This document shows positions 1-55,118 of a stretch of 55,118 bases of DNA, one piece after another (the first letter of the stretch is position 1; the number at the start of each line of letters is the position of its first letter). Source of the DNA: a virus. The DNA is taken from positions 1-55,118 of the IMG/VR virus record IMGVR_UViG_3300018080_000025; one strand, 5' to 3'. Both the position numbers and the translations under genes were made by a program. The notes beneath the pieces are model-generated. The model was not told the DNA's origin, searched no databases, and worked only from the letters and a program-made list of their open reading frames with translations.

Positions 1-89
1 CGCTGTTCGGAAGTGAAACACATCCCAACAGCGCTGGTTACAAAGCCATCGCGACGGCGCTGGCAACACGAATCCAATCGCTGCAATGA
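1..89 (+). CDS. C-terminal fragment of SGNH-hydrolase tail protein (redundant copy)
   Basis: This is the last 29 codons of the gene listed at 53864-55084, repeated because the contig ends overlap. Position 1 falls at the second base of a codon and the stop is TGA at 87-89. It carries the catalytic-histidine block (T-H-P-N-S-A-G-Y) of an SGNH hydrolase. It should not be counted as a separate gene. Confidence 0.9.
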   Translation, partial: LFGSETHPNSAGYKAIATALATRIQSLQ

Positions 90-123
90 GGTGTTTGTAT
101 GTACCGCTCGGCAGCCCTCATTC
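1..123. repeat. Terminal direct repeat, left copy (circular closure)
   Basis: Bases 1-123 are identical to 54996-55118. The repeat runs through the end of the SGNH tail gene and into the start of the next gene, so it is not a natural gene boundary. This is the usual signature of an assembler closing a circular or circularly permuted genome. A real 123-bp terminal redundancy is possible but less likely, because the ends fall inside a gene. Confidence 0.95.
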
Positions 124-368
124 CTATGTTGTGGTCTCTGATCGCCGCCGAGAGCGCGATTAACGAAGACACGTCGCTGAGTCTGAGTCTTTTCATCGCT
201 GGGGTCGCTTTCACCGGCATGGTCCTCTGGCGGATCGGCAAGGACCGCCAGCAGATGATCGACCGCCTGCAAACTCTGGAGCGCGACATCAAGGACATGA
301 AGGAGCGTTGCGAGCGTCGATACGAATCCCTTTTCAGGTCTCTGAGTGATAAAGGAGCCAAGCAATGA
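99..368 (+). CDS. Holin-like small membrane protein
   Basis: An 89-residue protein. A hydrophobic N-terminal stretch (about residues 5-18) is followed by one clear transmembrane helix (about 26-45), then a charged coiled-coil tail (about 48-85) rich in Arg, Lys, Glu and Asp. This layout is common in phage holin and XhlA-like lysis proteins. The start is set by GAGGTG six to seven bases upstream of the ATG. It follows the tail-fibre-type SGNH gene directly and overlaps the next gene, a lipoprotein, by ATGA, which fits a lysis cassette. The function rests on topology and position only. Confidence 0.5.
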   Translation: MYRSAALIPMLWSLIAAESAINEDTSLSLSLFIAGVAFTGMVLWRIGKDRQQMIDRLQTLERDIKDMKERCERRYESLFRSLSDKGAKQ

Positions 369-676
369 AATGGATCATGGCATTGGCCGGGATGCTTGTG
401 TTGGCCGGCTGCGGAAGTCCGCTCTACGAGGCCAGACAGTTTCTCCAGAGCGAAGCGGGCCAGAAGCTCGTGGACAAGATGGAGGTCTCCGGCGAGCTGG
501 AGAACCCCTGCGTCGAGGTATACGGGATCTCGGGATTCGGTATGCGGGCGATCGGCGTGACGACGACGGCCCGGTGGTCGGGGGAAGTGAGCGACGACGA
601 GCGTGGTTTCGGCCCCGCCCTCGCCGATACCCAGCCGGCCAAAGGCGACGATGATGAGCGAGAACCCGGCGGTTGA
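365..676 (+). CDS. Small lipoprotein, possible lysis or outer-membrane spanin-like protein
   Basis: A 103-residue protein with a signal peptide and a textbook lipobox (V-L-A-G-C, lipidated Cys16). The mature part is polar and has no recognised domain. It overlaps the holin-like gene by ATGA and the next gene by 26 bases, so it is translationally coupled. In tailed phages a lipoprotein next to a holin is often an outer-membrane spanin, but no matching inner-membrane spanin is certain here. It could equally be a superinfection-exclusion lipoprotein. Confidence 0.6.
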   Translation: MKWIMALAGMLVLAGCGSPLYEARQFLQSEAGQKLVDKMEVSGELENPCVEVYGISGFGMRAIGVTTTARWSGEVSDDERGFGPALADTQPAKGDDDEREPGG

Positions 677-857
677 GACGGTTCGGGAGCACGCGCGCCA
701 CCGATTCGTGCCCGAGGGCTGGACTTTGCTTGACTGGGCACAGGTCCAGTGGACCAGGGCACAAAGCACGCGGATCTCGAATCCCGAACTCGCCGACGCG
801 CTGGAGGAGTACGCCCGATGCCTCGAAGATGTGCGCGATCCAGACGGCGGCGATTGA
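651..857 (+). CDS. Hypothetical protein, 68 residues
   Basis: A short acidic, helix-rich protein with no recognised family. The start is the first of two consecutive ATG codons (651 and 654), preceded by AAAGG in the end of the lipoprotein gene, which it overlaps. It in turn overlaps the next membrane-protein gene by 40 bases. Its place in a chain of overlapping lysis-region genes supports real translation. Confidence 0.55.
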   Translation: MMSENPAVETVREHARHRFVPEGWTLLDWAQVQWTRAQSTRISNPELADALEEYARCLEDVRDPDGGD

Positions 858-1285
858 CGGCGTGGCGATTCCTCGGTGCCTTGGCCGCCCTGTTGGGTCT
901 CGGCGGCTGTATCGGCCTGATCCTGGCCGTCGGACCCGGATGCACCGAGGGCGCGGTCCAGCTTGCCGCCGCGGCTCCCGTGATCCCCGCTGAAGCCGTG
1001 AAACTCGAAGTCCAAGCCGGAGCCGTCACCGCCTCCATGCCTGCCATCGAAGTCCCCCCTGAAGTCGTCTCCGTCCGGTTCGAGCCCGGCGCCATCGCCC
1101 TTCAGGTCGATGCGCCGGTCCAGACCGCCGGCATCCCCGAAGCCTCCGCGACCCGGCTCGCCGACTGGATCGGGGCCGGCATCCTCGTCTTCATCGTCGG
1201 TTGGTTCCTGCCCCGGCCGAAAGACCTCCTGGATTGGTGGCGAAGGCGAAATGGGGGCAAGGCCGCCGCTCCAGACGGCCCGTAG
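818..1285 (+). CDS. Membrane protein with N- and C-terminal transmembrane helices
   Basis: A 155-residue protein. An Arg-rich start is followed by a hydrophobic helix (about residues 14-38, containing a G-L-G-G-C that could act as a lipobox), then an extended Pro/Val/Ala-rich region (about 50-110), a second helix (about 118-135), and a basic tail. GGAGGAG lies eight bases upstream of the ATG, one of the best ribosome sites in the window. It is the last gene of the late operon. The elongated periplasm-type middle would suit an envelope-spanning lysis protein, but no family is recognised. Confidence 0.6.
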   Translation: MPRRCARSRRRRLTAWRFLGALAALLGLGGCIGLILAVGPGCTEGAVQLAAAAPVIPAEAVKLEVQAGAVTASMPAIEVPPEVVSVRFEPGAIALQVDAPVQTAGIPEASATRLADWIGAGILVFIVGWFLPRPKDLLDWWRRRNGGKAAAPDGP

Positions 1286-1426
1286 ACCCGCCAAAAGGCA
1301 CCTTCGTTCGCGCGCCACGTCCCTGGAGCCGTCCGGACGGCCTCTGGGATGGGCCGAATCGTTCCTGGGTGATTCTGGCGTCCCCTGGGGCCGTATGGGG
1401 TATTCACCCCAAAACGTCGGGGGGGC

Positions 1427-1456
1427 TTGACAGGGGCTTGCGGCGTCGAATATCGT
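1427..1456 (+). promoter_or_regulatory. Candidate sigma70-type promoter
   Basis: A perfect -35 box TTGACA (1427-1432) is followed after 18 bases by TATCGT (1451-1456, 4 of 6 matches to TATAAT). It lies in a gene-free stretch after the late operon and points at a terminator 100 bases downstream. No protein gene begins between the two. Confidence 0.4.
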
Positions 1457-1462
1457 GCCGGC

Positions 1463-1592
1463 TATGGCGCCGGGAAAACGGATACATCCTGGAACTAATC
1501 CTCGTCGGGCTCTTTGTCCCGACGCCATTACCCGCCCGGCGAGGCTTGAAAACACCGAAGGCCCGAGATCGAAAGGTCCCGGGCCTTCTTTG
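1463..1592 (+). ncRNA. Candidate small RNA
   Basis: The interval between the candidate promoter and a terminator would give a transcript of about 130 nt. It contains a hairpin (GTCGGG/CCCGAC, about 1504-1522) and ends in the terminator stem. No good open frame with a ribosome site exists inside it. This reading rests on promoter plus terminator geometry only; the terminator may simply end the late operon. Confidence 0.3.
1557..1592 (+). terminator. Rho-independent terminator
   Basis: GAAGGCCCG (1557-1565) pairs with CGGGCCTTC (1580-1588) and is followed by a T-rich tract. It ends the late operon that wraps through position 1, or the candidate small RNA upstream of it. Confidence 0.7.
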
Positions 1593-1955
1593 TGCGCCAC
1601 GCATTGTGGTGCGCGACATAGCGTCTGCTATGGTTTTGTACCACGTTTCTTACCTGAAAGCAAAAAACGTGGTGGGCCGACTCCTGAAGTACCCAGCCCT
1701 GCGCGGTTGCCGGCGCAGGACATGCACTGGGGGCGCTCGATTTCGGGCGCCTTGGAGCAGGAGCAGTCCGGAGAGGCCCTACAGAACGTGGCACACCCGC
1801 ATGCCTTGACGGCCAATGCCACGAATTTCTGAGACTATCCGGACGGAGCAGGCGCGAACGAGCACGGACCCGACAAGTACAAGGGTCTGCTGTTGATGGG
1901 GTCTTCTCAATCCGCAGAGCCCCCAGATCCATACATGCGGAGTAAAAGAAAAGGT

Positions 1956-1992
1956 GCGCGAACGTTCGCGCGAGCGCGCGAGCGCTCTTTAT
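1956..1992. promoter_or_regulatory. Perfect 16-bp palindrome joined to a hairpin with T tract
   Basis: GCGCGAACGTTCGCGC (1956-1971) is a perfect palindrome. It is followed at once by GAGCGC-GCGA-GCGCTC (1972-1987) and TTTATT, which reads as a rightward terminator. The rest of 1593-2078 holds only further small inverted repeats, such as GCGCCAC/GTGGTGC near 1600, and no gene I can support. The palindrome could be a dimeric regulator site or part of a bidirectional terminator for the leftward gene ending at 2079. Confidence 0.45.
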
Positions 1993-2078
1993 TGAGAAGG
2001 GTTTATGATTGCGGATGTTCAGGCGATCGTTCGCGCCCGCCACCCAGAAACCGCCCTTGAGAACCCGGGCTGGACTCG

Positions 2079-2438
2079 TCATTCCCCAATGACTCCATCT
2101 CGCCCGTAATAGACTTGGTTGACAATGGCAGTCATGCAGTTCTGGCAATCGCGTGGGTCCGGAGCAACCCCGCACACTGAAATTGCCTGGCTGAAGGTCT
2201 CCGCCCATGAGTACCCCAGAAGTCGGTTCGCCTCGGCCGCGAGGAGCATCGTCGAGACATCATCTTGGGTCATGTCCAACGGCCTGCAAACCATTCTGAG
2301 ATAGTTGTTTACGACGAGCCGGCGTTCCTGTTCGAGCAGCGGGTCGGAACCCGTTTCGTCCGTCGTACCCGGAAGCGGCGCACAAGTCTGTCCCGAGATT
2401 AGGATGACCAGCAGCGAAAATGGGGCGACCCGTTTCAT
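2079..2438 (-). CDS. Secreted or lipid-anchored small protein
   Basis: A 119-residue protein with a clear signal peptide (M-K-R followed by a hydrophobic core, with the first Cys at about residue 19). Four more Cys residues lie in the mature part, near C-R-P-L and at the C-X-X-C pair close to the end. AAGGAG sits six bases before the ATG. It is transcribed leftward, against the late operon before it and the gene after it, and stands alone. That layout is typical of a moron gene expressed from the prophage. No family is recognised; the lipobox is weak. Confidence 0.6.
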   Translation of the reverse strand: MKRVAPFSLLVILISGQTCAPLPGTTDETGSDPLLEQERRLVVNNYLRMVCRPLDMTQDDVSTMLLAAEANRLLGYSWAETFSQAISVCGVAPDPRDCQNCMTAIVNQVYYGRDGVIGE

Positions 2439-2518
2439 GGGAATCTCCTTGCCTTTCTTGCCATGATCCCGTCAGATAGCGTAGCGAACGTCACTGTTTT
2501 CAATGGTAGGAGCACGTT

Positions 2519-2809
2519 GTGAGCCAGTCTGCGGGGCAGGTTGTTTCGGCCCATCCGGTGATTCCGGACGCTACGGCCAAGCGCCAGGCCATCGGCCGGG
2601 TCTGTGCGTATCTCAACCGGCAGGACGCCTCGTTTGTCGTCGGCTTCGCCGATGCGCTTCAGCGCCTGCCTTGTGCCGTATCTGAACCTCGTCGCCACCG
2701 ACCTTTTTCCGAGCCTCTGAAAGTCGTTCAAGCTCCTGAAGATCAAACCACGCCTCCGCCTTCATCGCCGCGATCTGATCCCGAATCTCAGCATAGCGGC
2801 GCTCCGTGA
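2519..2809 (+). CDS. Hypothetical protein with strong RBS, 3' part overlapped by opposite gene
   Basis: The GTG start at 2519 has AGGAG six bases upstream. The first 50 codons look like a normal helical protein (A-Y-L-N-R-Q-D-A-S-F-V-V-G-F-A-D-A-L-Q-R-L). After about 2660 the translation turns Pro/Arg-rich and runs through the antisense of the leftward ribbon-helix-helix gene (2613-2960). The two genes meet head-on. The natural gene may be shorter and its original 3' end lost at a recombination joint. Confidence 0.5.
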   Translation: MSQSAGQVVSAHPVIPDATAKRQAIGRVCAYLNRQDASFVVGFADALQRLPCAVSEPRRHRPFSEPLKVVQAPEDQTTPPPSSPRSDPESQHSGAP

Positions 2810-2960
2810 ACAATTCCCTGGCGTTTGGGCTGAGGATGTAGAAGGCTTCCAGGGCGGCAATAAGGGTGCGATACTGCGTCATGCCTTTCCGCGCGCACCA
2901 CTGCTGAAGCCGCTCCACGTCCTCCTCGGGCAGATCCGATCCAAGTTTCTTTGTCGCCAT
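2613..2960 (-). CDS. Ribbon-helix-helix-like DNA-binding protein (regulator candidate)
   Basis: A 115-residue protein. Residues 1-40 (M-A-T-K-K-L-G-S-D-L-P-E-E-D-V-E-R-L) read as a strand followed by two helices, as in Arc/MetJ-type regulators, and then a long charged helix to about residue 90. The last 25 residues are low-complexity Arg/Ala and overlap the opposite gene, so the end may be altered. It diverges from another small RHH gene at 3066 across a 105-bp gap. A candidate -10 (AATAAT, complement of 2986-2991) lies upstream. The pair suggests a lysis-lysogeny switch; this role is inferred. Confidence 0.6.
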   Translation of the reverse strand: MATKKLGSDLPEEDVERLQQWCARKGMTQYRTLIAALEAFYILSPNARELFTERRYAEIRDQIAAMKAEAWFDLQELERLSEARKKVGGDEVQIRHKAGAEAHRRSRRQTRRPAG

Positions 2961-3065
2961 AAATGCAAACCTAGCATGGACTTCCATTATTGCAACGCAT
3001 GAATCCACAGGTGAACCCGTGTTTTCTGCTTGCACCCTGGGAAAACGTGTGGTATCCTTGCTTCC
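2961..3065. promoter_or_regulatory. Divergent control region between two RHH genes
   Basis: This 105-bp gap separates the leftward and rightward regulator genes. Rightward, TTGCAC (3030-3035), a 17-base spacer and TATCCT (3053-3058) place the start of transcription at or next to the ATG at 3066. Leftward, an AATAAT -10-like box sits at 2986-2991 on the complement. The two promoters would face apart with about 40 bases between them, which is enough room for shared operators. No perfect operator palindrome is obvious. Confidence 0.45.
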
Positions 3066-3251
3066 ATGAGCGACGAAGCACCGAGAGTGAAGCAGGTCAC
3101 GCTTTCGCCCGAGTCCCACGCAGACCTAGAACGGCTTGCCGTGGAGGACCGGCGAACCCTGCGGGCGGAACTCGAATACCTTATCGACGAAGAAACCGAG
3201 CGCCGGTCCAAGCCCACCGCCGAACCGGCCGTCGAAATCGAATGCTCCTGA
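3066..3251 (+). CDS. Small Arc/CopG-type ribbon-helix-helix repressor candidate
   Basis: A 61-residue protein. The basic strand (R-V-K-Q-V-T-L-S, about 7-14) is followed by two helices (about 15-46) with the charged tail typical of CopG/Arc regulators, and the size matches that family. No Shine-Dalgarno sequence precedes the ATG, while a promoter-like pair places the RNA start at the ATG itself, so the message may be leaderless. It is the first gene of the rightward early operon and diverges from the second RHH gene. Confidence 0.7.
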   Translation: MSDEAPRVKQVTLSPESHADLERLAVEDRRTLRAELEYLIDEETERRSKPTAEPAVEIECS

Positions 3252-3372
3252 CCCATGGACGATAATCCGTCGCAGGGAGGCGGGACAATGGTTTGGACAC
3301 ACCGAGAAACAACCACCCAGGAACATTTCGCGATTTTCAACCATGGTCGTTGTTTCGGCGGGCGAGGGGTCT

Positions 3373-3630
3373 ATGCGGCGAGGCTGGTCAGACAAGGATG
3401 CGGCCGTCGTGCTGGAGATCCGGCCCTCGAAGGTTTCCCAGTCGCTCGTGCCGGCGATTCGGAAGGTGGCGCGTCTAAGCCGAATCGACCCACTCCGCAC
3501 CCGGCTCATGATCGAAGAGGCCATGGAACAACTCGACCCCATGACAGACGAGGAGCTAGAACTGCTTCGCCGCCTCCAGACTGGCCGGCTGGATCGCGAC
3601 GAGCTTCACCCCAGGCGACGGAAAGCCTGA
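3373..3630 (+). CDS. Putative helix-turn-helix regulator
   Basis: An 85-residue protein. The region D-K-D-A-A-V-V-L-E-I-R-P-S-K-V-S-Q-S-L (about 7-25) reads as a helix-turn-helix, followed by an acidic helix (M-T-D-E-E-L-E-L-L) and a basic end. GAGGGG precedes the ATG at 3373 closely. An in-frame ATG at 3343 would add ten residues but has no ribosome site. It is second in the early operon, where cII- or Cro-like regulators commonly sit. No specific family is assigned. Confidence 0.55.
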   Translation: MRRGWSDKDAAVVLEIRPSKVSQSLVPAIRKVARLSRIDPLRTRLMIEEAMEQLDPMTDEELELLRRLQTGRLDRDELHPRRRKA

Positions 3631-3645
3631 TGCAGGAAGGCAGGG

Positions 3646-4014
3646 ATGCCGGTGCCAGCACAAATTGACCCGATCGACGAGCTGCTAGCCTCCTTCAAGG
3701 ACGACGGGGCCGTCAAAAGGCGGGTCGAGGCGAGCGCCACGGCCCTGGCCGGCATGGACCCGCATCGGAGGCGGCAGATTCGAGCACGCATCGCTGAGAT
3801 GCCTCTTTCGTCGAGGTCGGCCTATCTGCGGGCGGTGGCCAAACAAGCCTCCCCTCGGCTGGCAATCAAGGCACACTGTATGGAGTGTTGCGGGTGGGGG
3901 CGGCGGGCTGTCGCGGAGTGTACCGGCTTCGCCTGCCCGCTCTGGGAGTACCGCCCGTTTCAGAGTTCGGCCGACAGCGAGGGCGACGAGGATGATGCGG
4001 AACACGCTGATTGA
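3646..4014 (+). CDS. Phage protein with Cys-rich (zinc-binding type) C-terminus
   Basis: A 122-residue protein. The N-terminal 75 residues are helical and charged. Residues about 78-105 carry C-M-E-C-C, then a spaced Cys, then C-P-L-W-E-Y-R, a cysteine block seen in many phage early proteins of unknown role and probably metal-binding. It overlaps the next gene by 23 bases. The tail is very acidic. Confidence 0.65.
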   Translation: MPVPAQIDPIDELLASFKDDGAVKRRVEASATALAGMDPHRRRQIRARIAEMPLSSRSAYLRAVAKQASPRLAIKAHCMECCGWGRRAVAECTGFACPLWEYRPFQSSADSEGDEDDAEHAD

Positions 4015-4189
4015 CATCTTGCCACCGTCGATTGCCCTGGTCGCCTACCTGTTCGGATTCACGCTCCTGCACGGTGTCAGTGTTGCGATGAATCCTGAGT
4101 TGCAGCGAGTGGACTGGGGCGTGTGGCTGATCGCCGGTCTGCTGGTGATCGTGTTCTGGGGCTGTCTGAGAAGGTCTTGGCATCTCTAA
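3992..4189 (+). CDS. Small two-helix membrane protein
   Basis: A 65-residue protein with two hydrophobic helices (about 8-30 and 42-60) and a basic end. GAGGATG overlaps the start, and translation is coupled to the upstream gene. Small inner-membrane proteins in early phage operons often act in exclusion or host takeover; nothing here identifies a specific role. Confidence 0.55.
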   Translation: MMRNTLIDILPPSIALVAYLFGFTLLHGVSVAMNPELQRVDWGVWLIAGLLVIVFWGCLRRSWHL

Positions 4190-4205
4190 CGATGGAGGAT
4201 GGCTC

Positions 4206-4919
4206 ATGGAACTCTGGCACGGAATGGCTTTGAAACTGCGCTTCACGACGCCCATGTGTGGCGGGCGACCGCGCGACGATGAACTGGTCGAGCGCTGGTG
4301 CGAGCTTCGTAAGCCCAGTGACCCGGCCCATGCCCGGTTGAAAAGCGGGATCGGCCCGGATGGTCGCCGGCCGCGGTCGATGGCTGAGGTGGTCGAGCAG
4401 GTGGCGGCCACGACTGACGTTCTGCCCGACGAGGACCAGGACAGCGAACTGAGGAAAGTATGGGTCGGCTTTTCCAAGGACGACAACGGCCTTTTCGTAC
4501 CTGGCGGAAACCTCCGGGCGCATATCAAGGCGTGCGCGGAAACGCTCGGGCCGATCTTCAAGGCCGGCCATGTGGACGGCATGAAGGCCGTCATGAACTT
4601 CAAGAGCAAGATGACAAAGGTGTGCTACATCCAGGAGGACCGCATCTACCTGCTCAATGGCGATGGCCAACACGTTCAGGAGGCCACGGGCCACCGCGAT
4701 GCGACGATGCAGGTGATGACCGCCCTCGGACCAAGAACGTGCCTGAAGCGCGTGGATTTTGTTAATCCGTGCGCACTGGCGGCTACCGTAATGCTGCTAC
4801 AGGGCGGCGAGATCAACCGCGACCACTTGGTTGCCTGCCTGGAGTACGGCAAGCTCCAGGGTTTCAACCAGGACCGGTCGCTGGGCTTCGGCCGCTACGA
4901 CTACGAGCTGGGCGAATGA
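4206..4919 (+). CDS. Unknown protein with C-terminal Gly-rich motif
   Basis: A 237-residue protein of unknown function, starting at an ATG preceded by GGAGG. The first 60 residues are charged. A middle region reads V-P-G-G-N-L-R-A-H-I-K. The end carries Q-D-R-S-L-G-F-G-R-Y-D-Y-E, which resembles the glycine-rich loop at the end of RAMP (Cas6/Cas7-like, ferredoxin-fold) proteins. No other CRISPR-type genes or repeats are present, so the resemblance may be superficial. It is the last gene before the roughly 1-kb non-coding stretch. Confidence 0.55.
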   Translation: MELWHGMALKLRFTTPMCGGRPRDDELVERWCELRKPSDPAHARLKSGIGPDGRRPRSMAEVVEQVAATTDVLPDEDQDSELRKVWVGFSKDDNGLFVPGGNLRAHIKACAETLGPIFKAGHVDGMKAVMNFKSKMTKVCYIQEDRIYLLNGDGQHVQEATGHRDATMQVMTALGPRTCLKRVDFVNPCALAATVMLLQGGEINRDHLVACLEYGKLQGFNQDRSLGFGRYDYELGE

Positions 4920-5070
4920 TCGGCGGATTGGGGTGGAGTGGCATGATCGGCGATGTGGATGGGGGTGCTGAGATGTGATCGGCGTGCTGACTTGTGGTGT
5001 GCTGACTTGTCGTGGTCGGCGACTTGGAATGGGGTGAGTTGGCCGGCGAGTTGGGGTGATATGGCGTGAT
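4918..5070 (+). repeat. G-rich degenerate short repeats
   Basis: GATCGGCG recurs at 4918, 4945 and 4977. A GTGCTGACTTGT unit occurs twice in tandem near 4983-5010, followed by a diverged GGCGACTTGG. The top strand is rich in G and T and poor in C. The block begins at the stop of the preceding gene and has no convincing open frame. Confidence 0.5.
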
Positions 5071-5939
5071 CGTTCCAATGGTGGAGTGCCACAGATGACA
5101 CCTTGGAGATTGGTGCGAGGTTTGAATGTCCTGTCAACGACACCTACGGCGCACCCCTTCAGCTCTCGGTCGGCGTCGCTTCCGGCCGGGGGCTTGCATC
5201 ATCCTTCTGCGGCGCTTTGTCGCCGGCGAGAGTCGGCGGCAAGGCTTGGCCGGGCGCGCGGATCGGCCGCGCAAGTTGATCCGTGCGTTCCGGCCTCTGT
5301 ATGGGCTAAGCCGTGAGTGCCTGCTGTCCGGGTAGCAGGGCAGCAAAAACCGCGGATGTGATTTCTCCCTTGCTCCCGCGTCGGTGAGACTCCGGCGCGG
5401 GGGAATTGGCGCGGTCTTCCCACACACGCGCGAACTCGCAGCGGATTCGGGAGTGCAGCCCCCATAACCCGGTTGCAATGGGGGCCGTAGCCAGGAGCCA
5501 GCCTAGAGGCGCTGAAGACCGGGATGAAGCTGCGGGGCTGTCGGCGTAGGGCTCATGCGACTGTGATCGCGGCCTGACGATCGTCGGCAGTGAGTAGGAC
5601 CAGCGCCGGGTGATCTGGCAGCCCGGCGCCACTTTTGACAACCGAATTGCGACGGTGTGTGCACCGGACGGTGCATGCGGTGCTGCGCTGCCGGCGAGAT
5701 AGGACCGTAAAAGGTGGCCGGCCGGTGGTGGGGACCCGGGTGGGGAATCCGGGACCGTCGCGAGTTTTGTGGTGTGGACGCAAGCACTGATTCTCTCCCC
5801 CTCCCGTGGGCGCGGTGCATTCCAGTCGGTTCAGCCCGCGCCGCGCCCCGGAAAGTGACGCCCGCGGTGGACCGCGGAGCTTGAGCCCGGCGCCGGGCAT
5901 GATGCCGCAAGGCGCCGGGCCGGTTTGGAGCAAGTCGGA
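4920..5939. other. Hairpin-rich stretch of about 1 kb without a convincing gene
   Basis: No frame here combines a start, ribosome site and protein-like content. Strong inverted repeats are dense: CCTGCT/AGCAGG (about 5317-5336); CCCGCGTCGG/CCGGCGCGGG (5375-5401); GCCCCCAT/ATGGGGGC (5458-5485); GCGCCGGG/CCCGGCGC (5603-5629); the palindrome TGCACCGGACGGTGCA (5660-5675); GCCCGGCGCC/GGCGCCGGGC (5885-5921). One short frame after 5070 (from D-D-T-L-E-I-G-A-R-F-E-C to about 5265) looks protein-like but lacks a start and may be a gene remnant. The stretch could be a long structured RNA, an untranslated leader of the recombination genes, or a decayed region. Confidence 0.5.
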
Positions 5940-6809
5940 ATGCCGATCACCCCATGGCAACGCAAAAAGCGAAAGGAATCACTCGGCGGGTCCGACATGG
6001 CGGCATTGTTCGGATGTGATCCCTGGAAGACTGAGTATGACGTGTGGCTGGACAAGACCTTTCGCGTCGAGGACACACCTACTACGAAAGCCATGGAGGA
6101 AGGCAGTCTGTTTGAGCCTGTTGTCCTGGACTACGCCGAACGGCTGCATGGCCCCCTACTGCGGAATCAGCGACGCTCGGCCCCGAACCTCCCACTAGCC
6201 TCGAACATTGACGCCATCGTGCGGTCAGACGGTCTTCCGGTTGAAGCAAAGACCGTGCATTTCCAGTCTCCTGTTTTCGCCGAATATGGCGACGAAGGAA
6301 CCCACCAGGTTCCCGAGCACGTCGCGGTGCAGGCTCATGCCCATATGCTCTGCCTGCGTCTTAAGGTCGAACTCTGCCTGGTTCCGGTGCTGCTGGGTGG
6401 AACGCTGCGAGAGTACACGGTGCTCCTGAATCGCGAGCTGGCCGACATGATCGCCGACAAGGCCGACCGCTGGTGGCATGACCATGTGGTGTTGGATCAG
6501 GCGCCGGATGGAGTGCCCACGCTCGGGGTTATCCGCCGATTGAAACGCATCCAGGGCAAGCTCGCCGACATACCCGCCGAAGTCGTCGCGAAGTGGCAGA
6601 AGGCCAAAGAGGCCCGGAAACAGGCCGAAGAAACTGAGGAGCAATATGAGGCCGAGATGCTGGCCGCGCTCGGGGATGCCACGGTCGGCGACTACGGCGA
6701 CCCTGAGCGGCTGCTGGTGCTCCAGAGCGTTGATATGCCCGAAGGAACAAAGAAGGCCCACACACAAATCCGGAAATACCTGAAGAAGCGAGAAGGAGCC
6801 GAACTATGA
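5940..6809 (+). CDS. YqaJ-type viral recombinase (lambda-exonuclease-like nuclease)
   Basis: A 289-residue nuclease of the PD-(D/E)XK fold that degrades one strand of double-stranded DNA ends to expose single strands for annealing. The opening S-L-G-G-S-D-M-A-A-L-F-G (about 14-25) is the YqaJ family signature. Asp91 (N-I-D-A-I) and the E-A-K at 102-104 form the metal-binding core. A helical, Lys/Glu-rich C-terminal part follows. The ATG at 5940 has GGAG nine bases upstream; a TTG at 5925 is less likely. It overlaps the next gene by ATGA, the usual exonuclease-annealing-protein pairing. Confidence 0.88.
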   Translation: MPITPWQRKKRKESLGGSDMAALFGCDPWKTEYDVWLDKTFRVEDTPTTKAMEEGSLFEPVVLDYAERLHGPLLRNQRRSAPNLPLASNIDAIVRSDGLPVEAKTVHFQSPVFAEYGDEGTHQVPEHVAVQAHAHMLCLRLKVELCLVPVLLGGTLREYTVLLNRELADMIADKADRWWHDHVVLDQAPDGVPTLGVIRRLKRIQGKLADIPAEVVAKWQKAKEARKQAEETEEQYEAEMLAALGDATVGDYGDPERLLVLQSVDMPEGTKKAHTQIRKYLKKREGAEL

Positions 6810-8101
6810 GCGACCAGACGGCGTTGGCAAAAAGGGGGCCGGGTGACAGTCCCCTCGTGCAGCGGGCAGAAGGCAGTGCGGGGCAGATCGAAGTTGCGAT
6901 GACGCGGGCTGCGCAGGAAGTCCAGGCAGCGATGGTCATGGCGCGCAGGTTCCCGCGGGATGAACGGGCAGCCTATGCGAGGATCATCAACGCCTGCAAA
7001 CGCAAATCGCTTGCCGAGCAGTCTCAGTATGCCTACCCGCGTGGCAGCTCCAAAGTTGAAGGCCCAACTATCCGGCTCGCCGAAGCGATCGCACAGAATT
7101 GGGGCAACCTGGACTCCGGCATCATCGAACTCGAGCAGCGGAACGGCGAAAGCACGATGATGGCCTACTGCTGGGACTTGGAAACGAACAATCGCCAGAC
7201 GAAGGTCTTTAATGTGCCCCATTTGCGGCGGAAAGGCGATCAGAACGTCAGGCTGCATGACCCCCGCGACATCTACGAAATGATGGCCAATCAGGGTGCC
7301 CGTCGCCTGCGGTCGTGCATCCTGGCCTGCATCCCGGGGGACATCACAGAAGCGGCCATCAATCAGTGCAACAAGACGCTGGCGGAAGGCAGCAAGGAGC
7401 CGTTGGGTGATCGCGTTCGGTCCATGGTCGCGGCCTTCGGTGAGTACAACGTCAAGCCTGGCATGATTGAGGGACGGCTGGGGCATTCACTGGATTCGGT
7501 CAGTGAGACCGAACTGATAGCCCTCCGAAAGATATACACCAGCCTCAAGGACAACATGGCTGGCGTCGGGGACTTTTTTGAGCAATCACGGGATGCGAGC
7601 AAGTCGCCAGCCCAGAACATCGTTGCCAGGGAACGAGGGAAGGGCAAGGCGGGCCAGCTACCCGAAGAATCCAAACAGCCGGAGACTGAAACACCGCAAG
7701 GCGATTTCACACCATTCCCCGAGCCCGAGGACCCGCCTGAGGCTCAACCGGCGACCGGTTCCAAGGCCGAGCCGGAGCCAGAGCCCGAGCCGGAGCCAGC
7801 CGACGAGAGCGTGCCCAACATCTCGTTCGACCAGATCGGCACCGTAGCCGTGGGATCGAAATTCGCCACGATGGCGCAAGTGGACAAGGTTGAAGAGCGG
7901 GCGATGCAGGGCAGCAACAAGGTGTACCACTGGGTCTGGCTCTTCGGCGGGGCGGCCGACAAGATCCGGGCGACCTACTGGGGATCCCTCCCTGGATGGG
8001 TGAAGCGCAACGCGACTGCCGAAATCGTCGCCAAGCGCGACAAGGACTACGGCAAGTCCATGCGCATCACCATCCTCGAATGGAACGAGGTGCAGCAATG
8101 A
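6806..8101 (+). CDS. Candidate single-strand annealing protein, partner of the YqaJ exonuclease
   Basis: A 431-residue protein. Residues about 30-270 form a folded domain with a conserved-looking core (K-V-E-G-P-T-I-R-L-A-E-A-I-A-Q-N-W-G). Then comes a Pro/Glu-rich linker with an E-P-E-P run (about 300-335), and a small C-terminal domain (about 340-431). Similar core segments occur in phage proteins encoded beside YqaJ or lambda-type exonucleases, and I infer an annealing role like RecT or Erf. Clear RecT, Erf or Rad52 motifs are not visible. Start and stop overlap both neighbours by ATGA. Confidence 0.6.
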   Translation: MSDQTALAKRGPGDSPLVQRAEGSAGQIEVAMTRAAQEVQAAMVMARRFPRDERAAYARIINACKRKSLAEQSQYAYPRGSSKVEGPTIRLAEAIAQNWGNLDSGIIELEQRNGESTMMAYCWDLETNNRQTKVFNVPHLRRKGDQNVRLHDPRDIYEMMANQGARRLRSCILACIPGDITEAAINQCNKTLAEGSKEPLGDRVRSMVAAFGEYNVKPGMIEGRLGHSLDSVSETELIALRKIYTSLKDNMAGVGDFFEQSRDASKSPAQNIVARERGKGKAGQLPEESKQPETETPQGDFTPFPEPEDPPEAQPATGSKAEPEPEPEPEPADESVPNISFDQIGTVAVGSKFATMAQVDKVEERAMQGSNKVYHWVWLFGGAADKIRATYWGSLPGWVKRNATAEIVAKRDKDYGKSMRITILEWNEVQQ

Positions 8102-8355
8102 TCTGCCCGAATTGCTACCACGACGGCGACGATTACCCGTCCATCCCCGGCGTCGATGGCTCAGCCCGGCCACAGCTCACGGCCTGCCCCGAATGTGGTT
8201 CGGCAATCGTGATCGACGAATGGGACAACGCCTGCCGCCTCAGCGCCAACGCCTACATGGAACTCCCCCACTGGCTCCAGGCCGAGTTGCGGTCGATGCG
8301 GAGGTGCGGGGTGAGCAAGCTTCACAGGGAGCTTCGCGTACCCACAGGGACGTAG
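8098..8355 (+). CDS. Small zinc-ribbon protein
   Basis: An 85-residue protein with two CxxC knuckles, C-P-N-C near residue 3 and C-P-E-C near 31, which would bind one zinc. The rest is a short helical tail. It is coupled to the annealing-protein gene by ATGA. Small zinc ribbons in this position often modulate DNA or RNA binding of a partner, but no family is assigned. Confidence 0.7.
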   Translation: MICPNCYHDGDDYPSIPGVDGSARPQLTACPECGSAIVIDEWDNACRLSANAYMELPHWLQAELRSMRRCGVSKLHRELRVPTGT

Positions 8356-8370
8356 TGGGAAGGGGCTCGG

Positions 8371-9117
8371 ATGCCCAAGGACTCGATTAACATGCCTCGT
8401 GCGATCCTCGCGGCCCCCGACCTTACGCCCATGGCCAAAATCGTCTACGCACTCATGGCCGACGGGAGCACTTCGAGGGGCCTTTGTAGGCTCAGTTTGC
8501 GTTCTTTGGCAGCCCAGATAAGTGTCGACAAGGCCACAATCGCGCGCGCGCTCGCCGACCTTAGAAACGTCGGCCTCATTACAGCGCAACTCCATGGCAG
8601 AGGCAAACTTACGGAACATGTCGTCCGCCGCCCAACTGTCCGCAAAGCGCGGTCACCGCAAAGCGCGTACACTTCCAAACTGTCCGCAAAGCGCATACAG
8701 TCGGGAGATGTAAGTCCTGCCCCCGAAAGCACTTGCGCCGAGGAGCCCCATAGTGTCCGCAAAGCGCGTACAGTTGAGCAGCCACCCGAAGACGTTCCAG
8801 ACCAGATCATCGACCTTGCCCGGCAGTTTTTCGGCCAGCCGGCCATTGGCAGTTATCCCCTCGGGCTTTTGGGTGAGCGCATCAGCACTTACGGGGCCAA
8901 TGTCGTCGAAGTCGGCTTGAAGATCGCCATCGAGGGCAACCCCTCCCGCCGCTCCTGGGCCTATCTCGACAGCATCCTCAAAAGCGGGGCTCAGCGATTC
9001 AGGGACGAACAGGGCAAGCATCGGCCCCGCCGGCGGCCCAAGCCGAAGGCCCTTCTGGACGCCGAGGAGGAGGCCGAAGCCAAGGAATCCAGGCGGCAAC
9101 TGGAGGAGCTGTTCTGA
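8371..9117 (+). CDS. Helix-turn-helix replication-initiator-like protein
   Basis: A 248-residue protein. The N-terminal winged-helix region (about 18-75) has a clear helix-turn-helix (L-S-L-R-S-L-A-A-Q-I-S-V-D-K-A-T-I-A-R-A). A variable linker (about 85-130) is encoded by DNA holding four copies of an 11-bp repeat. The C-terminal half (about 130-248) is helical and ends in charged residues. Phage O-type initiators have this build: an N-terminal DNA-binding domain and an origin inside their own gene. It precedes an unknown gene and a RuvC-like resolvase. Initiator function is inferred; a plain regulator is the alternative. Confidence 0.7.
   Translation: MPKDSINMPRAILAAPDLTPMAKIVYALMADGSTSRGLCRLSLRSLAAQISVDKATIARALADLRNVGLITAQLHGRGKLTEHVVRRPTVRKARSPQSAYTSKLSAKRIQSGDVSPAPESTCAEEPHSVRKARTVEQPPEDVPDQIIDLARQFFGQPAIGSYPLGLLGERISTYGANVVEVGLKIAIEGNPSRRSWAYLDSILKSGAQRFRDEQGKHRPRRRPKPKALLDAEEEAEAKESRRQLEELF
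8637..8773 (+). repeat. Four iterons, candidate replication origin inside the initiator gene
   Basis: The 11-bp core CCGCAAAGCGC occurs at 8640-8650, 8656-8666, 8684-8694 and 8757-8767. Most copies extend to TGTCCGCAAAGCGCGTACA, an imperfect palindrome with TGT and ACA ends. The copies fall in all three reading frames (giving V-R-K-A-R, P-Q-S-A-Y, S-A-K-R and V-R-K-A-R), so the repeat is kept at DNA level and not for the protein. This mirrors the lambda origin inside gene O. They could also be autoregulatory operators. Confidence 0.65.
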
Positions 9118-9617
9118 TGCCGGCGATGACGTGGGACCAATATGCCGAGCAAGTCGAGCCGGTGCTTCGCGATCTGTGGCCCAAATGGGACTACAACGAC
9201 GAAATCGCGACCATCGTACATCGGAAAGTCAGCGGATACTTTCCTGAAACGGTCGTGAAAGCAATGCGTCGGCACCGGGAGGAATCGTTCGACGGATCGG
9301 CCCGGGTGCATCCGCGGCCCAACATCGGGACCGTCACGGAACTCTGTCGCAAAGCCGTCGAGGGCGAACGAAAGACATCGTGGCTGGATCGCCAGGTGCG
9401 TGAGCATCAGGAGCACTACTCCTGGTGGGCTCACAAGGGCTGGGAGTGCCCACCGGAACACGAGTTGCGGGCCATGATTCAAGAAGGCAGACAGACGCCG
9501 CTCCAACTCCACTGCCGGAAAGAAGTCGGCAAGATCGGGCGGATGCTGTTTCACCCGGGTTACAAGACGCGGCGGGACCTAGGCGCCGCTGAGGCGGAAA
9601 GCGAGGCAGCGGAATGA
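9117..9617 (+). CDS. Hypothetical replication-region protein
   Basis: A 166-residue protein rich in Trp, His and charged residues, with no recognised domain. It overlaps the initiator-like gene by TGATG and the RuvC-like gene by ATGA. A helicase loader or other initiator partner commonly sits here, but there is no sequence motif to support that. Confidence 0.6.
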   Translation: MPAMTWDQYAEQVEPVLRDLWPKWDYNDEIATIVHRKVSGYFPETVVKAMRRHREESFDGSARVHPRPNIGTVTELCRKAVEGERKTSWLDRQVREHQEHYSWWAHKGWECPPEHELRAMIQEGRQTPLQLHCRKEVGKIGRMLFHPGYKTRRDLGAAEAESEAAE

Positions 9618-10159
9618 TCGTCATCGGTATCGACCCGGGGCTGACCGGCGCCTTGGTTGCAATGGGGAGATTCGAGCCGATTGCCATCTCGATGCCCGTA
9701 ATAGGCACAGGTAAACGCGGCCGGAGGCAGGTCGATGCAAAAGGTTTGAAGGAATGGCTGGATCGTGTCGCCGTTTTCGACGACGAACCCCCGCACGTCT
9801 TCATTGAGAAGGTCTTCGCCATGGGCCGGCATTTAGACAAAAGAACGGGGCGGATGGTCGGCCAGAGCACCATGACGGCGTTCACGTTCGGCATGGGATA
9901 TGGAATAATCTTGGGCGTTGTCGAATCGCTTGGTTTCCCACACACACTCGTTTCGCCGAAGACGTGGCAAAAGGCCATGCTGCGCGATCTGGCGCACGAG
10001 GATACGAAGAAGGCATCGGTCTGGCGAGCAAACCAATTGTTTCCGCATGTGCAACTAAAACGCACGTCGCGCTCCCGCATCGACGATCACGGCATGGCGG
10101 ACGCCTTATTGATCGCTGAGTACGGCAGTCGGCAACTGAGAGGCGAGAGGGTCTTTTGA
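9614..10159 (+). CDS. RuvC-like Holliday junction resolvase
   Basis: A 181-residue RNase H-fold nuclease. It opens with the RuvC signature I-G-I-D-P-G-L-T-G (Asp7), has a second acidic residue in the F-I-E-K strand (Glu65), and ends with D-D-H-G-M-A-D-A-L (Asp157/158 and Asp163), which completes the metal site. The length is slightly above that of bacterial RuvC. It probably resolves branched replication or recombination intermediates before packaging, with the YqaJ exonuclease and annealing protein just upstream. Confidence 0.88.
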   Translation: MIVIGIDPGLTGALVAMGRFEPIAISMPVIGTGKRGRRQVDAKGLKEWLDRVAVFDDEPPHVFIEKVFAMGRHLDKRTGRMVGQSTMTAFTFGMGYGIILGVVESLGFPHTLVSPKTWQKAMLRDLAHEDTKKASVWRANQLFPHVQLKRTSRSRIDDHGMADALLIAEYGSRQLRGERVF

Positions 10160-10160
10160 T

Positions 10161-10394
10161 ATGCGGCGAGGCCCTCTGAATACCTGGCAGCTCGCCGAAG
10201 CCTGGGAGGCTGAGCATGGCGAATTACGCTGTGTGCTGTGCGGCGAGCTTCTGAAGTTGCGCGACGCCGACACGACGTGGTACAAAGGCCAACCGTTCTG
10301 CTCGGATCACGACGCCCTGCTGATTCAAGGCATGCAGGAAGCCGAAGAGGAACGCAAGCGGCAACGGCTGCCCGATCCATACTACGCGAGGTGA
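10161..10394 (+). CDS. Small Cys-containing protein
   Basis: A 77-residue protein with C-V-L-C near residue 25 and a later C-S-D-H, a possible zinc knuckle with Cys/His ligands, followed by a Glu/Arg-rich helix. It follows the resolvase gene by one base and is probably co-translated. No family is recognised. Confidence 0.6.
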   Translation: MRRGPLNTWQLAEAWEAEHGELRCVLCGELLKLRDADTTWYKGQPFCSDHDALLIQGMQEAEEERKRQRLPDPYYAR

Positions 10395-10397
10395 GTG

Positions 10398-10493
10398 ATG
10401 ATGGCCGATTGGCTTCTGTTTCTGTGGATATACGCAATGGCTTGGCTCGATCTGTTGCTCTGGCCAGTGGCGCTGATGGGAGGTGCGACGTGA
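10398..10493 (+). CDS. 31-residue membrane microprotein
   Basis: The frame starts at ATG-ATG (10398) four bases after the previous stop and ends by overlapping the GTG start of the next gene. The peptide is almost one hydrophobic, Trp/Leu-rich helix (M-A-D-W-L-L-F-L-W-I-Y-A). The tight spacing on both sides and the unusual composition support translation. It is below the usual length cut-off for gene finders. Confidence 0.45.
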   Translation: MMADWLLFLWIYAMAWLDLLLWPVALMGGAT

Positions 10494-10933
10494 ATGTGTA
10501 TGTAGCATCATCTTGGCGGAATGAACGACAACCTGCAATTGTCGCCGCACTGCGATCCGCAGGATACGAAGTCTATGACTTTCGTAATCCACAGGAGGAT
10601 GATAGGGGGTTCCACTGGTCTCAAATAGATGAAGGTTGGCGGTCATGGACAGTAAGTCAGTTCTGCGAAGGCTTATTGCACCCCTTGGCGGACGCAGGCT
10701 ACGACAAGGATATTGCCGCCCTCGAGGCCGCAGACGTTTGTGTGCTCGTTCTCCCGGCCGGGGCATCGGCGCACCTAGAAGCAGGATACCACGCCGGGCA
10801 AGGCAAGCCACTGATGATTCTCGCGACCAACGGAGAGCCAGAACTCATGTATAAGATGGCGAGTCATATCTGCGAGACGATCGACCAAATGCTTTCAGCA
10901 TTGGAAATCTGGGCCGTCGATGGGACAGTGTGA
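10490..10933 (+). CDS. Nucleoside 2-deoxyribosyltransferase-like protein
   Basis: A 147-residue protein. The start N-V-Y-V-A-S-S-W-R-N, the middle A-A-D-V-C-V-L-V-L-P-A-G-A-S-A-H, and L-E-A-G-Y-H-A-G-Q-G-K-P match the deoxyribosyltransferase/DUF4406 Rossmann-like family. The Glu of L-E-A-G-Y is the expected nucleophile. Members exchange bases on deoxynucleosides or process nucleotides, and phage copies may alter precursor pools. The GTG start at 10490 overlaps the preceding microprotein stop. Confidence 0.75.
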   Translation: MNVYVASSWRNERQPAIVAALRSAGYEVYDFRNPQEDDRGFHWSQIDEGWRSWTVSQFCEGLLHPLADAGYDKDIAALEAADVCVLVLPAGASAHLEAGYHAGQGKPLMILATNGEPELMYKMASHICETIDQMLSALEIWAVDGTV

Positions 10934-10934
10934 C

Positions 10935-11228
10935 ATGAAATGCCAACGGTGCGGAGCTTGTTGCCGCACGCTACTCGTCGAGTGCGATTACGATGACTGC
11001 GTCCGTGAGCCGAGGCTGCTTAAGCCATCCACCAATCCGCACGGCCTATCGCTGGCGGATTTAGAAGGCGGCGAGAAGTGCATCAAGCTCTGGCGCTGTC
11101 GTTTTCTTGGCCCAGACAACCTGTGCACGATCTACGCAACGCGACCGCAGGAATGCCGCGATTTTGAGCCTGGCAACCCGAAATGCCTAGAAGCCCGCGA
11201 AGAATGCCACACGGGAGATATGCCATGA
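10935..11228 (+). CDS. YkgJ-family cysteine-cluster protein
   Basis: A 97-residue protein that begins [11 protein letters not shown], the CxxCxxCC cluster of the YkgJ family. Further Cys residues occur at L-W-R-C, D-N-L-C-T-I-Y and the R-P-x-x-C-R-D-F block typical of that family. Members are thought to bind zinc or an iron-sulfur cluster; their function is unknown. It ends in an ATGA overlap with the pentapeptide-repeat gene. Confidence 0.85.
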
Positions 11229-11809
11229 CACCCGACGAACTAAAAACCGTGCTCGCAGAACATGGAAAGTGGCTGCGCGGTGATGGTGGAAAACAGGCGG
11301 ATCTCCGCAGGGCGTATCTCCACGGGGCGGATCTCAGCGGGGCGAATCTCCGCGGGGCGAATCTCATCGAGGCGTATCTCAGCGGGGCGGATCTCATCGA
11401 GGCGAATCTCATCGGGGCGAATCTCAGCGGGGCGAATCTCAGCGGGGCGAATCTCAGCGGGGCGGATCTCCGCGGGGCGAATCTCAGCGGGGCGAATCTC
11501 AGCGGGGCGGATCTCCGCGGGGCGGATCTCAGCGGGGCGTATCTCAGCAGGGCGGATCTCAGCAGGGCCACGCTTAACTGGGACTCCCACGATCTGCTGG
11601 CTGAGATACTGCGACAGGCGGCCGGCGACGATATAGCCAAGCGCAAGCTGGCCGGACTCGTGCTGGTGGGTCGCGATTGGTGCTGGGACGATTTTCTCGC
11701 GTTAGATGATCCGCTGCGTGATTGGGCGCTTGATACGCTGGCGGTATACGCGACACCTGATGACGACGCGCCGGACGAAATACAGAAGCGAGCGGGAGGT
11801 GCGACGTGA
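11225..11809 (+). CDS. Pentapeptide-repeat protein
   Basis: A 194-residue protein. After a 24-residue lead, 19 consecutive pentapeptides of the A-(D/N/Y)-L-x-x type run from about residue 25 to 119. They form a right-handed quadrilateral beta-helix in this family. The remaining 75 residues are a helical C-terminal domain. Some family members mimic DNA and shield DNA gyrase, but many have no known role. The repeats are nearly identical in DNA, which suggests recent expansion. It is coupled by ATGA to both neighbours. Confidence 0.9.
11297..11581 (+). repeat. 15-bp tandem repeats encoding the pentapeptides
   Basis: Nineteen 15-bp units of the form GCGAATCTCAGCGGG run in frame. Many units differ by one or two bases, and several are identical. 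Because the unit length is a multiple of three, gain or loss of units keeps the frame. All frames on the opposite strand stay open through the block, which creates false repeat-rich open frames. Confidence 0.9.
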
Positions 11810-12108
11810 GCGACATAGCCAATGAACTGCGGCGCGCAGCGCAACCTCTACATGCGCCGACGACCGAATTGATCAAAGACGCGGCCGCCGAGCTGGAGCG
11901 GCTGGAGCGGGATAATGAGAATTTGCGTAGCTTGGTAGGTGAATTGGCGACCTGGCTCAAAGACCCGCCACCACCAGCGCCGCCGGAGCACATCTGCGGC
12001 CCGGATGCCAACTGCGACTTCGATTGTATGCTCCGTGCCAGGATGTACGAGACGTTAGATAATGCCCGCGCCGCCATCCGCGCCGCAGAGGAGGTCGAAG
12101 ATGAGTAA
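11806..12108 (+). CDS. Hypothetical coiled-coil protein
   Basis: A 100-residue protein. Residues about 20-50 form a Leu/Glu-rich coiled coil, followed by a Pro-rich turn and a Cys pair (C-D-F-D-C). The GTG start at 11806 overlaps the previous stop. It belongs to a run of small early genes that share coiled-coil segments and probably arose by shuffling. Confidence 0.6.
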
Positions 12109-12460
12109 ACCAGACAAGCGATTTGTACTGCGGACCAAGGCGAATCAACTGATCGGCGGACCTGATTGCTCGCTGCTCGATCCGCTCTCGCCCGACGAAG
12201 CCGATGCGCTCCGCACGCATGACTCGCAGGTGGTATGCGAGGTGATAAGCGCAACAGACATGGAGACGCTCAGATCGTCGCACCGGCAGTTGTTGAGCCT
12301 CGCCCGGTCGCTGTGCTATGTCATTGCGTCGAGAAATGGTCGGCTCGAAAGGGAGCTACGCGAATTGGTTGATGCTACACGCAAGGCGTCGTTTGCGATG
12401 ACAATTCGCGAGGCGGACGCCATGATAAATGCCGCCGAGGTTATCGAGGAGGAGCAGTGA
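12101..12460 (+). CDS. Hypothetical protein, 119 residues
   Basis: An unrecognised protein with a beta-rich first half (R-F-V-L-R-T-K) and a helical second half (about 55-119). GGAGG in the end of the previous gene precedes the ATG at 12101. It overlaps both neighbours, so it is part of the same translational chain. Confidence 0.6.
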   Translation: MSKPDKRFVLRTKANQLIGGPDCSLLDPLSPDEADALRTHDSQVVCEVISATDMETLRSSHRQLLSLARSLCYVIASRNGRLERELRELVDATRKASFAMTIREADAMINAAEVIEEEQ

Positions 12461-13158
12461 TGAAAGCCTACGGCGCCATCTTCCGCGGCTGGGAAGTGCG
12501 AGCGTTCCTCGATGGAACGAAGACGCGGTACACGGTGCCGATGAAGACGCAACCGCCGGCCAGCACCAGGCGCATGGTTCCATCTCAATCCACGCGACAT
12601 TGGTTGCCCGTTGTTCCTCAGGTGCGCGGCCCCCTCGGCTGTCTGGGGCGGGGGCCGCTGGATATCCAGGGTTGCGGCCAACCAATCTGCGTCAATGGGC
12701 CAATTGTCGGCGACCGCGTGTGGGTGAAGGAAACGTGGGAACTCATCCAGATCATCGAAGACACTTACTGCGGCGGATGGGATGGCGATACATGGAAGGG
12801 CTCAATTCCAAAGTACAGGCCGAACCGCTGCGCTATTCGCTATCGGGCTACAGATGATGACCCATCTGAAGGCTCATGGCGCCCATCTATCAGTCTGCCT
12901 CGTTGGGCTTCACGCTTGACGCTGGAGGTGGCGGAACTGCGGATGCGGCGAGTGCAGGACATGGGGCCGGACGACGCGAACGCAGAGGGGTGCCCGGATG
13001 AACTTGGGGGCGAATACTGCGTCGACGGAATGGACGCGAGCGTTGTCTGGTTCATGGATCACTGGGACAGACGCTACCTGCGGAAAGGTCTGGGTTGGGA
13101 CCGCAACCCTTGGGTTATCGTCCGCGACGTGCGGCGAGTGGAGGAATCCGAACCATGA
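12460..13158 (+). CDS. ASCH-like phage protein
   Basis: A 232-residue protein. The segments G-D-R-V-W-V-K-E-T-W-E (about 88-98), S-L-P-R-W-A-S-R-L-T-L-E-V (about 145-157) and the terminal N-P-W-V-I-V-R-D-V-R-R-V are hallmarks of a common phage family with an ASCH (PUA-like) fold, predicted to bind RNA or modified bases. The ATG at 12460 overlaps the previous TGA; GTG at 12457 is a poorer choice. The role in phage growth is unknown. Confidence 0.75.
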   Translation: MKAYGAIFRGWEVRAFLDGTKTRYTVPMKTQPPASTRRMVPSQSTRHWLPVVPQVRGPLGCLGRGPLDIQGCGQPICVNGPIVGDRVWVKETWELIQIIEDTYCGGWDGDTWKGSIPKYRPNRCAIRYRATDDDPSEGSWRPSISLPRWASRLTLEVAELRMRRVQDMGPDDANAEGCPDELGGEYCVDGMDASVVWFMDHWDRRYLRKGLGWDRNPWVIVRDVRRVEESEP

Positions 13159-13427
13159 GCGAACAACGCATTCCGGAGCGTAGGCGCTGCCCCGTATGTG
13201 GCAATGAAGGCTATATGTTAGACGAGCCGACAGTTGACAATCGTATTCGCCAACTTGAGGCAGAGAATGCCCGCCTGCGCAGACAAGTCGAGGCGTGGGA
13301 ACAGGCCGTCAATGCGTGCGAGCAAGCCATGGATGTGGACAGCCCAACGGCCTTTGGAGCCAACGCGCTCGCCCATATGTCTATTATCCGTCACCATGTG
13401 CGACTGCTTTTGGAGCGCAAACTATGA
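13155..13427 (+). CDS. Small CxxC and coiled-coil protein
   Basis: A 90-residue protein with C-P-V-C-G near residue 12 followed by a leucine-rich coiled coil (about 28-55) and a helical end. A half zinc knuckle plus coiled coil is typical of small phage proteins of unknown function. It overlaps both neighbours by four bases. Confidence 0.6.
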   Translation: MSEQRIPERRRCPVCGNEGYMLDEPTVDNRIRQLEAENARLRRQVEAWEQAVNACEQAMDVDSPTAFGANALAHMSIIRHHVRLLLERKL

Positions 13428-13942
13428 GAACGCTACAGGACATCGCGCGCGGCCTGCGTGAGCTGTCGATGAACACGGGCCGTGCCGACGTAAGCTTCTG
13501 GCTATGTGAATACGCGGGCGAACTCGACAAACACGTCGCCGAGAATGTTTGCCACGGAACCATGGGTGATAATCCGCAAAACACGCCGCGCGTGCCACCG
13601 CCGGAAGATGGTTTATACCTCGTTACGGCACAGGGCAACGTCACAATGTTTGAATGGTTTGGCCCGCCATCCGATGCCGAGGCGCTGCAGAAGTTGCCGA
13701 AAACGCAAGATGGTGTGCGCCTTGCGCCGGGCGACAGCGCATGGCACGCGCACGATCTACATGGCCGACCATGCGAACCCGTTGAAGGGAAAGTGGAATG
13801 GCATGGTGATCCGTATGCGTTTTTAACACGGCTGAGGCTCCCCGCAGGCAAGAACCTGATGGATGTTCTGTGTTATCATCCCATAGAAGAATGCTATTCC
13901 ACCCGCGAGGCCGCAGAGGCGGCGGAGGATCACGATGAATGA
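13424..13942 (+). CDS. Paralogue 1 of a tandem family ending in a CYSTREAAEAAE motif
   Basis: A 172-residue protein. The C-terminal half shares with the next two genes a block reading A-L-Q-K-L-P-K-T-Q-D-G, then P-G-D-S-A-W, G-R-P-C-E-P-V-E-G, and finally C-Y-S-T-R-E-A-A-E-A-A-E. The N-terminal half is unique. The shared block is probably a small beta-rich domain ending in a helix. Function unknown. Confidence 0.65.
   Translation: MRTLQDIARGLRELSMNTGRADVSFWLCEYAGELDKHVAENVCHGTMGDNPQNTPRVPPPEDGLYLVTAQGNVTMFEWFGPPSDAEALQKLPKTQDGVRLAPGDSAWHAHDLHGRPCEPVEGKVEWHGDPYAFLTRLRLPAGKNLMDVLCYHPIEECYSTREAAEAAEDHDE
13892..13927 (+). repeat. 36-bp motif repeat, copy 1 of 3
   Basis: This DNA encodes C-Y-S-T-R-E-A-A-E-A-A-E. 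Near-identical copies lie at 14262-14297 and 14858-14893, each at the 3' end of a separate gene. Only a few silent differences separate them, so duplication or gene conversion is recent. Confidence 0.8.
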
Positions 13943-14309
13943 TAACATGATCGGCTGTACGTGCATGGAACCCGGATGTCTTGCCTGTAAATTGACGCTT
14001 GCCAGAGCTACGATAGCCGACTTGCGTGGCAAGGCCGAGGGGCTTGAAGCCATTGTCTCCCGCCTGCCGAAGACGGCGGACGGGGCGCGCGTCGTGCCGC
14101 TCGATAGCGCGTGGGCCATCGTCGATTTCTACGGGCGCCCATGCGATCCGGTCGAGGGTACGGTCTGTCTCGACGAGGACTGGAAAGGCTTCGCGGTGCA
14201 GCTACTCTTACCCGGCAACAACCCGGCAATGCGAACGATGAAGTACCTTCCGGTCGGCGACTGCTACTCCACCCGCGAGGCCGCAGAAGCAGCGGAGGAA
14301 CAACCATGA
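13935..14309 (+). CDS. Paralogue 2 of the CYSTREAAEAAE tandem family
   Basis: A 124-residue protein and the shortest copy. It has a Cys-rich start (C-T-C-M-E-P-G-C-L-A-C) and then the shared block from R-L-P-K-T-A-D-G to C-Y-S-T-R-E-A-A-E-A-A-E. It overlaps its neighbours on both sides. The closeness of paralogues 1 and 2 (also G-R-P-C-x-P-V-E-G) shows duplication inside this phage lineage. Confidence 0.65.
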   Translation: MNDNMIGCTCMEPGCLACKLTLARATIADLRGKAEGLEAIVSRLPKTADGARVVPLDSAWAIVDFYGRPCDPVEGTVCLDEDWKGFAVQLLLPGNNPAMRTMKYLPVGDCYSTREAAEAAEEQP

Positions 14310-14908
14310 ACGGCGATCTGCGGGAAGATTTGCGAGCATTGAAAGCGGAAAACAGCCGCCTCGAATCGCAACTGTCCGACGCCCAGCGCCAGATTGCCGT
14401 GCTGACTTCGTGGGTCGATAGTGCTATCGCCGCCCTCGAACCCGTGCTCGCCGAGTATGACGCCGATGGTGAGTGCGCGCTGCCCGAGATCGTAAGCGGC
14501 GTGGTGGCGGATCTGTTGCGCCTCCGCGACGAGAACAAACAGTTGCGCCAAGCAAACGAGGAATACCGCGGCTGGGAAAACTGGCGGCATGGCCTCTGGC
14601 TTATTGGTGAGGGGGAAATCGGGCCAAGCGCCGAGTACATCGGCTCCGTTGCCGACGCCGAGGCGCTGAAGAAGCTGCCGAGGACACGGGACGGAAAGCT
14701 CGTCGTGCCGGGGATGACGCTCTATGTTTTGAAATATGGGCGCCACGCATTCTCCGCAGAAAACTTCCATTGGAAAATCGACAGTTATCCAGACCAGGCG
14801 TTTGTCCGCGGATATTGGGGCACGAGTGGCTACGACAGTGATTTTAGGTGGTCCAACTGCTATTCCACCCGCGAGGCCGCAGAAGCAGCGGAGAACAGCG
14901 ATGCCTAA
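14306..14908 (+). CDS. Paralogue 3 of the CYSTREAAEAAE tandem family
   Basis: A 200-residue protein. Residues about 5-90 are a coiled coil related in style to the neighbouring small genes. A shared block follows with E-A-L-K-K-L-P-R-T-R-D-G and the terminal C-Y-S-T-R-E-A-A-E-A-A-E. The central beta-rich part has diverged more than in the other two copies. Overlaps on both sides are four to eight bases. Confidence 0.65.
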   Translation: MNGDLREDLRALKAENSRLESQLSDAQRQIAVLTSWVDSAIAALEPVLAEYDADGECALPEIVSGVVADLLRLRDENKQLRQANEEYRGWENWRHGLWLIGEGEIGPSAEYIGSVADAEALKKLPRTRDGKLVVPGMTLYVLKYGRHAFSAENFHWKIDSYPDQAFVRGYWGTSGYDSDFRWSNCYSTREAAEAAENSDA

Positions 14909-15095
14909 GTACCGATGCTTTACGTGCGGACGCGTGCTCGATGTCAGCAGATGCCTAGAGCCTGGGCCTGTGGCGTATGACGTGCACCCATGCCTGCGAT
15001 GCCAAGAAGCAGCCCATGCACGAGGCTACCATGTTGCTATGCGTGAGAACCGAGCAGCCGAACAGGGGCAATACGATGGCCAAGAAGAAGCGTAA
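14901..15095 (+). CDS. Small zinc-finger-like protein
   Basis: A 64-residue protein with C-F-T-C-G (about 6-10) and C-L-R-C (about 31-34), which make a plausible zinc site, followed by an acidic tail. The ATG overlaps the end of paralogue 3. No family is recognised. Confidence 0.6.
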   Translation: MPKYRCFTCGRVLDVSRCLEPGPVAYDVHPCLRCQEAAHARGYHVAMRENRAAEQGQYDGQEEA

Positions 15096-15246
15096 GCGAC
15101 TCAGGCAGGGCCGCGACTGGCACGGATGGGCGTGGAAGACGAGAAGCGGGAAGTTCTTCTTCTTCGCTGAGCCCAGAATGCCGAAAATCCCTGCCGATCT
15201 TGGGAATGGCCAGTGGGTCCGCGTGAAGTTCGTTGAGGTGCAATAA
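15076..15246 (+). CDS. Small basic protein
   Basis: A 56-residue protein with a strongly basic start (M-A-K-K-K-R-K-R-L-R-Q-G-R) followed by a beta-rich part (K-F-F-F-F-A-E-P, W-V-R-V-K-F-V-E-V). It might bind nucleic acid. It overlaps the previous gene by 20 bases. Confidence 0.55.
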   Translation: MAKKKRKRLRQGRDWHGWAWKTRSGKFFFFAEPRMPKIPADLGNGQWVRVKFVEVQ

Positions 15247-15662
15247 CAGTGCGGTGGTCGGCGTGGATGGTGACACGCTCTGCGGTGAAGCGGTCCGGCG
15301 AGATACCACGGGAAGTGTGCGGTGTTCGATTACTCATTATGGGTTCGGGCCGGCATGCCCGTGGAACGGACTGGGATACTGCGACACAGGCAGGATGCAC
15401 GTAGCTGGTCCCTGGAGCGTAAACCGGACGAATGCAACCCGGGTCAGAACCGGGACTACCGCACACAAATTCTTTCGTAGCGAACTGGGCCGTGAATGGC
15501 AGAACCGAAGTACAAGGTTCCGATCGCAGGCGAAGGGCGCGCCTGGCCAAGTCCAGAGCCCTGCTATTGTAAAACCGCGGCGAGGCCCTCGGGCGGCATG
15601 GGGAGCTTGCCATGGGCTGACGCTCCATAAGCCCACCACGCCGCTTTTCAAGGAGACAAACG
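15247..15662 (+). other. Gap of about 415 bp without a confident gene
   Basis: The downstream gene has its own good ribosome site, so this gap interrupts the tight gene chain. A frame from a TTG at 15233 runs on to 15829 and contains C-N-N-S-A-V-V-G-V-D-G-D-T-L-C, which looks like half of a zinc knuckle. A shorter frame starts at GTG 15249 and ends at 15404. Neither has a ribosome site, and the longer one overlaps the next gene. A decayed gene is possible. Confidence 0.4.
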
Positions 15663-15905
15663 ATGTCAGTAGGCAACAAGGCCGCGTTCCCGATGAATCT
15701 CGGGCTCGACCAGGACGGCCAGCAGCAACATGTGCGCGGAATGACATACGGCGAGTGGTTGTTTGGCCAATGCCTGCGCAGTTGCTTGGAGCACCGAGGC
15801 GGCGCAAAGACGGTGGAGGAGTTAGTTGATATTGCTCTCGCCGCGACAAACGACGCAATCGCCAAGCTCGATGCCGAGCCTGCCGGAAGGCGAGGTGAAA
15901 CATGA
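15663..15905 (+). CDS. Hypothetical protein, 80 residues
   Basis: AAGGAG lies seven bases before the ATG, a strong start. The protein is mainly helical (E-E-L-V-D-I-A-L-A-A-T-N-D) with no recognised domain. It restarts the gene chain after the preceding gap and ends in an ATGA overlap. Confidence 0.65.
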   Translation: MSVGNKAAFPMNLGLDQDGQQQHVRGMTYGEWLFGQCLRSCLEHRGGAKTVEELVDIALAATNDAIAKLDAEPAGRRGET

Positions 15906-16096
15906 TCGTGCATTGGTACTCGGGGCTCAGGCAAGGCACGATCTTCGGGCCGAACGACTTCGGTTCCGTCGCGCGCCTTGATGCGTGCCACTCGATAGAC
16001 AACGCCGACGAACGCCTTGCAATGCTCGGCTGGCGTCGGCGCGAAGCATGGCGCAAAACCGAGTGGGGCTACGAAGCCAAGCTGCGGAGGCGATGA
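15902..16096 (+). CDS. Hypothetical protein, 64 residues
   Basis: A small basic protein rich in Arg and Trp, coupled by ATGA to both neighbours. No motif is recognised. Confidence 0.55.
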   Translation: MIVHWYSGLRQGTIFGPNDFGSVARLDACHSIDNADERLAMLGWRRREAWRKTEWGYEAKLRRR

Positions 16097-16479
16097 TGGA
16101 CCGTTACGTGCTGCTCGACGAAAACGGCAACATCTGCCCCTATCTCGGCGCGCCTACATGCACCTGGGAGCAGGCACGGCACTATCTGCCCAGCGGTGAT
16201 CGCGCCAGCGCCGGTCTCCAGGTGTACCGCCTGGAACCAGCACAGTCGCCCGATGACGCGAAACGCATTCTGCACAGCCGCCTTGAGGGCTTAAGGATCA
16301 TCCGTGGCGCCCCCACGGCTATCTACTGGGAAACGTGCGCCGACGGCATGGACCGGGTGAGGCTCGGCGAGCCGATGGATGATGTCCGCGGCACTGCACT
16401 GTGCGACATGTTCTGTGTCGCATTTCGTGCCTATTGGCAGGCCGAGTGCCAGAGGGTTGGGATAACGCAGGAGTTGTAG
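16093..16479 (+). CDS. Hypothetical protein, 128 residues
   Basis: This protein begins M-M-D-R-Y-V-L-L-D-E-N-G-N-I-C and has mixed alpha/beta character with several Cys residues (C-T-W, C-A-D-G, C-D-M-F-C, C-Q). They are scattered and do not form an obvious metal site. It overlaps the previous gene by ATGA-type coupling. Function unknown. Confidence 0.6.
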   Translation: MMDRYVLLDENGNICPYLGAPTCTWEQARHYLPSGDRASAGLQVYRLEPAQSPDDAKRILHSRLEGLRIIRGAPTAIYWETCADGMDRVRLGEPMDDVRGTALCDMFCVAFRAYWQAECQRVGITQEL

Positions 16480-16770
16480 GTGGGTATGCCGACTGATCTG
16501 ATCCAGATCGAGGAGCGCATGTACTCCGCCCCCGAGGTCGCGCGCCTTGTGCATCGGAGTCCAGGCTACGTGCAACTCCTGTTGGATCGCGGCCAGCTTG
16601 AGGGCGTCCGTTCGCGAAGCCCGAGCGGCCGACCCGGACAGTGGCGCATCTACCCTAATAGCTTGCGTAAATGGCTCGGTGTGGATGCCAAGCCGGCGCG
16701 GGGGCCTTCCCGGCGCGAGGTGGAAGCAGAGATTGAACGGTATGAGCGAAAACGCAAAGGCGATGGGTAA
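16480..16770 (+). CDS. Excisionase/MerR-like helix-turn-helix protein
   Basis: A 96-residue protein. Residues about 14-65 (M-Y-S-A-P-E-V-A-R-L-V-H-R-S, then W-R-I-Y-P-N-S-L-R-K-W-L) match the winged helix-turn-helix of excisionase and MerR-type DNA-binding domains. A charged helix follows. AGGAG lies six bases before the GTG at 16480; ATG at 16486 is the alternative. A recombination directionality factor is attractive because integrase and attP lie about 1.5 kb away. A regulator is equally possible. Confidence 0.6.
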   Translation: MGMPTDLIQIEERMYSAPEVARLVHRSPGYVQLLLDRGQLEGVRSRSPSGRPGQWRIYPNSLRKWLGVDAKPARGPSRREVEAEIERYERKRKGDG

Positions 16771-17044
16771 ACCGGTGGGACAACTTCGCGGCAGGGTCAT
16801 CGCGCCCACCTGCGTTCAGGTGCGCGACCAGAACGGCGTAGTGGCCGGCGTCCACCTATACCCTGGGCACACGGCAGAGCAAGTGCTATGCGCCCTGAAA
16901 ACGCTGAACGCCTGCACATACAGGGAGGCTGCCGCTTCCGCCGATGCCCTTGACCTCCTCGACGAGATTTCGGTGGACTCCGATTGTAAATACCGCGACC
17001 AGGCTCGGCGCATCATGGCGAAAGCGGGGTATGATAGCGAATGA
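16742..17044 (+). CDS. Hypothetical protein, 100 residues
   Basis: The protein has a beta-rich first half (L-R-G-R-V-I-A-P-T-C-V-Q-V-R-D) and a helical second half (about 55-100). The start could be ATG 16742 (overlapping the previous gene by 29 bases) or ATG 16763, which has AAAGG close upstream. No family is recognised. Confidence 0.55.
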   Translation: MSENAKAMGKPVGQLRGRVIAPTCVQVRDQNGVVAGVHLYPGHTAEQVLCALKTLNACTYREAAASADALDLLDEISVDSDCKYRDQARRIMAKAGYDSE

Positions 17045-17099
17045 GATGACAGGCCGTAGTTGATGCGCCGTTGTTCGTGGCCCTTTAAGAGGAAGAACC

Positions 17100-17363
17100 A
17101 TGACGAATGGCCCTGAGGACGAGGAACTTTTCGCCGTCGAAACCCAGCGGTTGCTCGACGAGATTGAGCGGCGCTATCCAATGGGGGTACTCATGCTTCA
17201 GCGAGAAGGCCGGAATGAAGGTAGTACCATGTACCTCATGCGAAGATGGGGTAATACGCTATGGAATGTTGGGGCCGCCGATAAGCTGAGGCGGGAGGCG
17301 AGAGCTGAGCACGATGGACTATGGGTTGTGCCGCCAGACCCAGAAGAAGAGGAGAACCCATGA
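17100..17363 (+). CDS. Hypothetical protein, 87 residues
   Basis: AAGAGGAAG precedes the ATG. The protein is acidic, with a helical start (E-L-F-A-V-E-T-Q-R-L-L-D-E-I-E) and a Pro/Glu-rich end. It overlaps the next gene by four bases. No family is recognised. Confidence 0.6.
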   Translation: MTNGPEDEELFAVETQRLLDEIERRYPMGVLMLQREGRNEGSTMYLMRRWGNTLWNVGAADKLRREARAEHDGLWVVPPDPEEEENP

Positions 17364-17575
17364 CTTACGACGAAGCCAAAGACGTAACGATGCCGTTCGG
17401 AAAGTACAAGGGGAAGACGTTGGCCGAAATCGCCGAGGCCGACGTGATGTACCTGGATTGGTTGAACGACGGGAAGCTCTACGGGAAGCTGAAGCCCGCG
17501 GTTGAAGCGGCCTGCGAGCAATTCGCCCACGAGATCGAGGCGAAGATGGCGGAGCGGGAAGGGGATCATAGCTAA
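17360..17575 (+). CDS. DUF3820/exonuclease X C-terminal-like small protein
   Basis: A 71-residue protein. M-P-F-G-K-Y-K-G-K-T-L-A-E-I-A followed by Y-L-D-W-L is the hallmark of a small domain found in DUF3820 proteins and at the end of exodeoxyribonuclease X, where it is thought to bind DNA. Here it stands alone. GGAG precedes the ATG. It is the last gene of the rightward early operon, and its stop overlaps the stop of the convergent integrase. Confidence 0.75.
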   Translation: MTYDEAKDVTMPFGKYKGKTLAEIAEADVMYLDWLNDGKLYGKLKPAVEAACEQFAHEIEAKMAEREGDHS

Positions 17576-17593
17576 CCGACCGCTGGCCCCTTC
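17558..17593. terminator. Candidate bidirectional terminator at the convergent junction
   Basis: GAAGGGG (17558-17564) pairs with CCCCTTC (17587-17593) across the overlapping stop codons of the two convergent operons. The loop is 22 bases and T tracts are weak, so efficiency is uncertain. Confidence 0.35.
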
Positions 17594-18552
17594 AATTTCC
17601 TGGCCGCCTCCTTGGCCCGCCTGGATCGGATCTGGGCGTATATCTGGGTTGTGGTGATGCGGGAATGGCCCAAAAGCTCCTGAAGCACCTCCAGCGATCC
17701 TGGCTTTCCGTCGTCGCCGTGGTCCAAGTAGTGCTGCGCAAACGTATGTCTGAGCGAGTAGACAGACCTAAGCCCGGCCCGGTAGCAGATCGCGTGCAGG
17801 CCATCCTTGCTATAGGGTTTGCCCAAGCGGCTGGGGAATACCCACTTGCCGCCTCGTTTCCGGCGTTGTCCGCGAAGGATCTCAGCAGCGTCTGGCGGGA
17901 GGTAGATCGTGCGGGATTTTCCATGGGCGGATGTCTTGTGCTTCTGCTTTGTGATGATGCCGGCCCGCAGATCCACTTCCGACCATTCCAGAAGCCGCGC
18001 CTCCGACGGCCGGCACCCCGTAGCCAGGATGAAGCGCAACAGCGGCTTGGCGCGTCCACGAATCCGTGAAAAGGCGGCCCGGATTTTGCTCAGCGATTCG
18101 TCCCGCCGCCCGGCCGTGGGCGGCGCGGACTTGATTCGTCGAGGCAACTGCCGGATCCAACCTTGCTCGTGCCCCCACCTCCAAGCGCGAGCCGCCGCCC
18201 CGACATACCGACGTACCGTCCACGGGCTCAGTCCTGCCGCCTCGAGTCTTTCGGCAAGCCCTTGGAGGTCGGCCGGAGCCAATTCGGAAAGCAAGCGCGG
18301 ACCAGACGCCGAAACCCAGTGGTGCAGATTCCCCAAATCGGACGGATGGAGATCGGTCCAGGCGTTAACAAGCCCAGCCACAGAAATTGGTTTCGGCCGC
18401 TGCCTCCCGCCGGCTTCCAACAACTCGTCGGCCCGGCGGTAAGCTTCGGCCGCATCCGTACCAAGATAGTGCTGTTTGCGGTTCAGCTTCAGCGTGTACC
18501 ACGGTTTCCGCCCGCGGCGCCGATGACGCTGTACCGAAGGATGCCAGCCCAT
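17572..18552 (-). CDS. int: Tyrosine recombinase, phage integrase
   Basis: A 326-residue integrase that would insert the phage at attB through a covalent Tyr-DNA link. After a basic N-terminal part and a SAM-like core-binding domain (about 55-145), the catalytic domain shows Arg in A-T-G-C-R-P-S-E-A, Lys in K-H-K, S-L-R-H-T-F-A, L-L-G-H-S and the nucleophile in T-Q-I-Y-A. The first His of the usual HxLRH box is Tyr (V-Y-S-L-R-H). I chose ATG 18552; a start at 18624 would translate two arm-type repeats as protein. attP lies directly upstream. Confidence 0.92.
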   Translation of the reverse strand: MGWHPSVQRHRRRGRKPWYTLKLNRKQHYLGTDAAEAYRRADELLEAGGRQRPKPISVAGLVNAWTDLHPSDLGNLHHWVSASGPRLLSELAPADLQGLAERLEAAGLSPWTVRRYVGAAARAWRWGHEQGWIRQLPRRIKSAPPTAGRRDESLSKIRAAFSRIRGRAKPLLRFILATGCRPSEARLLEWSEVDLRAGIITKQKHKTSAHGKSRTIYLPPDAAEILRGQRRKRGGKWVFPSRLGKPYSKDGLHAICYRAGLRSVYSLRHTFAQHYLDHGDDGKPGSLEVLQELLGHSRITTTQIYAQIRSRRAKEAARKLKGPAVG

Positions 18553-18564
18553 GTGTAAATCGCC

Positions 18565-18823
18565 CAAGGGGGAGCGCGAATGCTCAAGGGGGAGCGCTTG
18601 GACGCCCCCGCCTGTTGGCATCATGCCCGGAAGTCGCGTGATTTCAAGCCCTTAGCGACTGGGCGATGACGGGCTCGAACCGCCGACCTCCTCCTTGTAA
18701 GGGAGGAATCCTTGCCTTGGCGCAAAAGCAACCGGGCATTGACGAAACAAAGACTGGATGCGCTCCCCCTTGCCCCTCAAACGACACCGAAAAACATTGG
18801 GGTTTTGACCCAAGGGGGAGCGC
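18565..18823. other. attP: attP region with arm-type repeats
   Basis: Four copies of CAAGGGGGAGCGC flank the tRNA-like core: direct at 18565-18577 and 18585-18597 (20 bp apart, about two helical turns), inverted at 18760-18772, and direct at 18811-18823. Paired arm-type sites around a core are the standard plan of lambda-class attP, where the integrase N-terminus binds arms and the catalytic part binds the core. The last copy touches the end of the serine recombinase gene. Confidence 0.75.
18660..18706 (-). other. attP core: 3' half of a tRNA-Val(UAC) gene
   Basis: Read on the minus strand, these 47 bases give the anticodon arm CCTCC-CTTACAA-GGAGG (anticodon UAC), a 5-base variable region, the T arm GGCGG-TTCGAGC-CCGTC, and an acceptor strand ATCGCCC plus A. 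The 5' half of a tRNA is absent, so it is not a functional tRNA gene. Phages integrating in tRNA genes carry this 3' segment so that the host gene is rebuilt after insertion. The crossover is probably at the anticodon loop end. Confidence 0.85.
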
Positions 18824-19650
18824 TAGAGCCGTGCGAGGATATCCTGCCAGTGCTGGCGGACGTAGGAGGCGCCACCTAGGTCGCGTAGCCTGCGCCGAAC
18901 CGTCGAACGATCCACGCCGGCAGCACGGGCGGCCTCTATCACACCGAGGTCATGCTGGCCGACGAGACGCACGAGCTTGGCTAGCGAGACTTTGTAGTGG
19001 CCGCTGCCCCGACCTCCCCAGCCGCAAGGCGGGTCGGGCGGTTCCTCTCCGTTTTTCTCGGCCTTGGCCACACGCTTCTTGTGCAAGGTCAGGGTCCGCC
19101 GGACGTAGGATTCGCTCGTGTTCATTAGGGTTGCCAGGGCGGATATGCTTTCACCTTGTTCCCGTCTCCTGATGATTTCCTTAGCCTTTGCTTTGGCCGC
19201 TTCGATACCGGCCTGCTGGGCGGACAGTATACGTTCCCGATGCGCCTCTGCAAAAGCCAAGTGCATCGCGACCATCACCTTGAGAATGGCTTGCCCCATC
19301 CAATTGTGGGGATTGACCTCAAGGGTGTTGTCTACAAAGATCATCTTCACCCCGGCCCGCTGCCATTTGTCGATGGCCACAAGCCCGTCAATCATGGTGC
19401 GGGCAAACCGATCGACCGAGTACATCACCACGGTATGTATCTCGCCGTGGAAGATGGCCTTTTCCAATTGGTAGATCCCAGGCCGCTGCATTTCCGATCC
19501 GGTTTCTCCCTCGTCGATGTACCAGTAATCGAGCGGGATGGTCATCCCATGACCACGTAGATACCGTTTGATCGATTCCTGTTGTGCCTTGACGTTTTGG
19601 TCGTCGGTGCTCACACGCATGTAGACGGCCGCGTGGTTATCATTTGTCAT
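18823..19650 (-). CDS. Serine recombinase (resolvase/invertase family)
   Basis: A 275-residue protein. It opens V-Y-M-R-V-S-T-D-D-Q with nucleophile Ser14, and the catalytic domain includes Y-S-V-D-R-F-A-R-T (about 80-88), as in the resolvase/invertase family. The C-terminal third has helix-turn-helix segments (G-E-S-I-S-A-L-A-T-L-M-N-T-S and A-A-R-A-A-G-V-D-R-S-T-V). It is smaller than large phage serine integrases and could be an invertase, a resolvase or a second integrase. It shares the attP flank with the tyrosine integrase and overlaps the upstream gene by ATGA. Confidence 0.88.
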   Translation of the reverse strand: MTNDNHAAVYMRVSTDDQNVKAQQESIKRYLRGHGMTIPLDYWYIDEGETGSEMQRPGIYQLEKAIFHGEIHTVVMYSVDRFARTMIDGLVAIDKWQRAGVKMIFVDNTLEVNPHNWMGQAILKVMVAMHLAFAEAHRERILSAQQAGIEAAKAKAKEIIRRREQGESISALATLMNTSESYVRRTLTLHKKRVAKAEKNGEEPPDPPCGWGGRGSGHYKVSLAKLVRLVGQHDLGVIEAARAAGVDRSTVRRRLRDLGGASYVRQHWQDILARL

Positions 19651-19847
19651 GGTTCTGTCAGCTCCAGCATGGCCGCCAACGAGGTGCGCAGCTTGTCCTC
19701 AGCCCAGTGCACGTTCAGGCTTTGGGCGATAATCTCCGCCAGCGCGATCTTTTCACCGCGATCCATATCATCGGCTTCGACTGTGGCCACGATGTTGTCA
19801 TTGTGATCCAGGACGTGAAAACCCGAGTTATGAAAAGGCGGCTTCAT
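19647..19847 (-). CDS. Hypothetical protein, 66 residues
   Basis: AAGGAG lies eight bases before the ATG. A small protein with a beta start (F-H-V-L-D-H-N-D-N-I-V-A-T-V) and a helical end (A-L-A-E-I-I-A-Q-S-L). Similar short proteins occur in phage recombination regions, but no family is assigned. It overlaps the serine recombinase start. Confidence 0.6.
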   Translation of the reverse strand: MKPPFHNSGFHVLDHNDNIVATVEADDMDRGEKIALAEIIAQSLNVHWAEDKLRTSLAAMLELTEP

Positions 19848-19887
19848 AGTTGGTCTCCTTCTTTCGCATCCCGCAGGACGCCATCCA

Positions 19888-20235
19888 TTACCGCCGCATA
19901 GGTCTGAACGGCTCTGAATGAAGCTCGAACAACTGCGCCCTGTAGGTTTCGGCAAGCCATATCCGTCCAGGGGCACAGCTCAAATGAGTTCGCGATCCAT
20001 CGCCCGTAAATGTAAAGGCTCGCGGATTGTGTGGTCGCCTCTCGGTTGGCATGGCACTTTGGATGCTGCAATGCTCGTGCATCTCACTCGTTACGATCTT
20101 ATGACATTCCGGGCAGTATGCGTTGTTCTGGTATTTCTTGGGCTTGCGCTTATGGCAACGGGCGCAGTGCTCCAACAACCAAGGTGCGCTCTTTGCCACG
20201 TCTTCAATCTGTCGCAATGTCTCGGGCAAGTCCAT
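19888..20235 (-). CDS. Zinc-ribbon protein
   Basis: A 115-residue protein. A helical lead is followed by C-A-R-C (about 24-27) and C-P-E-C (about 41-44), a four-Cys zinc ribbon, and a beta-rich end (T-H-L-S-C-A-P-G-R-I-W-L). A second frame at 19844-20071 overlaps its 3' part, has protein-like content and ends by ATGA on the next gene's start. Either both are translated or a frameshift separates the two parts of one gene. Confidence 0.6.
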   Translation of the reverse strand: MDLPETLRQIEDVAKSAPWLLEHCARCHKRKPKKYQNNAYCPECHKIVTSEMHEHCSIQSAMPTERRPHNPRAFTFTGDGSRTHLSCAPGRIWLAETYRAQLFELHSEPFRPMRR

Positions 20236-20563
20236 TAAACACCGCTTCGCACTGCCCCTCAGTCATATCGCCCTGCGCGCCTCTCTCCAGGTCAGGCCGC
20301 AGGCGACCGCAGCGCGGGCACTTGATTGTTGCGCCCCGATCATTCGTCCGCCCGCAGTAGCATTGCCAGGTGGATAGATTCGGATCGCATCGCCAGCAAA
20401 TGACGCGCCTGTGCTCATCGTCGATCAGGTCCCACGGCTTGCGCGAGAGCGCAACCGCATTGTTATGTGACCAGCCAAGTTGCCATAGCAGCCTGCGCCT
20501 CTCCGCCCTGCCAAGCCGCGCCCATTTGTCCGCCGTCATTGGTGATACAGCTTCCAATCGCAT
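20204..20563 (-). CDS. Hypothetical protein with C-terminal zinc-ribbon-like region
   Basis: A 119-residue protein. The first half is helical and basic (A-R-L-G-R-A-E-R-R-R-L-L-W). The second half has C-W-R-C, then C-Y-C-G, then C-P-R-C-G, likely one or two zinc sites. GGAAAGG precedes the ATG at 20563; the frame is open further upstream but lacks a ribosome site. It overlaps the next gene by 32 bases. Confidence 0.6.
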   Translation of the reverse strand: MRLEAVSPMTADKWARLGRAERRRLLWQLGWSHNNAVALSRKPWDLIDDEHRRVICWRCDPNLSTWQCYCGRTNDRGATIKCPRCGRLRPDLERGAQGDMTEGQCEAVFNGLARDIATD

Positions 20564-20732
20564 CTTGCACCGCCTTTCCGGTGCGACTAACCTCAATGCG
20601 CCGTCGGGACACGCGCCCGCCGGCCAGCCCCCCGGCCAGTCGCATGGCGCGGGGGGCAAGTTGTCTTCACGCCTCAAAAGCGCCCGCCCGGGGTGCCGGG
20701 GTGCAGGGCAGAGCCCCGGCCGGCAGGAGAGA

Positions 20733-21284
20733 TTACTGCTTCACACGCGCGGCGATTATCGCCAGGTCTTCGCCCGGAACATTCGGTTTCCGGCCCTGAA
20801 CAAACTTCACGAGATTGCCGACGTGATTCTTTCCGACGCCGAGCCTATCGGCAAGCCGGTCAGCACCCAGCTCCGCCAGCATCGGCGCCAGCGTGTCCCG
20901 CAAGGCAGCCCGATCAACCGCCGCTTGGCCGCGGCGGTCCGCGTGTTCCTGCGCGAGCCGTCGCGCTTTGGCCTCGTCGCGCAGGTAGCCTTCTCGCTCC
21001 AGCGTCGCCAGCGCTGCGGCCATGGCTTCGGCCCCTGATTCGTATACCACGCTATGCGGGCCTACGTCCCCATGGCCCGGTACGCGAGTGATCCTCGCGA
21101 TCCACCCGGATTCCCATTCCGCGTCAGCGGGCGGATTCTCGCCGATCCCGGCGTAGTAGTCCGCCACACTCTCGGGGTCTTGCTGCTCGATTCGGACGGT
21201 CGCGGTCTCGACCGCAGGGATATAGCGCGGTGCGCGGCTCCCCTGATTCCGGACCGAGTTTGGTCGCCAAAGGTTCGCCCGCAT
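20733..21284 (-). CDS. Hypothetical protein with possible C-terminal HTH
   Basis: A 183-residue protein. The middle is helical (M-A-A-A-L-A-T-L-E-R-E-G-Y). Near the end, A-D-R-L-G-V-G-K-N-H-V-G-N-L-V-K-F-V reads as a helix-turn-helix. AAAGGAGA precedes the ATG within a 20-bp leader that also occurs before the gene at 21374-21754. A DNA-binding role is possible but unproven. Confidence 0.6.
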   Translation of the reverse strand: MRANLWRPNSVRNQGSRAPRYIPAVETATVRIEQQDPESVADYYAGIGENPPADAEWESGWIARITRVPGHGDVGPHSVVYESGAEAMAAALATLEREGYLRDEAKARRLAQEHADRRGQAAVDRAALRDTLAPMLAELGADRLADRLGVGKNHVGNLVKFVQGRKPNVPGEDLAIIAARVKQ

Positions 21285-21287
21285 GAT

Positions 21288-21307
21288 TCTCTCCTTTCGC
21301 CCCGGCG
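21288..21307 (-). promoter_or_regulatory. 20-bp leader with RBS, repeated upstream of two genes
   Basis: The 20-bp sequence at 21288-21307 is identical to 21760-21779. Each copy holds an AAGGAGAGA ribosome site (minus strand) just before a start codon. The identity extends beyond the ribosome site, so it is a duplicated translation leader or a protein-binding site. Confidence 0.55.
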
Positions 21308-21373
21308 TGCCGCCGGAAGGCCCTGCGCCGCATGGCCCAGGCCCCGGGGCTCCGTGGAGCCCGGGGGTGAGGG

Positions 21374-21754
21374 TCAGGCTGTCGCCTCGTGTTCGGCCAG
21401 CAGCGCCGCGCAGATGGCCCGCCCGATCTCATCGCACAGCTCCGGCCAAGCCGATCGCACCGCAGAGCCGCGCGTGTCGCCCTCATCGGGCAGGCCGAGC
21501 ACGGCCTCGATGATTCGCGCGCCTTCGTTCGCCGCGCACCACTCAGCGTGATCATTTGTCGTGCCGTCTGCCCAGCAGCCTACCCGCCATTCGGCGTGCT
21601 CCTCGGACATGTGGCCGGCGAGGCGCCAGGAAATATGAGCCACACCCGACAGCCAGTCGCACGCCTCCTCGCGATTTGCGCGGACATCGGTGATGGCGCA
21701 GACTTCGATCGGGATCGCCCCTAGCTCACCCTGCCATACGTTTTCGTCGCACAT
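21374..21754 (-). CDS. Hypothetical protein, 126 residues
   Basis: An acidic protein rich in Ala, Glu, Trp and Cys, with no recognised domain. I chose ATG 21754, eight bases after GGAG; an ATG at 21760 is too close to it. It lies between the clamp-loader-like ATPase and the possible HTH protein in the leftward operon. Confidence 0.55.
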   Translation of the reverse strand: MCDENVWQGELGAIPIEVCAITDVRANREEACDWLSGVAHISWRLAGHMSEEHAEWRVGCWADGTTNDHAEWCAANEGARIIEAVLGLPDEGDTRGSAVRSAWPELCDEIGRAICAALLAEHEATA

Positions 21755-21796
21755 GATCATCTCTCCTTTCGCCCCGGCGATGCCGGGAAAATGGGG

Positions 21797-29524: not shown

Positions 29525-29783
29525 GCAGAAGCCGCTCGTCCATTCTCCGTTGAGGTCGATTCATTGGAAATGCCCATACTGCCGGGCCGGATGCCATGCG
29601 CGCACACTCGCCATCAACGCAGACCTTTGGCGGGTTTGTTGCACCTGTGGTTGTTCCGGACCTTGTTTCATGGCTGGCGAGCCAGCCGTTGCCGACCATT
29701 GTGTTTTTCTGGAGGCGACACAAGAGGGAGCCGCGAGATTTGAGCGGTCTCTGAGGGTGTTGTGGAATGTGCCATGGCGTTGA
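29385..29783 (+). CDS. Cys-rich Lar-like small protein
   Basis: A 132-residue frame from a GTG. The convincing part is the C-terminal half: W-K-C-P-Y-C-R-A-G-C, then V-C-C-T-C-G-C-S-G-P-C, then a helical end. This pattern (CPYC, spaced CxxCG, GP) resembles the phage restriction-alleviation (Lar-like) zinc proteins. The start is uncertain; translation may begin at an internal codon, because a second plausible frame covers 29381-29524. Confidence 0.5.
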   Translation: MGRTAAGGIPKAEAEVFCMMLRRELMKVLTGAVGTLTFWRTAKANSKQKPLVHSPLRSIHWKCPYCRAGCHARTLAINADLWRVCCTCGCSGPCFMAGEPAVADHCVFLEATQEGAARFERSLRVLWNVPWR

Positions 29784-29826
29784 CGGCCTTATAAACCGTC
29801 AATGCCTCCATCAACAGCCAGAAGAT

Positions 29827-29868
29827 ACGGCCGGGCGGGGCCGCCCCCTCGCTCGGCCGTTTTCTTTT
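29827..29868 (+). terminator. Rho-independent terminator before the terminase gene
   Basis: ACGGCCG (29827-29833) pairs with CGGCCGT (29854-29860), with an inner GC-rich hairpin, followed by TTTCTTTT. It separates the small-protein block from the terminase-portal-capsid genes. It could be partial, or overridden by antitermination. Confidence 0.75.
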
Positions 29869-29884
29869 GGCTTGACGGACGTGA

Positions 29885-31915
29885 ATGATGCTGAGCCGAC
29901 GACAGAGCGCCGACCTCGACCTGCCGCACCTGGCGGCGTGGCTTCCGGAGGAATACTTCGATATGCCGGAAGATCAGCGGCGCATTGCCGAGCGCGCAGC
30001 CACGCTTCAGGCGGCCCACCTGCCCCCCGATTACGACGGCCTGGATGAAGAGGCCCGGCTCGAGGCCCGAAAGTCGGTCCTGTCGTCATGGTTCGACCCG
30101 GATCGGATTAACGTCCTCTGCACGGACGTAGAGAATCTGATTGCGGCGCACTTCCTTTGGGTCGAGTTCTACCTGAAGCCGGACGCCTACAGCGGGGGTG
30201 ACTATTTCTTCCGGGACCCGATCACGAAGTACGACCTTGTTCGGGCGGCGATGTCGCCACCGAAACTGGAGGGTCATCCCGCAAAGACGGTCATCCACTG
30301 CCCAAGGCACACAACCAAGACGAAGACCCTCATTCACGAAATGTGTTCGATGATGGTCGTGATGCGCCCGCACACCAAGATCCTCGTGAGCGAGGTGAAC
30401 AAGGATCGGAGCACGGAGGAGCTTCAGGCAATCCGCTTCACGCTCCAGAACAATGAACTGATCGCCCGCGACTTCGGCGGACTCGGGACACTTTACTGCA
30501 CGAGCTACAAATCCGGGATGAAGTGGAACGATTCGCGCCTGGACATCGCCCTCCATCCCCACACGTCGATCATGGCATTCAGCACGAAATCGAAGCAGCG
30601 TGGGCGTCACCCCATTCTGGGCATCATCGACGACCCGGAGGATGACGAGACCGCGCAGGATCAGACCTTCAGGCGGAAGTTCTTCACCAACCTGTTCCGC
30701 CGCTACATGGGCATGTTCTACCCAGGCGCCCACATCATCTGGATCGGGACGGTGATGCGGGCATCCTGTCTGCAAATCGCCCTGGCCGACCTGATCGACG
30801 TGGACCCCGACAGCCGCAGCGACGTGGAAGAGTACGACGCGCGTTTCAAGGACTGGAACAAGGTCCACTTCCCCATGATCGAGCGCGACCCGGCGACGGG
30901 CGAGCGTTACAGCATCATGCAGGACCAGACCTCGGTACGAGCCTATGACGAGAAGCACGAGACGATGGGCGCGGCGGTCGTCGCCTCGGAGCTGGACGGC
31001 AAGCCGGTTGCCGAGGGCCAATTCGCACTTGTCCGTGATCCGGTTTGGCACGGCTACATGCACTGCCGGCGCATGGATAATGCGCCCGGTCTGCCGGAAG
31101 AATACCTGCTGGATCTCTGCAACGGGCAGATCATGGAATGGCGACAGTGGTTGACGACGGTGCAGGTCGTTGCAGGTTGCGACATCGCGGATTCGACGGC
31201 CATTGACGCTGATTTCGGCGCCAACGCGCTGGTGGGAATCGACCCTTACGGGACGGTCTTCGTCCTCGACATCTACGTCAAGCGCATGATCGCCGACGAT
31301 TGGCCGGAGAAAGCGCTGGGCATGGCATTCGAGTGGGGCGCGGTCCGCCAGGCATTCGATACCGCGGCCATGCAAAAGGTCGTGTTCCGTATGGCCGAAC
31401 GGCTTCGGATGTTGGCAGAGGAACGCGGCCATTCGCCACCAACACTCGTCGCCCTCGGGAACACGGCCCAGCGCAACAAGCATTTGAAGATTTTGAGTTC
31501 ACTCCGGCCACTCCACCGCAAGGAATTGATCCGCTATCCCTTCTTCAAGTCGATTCGCACGGATGATGGAAGGACGCACCATCCCTTCCCGCATTCCCAC
31601 GAGGGCAGTTTCCGGGAACTGTACCGGGAGATCGACACGTATACGGACGAGGGGGCCAGCGGACACGACGACGCGATCGACGCGCTCCAGATGGCGATCC
31701 ATATCGGGGCGAGGCTGAGGGGCGAGCCCCTGAAAGAGTACGACGAGAACGAGGCGGAACTGAAGAAGTGGGAAGAGGCCGGCGTGGACTGGCGCGCGCG
31801 GCGCCATCTGATCCCCTATGAGGCGTGGACGGACGATATGAAAGCTGACGCGGATTCGGATGATCCGGAGCTGGTCGGCGTTGCCGACGAGGTGGACCCG
31901 TATGCCTTTTGCTGA
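29885..31915 (+). CDS. terL: Terminase large subunit
   Basis: A 676-residue DNA-packaging motor ATPase and nuclease. The ATPase part has a deviant Walker A (C-P-R-H-T-T-K-T-K-T, about 139-148) and Walker B with paired acids (L-G-I-I-D-D-P-E-D-D-E, about 245-255). The C-terminal RNase H-fold nuclease shows A-G-C-D-I-A-D-S (about 430) and H-D-D-A-I-D-A-L (about 595). Length and gene order (before portal) are typical. An ATG at 29888 is an equal alternative start. It cuts and pumps concatemeric DNA into proheads. Confidence 0.92.
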   Translation: MMLSRRQSADLDLPHLAAWLPEEYFDMPEDQRRIAERAATLQAAHLPPDYDGLDEEARLEARKSVLSSWFDPDRINVLCTDVENLIAAHFLWVEFYLKPDAYSGGDYFFRDPITKYDLVRAAMSPPKLEGHPAKTVIHCPRHTTKTKTLIHEMCSMMVVMRPHTKILVSEVNKDRSTEELQAIRFTLQNNELIARDFGGLGTLYCTSYKSGMKWNDSRLDIALHPHTSIMAFSTKSKQRGRHPILGIIDDPEDDETAQDQTFRRKFFTNLFRRYMGMFYPGAHIIWIGTVMRASCLQIALADLIDVDPDSRSDVEEYDARFKDWNKVHFPMIERDPATGERYSIMQDQTSVRAYDEKHETMGAAVVASELDGKPVAEGQFALVRDPVWHGYMHCRRMDNAPGLPEEYLLDLCNGQIMEWRQWLTTVQVVAGCDIADSTAIDADFGANALVGIDPYGTVFVLDIYVKRMIADDWPEKALGMAFEWGAVRQAFDTAAMQKVVFRMAERLRMLAEERGHSPPTLVALGNTAQRNKHLKILSSLRPLHRKELIRYPFFKSIRTDDGRTHHPFPHSHEGSFRELYREIDTYTDEGASGHDDAIDALQMAIHIGARLRGEPLKEYDENEAELKKWEEAGVDWRARRHLIPYEAWTDDMKADADSDDPELVGVADEVDPYAFC

Positions 31916-31923
31916 GGTGGCCG

Positions 31924-32310
31924 ATGTCTGAACTGTTGATTGTCGCAATCGTGTTCGCCGCCGCCGGGGTTTGTGTCTGGCTGCCGACATGCTGGCTTCT
32001 GGCCAGATTGGCGAACCACATTCTCGGCATGACCGGCGTGACGCTGCGCGAGCGCGCCCGGGACCGGCGGGACGCGATGGGATTCGTGCAGCAGACTGCG
32101 GAACTTGTGACGGGCGAACTGAAAAACGTGATCGAACAGCACGCCAGGGAGCGACACGCGCAGCGCCAACTCGACGCCAGTGTGGACATGCAGGAGATCC
32201 GGGCCAAGCAGCCGCCTCCAGAACCCCAACTCGATCAACCCCAGTATCCCGACGGTCAACCGTCGGAATCACTGATGGAGCACATGAGCCATGATACGGG
32301 ACCGACTTGA
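31924..32310 (+). CDS. Membrane-anchored hypothetical protein between terminase and portal
   Basis: A 128-residue protein with an N-terminal transmembrane helix (about 4-27), a helical charged region (about 40-85) and a Pro/Gln-rich end. It overlaps the portal gene by 20 bases. A membrane helix in the packaging cluster is unusual; the protein may be a minor head or assembly factor. Confidence 0.6.
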   Translation: MSELLIVAIVFAAAGVCVWLPTCWLLARLANHILGMTGVTLRERARDRRDAMGFVQQTAELVTGELKNVIEQHARERHAQRQLDASVDMQEIRAKQPPPEPQLDQPQYPDGQPSESLMEHMSHDTGPT

Positions 32311-34390
32311 TTATCTGCTGAACCGTCTGAAGCGCCCCCCGAACAAGCAGGGGAGGCTTCCGAATACCGATCTCGTCGCCGGGCTGAACAAGGAGGACCG
32401 CAAGAGTGCGTCCAACATCGCCAAGCGACTCCGCGAACAATTCGACCGCGGCCTGGACCGGCGTCTGATCCACGCGATCAAATGGACGCAGGTACTCAGT
32501 GTCCTGAACGGGATCCACTACTTCAAGATCGATAAGTACGGGCGTTGGTCGCCGGTCAACCCGCGCGAGCCGAACCAGGTCCGCGCCGTCGTGCCCGTCC
32601 TGGAGCCGTTCTATCGCTGGGAACATGGGCGCCTGTCCTCGAACCAGCTCGGTGTGGTGGCCCGGCCTTCCACGGGCCACGGTGATTCCGCCTATTTCGA
32701 GGCGCAACTGGCCCAGGACGCGATGAATTACTGGGTCGAGGAGACCGATATTGCCTCAGTTGATGACGAGGCGAACCAACACCTACTCGTGTACGGCGGG
32801 TGCGCGTTTTTCAGTGAAAAGGTCGCCTGGCGGAATCAAGTCTTTCTTCGGGCCTTCCCATTCTGCGAGTTGTTCCCCATCCCCTACGATTCGCGCAACT
32901 GGGTCGAGATGGACGGGGTGGCCCGCATCATCACCGTCTCAAAAGATTGGCTGGAGATGCAGGACGAAGCGTACCGCCGGCGTACCGGTCACGAGCCGTC
33001 CCGGCGCATGACCGATCTCGCGGGAACGCAGACAGCCGACATGCACGCCAACTTCACCGGCTTCACGTCGAGCATCCAATACAAGAGCAAGTTCGACGGC
33101 GCCACCTGCATGTGGATCTGGATGAAGCCGACCGAGCTGAACCCGTTCGGCGAGCACCTGTTCATGGTCGAGGACGAGCTGTTCGGCTACGTTTCGGGCG
33201 TCGATCAGGAAGGGCGCAAGATCGCGCTGGTGGGTGATGAGCTTCCGCTGTTCCCGGTCCACTACAACAAAAAGCCGCACGATTGGTGGCCTTACGGGTT
33301 CTGCGAAACACTCGTCCCGATGCAGCTCGAACACAATCGCCAGATGTCCAACCTGGTCGAGTCGGCGAACCGCAACAAGGGCGTGACGGCATACAACAGC
33401 GCGTGCATCAATGCGAACGATGTGCAAAACGCGCACTCCGGATTTATCCCCTTCCGGGCGCCGGGGCCGGATGAGCGCATCGCCCCGCTGCTTCATTTCC
33501 CGCCGACAAACGTCGGCCGCGACGTTGGCGCCGTACTCCAGGTCTGCGACCAGTTTGCCAAGCAGGGGGCCGGCTATCAGAGCGATATTCTCTTCGGACA
33601 ACAGGAGGGCCGAACAGAAAGCGGTCCCGCAACGCAGATTCTCAACACCAACGCGCAGATGCCCATGCAGGTCGTGCTCGACCGCAAATGGCGGGCGCTG
33701 CGCAAAGCCTACCGCGCCATCTATGAGGACATCCGCCAGGTCTGGCCACCGGAGAAGCATATCCGACTGGAAGGCGCCGACGGGCTGGCACGCGAAGCCG
33801 TCATTCAACGGGAGAAGCTGCCCGCCTTGAATGAAATCGAGCTGTCCCCGATGCCGCTCGTCGTCAATGGCCGCGTGGGCATGATTAACATGCTGTTCAA
33901 CCTGCGCGGCATGAAGGGTGACGATCAGCAAGCACCAATTGTCAGCGAGACGGAGTTCAGGCGCTCACTGCAAATGCTTGGCATGGCGCCTCCGGGCATG
34001 GTGTTGTATGACCAGATCGAACAGCGCATCCGCTGGCGGATCAGTCAGCTTATTGGAGACGGCAAGTCCCCGACCATTCCCGTCGTAGACCAGGATCCCG
34101 TGGCGCGGCGGTGGCAACGTATGGAGCACCACATTCTTGCCATCCGCATTCTCAAGGAAAAGATCCTCGATCCGGCCTTCCGCACGTACTCGCCCGAGGT
34201 TCGGCAGGCGCTCGAGCTCGAACTGAAATATCACCACAGCAGCATTCAAACTTCGCCTCAGCCCGACCTGTTCGACGATCAGGCCGATCGCCATGAGGCC
34301 ATGCAGATGGAAGCGTATTTGGAAGCGGCGGAGAACAACCCGGAGGACTTCTCGTCCGTGTTCGCGCCGTCCGCAGTCACGATGGCATAG
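32291..34390 (+). CDS. Portal protein
   Basis: A 699-residue protein between terminase and scaffold, the expected place and size for a podovirus-type portal. It begins with a basic segment, contains long alpha/beta stretches, a region rich in aromatic residues (D-W-W-P-Y-G-F-C-E-T) where portal proteins have their wing-stem area, and ends in an acidic helical tail. It forms the dodecameric ring through which DNA enters and leaves. The assignment rests on position, size and overall character. Confidence 0.85.
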   Translation: MIRDRLDYLLNRLKRPPNKQGRLPNTDLVAGLNKEDRKSASNIAKRLREQFDRGLDRRLIHAIKWTQVLSVLNGIHYFKIDKYGRWSPVNPREPNQVRAVVPVLEPFYRWEHGRLSSNQLGVVARPSTGHGDSAYFEAQLAQDAMNYWVEETDIASVDDEANQHLLVYGGCAFFSEKVAWRNQVFLRAFPFCELFPIPYDSRNWVEMDGVARIITVSKDWLEMQDEAYRRRTGHEPSRRMTDLAGTQTADMHANFTGFTSSIQYKSKFDGATCMWIWMKPTELNPFGEHLFMVEDELFGYVSGVDQEGRKIALVGDELPLFPVHYNKKPHDWWPYGFCETLVPMQLEHNRQMSNLVESANRNKGVTAYNSACINANDVQNAHSGFIPFRAPGPDERIAPLLHFPPTNVGRDVGAVLQVCDQFAKQGAGYQSDILFGQQEGRTESGPATQILNTNAQMPMQVVLDRKWRALRKAYRAIYEDIRQVWPPEKHIRLEGADGLAREAVIQREKLPALNEIELSPMPLVVNGRVGMINMLFNLRGMKGDDQQAPIVSETEFRRSLQMLGMAPPGMVLYDQIEQRIRWRISQLIGDGKSPTIPVVDQDPVARRWQRMEHHILAIRILKEKILDPAFRTYSPEVRQALELELKYHHSSIQTSPQPDLFDDQADRHEAMQMEAYLEAAENNPEDFSSVFAPSAVTMA

Positions 34391-34405
34391 CCAAGGAGGC
34401 ATTCG

Positions 34406-35434
34406 ATGCCAGAGCCGAACCAACCGAACACGGAACCAGCCGTGAGCCCGGCCACTCCCGCACCGACGGTGGCCAGGCCGAATCCGAAACCGGCAGAGCC
34501 GGCCCCGGCGCCGCCGCCGGCTGCCCCGGAGGCCGAATCTCCACAACTCACGATGAACACGCCGTTCAAGATCCCCGGGCCGGACGGTCGGGAGCAGATC
34601 GTCACGCTCGGCCAGCTCATCAACAAGGCGAGCGAAGCCGAGAAGAACGCTCTCAGCCCCGAAGATCGCGCCGAATGGGACCGGTGGAAGAAGGTCCAGT
34701 CCGGCGACCCCCAGGCGATCCTCGAAATGTTCGGTAAGCCCGCCGAACCGGAGGATCCCACGCCGACGGATTCCGATAGCCGGCTGAAGTCTCTCCAGGA
34801 CAAACTGACGGAAGCCGAGTCGCGCATTCAGGCGATGGAGGGTTTCCATCGGAGCTTGGGGGAGGTTCAGCAATGCGCCAGTCTGCGGTCTTTGATTCAG
34901 AACCACGCCCCAAAGCTCCCGCATCTCGCCAAGGCGGCTGAGGCGAATCAGAACGTCGTCCGCCAGATCAACGCCCAGATGCGCCAGAGCGAAGAACAAC
35001 TCAAGCAGGCTGGGCTGGACTTGAATCAGGTGCCGCAGGACGAACGATCGAAATTCGTCGCCAAGGCACTCGTCGCCTGGGAGGAGCACTTCCAGGAGCT
35101 TGCCAAGGCATTCGGAGCCCAGTTGCCGCAGACCCCGGCGCCCGGGCAATCACCCAGCATGGTCGATGACCAGACGCGGGATCAGAAAGCCGGCGCCGGC
35201 CTTCCGCCTCGATTCCGCGTCGTGAACGGGCAGGTGGTCGATCAGAACGGCCAGCCGGTCAGCCTCACGCCTGCCGGACAGATGACTGTGCCGAACTTCA
35301 TCCCTAGCCCCGCAACGAGCGGCACGCCGGCCGGTAATGTGGTTGGCACCCAGGCAGACCAGCCTTTCGGCGTGGATGAACTTCGCCAGCGGATGCGGGC
35401 CAGCGCCCAGACCATGGGCGCCCAGCAGCAGTAA
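34406..35434 (+). CDS. Capsid scaffold protein
   Basis: A 342-residue protein. The first 60 residues are Pro/Ala-rich and disordered. Residues about 120-240 are charged coiled coil (L-Q-D-K-L-T-E-A-E-S-R-I-Q-A-M-E and similar), and the end is Gly/Gln-rich. Low complexity and helical content with placement between portal and capsid fit an internal scaffold that guides capsid assembly. No protease motif is seen. AAGGAGG precedes the ATG. Confidence 0.75.
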   Translation: MPEPNQPNTEPAVSPATPAPTVARPNPKPAEPAPAPPPAAPEAESPQLTMNTPFKIPGPDGREQIVTLGQLINKASEAEKNALSPEDRAEWDRWKKVQSGDPQAILEMFGKPAEPEDPTPTDSDSRLKSLQDKLTEAESRIQAMEGFHRSLGEVQQCASLRSLIQNHAPKLPHLAKAAEANQNVVRQINAQMRQSEEQLKQAGLDLNQVPQDERSKFVAKALVAWEEHFQELAKAFGAQLPQTPAPGQSPSMVDDQTRDQKAGAGLPPRFRVVNGQVVDQNGQPVSLTPAGQMTVPNFIPSPATSGTPAGNVVGTQADQPFGVDELRQRMRASAQTMGAQQQ

Positions 35435-35444
35435 GGAGCCCTGA

Positions 35445-35774
35445 ATGATTGAAGAACAACTGACAATCGGCGGCTTTGTTCCGTTTCCGAGTCACGTTCT
35501 TGTGGAACCTCTGCCGCCTGACCAGAAGGTCGGCACAATGAAGCTGATCGAGGTGCCGCAGGCCCACCAAGAGAAAAAGGCCCTCGGCTGGGTGCGGAGG
35601 CTGAATCCCAATGACGACGGTAAAGTCTTTACTGTGGGTGACTTAGTGCTCTTTGCGGATTCAGCAGGCCATGACGTCCGGCTCGAAGGCCGCGATCTGA
35701 AGATTCTTCAGTACGTCGGTCTCGAAGACAGCGAAATCCTCGGTTGGTGGCCGGTGGGAACCGTGTCGATTTGA
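35445..35774 (+). CDS. GroES-like co-chaperonin
   Basis: A 109-residue protein that aligns by eye with the GroES fold: H-V-L-V-E-P-L-P-P at the start (strand 1), a mobile-loop region near 28-42, G-W-V-R-R-L-N-P (glycine turn), V-G-D-L-V-L-F-A (about 64-71), G-H-D-V-R-L-E-G-R-D-L-K-I-L (about 75-88) and E-I-L-G-W-W. It probably replaces host GroES on GroEL to fold the capsid protein encoded next, as T4 gp31 does. AAGGAG precedes the ATG. Confidence 0.75.
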   Translation: MIEEQLTIGGFVPFPSHVLVEPLPPDQKVGTMKLIEVPQAHQEKKALGWVRRLNPNDDGKVFTVGDLVLFADSAGHDVRLEGRDLKILQYVGLEDSEILGWWPVGTVSI

Positions 35775-35799
35775 CGCAACACAAGATGTGGTGTACACT
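35771..35799 (+). promoter_or_regulatory. Candidate promoter for the major capsid gene
   Basis: TTGACG (35771-35776, 5 of 6) and TACACT (35794-35799, 4 of 6) are separated by exactly 17 bases. It lies just after the GroES-like gene and about 225 bp before the capsid start. The leader between them has two copies of AGCCGTGGCGCTC (about 35841 and 35943) and no gene. A dedicated promoter would raise capsid output. Confidence 0.45.
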
Positions 35800-36022
35800 T
35801 TGAACGACAACTCAACATGCCGGGCCAAGCTGCCCAGCGGAGCCGTGGCGCTCCCCAGCCTGTGATGGCGACATCCCATATCGGACTGTGATGCCCGGGG
35901 GACCCTCCTGTTCCCGGCCTCTGTCTCACCCGACACCGCCAGAGCCGTGGCGCTCGTGGAGAAAGCACGGAATCGGCGCGTAGCCGTTCCAACGAAACCT
36001 GCTTTCCACGCGAGGCACTACC

Positions 36023-37519
36023 ATGGCTGTTGGAGATGCTTTCAACCAATTCGAGACCCTGCTTCGCGAGCATCTTGAGAGTTCCGTCCTGAAACTGATT
36101 GTCGAGGCGGACGACCCGATCTGGTCGTTCCTCCAGACGGTCACGAACACGCGGAAGATGGGCCGCATCACCGGCGCCGGCTCGAAAACGGCCGGCGATC
36201 CGGGCTATGAGGCCCGCTGGGAAGTCCTCTTCCAGCGCGGCGGCCGGGTCACAGGGGCGCACTTCGGAGATACCGAAGCGACGCTTATGGGACCGGGCAA
36301 CGCCCTGGTGATGGGACTCGGGACCGGGGGCCAGTACCCCGACCCGACCATGACGCCCCAGCGGTCCTATCTGGAGCTGGTGAGCTTTCTGAAGAAGGCT
36401 CGCGGCTCGATCGTCATCTCCCGCGATCAGATCGAAGCCAAGCTGCTCGGAAGCCCGGTCGAGGACGTGGCTGCCGGTCACGTCGAAGACGGGACGTATC
36501 AGGTTCGGGCGCTCATCAGCGCATTATCCTGGAGCCAGGGCGATGGCGCATTGGCCCAACTGAACGACGCCGGCGGCGCTGTGATTGCCGAGGCGAACCC
36601 CACCTGGATCGACATCGACGCCGGAACCTGCCATCGGTTCGTGAAAGGGCAGACCTACGTCGCGGCCACGACCAACGTGAACAAATTCGACACGCCGCGG
36701 GCTGGGGTTCTTCACAACCCCGGCCACATGCACTGTGTCAGCGTTGACCGCGACAATCGGCGGATCGCGCTCCAGGCCGACCCGGGCGAGGGTGACATCA
36801 CCCTCACCGACGACGACTGGATCATTTACCAGAGTATGTGGGACTTCACCACGGCGGCTACCGGGGCGACGGACAATACGCCGTCCCTGTCACCGAACGG
36901 TGTCGAGAACCTGCTTATCAACACCGGCGCTTTCCCCGATTCCGACATCGCGGACGTGACCAACTATCCCGAACTGTGGGCCTTCATTGACGGCACCTAC
37001 GGTGATCCGGGGACGATGGACTTGCCGGAGCCCGAGATCATCGACGAGATCCTGGACAAGATGATCGAGTCGGGCAGCCCGTCGTCCACGACCCCACCGA
37101 TGCTGCTGGCGGAGCCGAGCGTCTGGACGCTCTACAACCACCTGGAGCGCCGGGCGTTCATGGTCTCGCCGGCCACGGGAACATTCATGTCGGCGGGCGG
37201 GGTCAGCGGTCCCGTCTACACCTACGGCAACAAACAATTCGTCCGCCTGAACAGTTCGATGTGCAGGCCGAACACGATCTACGGTCTGGACCCGGATTCG
37301 TTCAAGCGGTTTTTCCCGAACGATCTGACGCTGCGCTGGGCCATGTCCCAGGGCGGTGTCGCCGGCATCGGCAGCATCTTCCGGCCCGTGACGAGCGGCC
37401 GGAACCTGACCGACCTGTCGGCCGCTGAGTTTGATTGCTGGTGGCAGCTCGCCCAGACGCGGCCGAACGCCAACTTCATCCGGAGAGGCGTTGAGTCGCG
37501 GCGGACGTATGCGGCCTGA
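36023..37519 (+). CDS. Major capsid protein
   Basis: A 498-residue protein following scaffold and co-chaperonin, with its own leader. It begins with a helical N-terminal arm (F-E-T-L-L-R-E-H-L-E) and then long mixed alpha/beta stretches with the balanced composition of HK97-fold capsid proteins. A strong hairpin follows the stop. The size exceeds the minimal HK97 shell protein, so an insertion domain is likely. The assignment is by position, size and composition, because no short motif defines the family. Confidence 0.8.
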   Translation: MAVGDAFNQFETLLREHLESSVLKLIVEADDPIWSFLQTVTNTRKMGRITGAGSKTAGDPGYEARWEVLFQRGGRVTGAHFGDTEATLMGPGNALVMGLGTGGQYPDPTMTPQRSYLELVSFLKKARGSIVISRDQIEAKLLGSPVEDVAAGHVEDGTYQVRALISALSWSQGDGALAQLNDAGGAVIAEANPTWIDIDAGTCHRFVKGQTYVAATTNVNKFDTPRAGVLHNPGHMHCVSVDRDNRRIALQADPGEGDITLTDDDWIIYQSMWDFTTAATGATDNTPSLSPNGVENLLINTGAFPDSDIADVTNYPELWAFIDGTYGDPGTMDLPEPEIIDEILDKMIESGSPSSTTPPMLLAEPSVWTLYNHLERRAFMVSPATGTFMSAGGVSGPVYTYGNKQFVRLNSSMCRPNTIYGLDPDSFKRFFPNDLTLRWAMSQGGVAGIGSIFRPVTSGRNLTDLSAAEFDCWWQLAQTRPNANFIRRGVESRRTYAA

Positions 37520-37534
37520 TGAACAGAACCCGCT

Positions 37535-37562
37535 GCCGGGCCCGGCTTCGGCCGGGTCCGGC
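37535..37562 (+). terminator. UUCG-capped hairpin after the capsid gene
   Basis: CCGGGCCCGGC (37536-37546) and GCCGGGTCCGG (37551-37561) enclose a TTCG tetraloop, with one G-T wobble and an extra G-C pair at the base. There is no T tract. It may protect the capsid message 3' end or act as a partial terminator. Confidence 0.6.
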
Positions 37563-37592
37563 GGCCGGTCTTCAACCAAGTGAGGCAGAACA

Positions 37593-38009
37593 ATGGCTGG
37601 AGCAGACATTCTTCCACAGTCTCCGTATCCGGATGGGCCGGTCGTCATCAAGCTTGGTGGGTACGTTCCGAACGGCAAGACTGGGGCTGTCATCGACATG
37701 TTTTATGTGCCGTGGAACTGTTACGTGAAGCGCGTGTTCTACATGTACACGGGTTTCACAGCCGATCTCGACGCGATCACGCTTGTCACTGTGGACGACA
37801 CAACCGCAATTGTTGACGCGGCTGACATGGGTGAAGATTTGGCCATGACCCAGCAAACGCTCGCCGACGCGATTATCGGAACAGAGATCCAGGCCGGCGA
37901 CAAAATCAAGTTGTCCGCAGACAGCACGGATGCAAACGAAGAAGGCTACTTCTGGGCACAGATCGAATTGGAGCCCAGTTACAGCCGACCTCGTGCAACC
38001 GAGCACTGA
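37593..38009 (+). CDS. Head decoration or minor capsid protein candidate
   Basis: A 138-residue, beta-rich, acidic protein (G-A-V-I-D-M-F-Y-V, then Y-M-Y-T-G-F, Q-A-G-D-K-I-K-L-S). It follows the capsid gene directly, where head-stabilising proteins are often found. GAGG precedes the ATG. No family is recognised. Confidence 0.5.
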   Translation: MAGADILPQSPYPDGPVVIKLGGYVPNGKTGAVIDMFYVPWNCYVKRVFYMYTGFTADLDAITLVTVDDTTAIVDAADMGEDLAMTQQTLADAIIGTEIQAGDKIKLSADSTDANEEGYFWAQIELEPSYSRPRATEH

Positions 38010-38048
38010 TCGCCGAGAGCGGCGCTTCATTGATACAGGAGGTGCCTC

Positions 38049-39608
38049 GTGCATCCAACGCATTCTGATCCGATGCGCCAGAAGAAGTGCATCGGAGTCC
38101 AGGAAATGAGCCTCGTGCCGCTTGCTGAAGGCGGCCAACTGCAATTCTCGATCAGTCACGATGACAGTGCTGCCACGAATGGAACGGTGCTGTACCTGGG
38201 TCAAAAGCGAGGCGTTACACAAGAAGGCATTCTTATTTCCGAAATGGAAAATGCGGGGACGGTCTATCACCGGGATTCGGGTAACGCTTATAGCATTCCG
38301 ATCGTCTATCATCCGGTTGAAGACTTGACTTTCACAGTCAAACACGACGCCGACCCAGCATCGAACCAGGGAGCCAACGAGGTTTACGCCGTGCCCACCG
38401 GGACGGTGAATGAGTGGGGCGTGCAGGAGGCTGTTCTTTACGGCGTCAATGTTCAGAACGCCGATGCCGACCTCGAAGACGACGACAGCACGGACGCCTG
38501 GGTGATCCACGACAATGACAACACCGCAACGATGGAACTACAGGGCACGGCGATGAAGGTCTATTTCGACGACGATGGGGACCCATCGACGAGTCGGCTG
38601 TTGGTTGATAATCCGACCGGCGCCGATCTTTATGTGGCCAGCAAGACGGGAAGGCCCCTGAAGATCACCCATTCATCGTCTGCTGATTCCGAGCCGCCGT
38701 TGTTTTTTGATGACGGTGGGTCGGCCGGGTCGTTTCTGTACTTTGTTGATCCCGGCACCTCGAATAGTGATTTCACGAGTGGCACCCAACTTGGCTGGTG
38801 GCATCTGCATGGGTGGTGGCTTGGCCAGGTCTACGTCAACCCGGACGCCGATGCCCACGAGCGGTTCCTGGTGAACATACCGGCTGGTCAAGATTCCCGC
38901 ATCAACCTTATGCACGGCAATCGGGCGATCGAGATGCACCATGACGCCAGCGCCAGCTCGAATGGAATCGCCGTGTATGTGGATGACGACGGCGAAGGCG
39001 GCGGTGCCTATGCCCAGTTCTTGTACGTCGATGACGACGGCTCGGCAGACACCTACGTCGAGACTTCGCCGCTCTATATGCCGACAGGTGCGACGCTGGT
39101 ATCGGCCGGGACGAATAACGCGCCGCTTGTTGAAATCGGGACCACGGGGATCGCCGCGCTTCAGATGGAGCAGACGGACGATGTCCGCCGCCTGATGTGC
39201 ATCCCATCTGATTGGGACCGGGACTGGCCGATCTATGTCCGGATCATCTGGGCGAGCGAACAGGACAGTTACACGAACCAGAGCATCACCTGGAAGGTCA
39301 TGTACGATGCACTGGTGCCTGGGACGGATGCGGTCGGCAACTTCTCGACGGCACTGGACACGGCCCTGGTGCTCGATCCCTGTTGTGGAACCGCGAAATC
39401 GCCGCAGAAGTCAGCCACGGCGGGCAAGATCGACGGCAAGACCATCGCCAACGCGGAGACGATGATCGAGTTCTTCATCGAGCTGGAGACGGCGACCAAC
39501 ATTGTTCCCGCGACGACGAACATCTACCTGATCGGGATCGAATTCGAGTACACGCCCAAGACTTCCTACCTGACGAATCACCGGGAAGCCTGGGACTGGA
39601 GAGCGTGA
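38049..39608 (+). CDS. Beta-rich virion protein, probably head fibre or decoration
   Basis: A 519-residue protein. AGGAGGT lies six bases before the GTG at 38049, so this start is better than the ATG at 38073. The protein is rich in Asp, Gly and Ser with repeated strands such as V-Y-V-D-D-D-G-E-G and L-Y-V-D-D-D-G-S-A, suggesting stacked beta elements as in fibres. It lies between capsid and tail genes. No enzymatic motif is seen. Confidence 0.55.
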   Translation: MHPTHSDPMRQKKCIGVQEMSLVPLAEGGQLQFSISHDDSAATNGTVLYLGQKRGVTQEGILISEMENAGTVYHRDSGNAYSIPIVYHPVEDLTFTVKHDADPASNQGANEVYAVPTGTVNEWGVQEAVLYGVNVQNADADLEDDDSTDAWVIHDNDNTATMELQGTAMKVYFDDDGDPSTSRLLVDNPTGADLYVASKTGRPLKITHSSSADSEPPLFFDDGGSAGSFLYFVDPGTSNSDFTSGTQLGWWHLHGWWLGQVYVNPDADAHERFLVNIPAGQDSRINLMHGNRAIEMHHDASASSNGIAVYVDDDGEGGGAYAQFLYVDDDGSADTYVETSPLYMPTGATLVSAGTNNAPLVEIGTTGIAALQMEQTDDVRRLMCIPSDWDRDWPIYVRIIWASEQDSYTNQSITWKVMYDALVPGTDAVGNFSTALDTALVLDPCCGTAKSPQKSATAGKIDGKTIANAETMIEFFIELETATNIVPATTNIYLIGIEFEYTPKTSYLTNHREAWDWRA

Positions 39609-40177
39609 TGATGGCAGGCCCGAACGGGCAGGCATTGCGAGCCCGGCGGCCGACGGCAGCGCAAGCGATTCACCGGGACTTCCGGCGCTACTACATGGTG
39701 CGGCGCCCGGACTGGAACAAGATGGGGCGGCGCCTGCCTCTGTGGTTTCGGCGTCGCCTCCGTCGTATCGACCCTTTGCTGACGCTGCAATTCGTGCCGC
39801 CGGATACGAAGGACCCCGAGGGCGTGCCTGCGGTTCGATTTCCCGAGGGCGTGTGGTACATCTGTGCCCGAGTGCCCAGGGCGCGGCGGTGGCTGGCCAA
39901 GCGAGTGATTTTCCCGATGGCCCTGCCCGGCGGACAGCAGATTCTACCGAGCTATGAGTTGCTGCGGACACTGCGAACCGGCCGGCTCGACCGCAAGAAG
40001 CGCGGTATCAACCGCCTTGAAAAGCGTTTCCAGGAACAGATGGCGGAGTTCACGCGGGAAAAGGAAAAGGCGTCCCGAGAGGAATTGCTGGAGCGTATCG
40101 CGGGCACGATGCGACGGCTGAACATGAGTTCCTATGCTCAGCCGCGCGTTTTCATCCCCGCCAAGCCGGGGAGTTGA
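39608..40177 (+). CDS. Basic hypothetical virion-region protein
   Basis: A 189-residue, very basic protein (R-R-R-L-R-R-I near residue 47) with a long charged helix at the end (K-R-F-Q-E-Q-M-A-E-F-T-R-E-K-E-K). TGATG couples it to the previous gene. It may contact DNA or act as a small assembly factor. No family is recognised. Confidence 0.55.
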   Translation: MMAGPNGQALRARRPTAAQAIHRDFRRYYMVRRPDWNKMGRRLPLWFRRRLRRIDPLLTLQFVPPDTKDPEGVPAVRFPEGVWYICARVPRARRWLAKRVIFPMALPGGQQILPSYELLRTLRTGRLDRKKRGINRLEKRFQEQMAEFTREKEKASREELLERIAGTMRRLNMSSYAQPRVFIPAKPGS

Positions 40178-40189
40178 GCGAGCGATGAC

Positions 40190-41362
40190 ATGGACCCATT
40201 CCTGGATCGGTTCTATGACGAGGTGGACGACAACCTCGCTGACCCGCACAGCCAGCGACGCTTGACGAATGCGCAGCGGTATCGGGATCTTCACACCGTC
40301 CAGGTCGATCTGTTCGAGCGGCTGCTGAACGCCACGGGGCAAGAATCGCTCGTGGGCCGCACCCAGGCCACAATCACCCTCGTCAGTGGGCAGGACTATT
40401 ACGAGCTTCCGCCTGGATTCAGGCACTTTGTGTCCCTTCAGAAGCTCGTCAACAATGATCCGGATTACGTCGAAGACGAGCTGAATACGATCCCCACCTA
40501 TGCAAGCCGGCGGGGAATCCAGATCTTCACGCAGCAGCGGGGATTCAAGGTCCACCCCGTGCCGACCAGCCAGAGCGCGGGTGATTGGGTAATGACGTAC
40601 CTGAAGGGACCCGTGCTACTGCACTACGCCACGACTACGCGGACCACCAACCCGCCGGATGCGTGGGTTATCAACGCGCTGACCTACGCCTTGAGCGTGC
40701 CCGTGGCGGGGACGCACCGTATCACACGCGCGGGGTTCTTCACCGCCGCTTTGGAGGGCGAGACGATCGAGTTCGCTTCGCCGATCAATGGTACGGCGAC
40801 GGTGGAGGGGGCCTCCAGGACGATCACGGCGGCGAATGCCGATTACATCGAGTTCGATACCGTGACCGGGCTCGCCGATCTCGACACGTTCACTGTGGAT
40901 GTGGACTGGTGTTGGCTTATTACGGGAACGCCGGCGACGGATGCCGGGGAGAAGGTGTTCCTCCCGGATTATTACAACGGCTCGCTGCTTCGCATCTATG
41001 ATGCCGCCGACGACGAGGGTGTGCGGCAGACGAAGGAAATCCTGGACTACTACAAAGACGCCGACGACGAATGGCATGTTATTCTCCGGCATCCGTGGAC
41101 GCTGGAGCCCACGACGGCCAAGTATGAAATCTGCCCGGAGCTTCCTGAAGCGTATGATTCGATCTACGCGATGGACGTGGCGATCCGGAATACCGGCCGG
41201 CGAACCCACCTGAGGCGCCGGGCAGGATTGCTTGAGGATCGGAGGAACCTCTGGAACGCCTGCCTCAACTGGGCGATTCAGAACACGATGGATCGGGCGC
41301 CGGAACGCACGATCCCGGAAAACTGGGACCAGGTGGACCCCTACTCGATCGGGATTGCCTGA
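40190..41362 (+). CDS. Tail-tube/head-tail connector protein candidate
   Basis: A 390-residue protein. The start D-P-F-L-D-R-F-Y-D-E-V-D-D-N-L-A-D is helical, and the rest is largely beta-rich. Its place before a roughly 970-residue beta-rich protein parallels the tail tubular A and B genes of short-tailed phages. It overlaps the next gene by TGATG. It probably forms the ring below the portal. Confidence 0.55.
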   Translation: MDPFLDRFYDEVDDNLADPHSQRRLTNAQRYRDLHTVQVDLFERLLNATGQESLVGRTQATITLVSGQDYYELPPGFRHFVSLQKLVNNDPDYVEDELNTIPTYASRRGIQIFTQQRGFKVHPVPTSQSAGDWVMTYLKGPVLLHYATTTRTTNPPDAWVINALTYALSVPVAGTHRITRAGFFTAALEGETIEFASPINGTATVEGASRTITAANADYIEFDTVTGLADLDTFTVDVDWCWLITGTPATDAGEKVFLPDYYNGSLLRIYDAADDEGVRQTKEILDYYKDADDEWHVILRHPWTLEPTTAKYEICPELPEAYDSIYAMDVAIRNTGRRTHLRRRAGLLEDRRNLWNACLNWAIQNTMDRAPERTIPENWDQVDPYSIGIA

Positions 41363-44280
41363 TGCGCCTGACGCAGATCAAATCTGACACGGGCTCGGAT
41401 GAAGTCCTCATCCATGCCGACATGAGCGATCCGAACGTGGACATGGACCTCACGTCGGACCCGTGGAACATTCCGCCGGAGCTTGCTTCCGAAATTCTCG
41501 GCCGGGATGTGCTGCGCCGTGGCCGGATCGCGCCGGACGGGGGGCGCCGCCCGCTCGGCGTCACCAACCCTGACAGCGACGATCTCGTCGATGCGTGGGG
41601 AATCGACTTCAAGGGTTTGAGCGGCGTCCGGTACTCGGATGTCTACCTGGCCGCCCGGTACACGGCGGCCGTGGGTAGCCTCCAGAAACTCACGAGCCCC
41701 TACGCTTGGCCGGAAGCCATGATCGGAGGCTACATCTACCGCTCGTCGGATGGCCGGGTGTCCGCAGCCGAGACGGCCCGGAAGATCACCGGAATCAGCA
41801 CGACGGCCGAGACGGATGACACTCTGGAATGGGCTCCCGATATGTCCGGGGCGTGGGTCGGGTTCGACAAATTCAACATCCTCTATAACAGCGAGTACGA
41901 CAAGCGCGGCATCTGGGTGACAAACGGGAGGAAATTCTGGCTTCTGCATGACGCCACCTGGGGGCTTTACCTGGATCTCGGGAGTGATGATTATCTCGGG
42001 GAGCGATGGGATTGCTGCCGGATCAGCACGAATCTCGTTATGTTCGTCAGCGAGAAGTATCCCTCCCGCATCGTGCACCTCAGCGATGGGACGATCAGTG
42101 GCGCGTCGGGCAATGAGTCGCTTGCAGGGCTCATCACACCCAAGAAGCCGGAAGAGATCGAGACGGCCGGCGACGATGACGGGAACACGGAAAAAAGTTG
42201 GATCATGACCGCCGTGGCGGGCGGGAGCCTGAGTGCGGGAGATTACCGCGTGCTGCTGCGGGCCGTCAACCTGGACGACAGTGCCGAATCACGGTTTGTG
42301 CCGGCTTATGATGCGGGCGACCTCGATGATCGCGACATTACAGCGGCCTTGAATAATCTGCTCAAGGTCAATACGCCCTTGCGCCAAACACACTATCCTC
42401 CTCCGCTCCATGAGCGATGGACGCATCTTGAAGTCTGGCGGACCCAGGCGGGCGGCGCTGCGTACTTCCTGGAGCGCCGTATCGAAATCGCCGACCTCGA
42501 TAACGAAAGCGCTGGCGGCGCCGTCCTGGATTGTCTGGTGGAGCAAAGCCCGCCCGCCCAGAACGCCTGCACCATGAGCGACGCGAATCTGGCGGGTCAG
42601 ACGCAGGCGTCAGCCACGGATCTTCTGGCCGGCTATCCCCCACCGATCTGTCGCAAGGTGGAGACGCTGGGCGATGTGACGATTTGTGCAGGCAAAGCGA
42701 ACGCCAGTCGAACCAATCCGATAGCGTACAACCGCATGTACTACATCGACCCGGCGGATGCGGCGACATACACGCACCTGACCCGCAAATTGGCGGACGC
42801 CACGAATCCCTGGACAAATTACACCTGGCAGGACGGCGACGAGTTCTACATCATCAGTTGCGATCAGGCGGTCACAGGGGCCTATCCGATTTCGGCACGC
42901 GACAACGCCGGCCAGCTTGAGCTTGAAGCGCCCGGGCCAGGCGAGAATCTGACGGCCGTCTATGGCTACATCCAGCGCCCCTATGAACTGGATTGGCCAT
43001 TCATTGAAAGCGACGAGCATATTCATTACAGCAGAACGGACACGTTTGCCCCCGAATCGTTCCTGACGCGGACACTCACGATCAGTAACACGGGAGACAA
43101 GCTCCGCGATATCGTGCGTGTCGGCCCCTACGTTGCGGTCATCATGTCCGAAGGGATTCATCTGCTTTACGTGGATAGCGGCGAATTGCTCTGTGATACC
43201 GTCAGCGCGGCGGGCGATGGAACGCCCTGGGAGCACAGTGTCGTCGTCTTTGAGAACAACGTCGTGTGGGCCACGCCGACTGGCCCGAGGTTGATGGTTG
43301 TCTCGAACGCGGCGGATGATCGGGGCCACCGCGGCGTAATCGGCCAGCTCGACCAAGATGGACGGATGCGGCAATGGTTCGAGGCTGCCTATGCGGCCGG
43401 CGAGACGATTGACGTGGGACTCGACACGCTGAATGGGGCGATCCGTTTTCGGAGAACCATCGACGCGAACACGTTCCAGGTGCTCCAATATTCGTACCGC
43501 ACGAACCACTGGACGAAACTCGACGACGACAACGGCGTCGCCTATGCACGCTCGTCCTATGCGGGCGACGACGAAGAAGAAGCAGCCGTGATCTATTCCG
43601 TGACAGCCGAAGGCAACGTCTTCGAGGTCAACTACCAGGGCATCGAGCACCCGTATGACGACTACAATGTGGAGGATACGACACTAGGAGGCGGATGGAC
43701 CTCGACGACGACCAAAATAGAGAAACTCGCACAGTTCCATGCGTCCATGATCGGCGACATGGTTCGGTTCACATCGGTTGCCAATGAGGCGGTCGATGGA
43801 GCTGGTCGTGTCATTCGCAACGCAGACAATGATAAGATTGAATTTGATGCACTACCAGCGGCGGCATCGGGCTTCATCATCGGCGCGACGCGATTCAGAA
43901 TGCGTTTTGCGCCATATCAAGGTGCGTTTCGGGAGAACGTGAAGACGATCGAGGCGGTGGGTGTCAGGGCCTTACCGGGGCCTCGGAACACAGAGAACGA
44001 GGACTGGCCCGACCCGCCGGAGGGTGCCTTGACCGTCCGTGCTTATCGCAATCACGACGACGAGGCGGCTAGCGAAGATGAAGACGGCATCGCGATCTGG
44101 GATGACGACGACGTGGCCTACACGTCCAAGGATGCGGCATCTAATGTGGAATGCCAGGGGCAGGCGATCACCCTTGAGATCGAGTGTCTTCATGCCCGAA
44201 CGGATTTCAGGTTGAAGGGCGTCGAGATGCGGATTCGCGAATCAGGCCACAACGCCGAGGACGTTTCGACGGACGAATAG
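41362..44280 (+). CDS. Large beta-rich tail-hub (nozzle) protein candidate
   Basis: A 972-residue protein composed almost entirely of beta-type sequence with repeated blades (for example W-V-T-N-G-R-K-F-W-L-L-H-D, then V-A-V-I-M-S-E-G-I-H-L-L-Y-V), typical of the propeller-bearing tail tubular B or P22 gp10-type proteins. It follows the connector candidate directly. Such proteins form the tail nozzle that seals DNA in the head. The assignment is by length, composition and gene order. Confidence 0.6.
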   Translation: MRLTQIKSDTGSDEVLIHADMSDPNVDMDLTSDPWNIPPELASEILGRDVLRRGRIAPDGGRRPLGVTNPDSDDLVDAWGIDFKGLSGVRYSDVYLAARYTAAVGSLQKLTSPYAWPEAMIGGYIYRSSDGRVSAAETARKITGISTTAETDDTLEWAPDMSGAWVGFDKFNILYNSEYDKRGIWVTNGRKFWLLHDATWGLYLDLGSDDYLGERWDCCRISTNLVMFVSEKYPSRIVHLSDGTISGASGNESLAGLITPKKPEEIETAGDDDGNTEKSWIMTAVAGGSLSAGDYRVLLRAVNLDDSAESRFVPAYDAGDLDDRDITAALNNLLKVNTPLRQTHYPPPLHERWTHLEVWRTQAGGAAYFLERRIEIADLDNESAGGAVLDCLVEQSPPAQNACTMSDANLAGQTQASATDLLAGYPPPICRKVETLGDVTICAGKANASRTNPIAYNRMYYIDPADAATYTHLTRKLADATNPWTNYTWQDGDEFYIISCDQAVTGAYPISARDNAGQLELEAPGPGENLTAVYGYIQRPYELDWPFIESDEHIHYSRTDTFAPESFLTRTLTISNTGDKLRDIVRVGPYVAVIMSEGIHLLYVDSGELLCDTVSAAGDGTPWEHSVVVFENNVVWATPTGPRLMVVSNAADDRGHRGVIGQLDQDGRMRQWFEAAYAAGETIDVGLDTLNGAIRFRRTIDANTFQVLQYSYRTNHWTKLDDDNGVAYARSSYAGDDEEEAAVIYSVTAEGNVFEVNYQGIEHPYDDYNVEDTTLGGGWTSTTTKIEKLAQFHASMIGDMVRFTSVANEAVDGAGRVIRNADNDKIEFDALPAAASGFIIGATRFRMRFAPYQGAFRENVKTIEAVGVRALPGPRNTENEDWPDPPEGALTVRAYRNHDDEAASEDEDGIAIWDDDDVAYTSKDAASNVECQGQAITLEIECLHARTDFRLKGVEMRIRESGHNAEDVSTDE

Positions 44281-44291
44281 GAGCGAGCAGC

Positions 44292-46502
44292 ATGAATCCC
44301 ATGATGGCTGGTGCCATGGCGATCGCCCCCATGTTCGACACGCTGCTGAACTTCTTCCTCAGCGAGCGGGCCGGAGCGAGGGCCGAACGCCTCGGGCGTG
44401 AAGCGGCTGGCTACGCATCCGGGCAGATGCCGCCCACTCGGACGGCCGCAGAGTACCGGGAAGCGATCGGCTTCCCAGGCGTCACGACTGGCGGCTATCG
44501 CTATGCCCCGGAAGGCTCCGCAGGGGTTCTTAATCTCGACCAGATGCTCGGCACGGAAGGGTCTGTAGCCAGGGCCTTGGCCGGCGCTTACGGCGGAGGC
44601 GTAGATTTCGGGCGTGTGTTGACGGACGTGCAGCGGGATCTCGATCGGGGGGATGTGGAACCTGCCGCTTTCGCCGAGCAGGTCGGCGGATACTTCCCGG
44701 AAGCCGAGATGGATGCCTGGCTGGCCAAAACGCGGGAAGACGTAGCGGAAACCTCCCGGTCCAGGGAGGCGTCGAACCGGGAGGCCATGCTGTCCGCGGC
44801 CCTGGGACGAGGGAAGGGGCTTCAGGAAATGGAGGGCATCAGCGACGCCCTCGACCTCTCGGAAACCCAGTGGAGGGCAAGCGAATCACTCGGGGCGGAA
44901 GCCGCCGCCGAGGCTGAACGGAACAAGATGCGGATGGCGCGCGGCGAGGCCCAGACCGCCGCCGCGACCGCCGCACAGAACCTTCGGAGCCAGATCGCCC
45001 AGACCCGCGGTGCCTTGACGTCACAGGTCGGCCAGGCCGCCGCCAACCAGATGCTCGCCGCCGCATCCATGTTGGCCGAGGCCGTCGAATCCGATCGGTC
45101 AGCCGACTGGCAATCCAAGGTCGCCAAGTATGGGGCGATCCAGGACGCCCTGTCCCGCCAAATGGAGGCGATGGGATTGGAACAGGCCGACACCAGCCGC
45201 CACTTGCAGCAGCTTCTCACCGAGGCCGGGTTCATCGCAGGTATCCCGGTGCCCATGCTCCAGGCGAATCCGATGCAGCAGGGTGTGAACAACCTGCTGC
45301 AATGGATGGCGACAAGTGGCGGGGCGAAATCCGGAGGCGGGGCGAGCGGTAGCTTCGTGGGAACCGGTGCCGGTTTCTCTAAGAGTTGCGTCGGCGCCGA
45401 TGCCATGGTCGTCCGCAAGGACGGCCTCTGCCCGCTTGGAATGGTGGACGAGGGCGACGAGGTGTTGGGCGAAGATGCCCACTTCCACGTCGTCGAGGCG
45501 GCGGACTTCGGTCTGGATGTCCAGGAATACCGGGAGGATCTTGTAACGATCGCGGTCGGCGGCGGCGTCGCCGAGATCAGCCTGACGCCGGAGCACGCTA
45601 TCCAGGGCAAAGCAGCCTCCGAGTGGAAAGTTGGAGACGTATTGAATGTGTTTGGCAGGCCGGAATACGTGACACACATCCGGATGTCTCCCTACCGGCC
45701 GGTCGCCGATCTGATGCTGGCCGGCAACGTGAACTACTTGGCGAACGGTTTCGGCATCGAATCGGCCATCGGCAAGATGGGTCTCGGGAACTTCCGGGAG
45801 CTTCAATCCCGCAACACCGTGTTTTCCACGCCGCCCATGAGCGTTGTGCAGCGGGTGGGCAATCTTGATCACCTGAAACAGCGGTGGATGGATTTCCAGA
45901 ACGGTGTGGCGGACGAGGAATTAACCTCGATCACCGAGCCGAGCGATGCCCTCAGTTTTGAAGAGTGCAGGGAAGTCGCCGGCGAGGCGCTGTCGAGAAT
46001 GGGGCGCCCTGACGCCAAGCCGGTGTTCCTCAAAGAGGGCCATACCAGTGCGGTGTTCACGACCGAGAATCGTGACATCGTTGTGAACGTGGCCCGGGAC
46101 CTCGATTCAGCGGCCGAGGACCTGAAGCATTCAGTGAGGAAACTGACGACATGCTCGCCCCAGGAAGGGCTCGTGTCGTCGTCTGGTGTCTTCATGGTCC
46201 CGCTCGGCAACCGGTTGGTGCCCACTGCCTCTTCAGAGTACGTCGATGGAATCGAGGTGACGTATGACGCCAGCCGCGACGTATACGGGCTGGTGGAACG
46301 CATGAATCGGCGCGGCGGAGGCCGCATCACCTGGCTCAATGGCGAAAGCCGATACAACCGCCTGTTGTCGCGCCGGATTCGGGACCGACATGAGTCGAGC
46401 CCGGTTCCATTGACCCTGACGCACGGCGACCTGGTGGCCAACCCCGAGACGGGTGAAGTGTGGATTGTGGCCTGCGACGGAATCGAGATGCGCAAGGAGT
46501 AG
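44292..46502 (+). CDS. Internal virion protein with Hint (self-cleaving) domain and kinase-fold C-terminus
   Basis: A 736-residue protein starting at ATG 44292 after GGAGCGAG. Residues 1-365 are helical and Ala/Gln-rich, like ejection proteins. Residues 366-491 form a Hint domain: Cys366 (S-C-V-G-A-D-A), T-P-E-H (432-435), W-K-V-G-D-V-L and N-Y-L-A-N-G (481-486). It ends F-G-I-E-S where inteins have H-N, so protein splicing is unlikely but N-terminal cleavage is possible. Residues 492-736 look like an aminoglycoside-phosphotransferase or kinase fold: G-H-T-S-A-V-F (583-589), T-H-G-D-L (710-714) and C-D-G (728-730). The usual nucleotide-binding Lys position is Asn599. The tail may be a released effector. 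Confidence 0.75.
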   Translation: MNPMMAGAMAIAPMFDTLLNFFLSERAGARAERLGREAAGYASGQMPPTRTAAEYREAIGFPGVTTGGYRYAPEGSAGVLNLDQMLGTEGSVARALAGAYGGGVDFGRVLTDVQRDLDRGDVEPAAFAEQVGGYFPEAEMDAWLAKTREDVAETSRSREASNREAMLSAALGRGKGLQEMEGISDALDLSETQWRASESLGAEAAAEAERNKMRMARGEAQTAAATAAQNLRSQIAQTRGALTSQVGQAAANQMLAAASMLAEAVESDRSADWQSKVAKYGAIQDALSRQMEAMGLEQADTSRHLQQLLTEAGFIAGIPVPMLQANPMQQGVNNLLQWMATSGGAKSGGGASGSFVGTGAGFSKSCVGADAMVVRKDGLCPLGMVDEGDEVLGEDAHFHVVEAADFGLDVQEYREDLVTIAVGGGVAEISLTPEHAIQGKAASEWKVGDVLNVFGRPEYVTHIRMSPYRPVADLMLAGNVNYLANGFGIESAIGKMGLGNFRELQSRNTVFSTPPMSVVQRVGNLDHLKQRWMDFQNGVADEELTSITEPSDALSFEECREVAGEALSRMGRPDAKPVFLKEGHTSAVFTTENRDIVVNVARDLDSAAEDLKHSVRKLTTCSPQEGLVSSSGVFMVPLGNRLVPTASSEYVDGIEVTYDASRDVYGLVERMNRRGGGRITWLNGESRYNRLLSRRIRDRHESSPVPLTLTHGDLVANPETGEVWIVACDGIEMRKE

Positions 46503-46506
46503 GATC

Positions 46507-47016
46507 ATGTCTTCGCTCGGAACAAGTCTCGCGAATATTATGAACGACCCGGCTTTGCTATCCGGGCCGCACATGGAAACACCGGCGACGCCGGGCGGGG
46601 CGGGTGTACCTGTGGCCACACCAGGCTTCTTTGATACGGGCGGAATGCTCGATCAGCTCGCCAGCGCATCGAATCCGATGCTGGCCGGCTTGGATATCCC
46701 ACCCATCCTCAAGGCGCTTTCCACGATGAAGGTGGGCGTGCAATCGGGCGGCAGCTCGTTCGCTTTCGGCGGTGCGGGCGGTGGTTCCGGCCCCTGGATC
46801 GCCAACGCCTTGAAGGATTTCATGGCCCAGCGCAAACCGGCGGCTGAGCAGACGAATGCCGCGATCCTGACGCCGACGCAAACGAGCCAGCCGGCGACCC
46901 CCAGCGTTCCGGGCGGTTACGGCGTTGACCCGGCCCAGATGGCTTACGAGTTTCAATCGAGCCTGCCGAGTGTTACGAGCCTGGGTCTGCCCCTCGGTGG
47001 AATGAGGAGGTTCTGA
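46507..47016 (+). CDS. Hypothetical internal virion-region protein
   Basis: A 169-residue protein with low-complexity Gly/Ser/Pro/Ala-rich stretches (G-G-A-G-G-G-S-G near residue 95) and few charges. It lies among the large ejection-type proteins. The composition suggests a flexible or membrane-active virion component. Confidence 0.55.
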   Translation: MSSLGTSLANIMNDPALLSGPHMETPATPGGAGVPVATPGFFDTGGMLDQLASASNPMLAGLDIPPILKALSTMKVGVQSGGSSFAFGGAGGGSGPWIANALKDFMAQRKPAAEQTNAAILTPTQTSQPATPSVPGGYGVDPAQMAYEFQSSLPSVTSLGLPLGGMRRF

Positions 47017-47019
47017 GCC

Positions 47020-48219
47020 ATGCCAATCGTACCCGTAAGCGTGGCCGCCGCGCCAATGGATGTGCGGCCCTATCTGATGGCCAAGCAGGCGCGCGCCCGG
47101 CAACCGGACAATTCGTTTCTCGCCGAGATCCTGCGCGACAAGGATGATGATCCGATGCTGATGGCGATGCTACAGCTTCTCATCGCCCAGATGAATCAGC
47201 AGGGCAACTACGATCTGGCGATGGCCCTGGAGAAGTCTCGGACCAAAGAGTCGGAGCTGGATCGGGCGCTGCGACGGGAAGAGAACCTGGCCACGAGGGA
47301 GACGATCAAAGACCAGCTTGCCAATGCGCTTGAAACCGTTCGGATGCAGGTTGAACCTCAGAACCGACAGATCGACTTATTGACCGCACAAATCAACGAA
47401 CTCCAGACAGAACGCGATCGAATGCGCCGAGAACAAGCTACCATCGACGCCCTGACCGGGCGCGAGCGTGACGTGACCGCAGAGGCGACACAAGAGGCGG
47501 AGCGGGCGACCCAGAAAGAGGAAATCGAGGCGACCAAAGCGGCGAGTGTCGCAGCCAGAACCATTGTTCCCAAGTTCCAAGAATTGGTAAACCTGATCTC
47601 TCCAGAGAACATAAAGAATGAGGCGACGATACCGTCGGATCGCACTCGGAAGCTGCTCGAAAAGGCGCCAGAGGCAATCAGGGCGTACAACGAGGCGATC
47701 CTGGATGCGACACCAGATGAGCGGCATTACCTTTCGCAGACACTTCGGCCGTATGTTGAGCGGGTCGCCAATGGGCTGTCCTCTAAAAACATTACCGCAA
47801 TCACGAATCTGGAGTCTGGGAGCGCAAGAGCAATGGCGGACTGGTTCAAATCGGCCTGGACCGGTGAGCCACCCTACGAAGATCTGAAAGGCACTGTGCT
47901 CGGCCAGTTCAACCAAACATTGTCAACAATGGACCGCCTGATCCAGCCGGCGCGCGGGCAAGAGAAAGCCTTGGAGCTTCAACAGGAAATGCAACAGCGG
48001 GTTGAACCGCTCATCAAGATGCGTCGCGGCGTGCAAGAGGAGTGGTATCGCGATTTGCTTGATCCTGAAATCTTCAAGATGGTGTATCCTAGCGCCGGCG
48101 CAGGGCCGGCGACGCGCCCGGCAAGTCAGCCCGTAACCGTCGATGGCGTCCAGAGCCAGGCTGTAGACGAGGATCAGCTGAACGCTGAACTGGAAATGCT
48201 GTTGGGAAGGGGCTGGTGA
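47020..48219 (+). CDS. Coiled-coil internal virion protein
   Basis: A 399-residue protein. Residues about 70-180 are an extended coiled coil rich in Glu, Arg and Gln (A-Q-I-N-E-L-Q-T-E-R-D-R-M-R-R-E). The rest is helical with a Pro-rich end. Its place in a block of large helical proteins near the end of the late operon parallels T7 internal core proteins that are ejected into the cell. No enzymatic motif is seen. Confidence 0.6.
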   Translation: MPIVPVSVAAAPMDVRPYLMAKQARARQPDNSFLAEILRDKDDDPMLMAMLQLLIAQMNQQGNYDLAMALEKSRTKESELDRALRREENLATRETIKDQLANALETVRMQVEPQNRQIDLLTAQINELQTERDRMRREQATIDALTGRERDVTAEATQEAERATQKEEIEATKAASVAARTIVPKFQELVNLISPENIKNEATIPSDRTRKLLEKAPEAIRAYNEAILDATPDERHYLSQTLRPYVERVANGLSSKNITAITNLESGSARAMADWFKSAWTGEPPYEDLKGTVLGQFNQTLSTMDRLIQPARGQEKALELQQEMQQRVEPLIKMRRGVQEEWYRDLLDPEIFKMVYPSAGAGPATRPASQPVTVDGVQSQAVDEDQLNAELEMLLGRGW

Positions 48220-48220
48220 G

Positions 48221-48709
48221 ATGCCCATTGCAATCGGAAAGCTGATTCTGGAGCTGCTGGCCGGTCAACTGGCTGCGACGGCCGGCACGAAGGTTGTCAC
48301 CCGTTTAGTCGGGCCGGCATTCGCTCGCCAGGCCGCAACGAAAGCGGCGTCAACGGGTGTCGGCAAAGCCCTGAATCGCCTTCTCAGCTCGGCCCGGCAC
48401 GGCGCTGCGCCAACGGCACTCCAGAAGTACATTCCGTCAGCCCGTGGCCTGTTTCAGGGGGCTTTGGGTACTGCCGGGTCGCTTGGGCACATGGGCGCCA
48501 TGATAGGCGGGATGGAACTGGCCCGCGGCGCCCTCGAAGGTGAACAGCACCCCGAAGCAAATATCTGGGATTGGACGGCGCTGCACGGGCTTCCGACAGA
48601 CATGATCGACCAGCGGGCACAGATGCAGGACTACATCGACGAGCGGGCGGTCGCCAAGGCCCTTGAATCCCTGCTCCAGTCACAGCAGCCGGCGAGGAGG
48701 ATCATTTGA
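48221..48709 (+). CDS. Amphipathic/membrane-active internal protein
   Basis: A 162-residue protein with Ala/Gly-rich helices (L-I-L-E-L-L-A-G-Q-L-A-A-T-A-G near the start, then A-L-G-T-A-G-S-L-G-H-M-G-A-M-I-G-G at about 80-96). Such glycine-zipper-like segments are typical of proteins that insert into membranes during DNA ejection. It overlaps the next gene by TGATG. Confidence 0.55.
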   Translation: MPIAIGKLILELLAGQLAATAGTKVVTRLVGPAFARQAATKAASTGVGKALNRLLSSARHGAAPTALQKYIPSARGLFQGALGTAGSLGHMGAMIGGMELARGALEGEQHPEANIWDWTALHGLPTDMIDQRAQMQDYIDERAVAKALESLLQSQQPARRII

Positions 48710-49284
48710 TGGCCCTGAGCATCGGAAAAGATACGCTCTATGGCGTGAATACAGGAAAGACGCCCTGGGACGAAGATGACCAGGCGATATCGGATCTCCT
48801 TGGCGCCCTGGGAACAGTCCAGAATCAGTGGCTTGGGCGAAAAGATCCGACTCGCAAAGAGCCCAAAGAGGCCACCGGGTACGACATCTATCCCAATGCC
48901 GACCCGAACGCGGCGCCGATCGGAATCTGGTATCCCAATCCGAACGCAATGCAGGATGAACAGTCGATCTTCCTTGGGACTGGATACCGTTGGGCCGAGC
49001 CGGCGCAGGCTGGTTCGGCCGGCGGGTACGGCGCGGGCACGGCAGCCACGCCAACGGCGAGTACCGGAGCCGGAGAAGCCGACATCCAGCGGATCGTCGA
49101 ACAAGTGCTGGAAGGCATGGGATACGGCCCTGGCGGCGGGTACGACTACAGCTATTTGGGCGGGACTGATCTGTTCGGCGCCCTGATGCAGATGTTTGCA
49201 CAGAACAACATGCTGGACTGGCTCGGTCTGGCGGGAAATCAGTGGCCCCTGGGCGCCTATTACGGCAACGCCGCTTTGAGGTGA
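48709..49284 (+). CDS. Hypothetical virion-region protein, Gly/Tyr-rich
   Basis: A 191-residue acidic protein with Gly/Tyr-rich stretches (G-G-Y-G-A-G-T, G-P-G-G-G-Y-D-Y-S-Y-L). TGATG overlap sets the ATG at 48709. No family is recognised; composition and position suggest a minor virion component. Confidence 0.55.
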   Translation: MALSIGKDTLYGVNTGKTPWDEDDQAISDLLGALGTVQNQWLGRKDPTRKEPKEATGYDIYPNADPNAAPIGIWYPNPNAMQDEQSIFLGTGYRWAEPAQAGSAGGYGAGTAATPTASTGAGEADIQRIVEQVLEGMGYGPGGGYDYSYLGGTDLFGALMQMFAQNNMLDWLGLAGNQWPLGAYYGNAALR

Positions 49285-49288
49285 CATC

Positions 49289-50266
49289 ATGGCTCAATCC
49301 ATCGAAGAGGTCCTTGCGGCGATCCGGGCACTATCTGGAACGAGCGCCGAGGTCGAGATGCCGGCTCAGCTCATGCGGGCCGCCGGCGAAGCGGCGATCA
49401 TGGATGCCCGGCTGGCCCGCGACCGCGCCCAGGCGATGCAGAGGCTTCAACTGGAGGCCGCCCGCCGGCGCATGCTGGAGGAACAGGCCAAACGCCTCGT
49501 CGGAACCGGCATGAGGGAAGGTCGCCTGAACTCCGTCACACAAGCCATCCTCAATCGCCTGGAGGATAAGGAGTTTGAGCCCGTTTCGGGCAAGGCCAGG
49601 GCGGCGGCACTTCGGCAGCGCCTCGAAGCGGCGGCGGAAACTGCGGCCGTGGCAACCCTGGCCCGCGAACAGCCGAGATGGCGTTCGGCCGGGATCAAGA
49701 TGCCGGAAAACATGCTCGACGAACTGAAGCAGCGCTACCATGAGGGCGGCAACATCGAGCAATGGGCCTCGAACCGCAGAGCCGAAGCGTATCAGCGGCA
49801 GCGGCAGGCCGCCAAGCTCGGAAAGGCGGCCAGACGCCTGGAAACACGGTATGGGGCGACTCCCATGGAAGCGGCCGGGATGGCCAAGCAGGTCGAGGCG
49901 GGCGAGCCGATGGGCTCCGCCTTCCAGCGCGTGCTCAAGGGCGTGGAAGAACGCAAGGCGGGCGAGGCGGCAGCCAAATCGGCCGCTTCTCGATCCAAGC
50001 TGAAATGGGGCGGTATCGGAGGCGTGGCGCTGGCCGCCCTGCTTCTGCCGAAAATCCTCGGCGGCAAAAAACAGGAAACCGCGGTTCCGCCGGAATACCA
50101 GATGATGATGCTCCAGCAGATGATGGGACGCGGCACGAAACCACAGGACGCATCCATCGGAACCGGCCGGGAGCTTCTGAATATGAGCCGGGCGCTGGGC
50201 ATCATCAAGATGCTCCAGGACCTCCAGCAGACCCAGGCTCAGCCTGATGTGCGGAGAATGATCTAG
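49289..50266 (+). CDS. Helical internal virion protein with membrane segment
   Basis: A 325-residue protein. It is Ala/Arg/Glu-rich and strongly helical, with a short hydrophobic segment near residues 245-260 (W-G-G-I-G-G-V-A-L-A-A-L-L-L-P). GAGGTG precedes the ATG. It lies directly before the 983-residue protein, like the pairs of large core proteins in T7-like phages. Confidence 0.6.
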   Translation: MAQSIEEVLAAIRALSGTSAEVEMPAQLMRAAGEAAIMDARLARDRAQAMQRLQLEAARRRMLEEQAKRLVGTGMREGRLNSVTQAILNRLEDKEFEPVSGKARAAALRQRLEAAAETAAVATLAREQPRWRSAGIKMPENMLDELKQRYHEGGNIEQWASNRRAEAYQRQRQAAKLGKAARRLETRYGATPMEAAGMAKQVEAGEPMGSAFQRVLKGVEERKAGEAAAKSAASRSKLKWGGIGGVALAALLLPKILGGKKQETAVPPEYQMMMLQQMMGRGTKPQDASIGTGRELLNMSRALGIIKMLQDLQQTQAQPDVRRMI

Positions 50267-53218
50267 GTGCCAACGCTCGAACAACAGTTTCACGATTCCA
50301 TGGCAGCCATCGGGACGGCCGATGTGGACCTGCTCTCGAAGGTGCTGACCGATCCAGCCGCGGTCACGGTCGAGGAACAAAGCTCGGCTGCCGACAAACT
50401 CGGCCTGAAGAATCCGTTCGCCCGCTTCGTGGTCAACACCGTAACCGATCCGGTTGTCTGGATCGCGATGCTGATGGACAAGAGATTCCCGCCGATCACT
50501 TGGCTGCGCGGACAGATCCCCAAGCGATTCGTTGCTGATGCGAACGAATGGACCGGTGTTGGCTTTTTCACACGCCCGGTCGAGACGTATTTCCGCGGCA
50601 CGCCGATTCCTCGCCTGGTCGCGATCCAACAGATGCGGGAGGCCAAGGTTCGGGAAATCGGAAGCAAGATGCTGGAGGTCATGCGCCGGCCGAAATGGGC
50701 GGAAGAGATGCCGATCGTTTCGATGCTCATGGAGGGCGAGATGGTCGCCGGAGCCACACCGGAGCTTCACGTCGTGGCCAAACAGCTCCGGGGCAATATG
50801 GATGACATCTGGAATCTGCTCAAAAACACGCGGAAGATCCGGGGCGGGTTTGATGGGACCGAAATCACGGAAGCGCGGCTCGAACCCTGGGGCCGGCAGG
50901 AAGCACCGAAATATCTGCGGGACTACCTTCCCCATATCCCGCTCCTGGGCGACGAAAGCATTGTCCGCATGGACCCAGAGGAAGCCATCGGGCGCATGGG
51001 TCTCGGGCGGGTTCGCCAAGTGCTTGAAGCGGCCGGCGAGAATCCCGGCCACGTCTGGACTGTGGACGCCGCTAATCGCCTGTCCAGTAACTATGCCCGA
51101 TACCAGAGCTTCCTCAACCGAACGCAAGGGCAAATCTTCAACCAGCACCTCTTCCGTCGGCAGCGGTTCGGTATTCCATTGCATTCGCTCCAGGGCCAGG
51201 AACTCTGGATCACGGATCTCAATGTCGCCCTCCAGAAGTACGTCCAGTCGGCGGCCCGCACCTATGCCTTGAACACGCCGTTGACCGCCCACGAGCGGGC
51301 ACTGGCCACTGTCTACCGCCCCGACGGTCCGCCCATTGTGCCGACGGATGAGCCGATCATCGTGCAGGTGATGAACCAAGGGCTCCGGGCGATTGGCGGA
51401 AAGGTCTCAGAACGGCCCGTAGCCGGCACGAACATCATCGAGCGGCGATTGGTCCCGAACAGCGCGAACCCCTTCGGGCTGACCGCCCTGCGCAACCTCG
51501 TCCGCAACATGCGGGGCGATATGGATACCGGCGAAATCCTCGTCAACAACCTCTTTTCGGCGGTCGGCGCGAAGTTTGACGCTGCCACCGCGAACGTGCG
51601 CGGACGGGACAAGGCAGCGGTCGATTACGCCCTGAACACGATGCGGCGGGATCGGCAGTGGCGAAGCATCATCAACGGCACGACGAGTTACTTCTATGCC
51701 TCGACACTCGGGCTCAATCCATGGTCGGCAATCCAGAACGTGCTCCAGCCGGCTTTGACAACCGCGCCGGCCCTCGGGGTCGGGCCGACGCTGGCCGGCG
51801 CCAGGGAGATGCTGAGCCGGATGCCGCGGTATAGCCGGGAAGTCGGAAACCAATATCGCCTCCTGTCGGGATCCGCCATCGGCGAGCGCTTGACCCGCCC
51901 GGAGCGATTCTTTCACAATATGAACGAGGCCGCCCAGCGGGCCTTCAACACGACATTCCCCGAACTCGCGGAGTCGGGCCTGAAACTCGATCCCCGGCTG
52001 TTTGACATCAACCCGAATACCACGATGGCATGGGGACCACGGGCAACCCGGGGATTCCGGAGCTATGACGACTTCGCCCGGTGGTTGCTCCAGCCGTTCA
52101 CGCACGCCGAGTTGGCCAACCAAGCCACGACTTTCTTCGCCAGCCGCCATGCCCTCAAGAATGCCATGCGCCGGGGCGAGTACCAGGTCCCGCTCAGCGT
52201 CGAGGGCAGACCCCTTGTCGGCCAAGAGCTTGAGGAATGGCTAAACTTTGAATCGAGCCGCATCGTCAATGCGACGCAATTCCGGCCTGGCCCGGGCGCC
52301 CGGTCGAGTTTCCAGAGCGTACTACCCGCGCCCTTGCGGATGTTCACGAGTTTCCCGACCCGGGCCCTGTCATTCATGGCCGAAAGCACTGTTCGTGGCG
52401 CCATGACGCAGGAACAACTTGCCGGCGCAAACATCCTCGAGCGCATGACGGGCGGCCGGAACTGGGGCACCGTGGCCCGGATGATCCTATACGGGAAACT
52501 ATTGACCAATGGGGCCAAGGAGGCTCTCGGGCTGGATCTCGGCCATGCGGTCGGTTTGACCGCTCCTTTCACATTCACGCCGCAGGGACAGTACCTTTCG
52601 CCCCTTCCGGTCAGCCCCGTCGCCGGGGCGGTCATCGGAAGCATCTCCGCCGCCGCCAGCCGCGATATCAAGACGATGAAGCCCATGTACCTGCCCGGCG
52701 TCGGGGCGATTCCCATCCCGAAGACGTTGCTGCCCGGAGGTGTCGCCATCACGCGGGCAGTGAAGGCGGTCCAACAGTGGCGGCCGGATGTGGGCGGCTT
52801 CGTCGATGACGACGAACGCCTCATGTACCGGGGCAACTCGACCGACCTGATTCTCGCCATGCTCGGGATCCCGACGGAGAAATCCAGGAGGACCCGCGAA
52901 TACATGGAGCGCATCCATGACGTTCGGATGCGGGTCCGCGATTTTCGCCGCCGCTATGCGCAGGCATACACGAATTTGGACTTCGAGACGATGGGCTCGC
53001 TCAGGTCGAAATGGAAAGAGTCGTTCCCGGATTGGCCGGCGCTGAGCGTTTCTCCACAGGATGTCAGGCGATACCAGCGTGCTGGAAGAATCCCCATGAT
53101 CCAGCGTATGCTGAAAACGATGGGCGACTCAGGTCGTTATCTGGAAAGCGAAATCTATGAGGCCGATCCGGAGATTCTGGCCCCCCAGATGCCGGTCGGG
53201 TTTTTGCAGGCAGGGTAA
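50267..53218 (+). CDS. Large internal (ejection) virion protein
   Basis: A 983-residue protein, the longest in the genome. It begins at GTG 50267, with GGAG about ten bases upstream. It is mainly helical with scattered hydrophobic segments (for example near V-G-L-T-A-P-F-T-F-T and V-A-G-A-V-I-G-S-I). The size and late-operon place match the large core proteins that enter the host envelope with the DNA. No lysozyme or transglycosylase motif is recognisable. Confidence 0.65.
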   Translation: MPTLEQQFHDSMAAIGTADVDLLSKVLTDPAAVTVEEQSSAADKLGLKNPFARFVVNTVTDPVVWIAMLMDKRFPPITWLRGQIPKRFVADANEWTGVGFFTRPVETYFRGTPIPRLVAIQQMREAKVREIGSKMLEVMRRPKWAEEMPIVSMLMEGEMVAGATPELHVVAKQLRGNMDDIWNLLKNTRKIRGGFDGTEITEARLEPWGRQEAPKYLRDYLPHIPLLGDESIVRMDPEEAIGRMGLGRVRQVLEAAGENPGHVWTVDAANRLSSNYARYQSFLNRTQGQIFNQHLFRRQRFGIPLHSLQGQELWITDLNVALQKYVQSAARTYALNTPLTAHERALATVYRPDGPPIVPTDEPIIVQVMNQGLRAIGGKVSERPVAGTNIIERRLVPNSANPFGLTALRNLVRNMRGDMDTGEILVNNLFSAVGAKFDAATANVRGRDKAAVDYALNTMRRDRQWRSIINGTTSYFYASTLGLNPWSAIQNVLQPALTTAPALGVGPTLAGAREMLSRMPRYSREVGNQYRLLSGSAIGERLTRPERFFHNMNEAAQRAFNTTFPELAESGLKLDPRLFDINPNTTMAWGPRATRGFRSYDDFARWLLQPFTHAELANQATTFFASRHALKNAMRRGEYQVPLSVEGRPLVGQELEEWLNFESSRIVNATQFRPGPGARSSFQSVLPAPLRMFTSFPTRALSFMAESTVRGAMTQEQLAGANILERMTGGRNWGTVARMILYGKLLTNGAKEALGLDLGHAVGLTAPFTFTPQGQYLSPLPVSPVAGAVIGSISAAASRDIKTMKPMYLPGVGAIPIPKTLLPGGVAITRAVKAVQQWRPDVGGFVDDDERLMYRGNSTDLILAMLGIPTEKSRRTREYMERIHDVRMRVRDFRRRYAQAYTNLDFETMGSLRSKWKESFPDWPALSVSPQDVRRYQRAGRIPMIQRMLKTMGDSGRYLESEIYEADPEILAPQMPVGFLQAG

Positions 53219-53221
53219 AGC

Positions 53222-53521
53222 ATGACGCGCCAGATCATTCAATTGCGGGAGCACCAGCCGGTCGTGCTGGAGACGCCGGAGGGCATGGTTCTGGTCCGCC
53301 TGGATCGGCGCCGGCGTATCGTCATGGAATTGCCCGGCAAGATGCAGGCACACCGGAGCATGGAGCGGGCCATCAAGAGCGCCCGATTTGTGGATGAGGG
53401 TGGTTGCCCGACTTACGAAGTTCTCGTTCCGACGACGGACGACCAAGGCAGATTACAGGGCGTCGAGACCCCGACGCCGCTGACGGTCACTGGCGAAGGA
53501 GACAGCGGACATGGCGACTGA
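53222..53521 (+). CDS. Hypothetical protein, 99 residues
   Basis: A beta-rich, basic protein (Q-P-V-V-L-E-T-P-E-G-M-V-L-V-R-L-D-R-R-R) with a helical middle. It overlaps the next gene by 11 bases. It sits between the large ejection protein and the tail-tip genes. Confidence 0.6.
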   Translation: MTRQIIQLREHQPVVLETPEGMVLVRLDRRRRIVMELPGKMQAHRSMERAIKSARFVDEGGCPTYEVLVPTTDDQGRLQGVETPTPLTVTGEGDSGHGD

Positions 53522-53852
53522 CATCAGCCAAAGCAGCGAAGCCGCGATCATCGAGGCTGACACCACACAGGATTCGGTCACGCTGCACAAGGATCGGACC
53601 TACACGATTGTTCATACGGGACTGAACGCCAGTGGCGGGGCCGACGCCAACACGATCTGGTTCGCCCAGGGCGACGTGACGGCAAGTTGGGCGGTCGGGA
53701 CAGATAAACTGCCGGTGCAGGACGGACAAAGTGTCGTCGTCGGCCCTGCGTTGGCGACTCTCAACTTCAAGACGGCAGCCGGTTCGCCGGTTTTCAGCAT
53801 CATTCCTGGCGTCTATGAGCGCGGGGCCGGCTACGGGACGCGCGAACCGTAA
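53511..53852 (+). CDS. Small beta-rich tail-region protein
   Basis: A 113-residue protein of alternating strands (T-Y-T-I-V-H-T-G-L, T-I-W-F-A-Q-G-D-V-T, L-N-F-K-T-A-A-G-S-P-V-F). AAGGAG is upstream. Size and fold type suit a tail-tip or fibre adaptor. No family is recognised. Confidence 0.55.
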   Translation: MATDISQSSEAAIIEADTTQDSVTLHKDRTYTIVHTGLNASGGADANTIWFAQGDVTASWAVGTDKLPVQDGQSVVVGPALATLNFKTAAGSPVFSIIPGVYERGAGYGTREP

Positions 53853-53863
53853 GGAGCTACACC

Positions 53864-55084
53864 ATGGGTATCTTGCGCTCAAGTGAAATCGTAGACCGGA
53901 TTCCCGTGAATCCCGGGGACCGCTTGATCAGTATGCCCGCGTCGTCCAAGGGGAACACGGTGGCAGTGTCGAGCTATGACACCGGCGATGTGGGCCAGCT
54001 CTTTTCGCGGAATGGTGTGCGCACATTTCTCTTTGGTGGCCACACGCAACGCCTGAGGGCGTCCGGTTCGATCACCTCAATCACGATCTGGACGAACACG
54101 CTGACAAACATCACCTCGGTTGTCCTGCGTGTAATGAGGCGGAACACGGTAGATGATAATTGGGATCAGGTCCCAGTTGATTCAGCGAACATCCTCGGCT
54201 CGTTGACCGGTGGCGGCGCATGGGACACGATCCCCGTCGGCACGCTTTGGCCAGGCGGGAGTCCGGCTTGCCGGGCGGGGGATTGCATCGCGGTTGCCAT
54301 CACAGCCACCGACGCGGACGCCTGGATGAACTGCGCGCAGAATCTCGACGCCGAAGACCGCGACGTCCTGTACCACAACGGCGATATTGCCGGGGCCGAC
54401 CAGACATTCGGACTCCAAATGGGGACAGGAGGGTATAGCGCCTATTGCTACGTGAACATGGATTCTCCGATCCTGATGTTCGGAGGCGACAGTTTTATGG
54501 CCGGGGCGGCGGACTGCACCAGCCCGATCGAGGCGCTGGGGGACGGGCTGGACTGGAAGGATGTGGAGTTCGATGTGCCGACGTCGTATCACCTATCGCA
54601 GATTGATTCGACACTGTTCGGCAGTTACATGAACCACGCCGTTCGCGGTTCCACATCGACGACCTGGGCCAATGCGGCGAATTTCGCAACTTACGTCAGT
54701 GACTACACGCCCCGGGCTTGTGTGTTCTCGCTCGGCTACAACGATGTCATGGATAGTGCCTCATGGGCCACGTTCATCGGTAACATCGCGACGATCGTTC
54801 AGCGCTGTGCTCTGAATGAAATCGTGCCGATCTTCATAACCATCCTCCAGGCCCAATCGGGCACGGCCGCCCAACAGGCGACCATCGCCGAATGGAACCG
54901 TGGCCTGACAAGGTGGTGCGCCGAGCGCGGAATCCTGTGCCTGGACGCCTATTCAATCCTGGCACTCCAGGGCGCACCGGCAGGAAGAAACACGACGCTG
55001 TTCGGAAGTGAAACACATCCCAACAGCGCTGGTTACAAAGCCATCGCGACGGCGCTGGCAACACGAATCCAATCGCTGCAATGA
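53864..55084 (+). CDS. Tail protein with SGNH hydrolase (esterase) domain
   Basis: A 406-residue protein with AAGGAG before the ATG. Residues about 1-200 are a beta-rich virion-type domain. From about 200 comes an SGNH/GDSL fold: M-F-G-G-D-S-F (Ser210 nucleophile), R-G-S-T, G-Y-N-D (Asn293) and E-T-H-P-N-S-A-G-Y (His385). The usual Asp three residues before His is Ser382, with Glu383 next to it. Such domains in tail proteins deacetylate host surface sugars. The gene's end is repeated at the left edge of the window. Confidence 0.8.
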   Translation: MGILRSSEIVDRIPVNPGDRLISMPASSKGNTVAVSSYDTGDVGQLFSRNGVRTFLFGGHTQRLRASGSITSITIWTNTLTNITSVVLRVMRRNTVDDNWDQVPVDSANILGSLTGGGAWDTIPVGTLWPGGSPACRAGDCIAVAITATDADAWMNCAQNLDAEDRDVLYHNGDIAGADQTFGLQMGTGGYSAYCYVNMDSPILMFGGDSFMAGAADCTSPIEALGDGLDWKDVEFDVPTSYHLSQIDSTLFGSYMNHAVRGSTSTTWANAANFATYVSDYTPRACVFSLGYNDVMDSASWATFIGNIATIVQRCALNEIVPIFITILQAQSGTAAQQATIAEWNRGLTRWCAERGILCLDAYSILALQGAPAGRNTTLFGSETHPNSAGYKAIATALATRIQSLQ

Positions 55085-55118
55085 GGTGTTTGTATGTACC
55101 GCTCGGCAGCCCTCATTC
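54996..55118. repeat. Terminal direct repeat, right copy
   Basis: This copy is identical to positions 1-123. It contains the end of the SGNH gene and, from 55094, the first codons of the holin-like gene whose full copy is at 99-368. Joining the two ends gives a continuous late operon across the contig boundary. Confidence 0.95.

Follow-up and report, generated by a model that had tools for sequence, protein, structure and literature searches.

In bacteriophage lambda, the replication origin, with its iterons and an AT-rich tract, is found in the middle of gene O, and the related Stx phages are likewise covered by this description (PMC7466680). In phage SPP1, the origin oriL lies within gene 38, and the gene 38 product binds direct repeats that are part of its own gene (PMC6316719).

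The locus described here belongs to a GC-rich temperate phage. The window, which is the whole stretch of DNA that was analyzed (55,118 nt), begins and ends with the same bases (1-123 and 54996-55118, a 123-bp direct repeat), which suggests that the record is probably a whole genome (54,995 bp), assembled as a circle. Terminase and portal genes are present, as well as a tyrosine integrase gene (17572-18624), near which a serine recombinase/DNA invertase-like gene is observed (18823-19650, minus strand). A tblastn search of 50,697 phage records with the terminase large subunit (29885-31915) gives no match, nor does a pattern search of viral contigs, so no close sequenced relatives of the phage are found there. 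Elsewhere in the window, there is a pentapeptide-repeat protein gene with numerous in-frame 15-bp repeats (11183-11809), an unusual-looking phage gene pair encoding a DUF2201 metallopeptidase/VWA-like protein and a MoxR-like AAA ATPase (23056-26230, minus strand), and a gene for an AAA ATPase like a phage clamp loader or RuvB (21797-22432, minus strand; PHROG 5846, 7e-37), which possibly has an extra role in replication or repair.

The gene order around the locus is RecE/YqaJ exonuclease, annealing candidate, initiator, the 9117-9617 gene, and RuvC-like resolvase:

5925-6809, plus strand: RecE-like/YqaJ exonuclease gene (Pfam YqaJ 9e-14; PHROG RecE-like 6e-45)
6806-8101, plus strand: candidate gene for a single-strand annealing protein (PHROG 3657; RecT-like is the annotation of some tblastn relatives)
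8371-9117, plus strand: replication initiator gene, 248 amino acids (HTH_36; PHROG O-like and DnaD-like matches)
9117-9617, plus strand: next gene, 166 amino acids (no family match; candidate helicase loader by position only)
9614-10159, plus strand: RuvC-like Holliday junction resolvase gene (PHROG 1770, E 7e-28)

RecT-like is the annotation given in phiT45-1 to a relative of the 6806-8101 product. For the 9117-9617 product, there is no Pfam match, no convincing PHROG match, and no PDB match, and it is a candidate loader in that its gene occupies the slot of the helicase loader gene in O-type modules. No helicase gene or known loader gene was recognized among the tested ORFs of the window.

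The initiator gene starts with a helix-turn-helix domain, as the first-pass annotation of this DNA had stated: the N-terminal winged helix (residues 18-70) matches HTH_36 (PF13730) with an E value of 2.1e-6 and 27.9 bits, above the cut-off of 25. The PHROG matches of the product are to an O-like initiator (2e-8) and a DnaD-like helicase loader (2.5e-8, residues 7-205). A weak match to the DnaD-domain model TIGR01446 at residues 176-205 (E 0.048, 13.8 bits) is below its cut-off of 24.95, and PF07261 (DnaD domain) has no match in the product. A winged helix combined with a replication-protein C-terminus is predicted from these matches, weakly so for the C-terminal part. Phage_rep_O (PF04492) is not detected at E values up to 1, whereas it is matched at 3.5e-26 and 5.8e-23 by the initiators of the IMG/VR contig L124 and of Caldibacillus phage CBP1, respectively. 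In the structure model of the product, which was generated without an alignment and has low confidence (pLDDT 48), helices are followed by an unstructured linker (approximately residues 82-141) and again by helices, and all four iterons fall within this predicted linker, after the winged helix.

The core of these iterons is the 11-mer CCGCAAAGCGC, which occurs in four exact copies at 8640, 8656, 8684, and 8757, with steps of 16, 28, and 73 bp, just as had been reported for an 11-bp core in the first-pass annotation, and which is absent in exact form from the rest of the 55,118-nt window on both strands. The iteron unit is 19 bp long and has the form TGTnCGC-N5-GCGnACA:

8637-8655, plus strand: iteron 1, TGTCCGCAAAGCGCGGTCA
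8653-8671, plus strand: iteron 2, TCACCGCAAAGCGCGTACA, with 3 bp in common with iteron 1
8681-8699, plus strand: iteron 3, TGTCCGCAAAGCGCATACA
8754-8772, plus strand: iteron 4, TGTCCGCAAAGCGCGTACA

The four iterons are imperfect palindromes, as in lambda-O-type origins, the numbers of paired arm positions being 6, 4, 5, and 6 of 7 for iterons 1 to 4; approximately 2 of 7 is typical of the window, and 0.25% of its 19-mers reach 6. The palindromy that had been claimed for the extended unit is thus present, but the TGT and ACA ends that had been claimed with it are clean in iterons 3 and 4 only, because the three bases 8653-8655 (TCA) belong both to iteron 1, as its 3' end, and to iteron 2, as its 5' end, and the outer ends of the two are degraded there.

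A palindromic unit suits dimer binding, and this counts toward an origin. Palindromes with TGT and ACA ends also look like repressor operators, autoregulation is frequent among winged-helix proteins, and GntR- and MarR-type families are among the HTH matches, as would be expected if the iterons were operators for transcriptional control of the operon, acted on by its own HTH protein or by a different phage regulator, and had no part in an origin. This is unlikely, since the sites are approximately 270-400 bp into the gene and away from its promoter, most of the PHROG matches are initiators rather than regulators, and the same plan recurs in the replication initiators of other phages. The binding of the initiator to the iterons could also have a dual role, as operator and origin.

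The copies of CCGCAAAGCGC are in codon frames 2, 0, 1, and 2 of gene 8371-9117 and encode VRKAR, PQSAY, SAKRI, and VRKAR, respectively. When the gene was recoded with the protein kept constant and the codons redrawn according to the codon usage of the phage itself, the observed number of four copies was not reached by any 11-mer in 20,000 synonymous recodings; the maximum was three copies, in 5 of the 20,000. Therefore, coding constraints are no explanation for the four copies, in agreement with the earlier claim that repeats in all three frames are not due to protein selection. Amino-acid repeats or slippage duplication in a linker of low complexity, giving a coding repeat without a function as DNA, would be compatible with the predicted lack of structure in the linker (in the low-confidence model) and with the VRKAR peptide that is encoded by both iterons 1 and 4. 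Such an origin of the repeats is highly improbable when considering the three frames and the outcome of the recodings, the irregular spacing, and the palindrome arms, which are partly retained despite differing flanks. A blind scan of the 55-kb window, in which any 11-mer counted if four or more near-copies of it were present in 200 bp and in two or more frames, gives the CCGCAAAGCGC cluster and no other place. A strict multi-frame test of approximately 0.2 Mb (the window and 13 phage loci) identifies two places only, both of them initiators, and multi-frame intragenic repeats are thus usable as a homology-free signal for phage origins.

Conservation of the iterons in relatives had been proposed as a check: the exact repeat is specific to this phage, and it could not be traced in diverged relatives. 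The exact repeat, together with the initiator, recurs only in one contig, which is 100% identical over 5,251 bp. Other than the identical contig, the motif-pair patterns identify only unrelated repeats, both among viral contigs and in a bacterial and archaeal genome collection of 84,980 species, and a scan of viral contigs with a single 14-mer gives 119 stretches, none with a cluster. The search with the whole initiator protein has no match in phages, plasmids, or genome contigs. A generalized pattern, CTGT..GCAAA..ACAG, was tried for uniting this iteron with that of CBP1 and was rejected, having one unrelated match.

Initiators of other phages were reached via relatives of the neighboring annealing gene (6806-8101). 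The L124 initiator, which has Phage_rep_O and a sub-threshold DnaB_2 match, contains five palindromic repeats around AACTTCCCAAAAAGGGAAG in its linker, in frames 2, 1, 0, 2, and 1; the ORF that follows it (9773-11143) has the look of a DnaB-type helicase, as judged by eye only. Replication protein O of CBP1 (L159; Phage_rep_O) has approximately four palindromic AGTAAGCAAAAATGCTGACAG units in its linker, in all frames. In own-codon shuffles (60 per gene), the five copies of L124 and the four of the window are reached in none of 60, and the four of CBP1 in 5 of 60, and because of this the visible palindromes are a firmer basis than the count for the CBP1 case. These two phages share with ours the annealing-protein family of the neighboring gene and the palindromic three-frame iterons in the linker that follows the winged helix; they differ in the iteron sequences and in the Phage_rep_O domain. 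Gene 45 of Microbacterium phage DelaGarza is a distant HTH_36 homolog (pairwise BLASTP 2e-9, 25% over 200 residues) of similar size, also in a replication module, and its linker has the palindromic repeats GGTCAGAGGGACC and CTGTCAGAGGGACAG, although there are just two copies, both in the same frame, and a third palindrome. The gene adjoining it is annotated as helicase loader, and that product has no similarity to the 9117-9617 product. The initiators of A403 and Montmirail have no repeats beyond chance, and in that of L125 the repeats are all in one frame, without comparable multi-frame iterons. Private palindromic linker iterons are therefore frequent, but not universal, in such initiators. 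It is very improbable that the iterons are sites for another host or phage factor, for example a recombination or packaging protein; a recombination module does adjoin, but the recurrence of the linker position with sequences that differ between phages fits coevolution with the encoding protein.

Unwinding in lambda requires the AT-rich tract beside the iterons. No such tract adjoins the iterons at 8637-8772: the 60 bp after iteron 4 have 40% AT, the 54th percentile of the window, whereas AT-rich tracts follow the iterons in CBP1 (85%) and L124 (70%). The least stable 50-nt stretches beside the iterons are only at the 91st-96th percentile, and the least stable stretches of the gene, 8482-8531 and 8668-8717, are at the 96th-97th, which is mild. 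Either this modest instability is sufficient, or the DNA opens elsewhere. The GC skew, which the first-pass annotation had proposed to inspect, has no clear turning point at the iteron site, and by itself it neither supports nor refutes an origin. Against the origin reading are, then, the missing AT-rich tract, the few (four) copies of the 11-mer, the skew without a clear turn, the repeat being untraceable in diverged relatives, and the initiators of L125, A403, and Montmirail.

On balance, 8637-8772 is probably the replication origin of the phage, or the initiator-binding core, inside the initiator gene. This reading, based on sequence comparisons, follows from the repeats in all frames beyond coding expectation, from HTH_36 and the O-like/DnaD-like families in a recombination and replication gene neighborhood, and from the occurrence of the same plan with different iterons in the initiators of other phages, with lambda and SPP1 as precedents. 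The earlier proposal that the plan of the lambda origin in gene O is repeated here in an unrelated sequence is supported by these same features. We infer binding, melting, and helicase recruitment at this site as follows. The initiator would bind the four palindromes through its N-terminal winged helix, probably as dimers, and once bound would form an O-some-like complex in which nearby DNA is bent and opened. The replicative helicase of the host would then be recruited by the DnaD/O-like C-terminus, perhaps together with a loader encoded at 9117-9617, and theta replication would be the outcome. A lambda-plan origin that works without a local AT-rich tract, by opening between or upstream of the unevenly spaced iterons or by means of a new kind of loader at 9117-9617, is conceivable but rather doubtful.

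A candidate origin and its initiator are hereby supplied for an otherwise uncharacterized phage, and different winged-helix families (HTH_36 and Phage_rep_O) are seen to retain palindromic iterons of their own in the corresponding linker. In both lambda and this phage, the initiator gene belongs to an early module and has four palindromic iterons at its middle, each with a short run of A at its center (lambda iteron 1, ATCCCTCAAAACGAGGGA, versus TGTCCGCAAAGCGCGTACA here). The iteron sequence is nevertheless unrelated, HTH_36 is found here in place of a detectable Phage_rep_O, and this GC-rich phage has neither the AT-rich tract nor a recognizable P gene. SPP1 differs in having an AT-rich element for unwinding, oriR as a second origin, and a loader and helicase of its own, and the binding is proven in SPP1 and predicted here; common to both is that the repeats are inside a gene for their (here predicted) binding protein. 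The intragenic origin in an initiator gene is a known arrangement, and the iteron sequence described here is unrelated to that of lambda.
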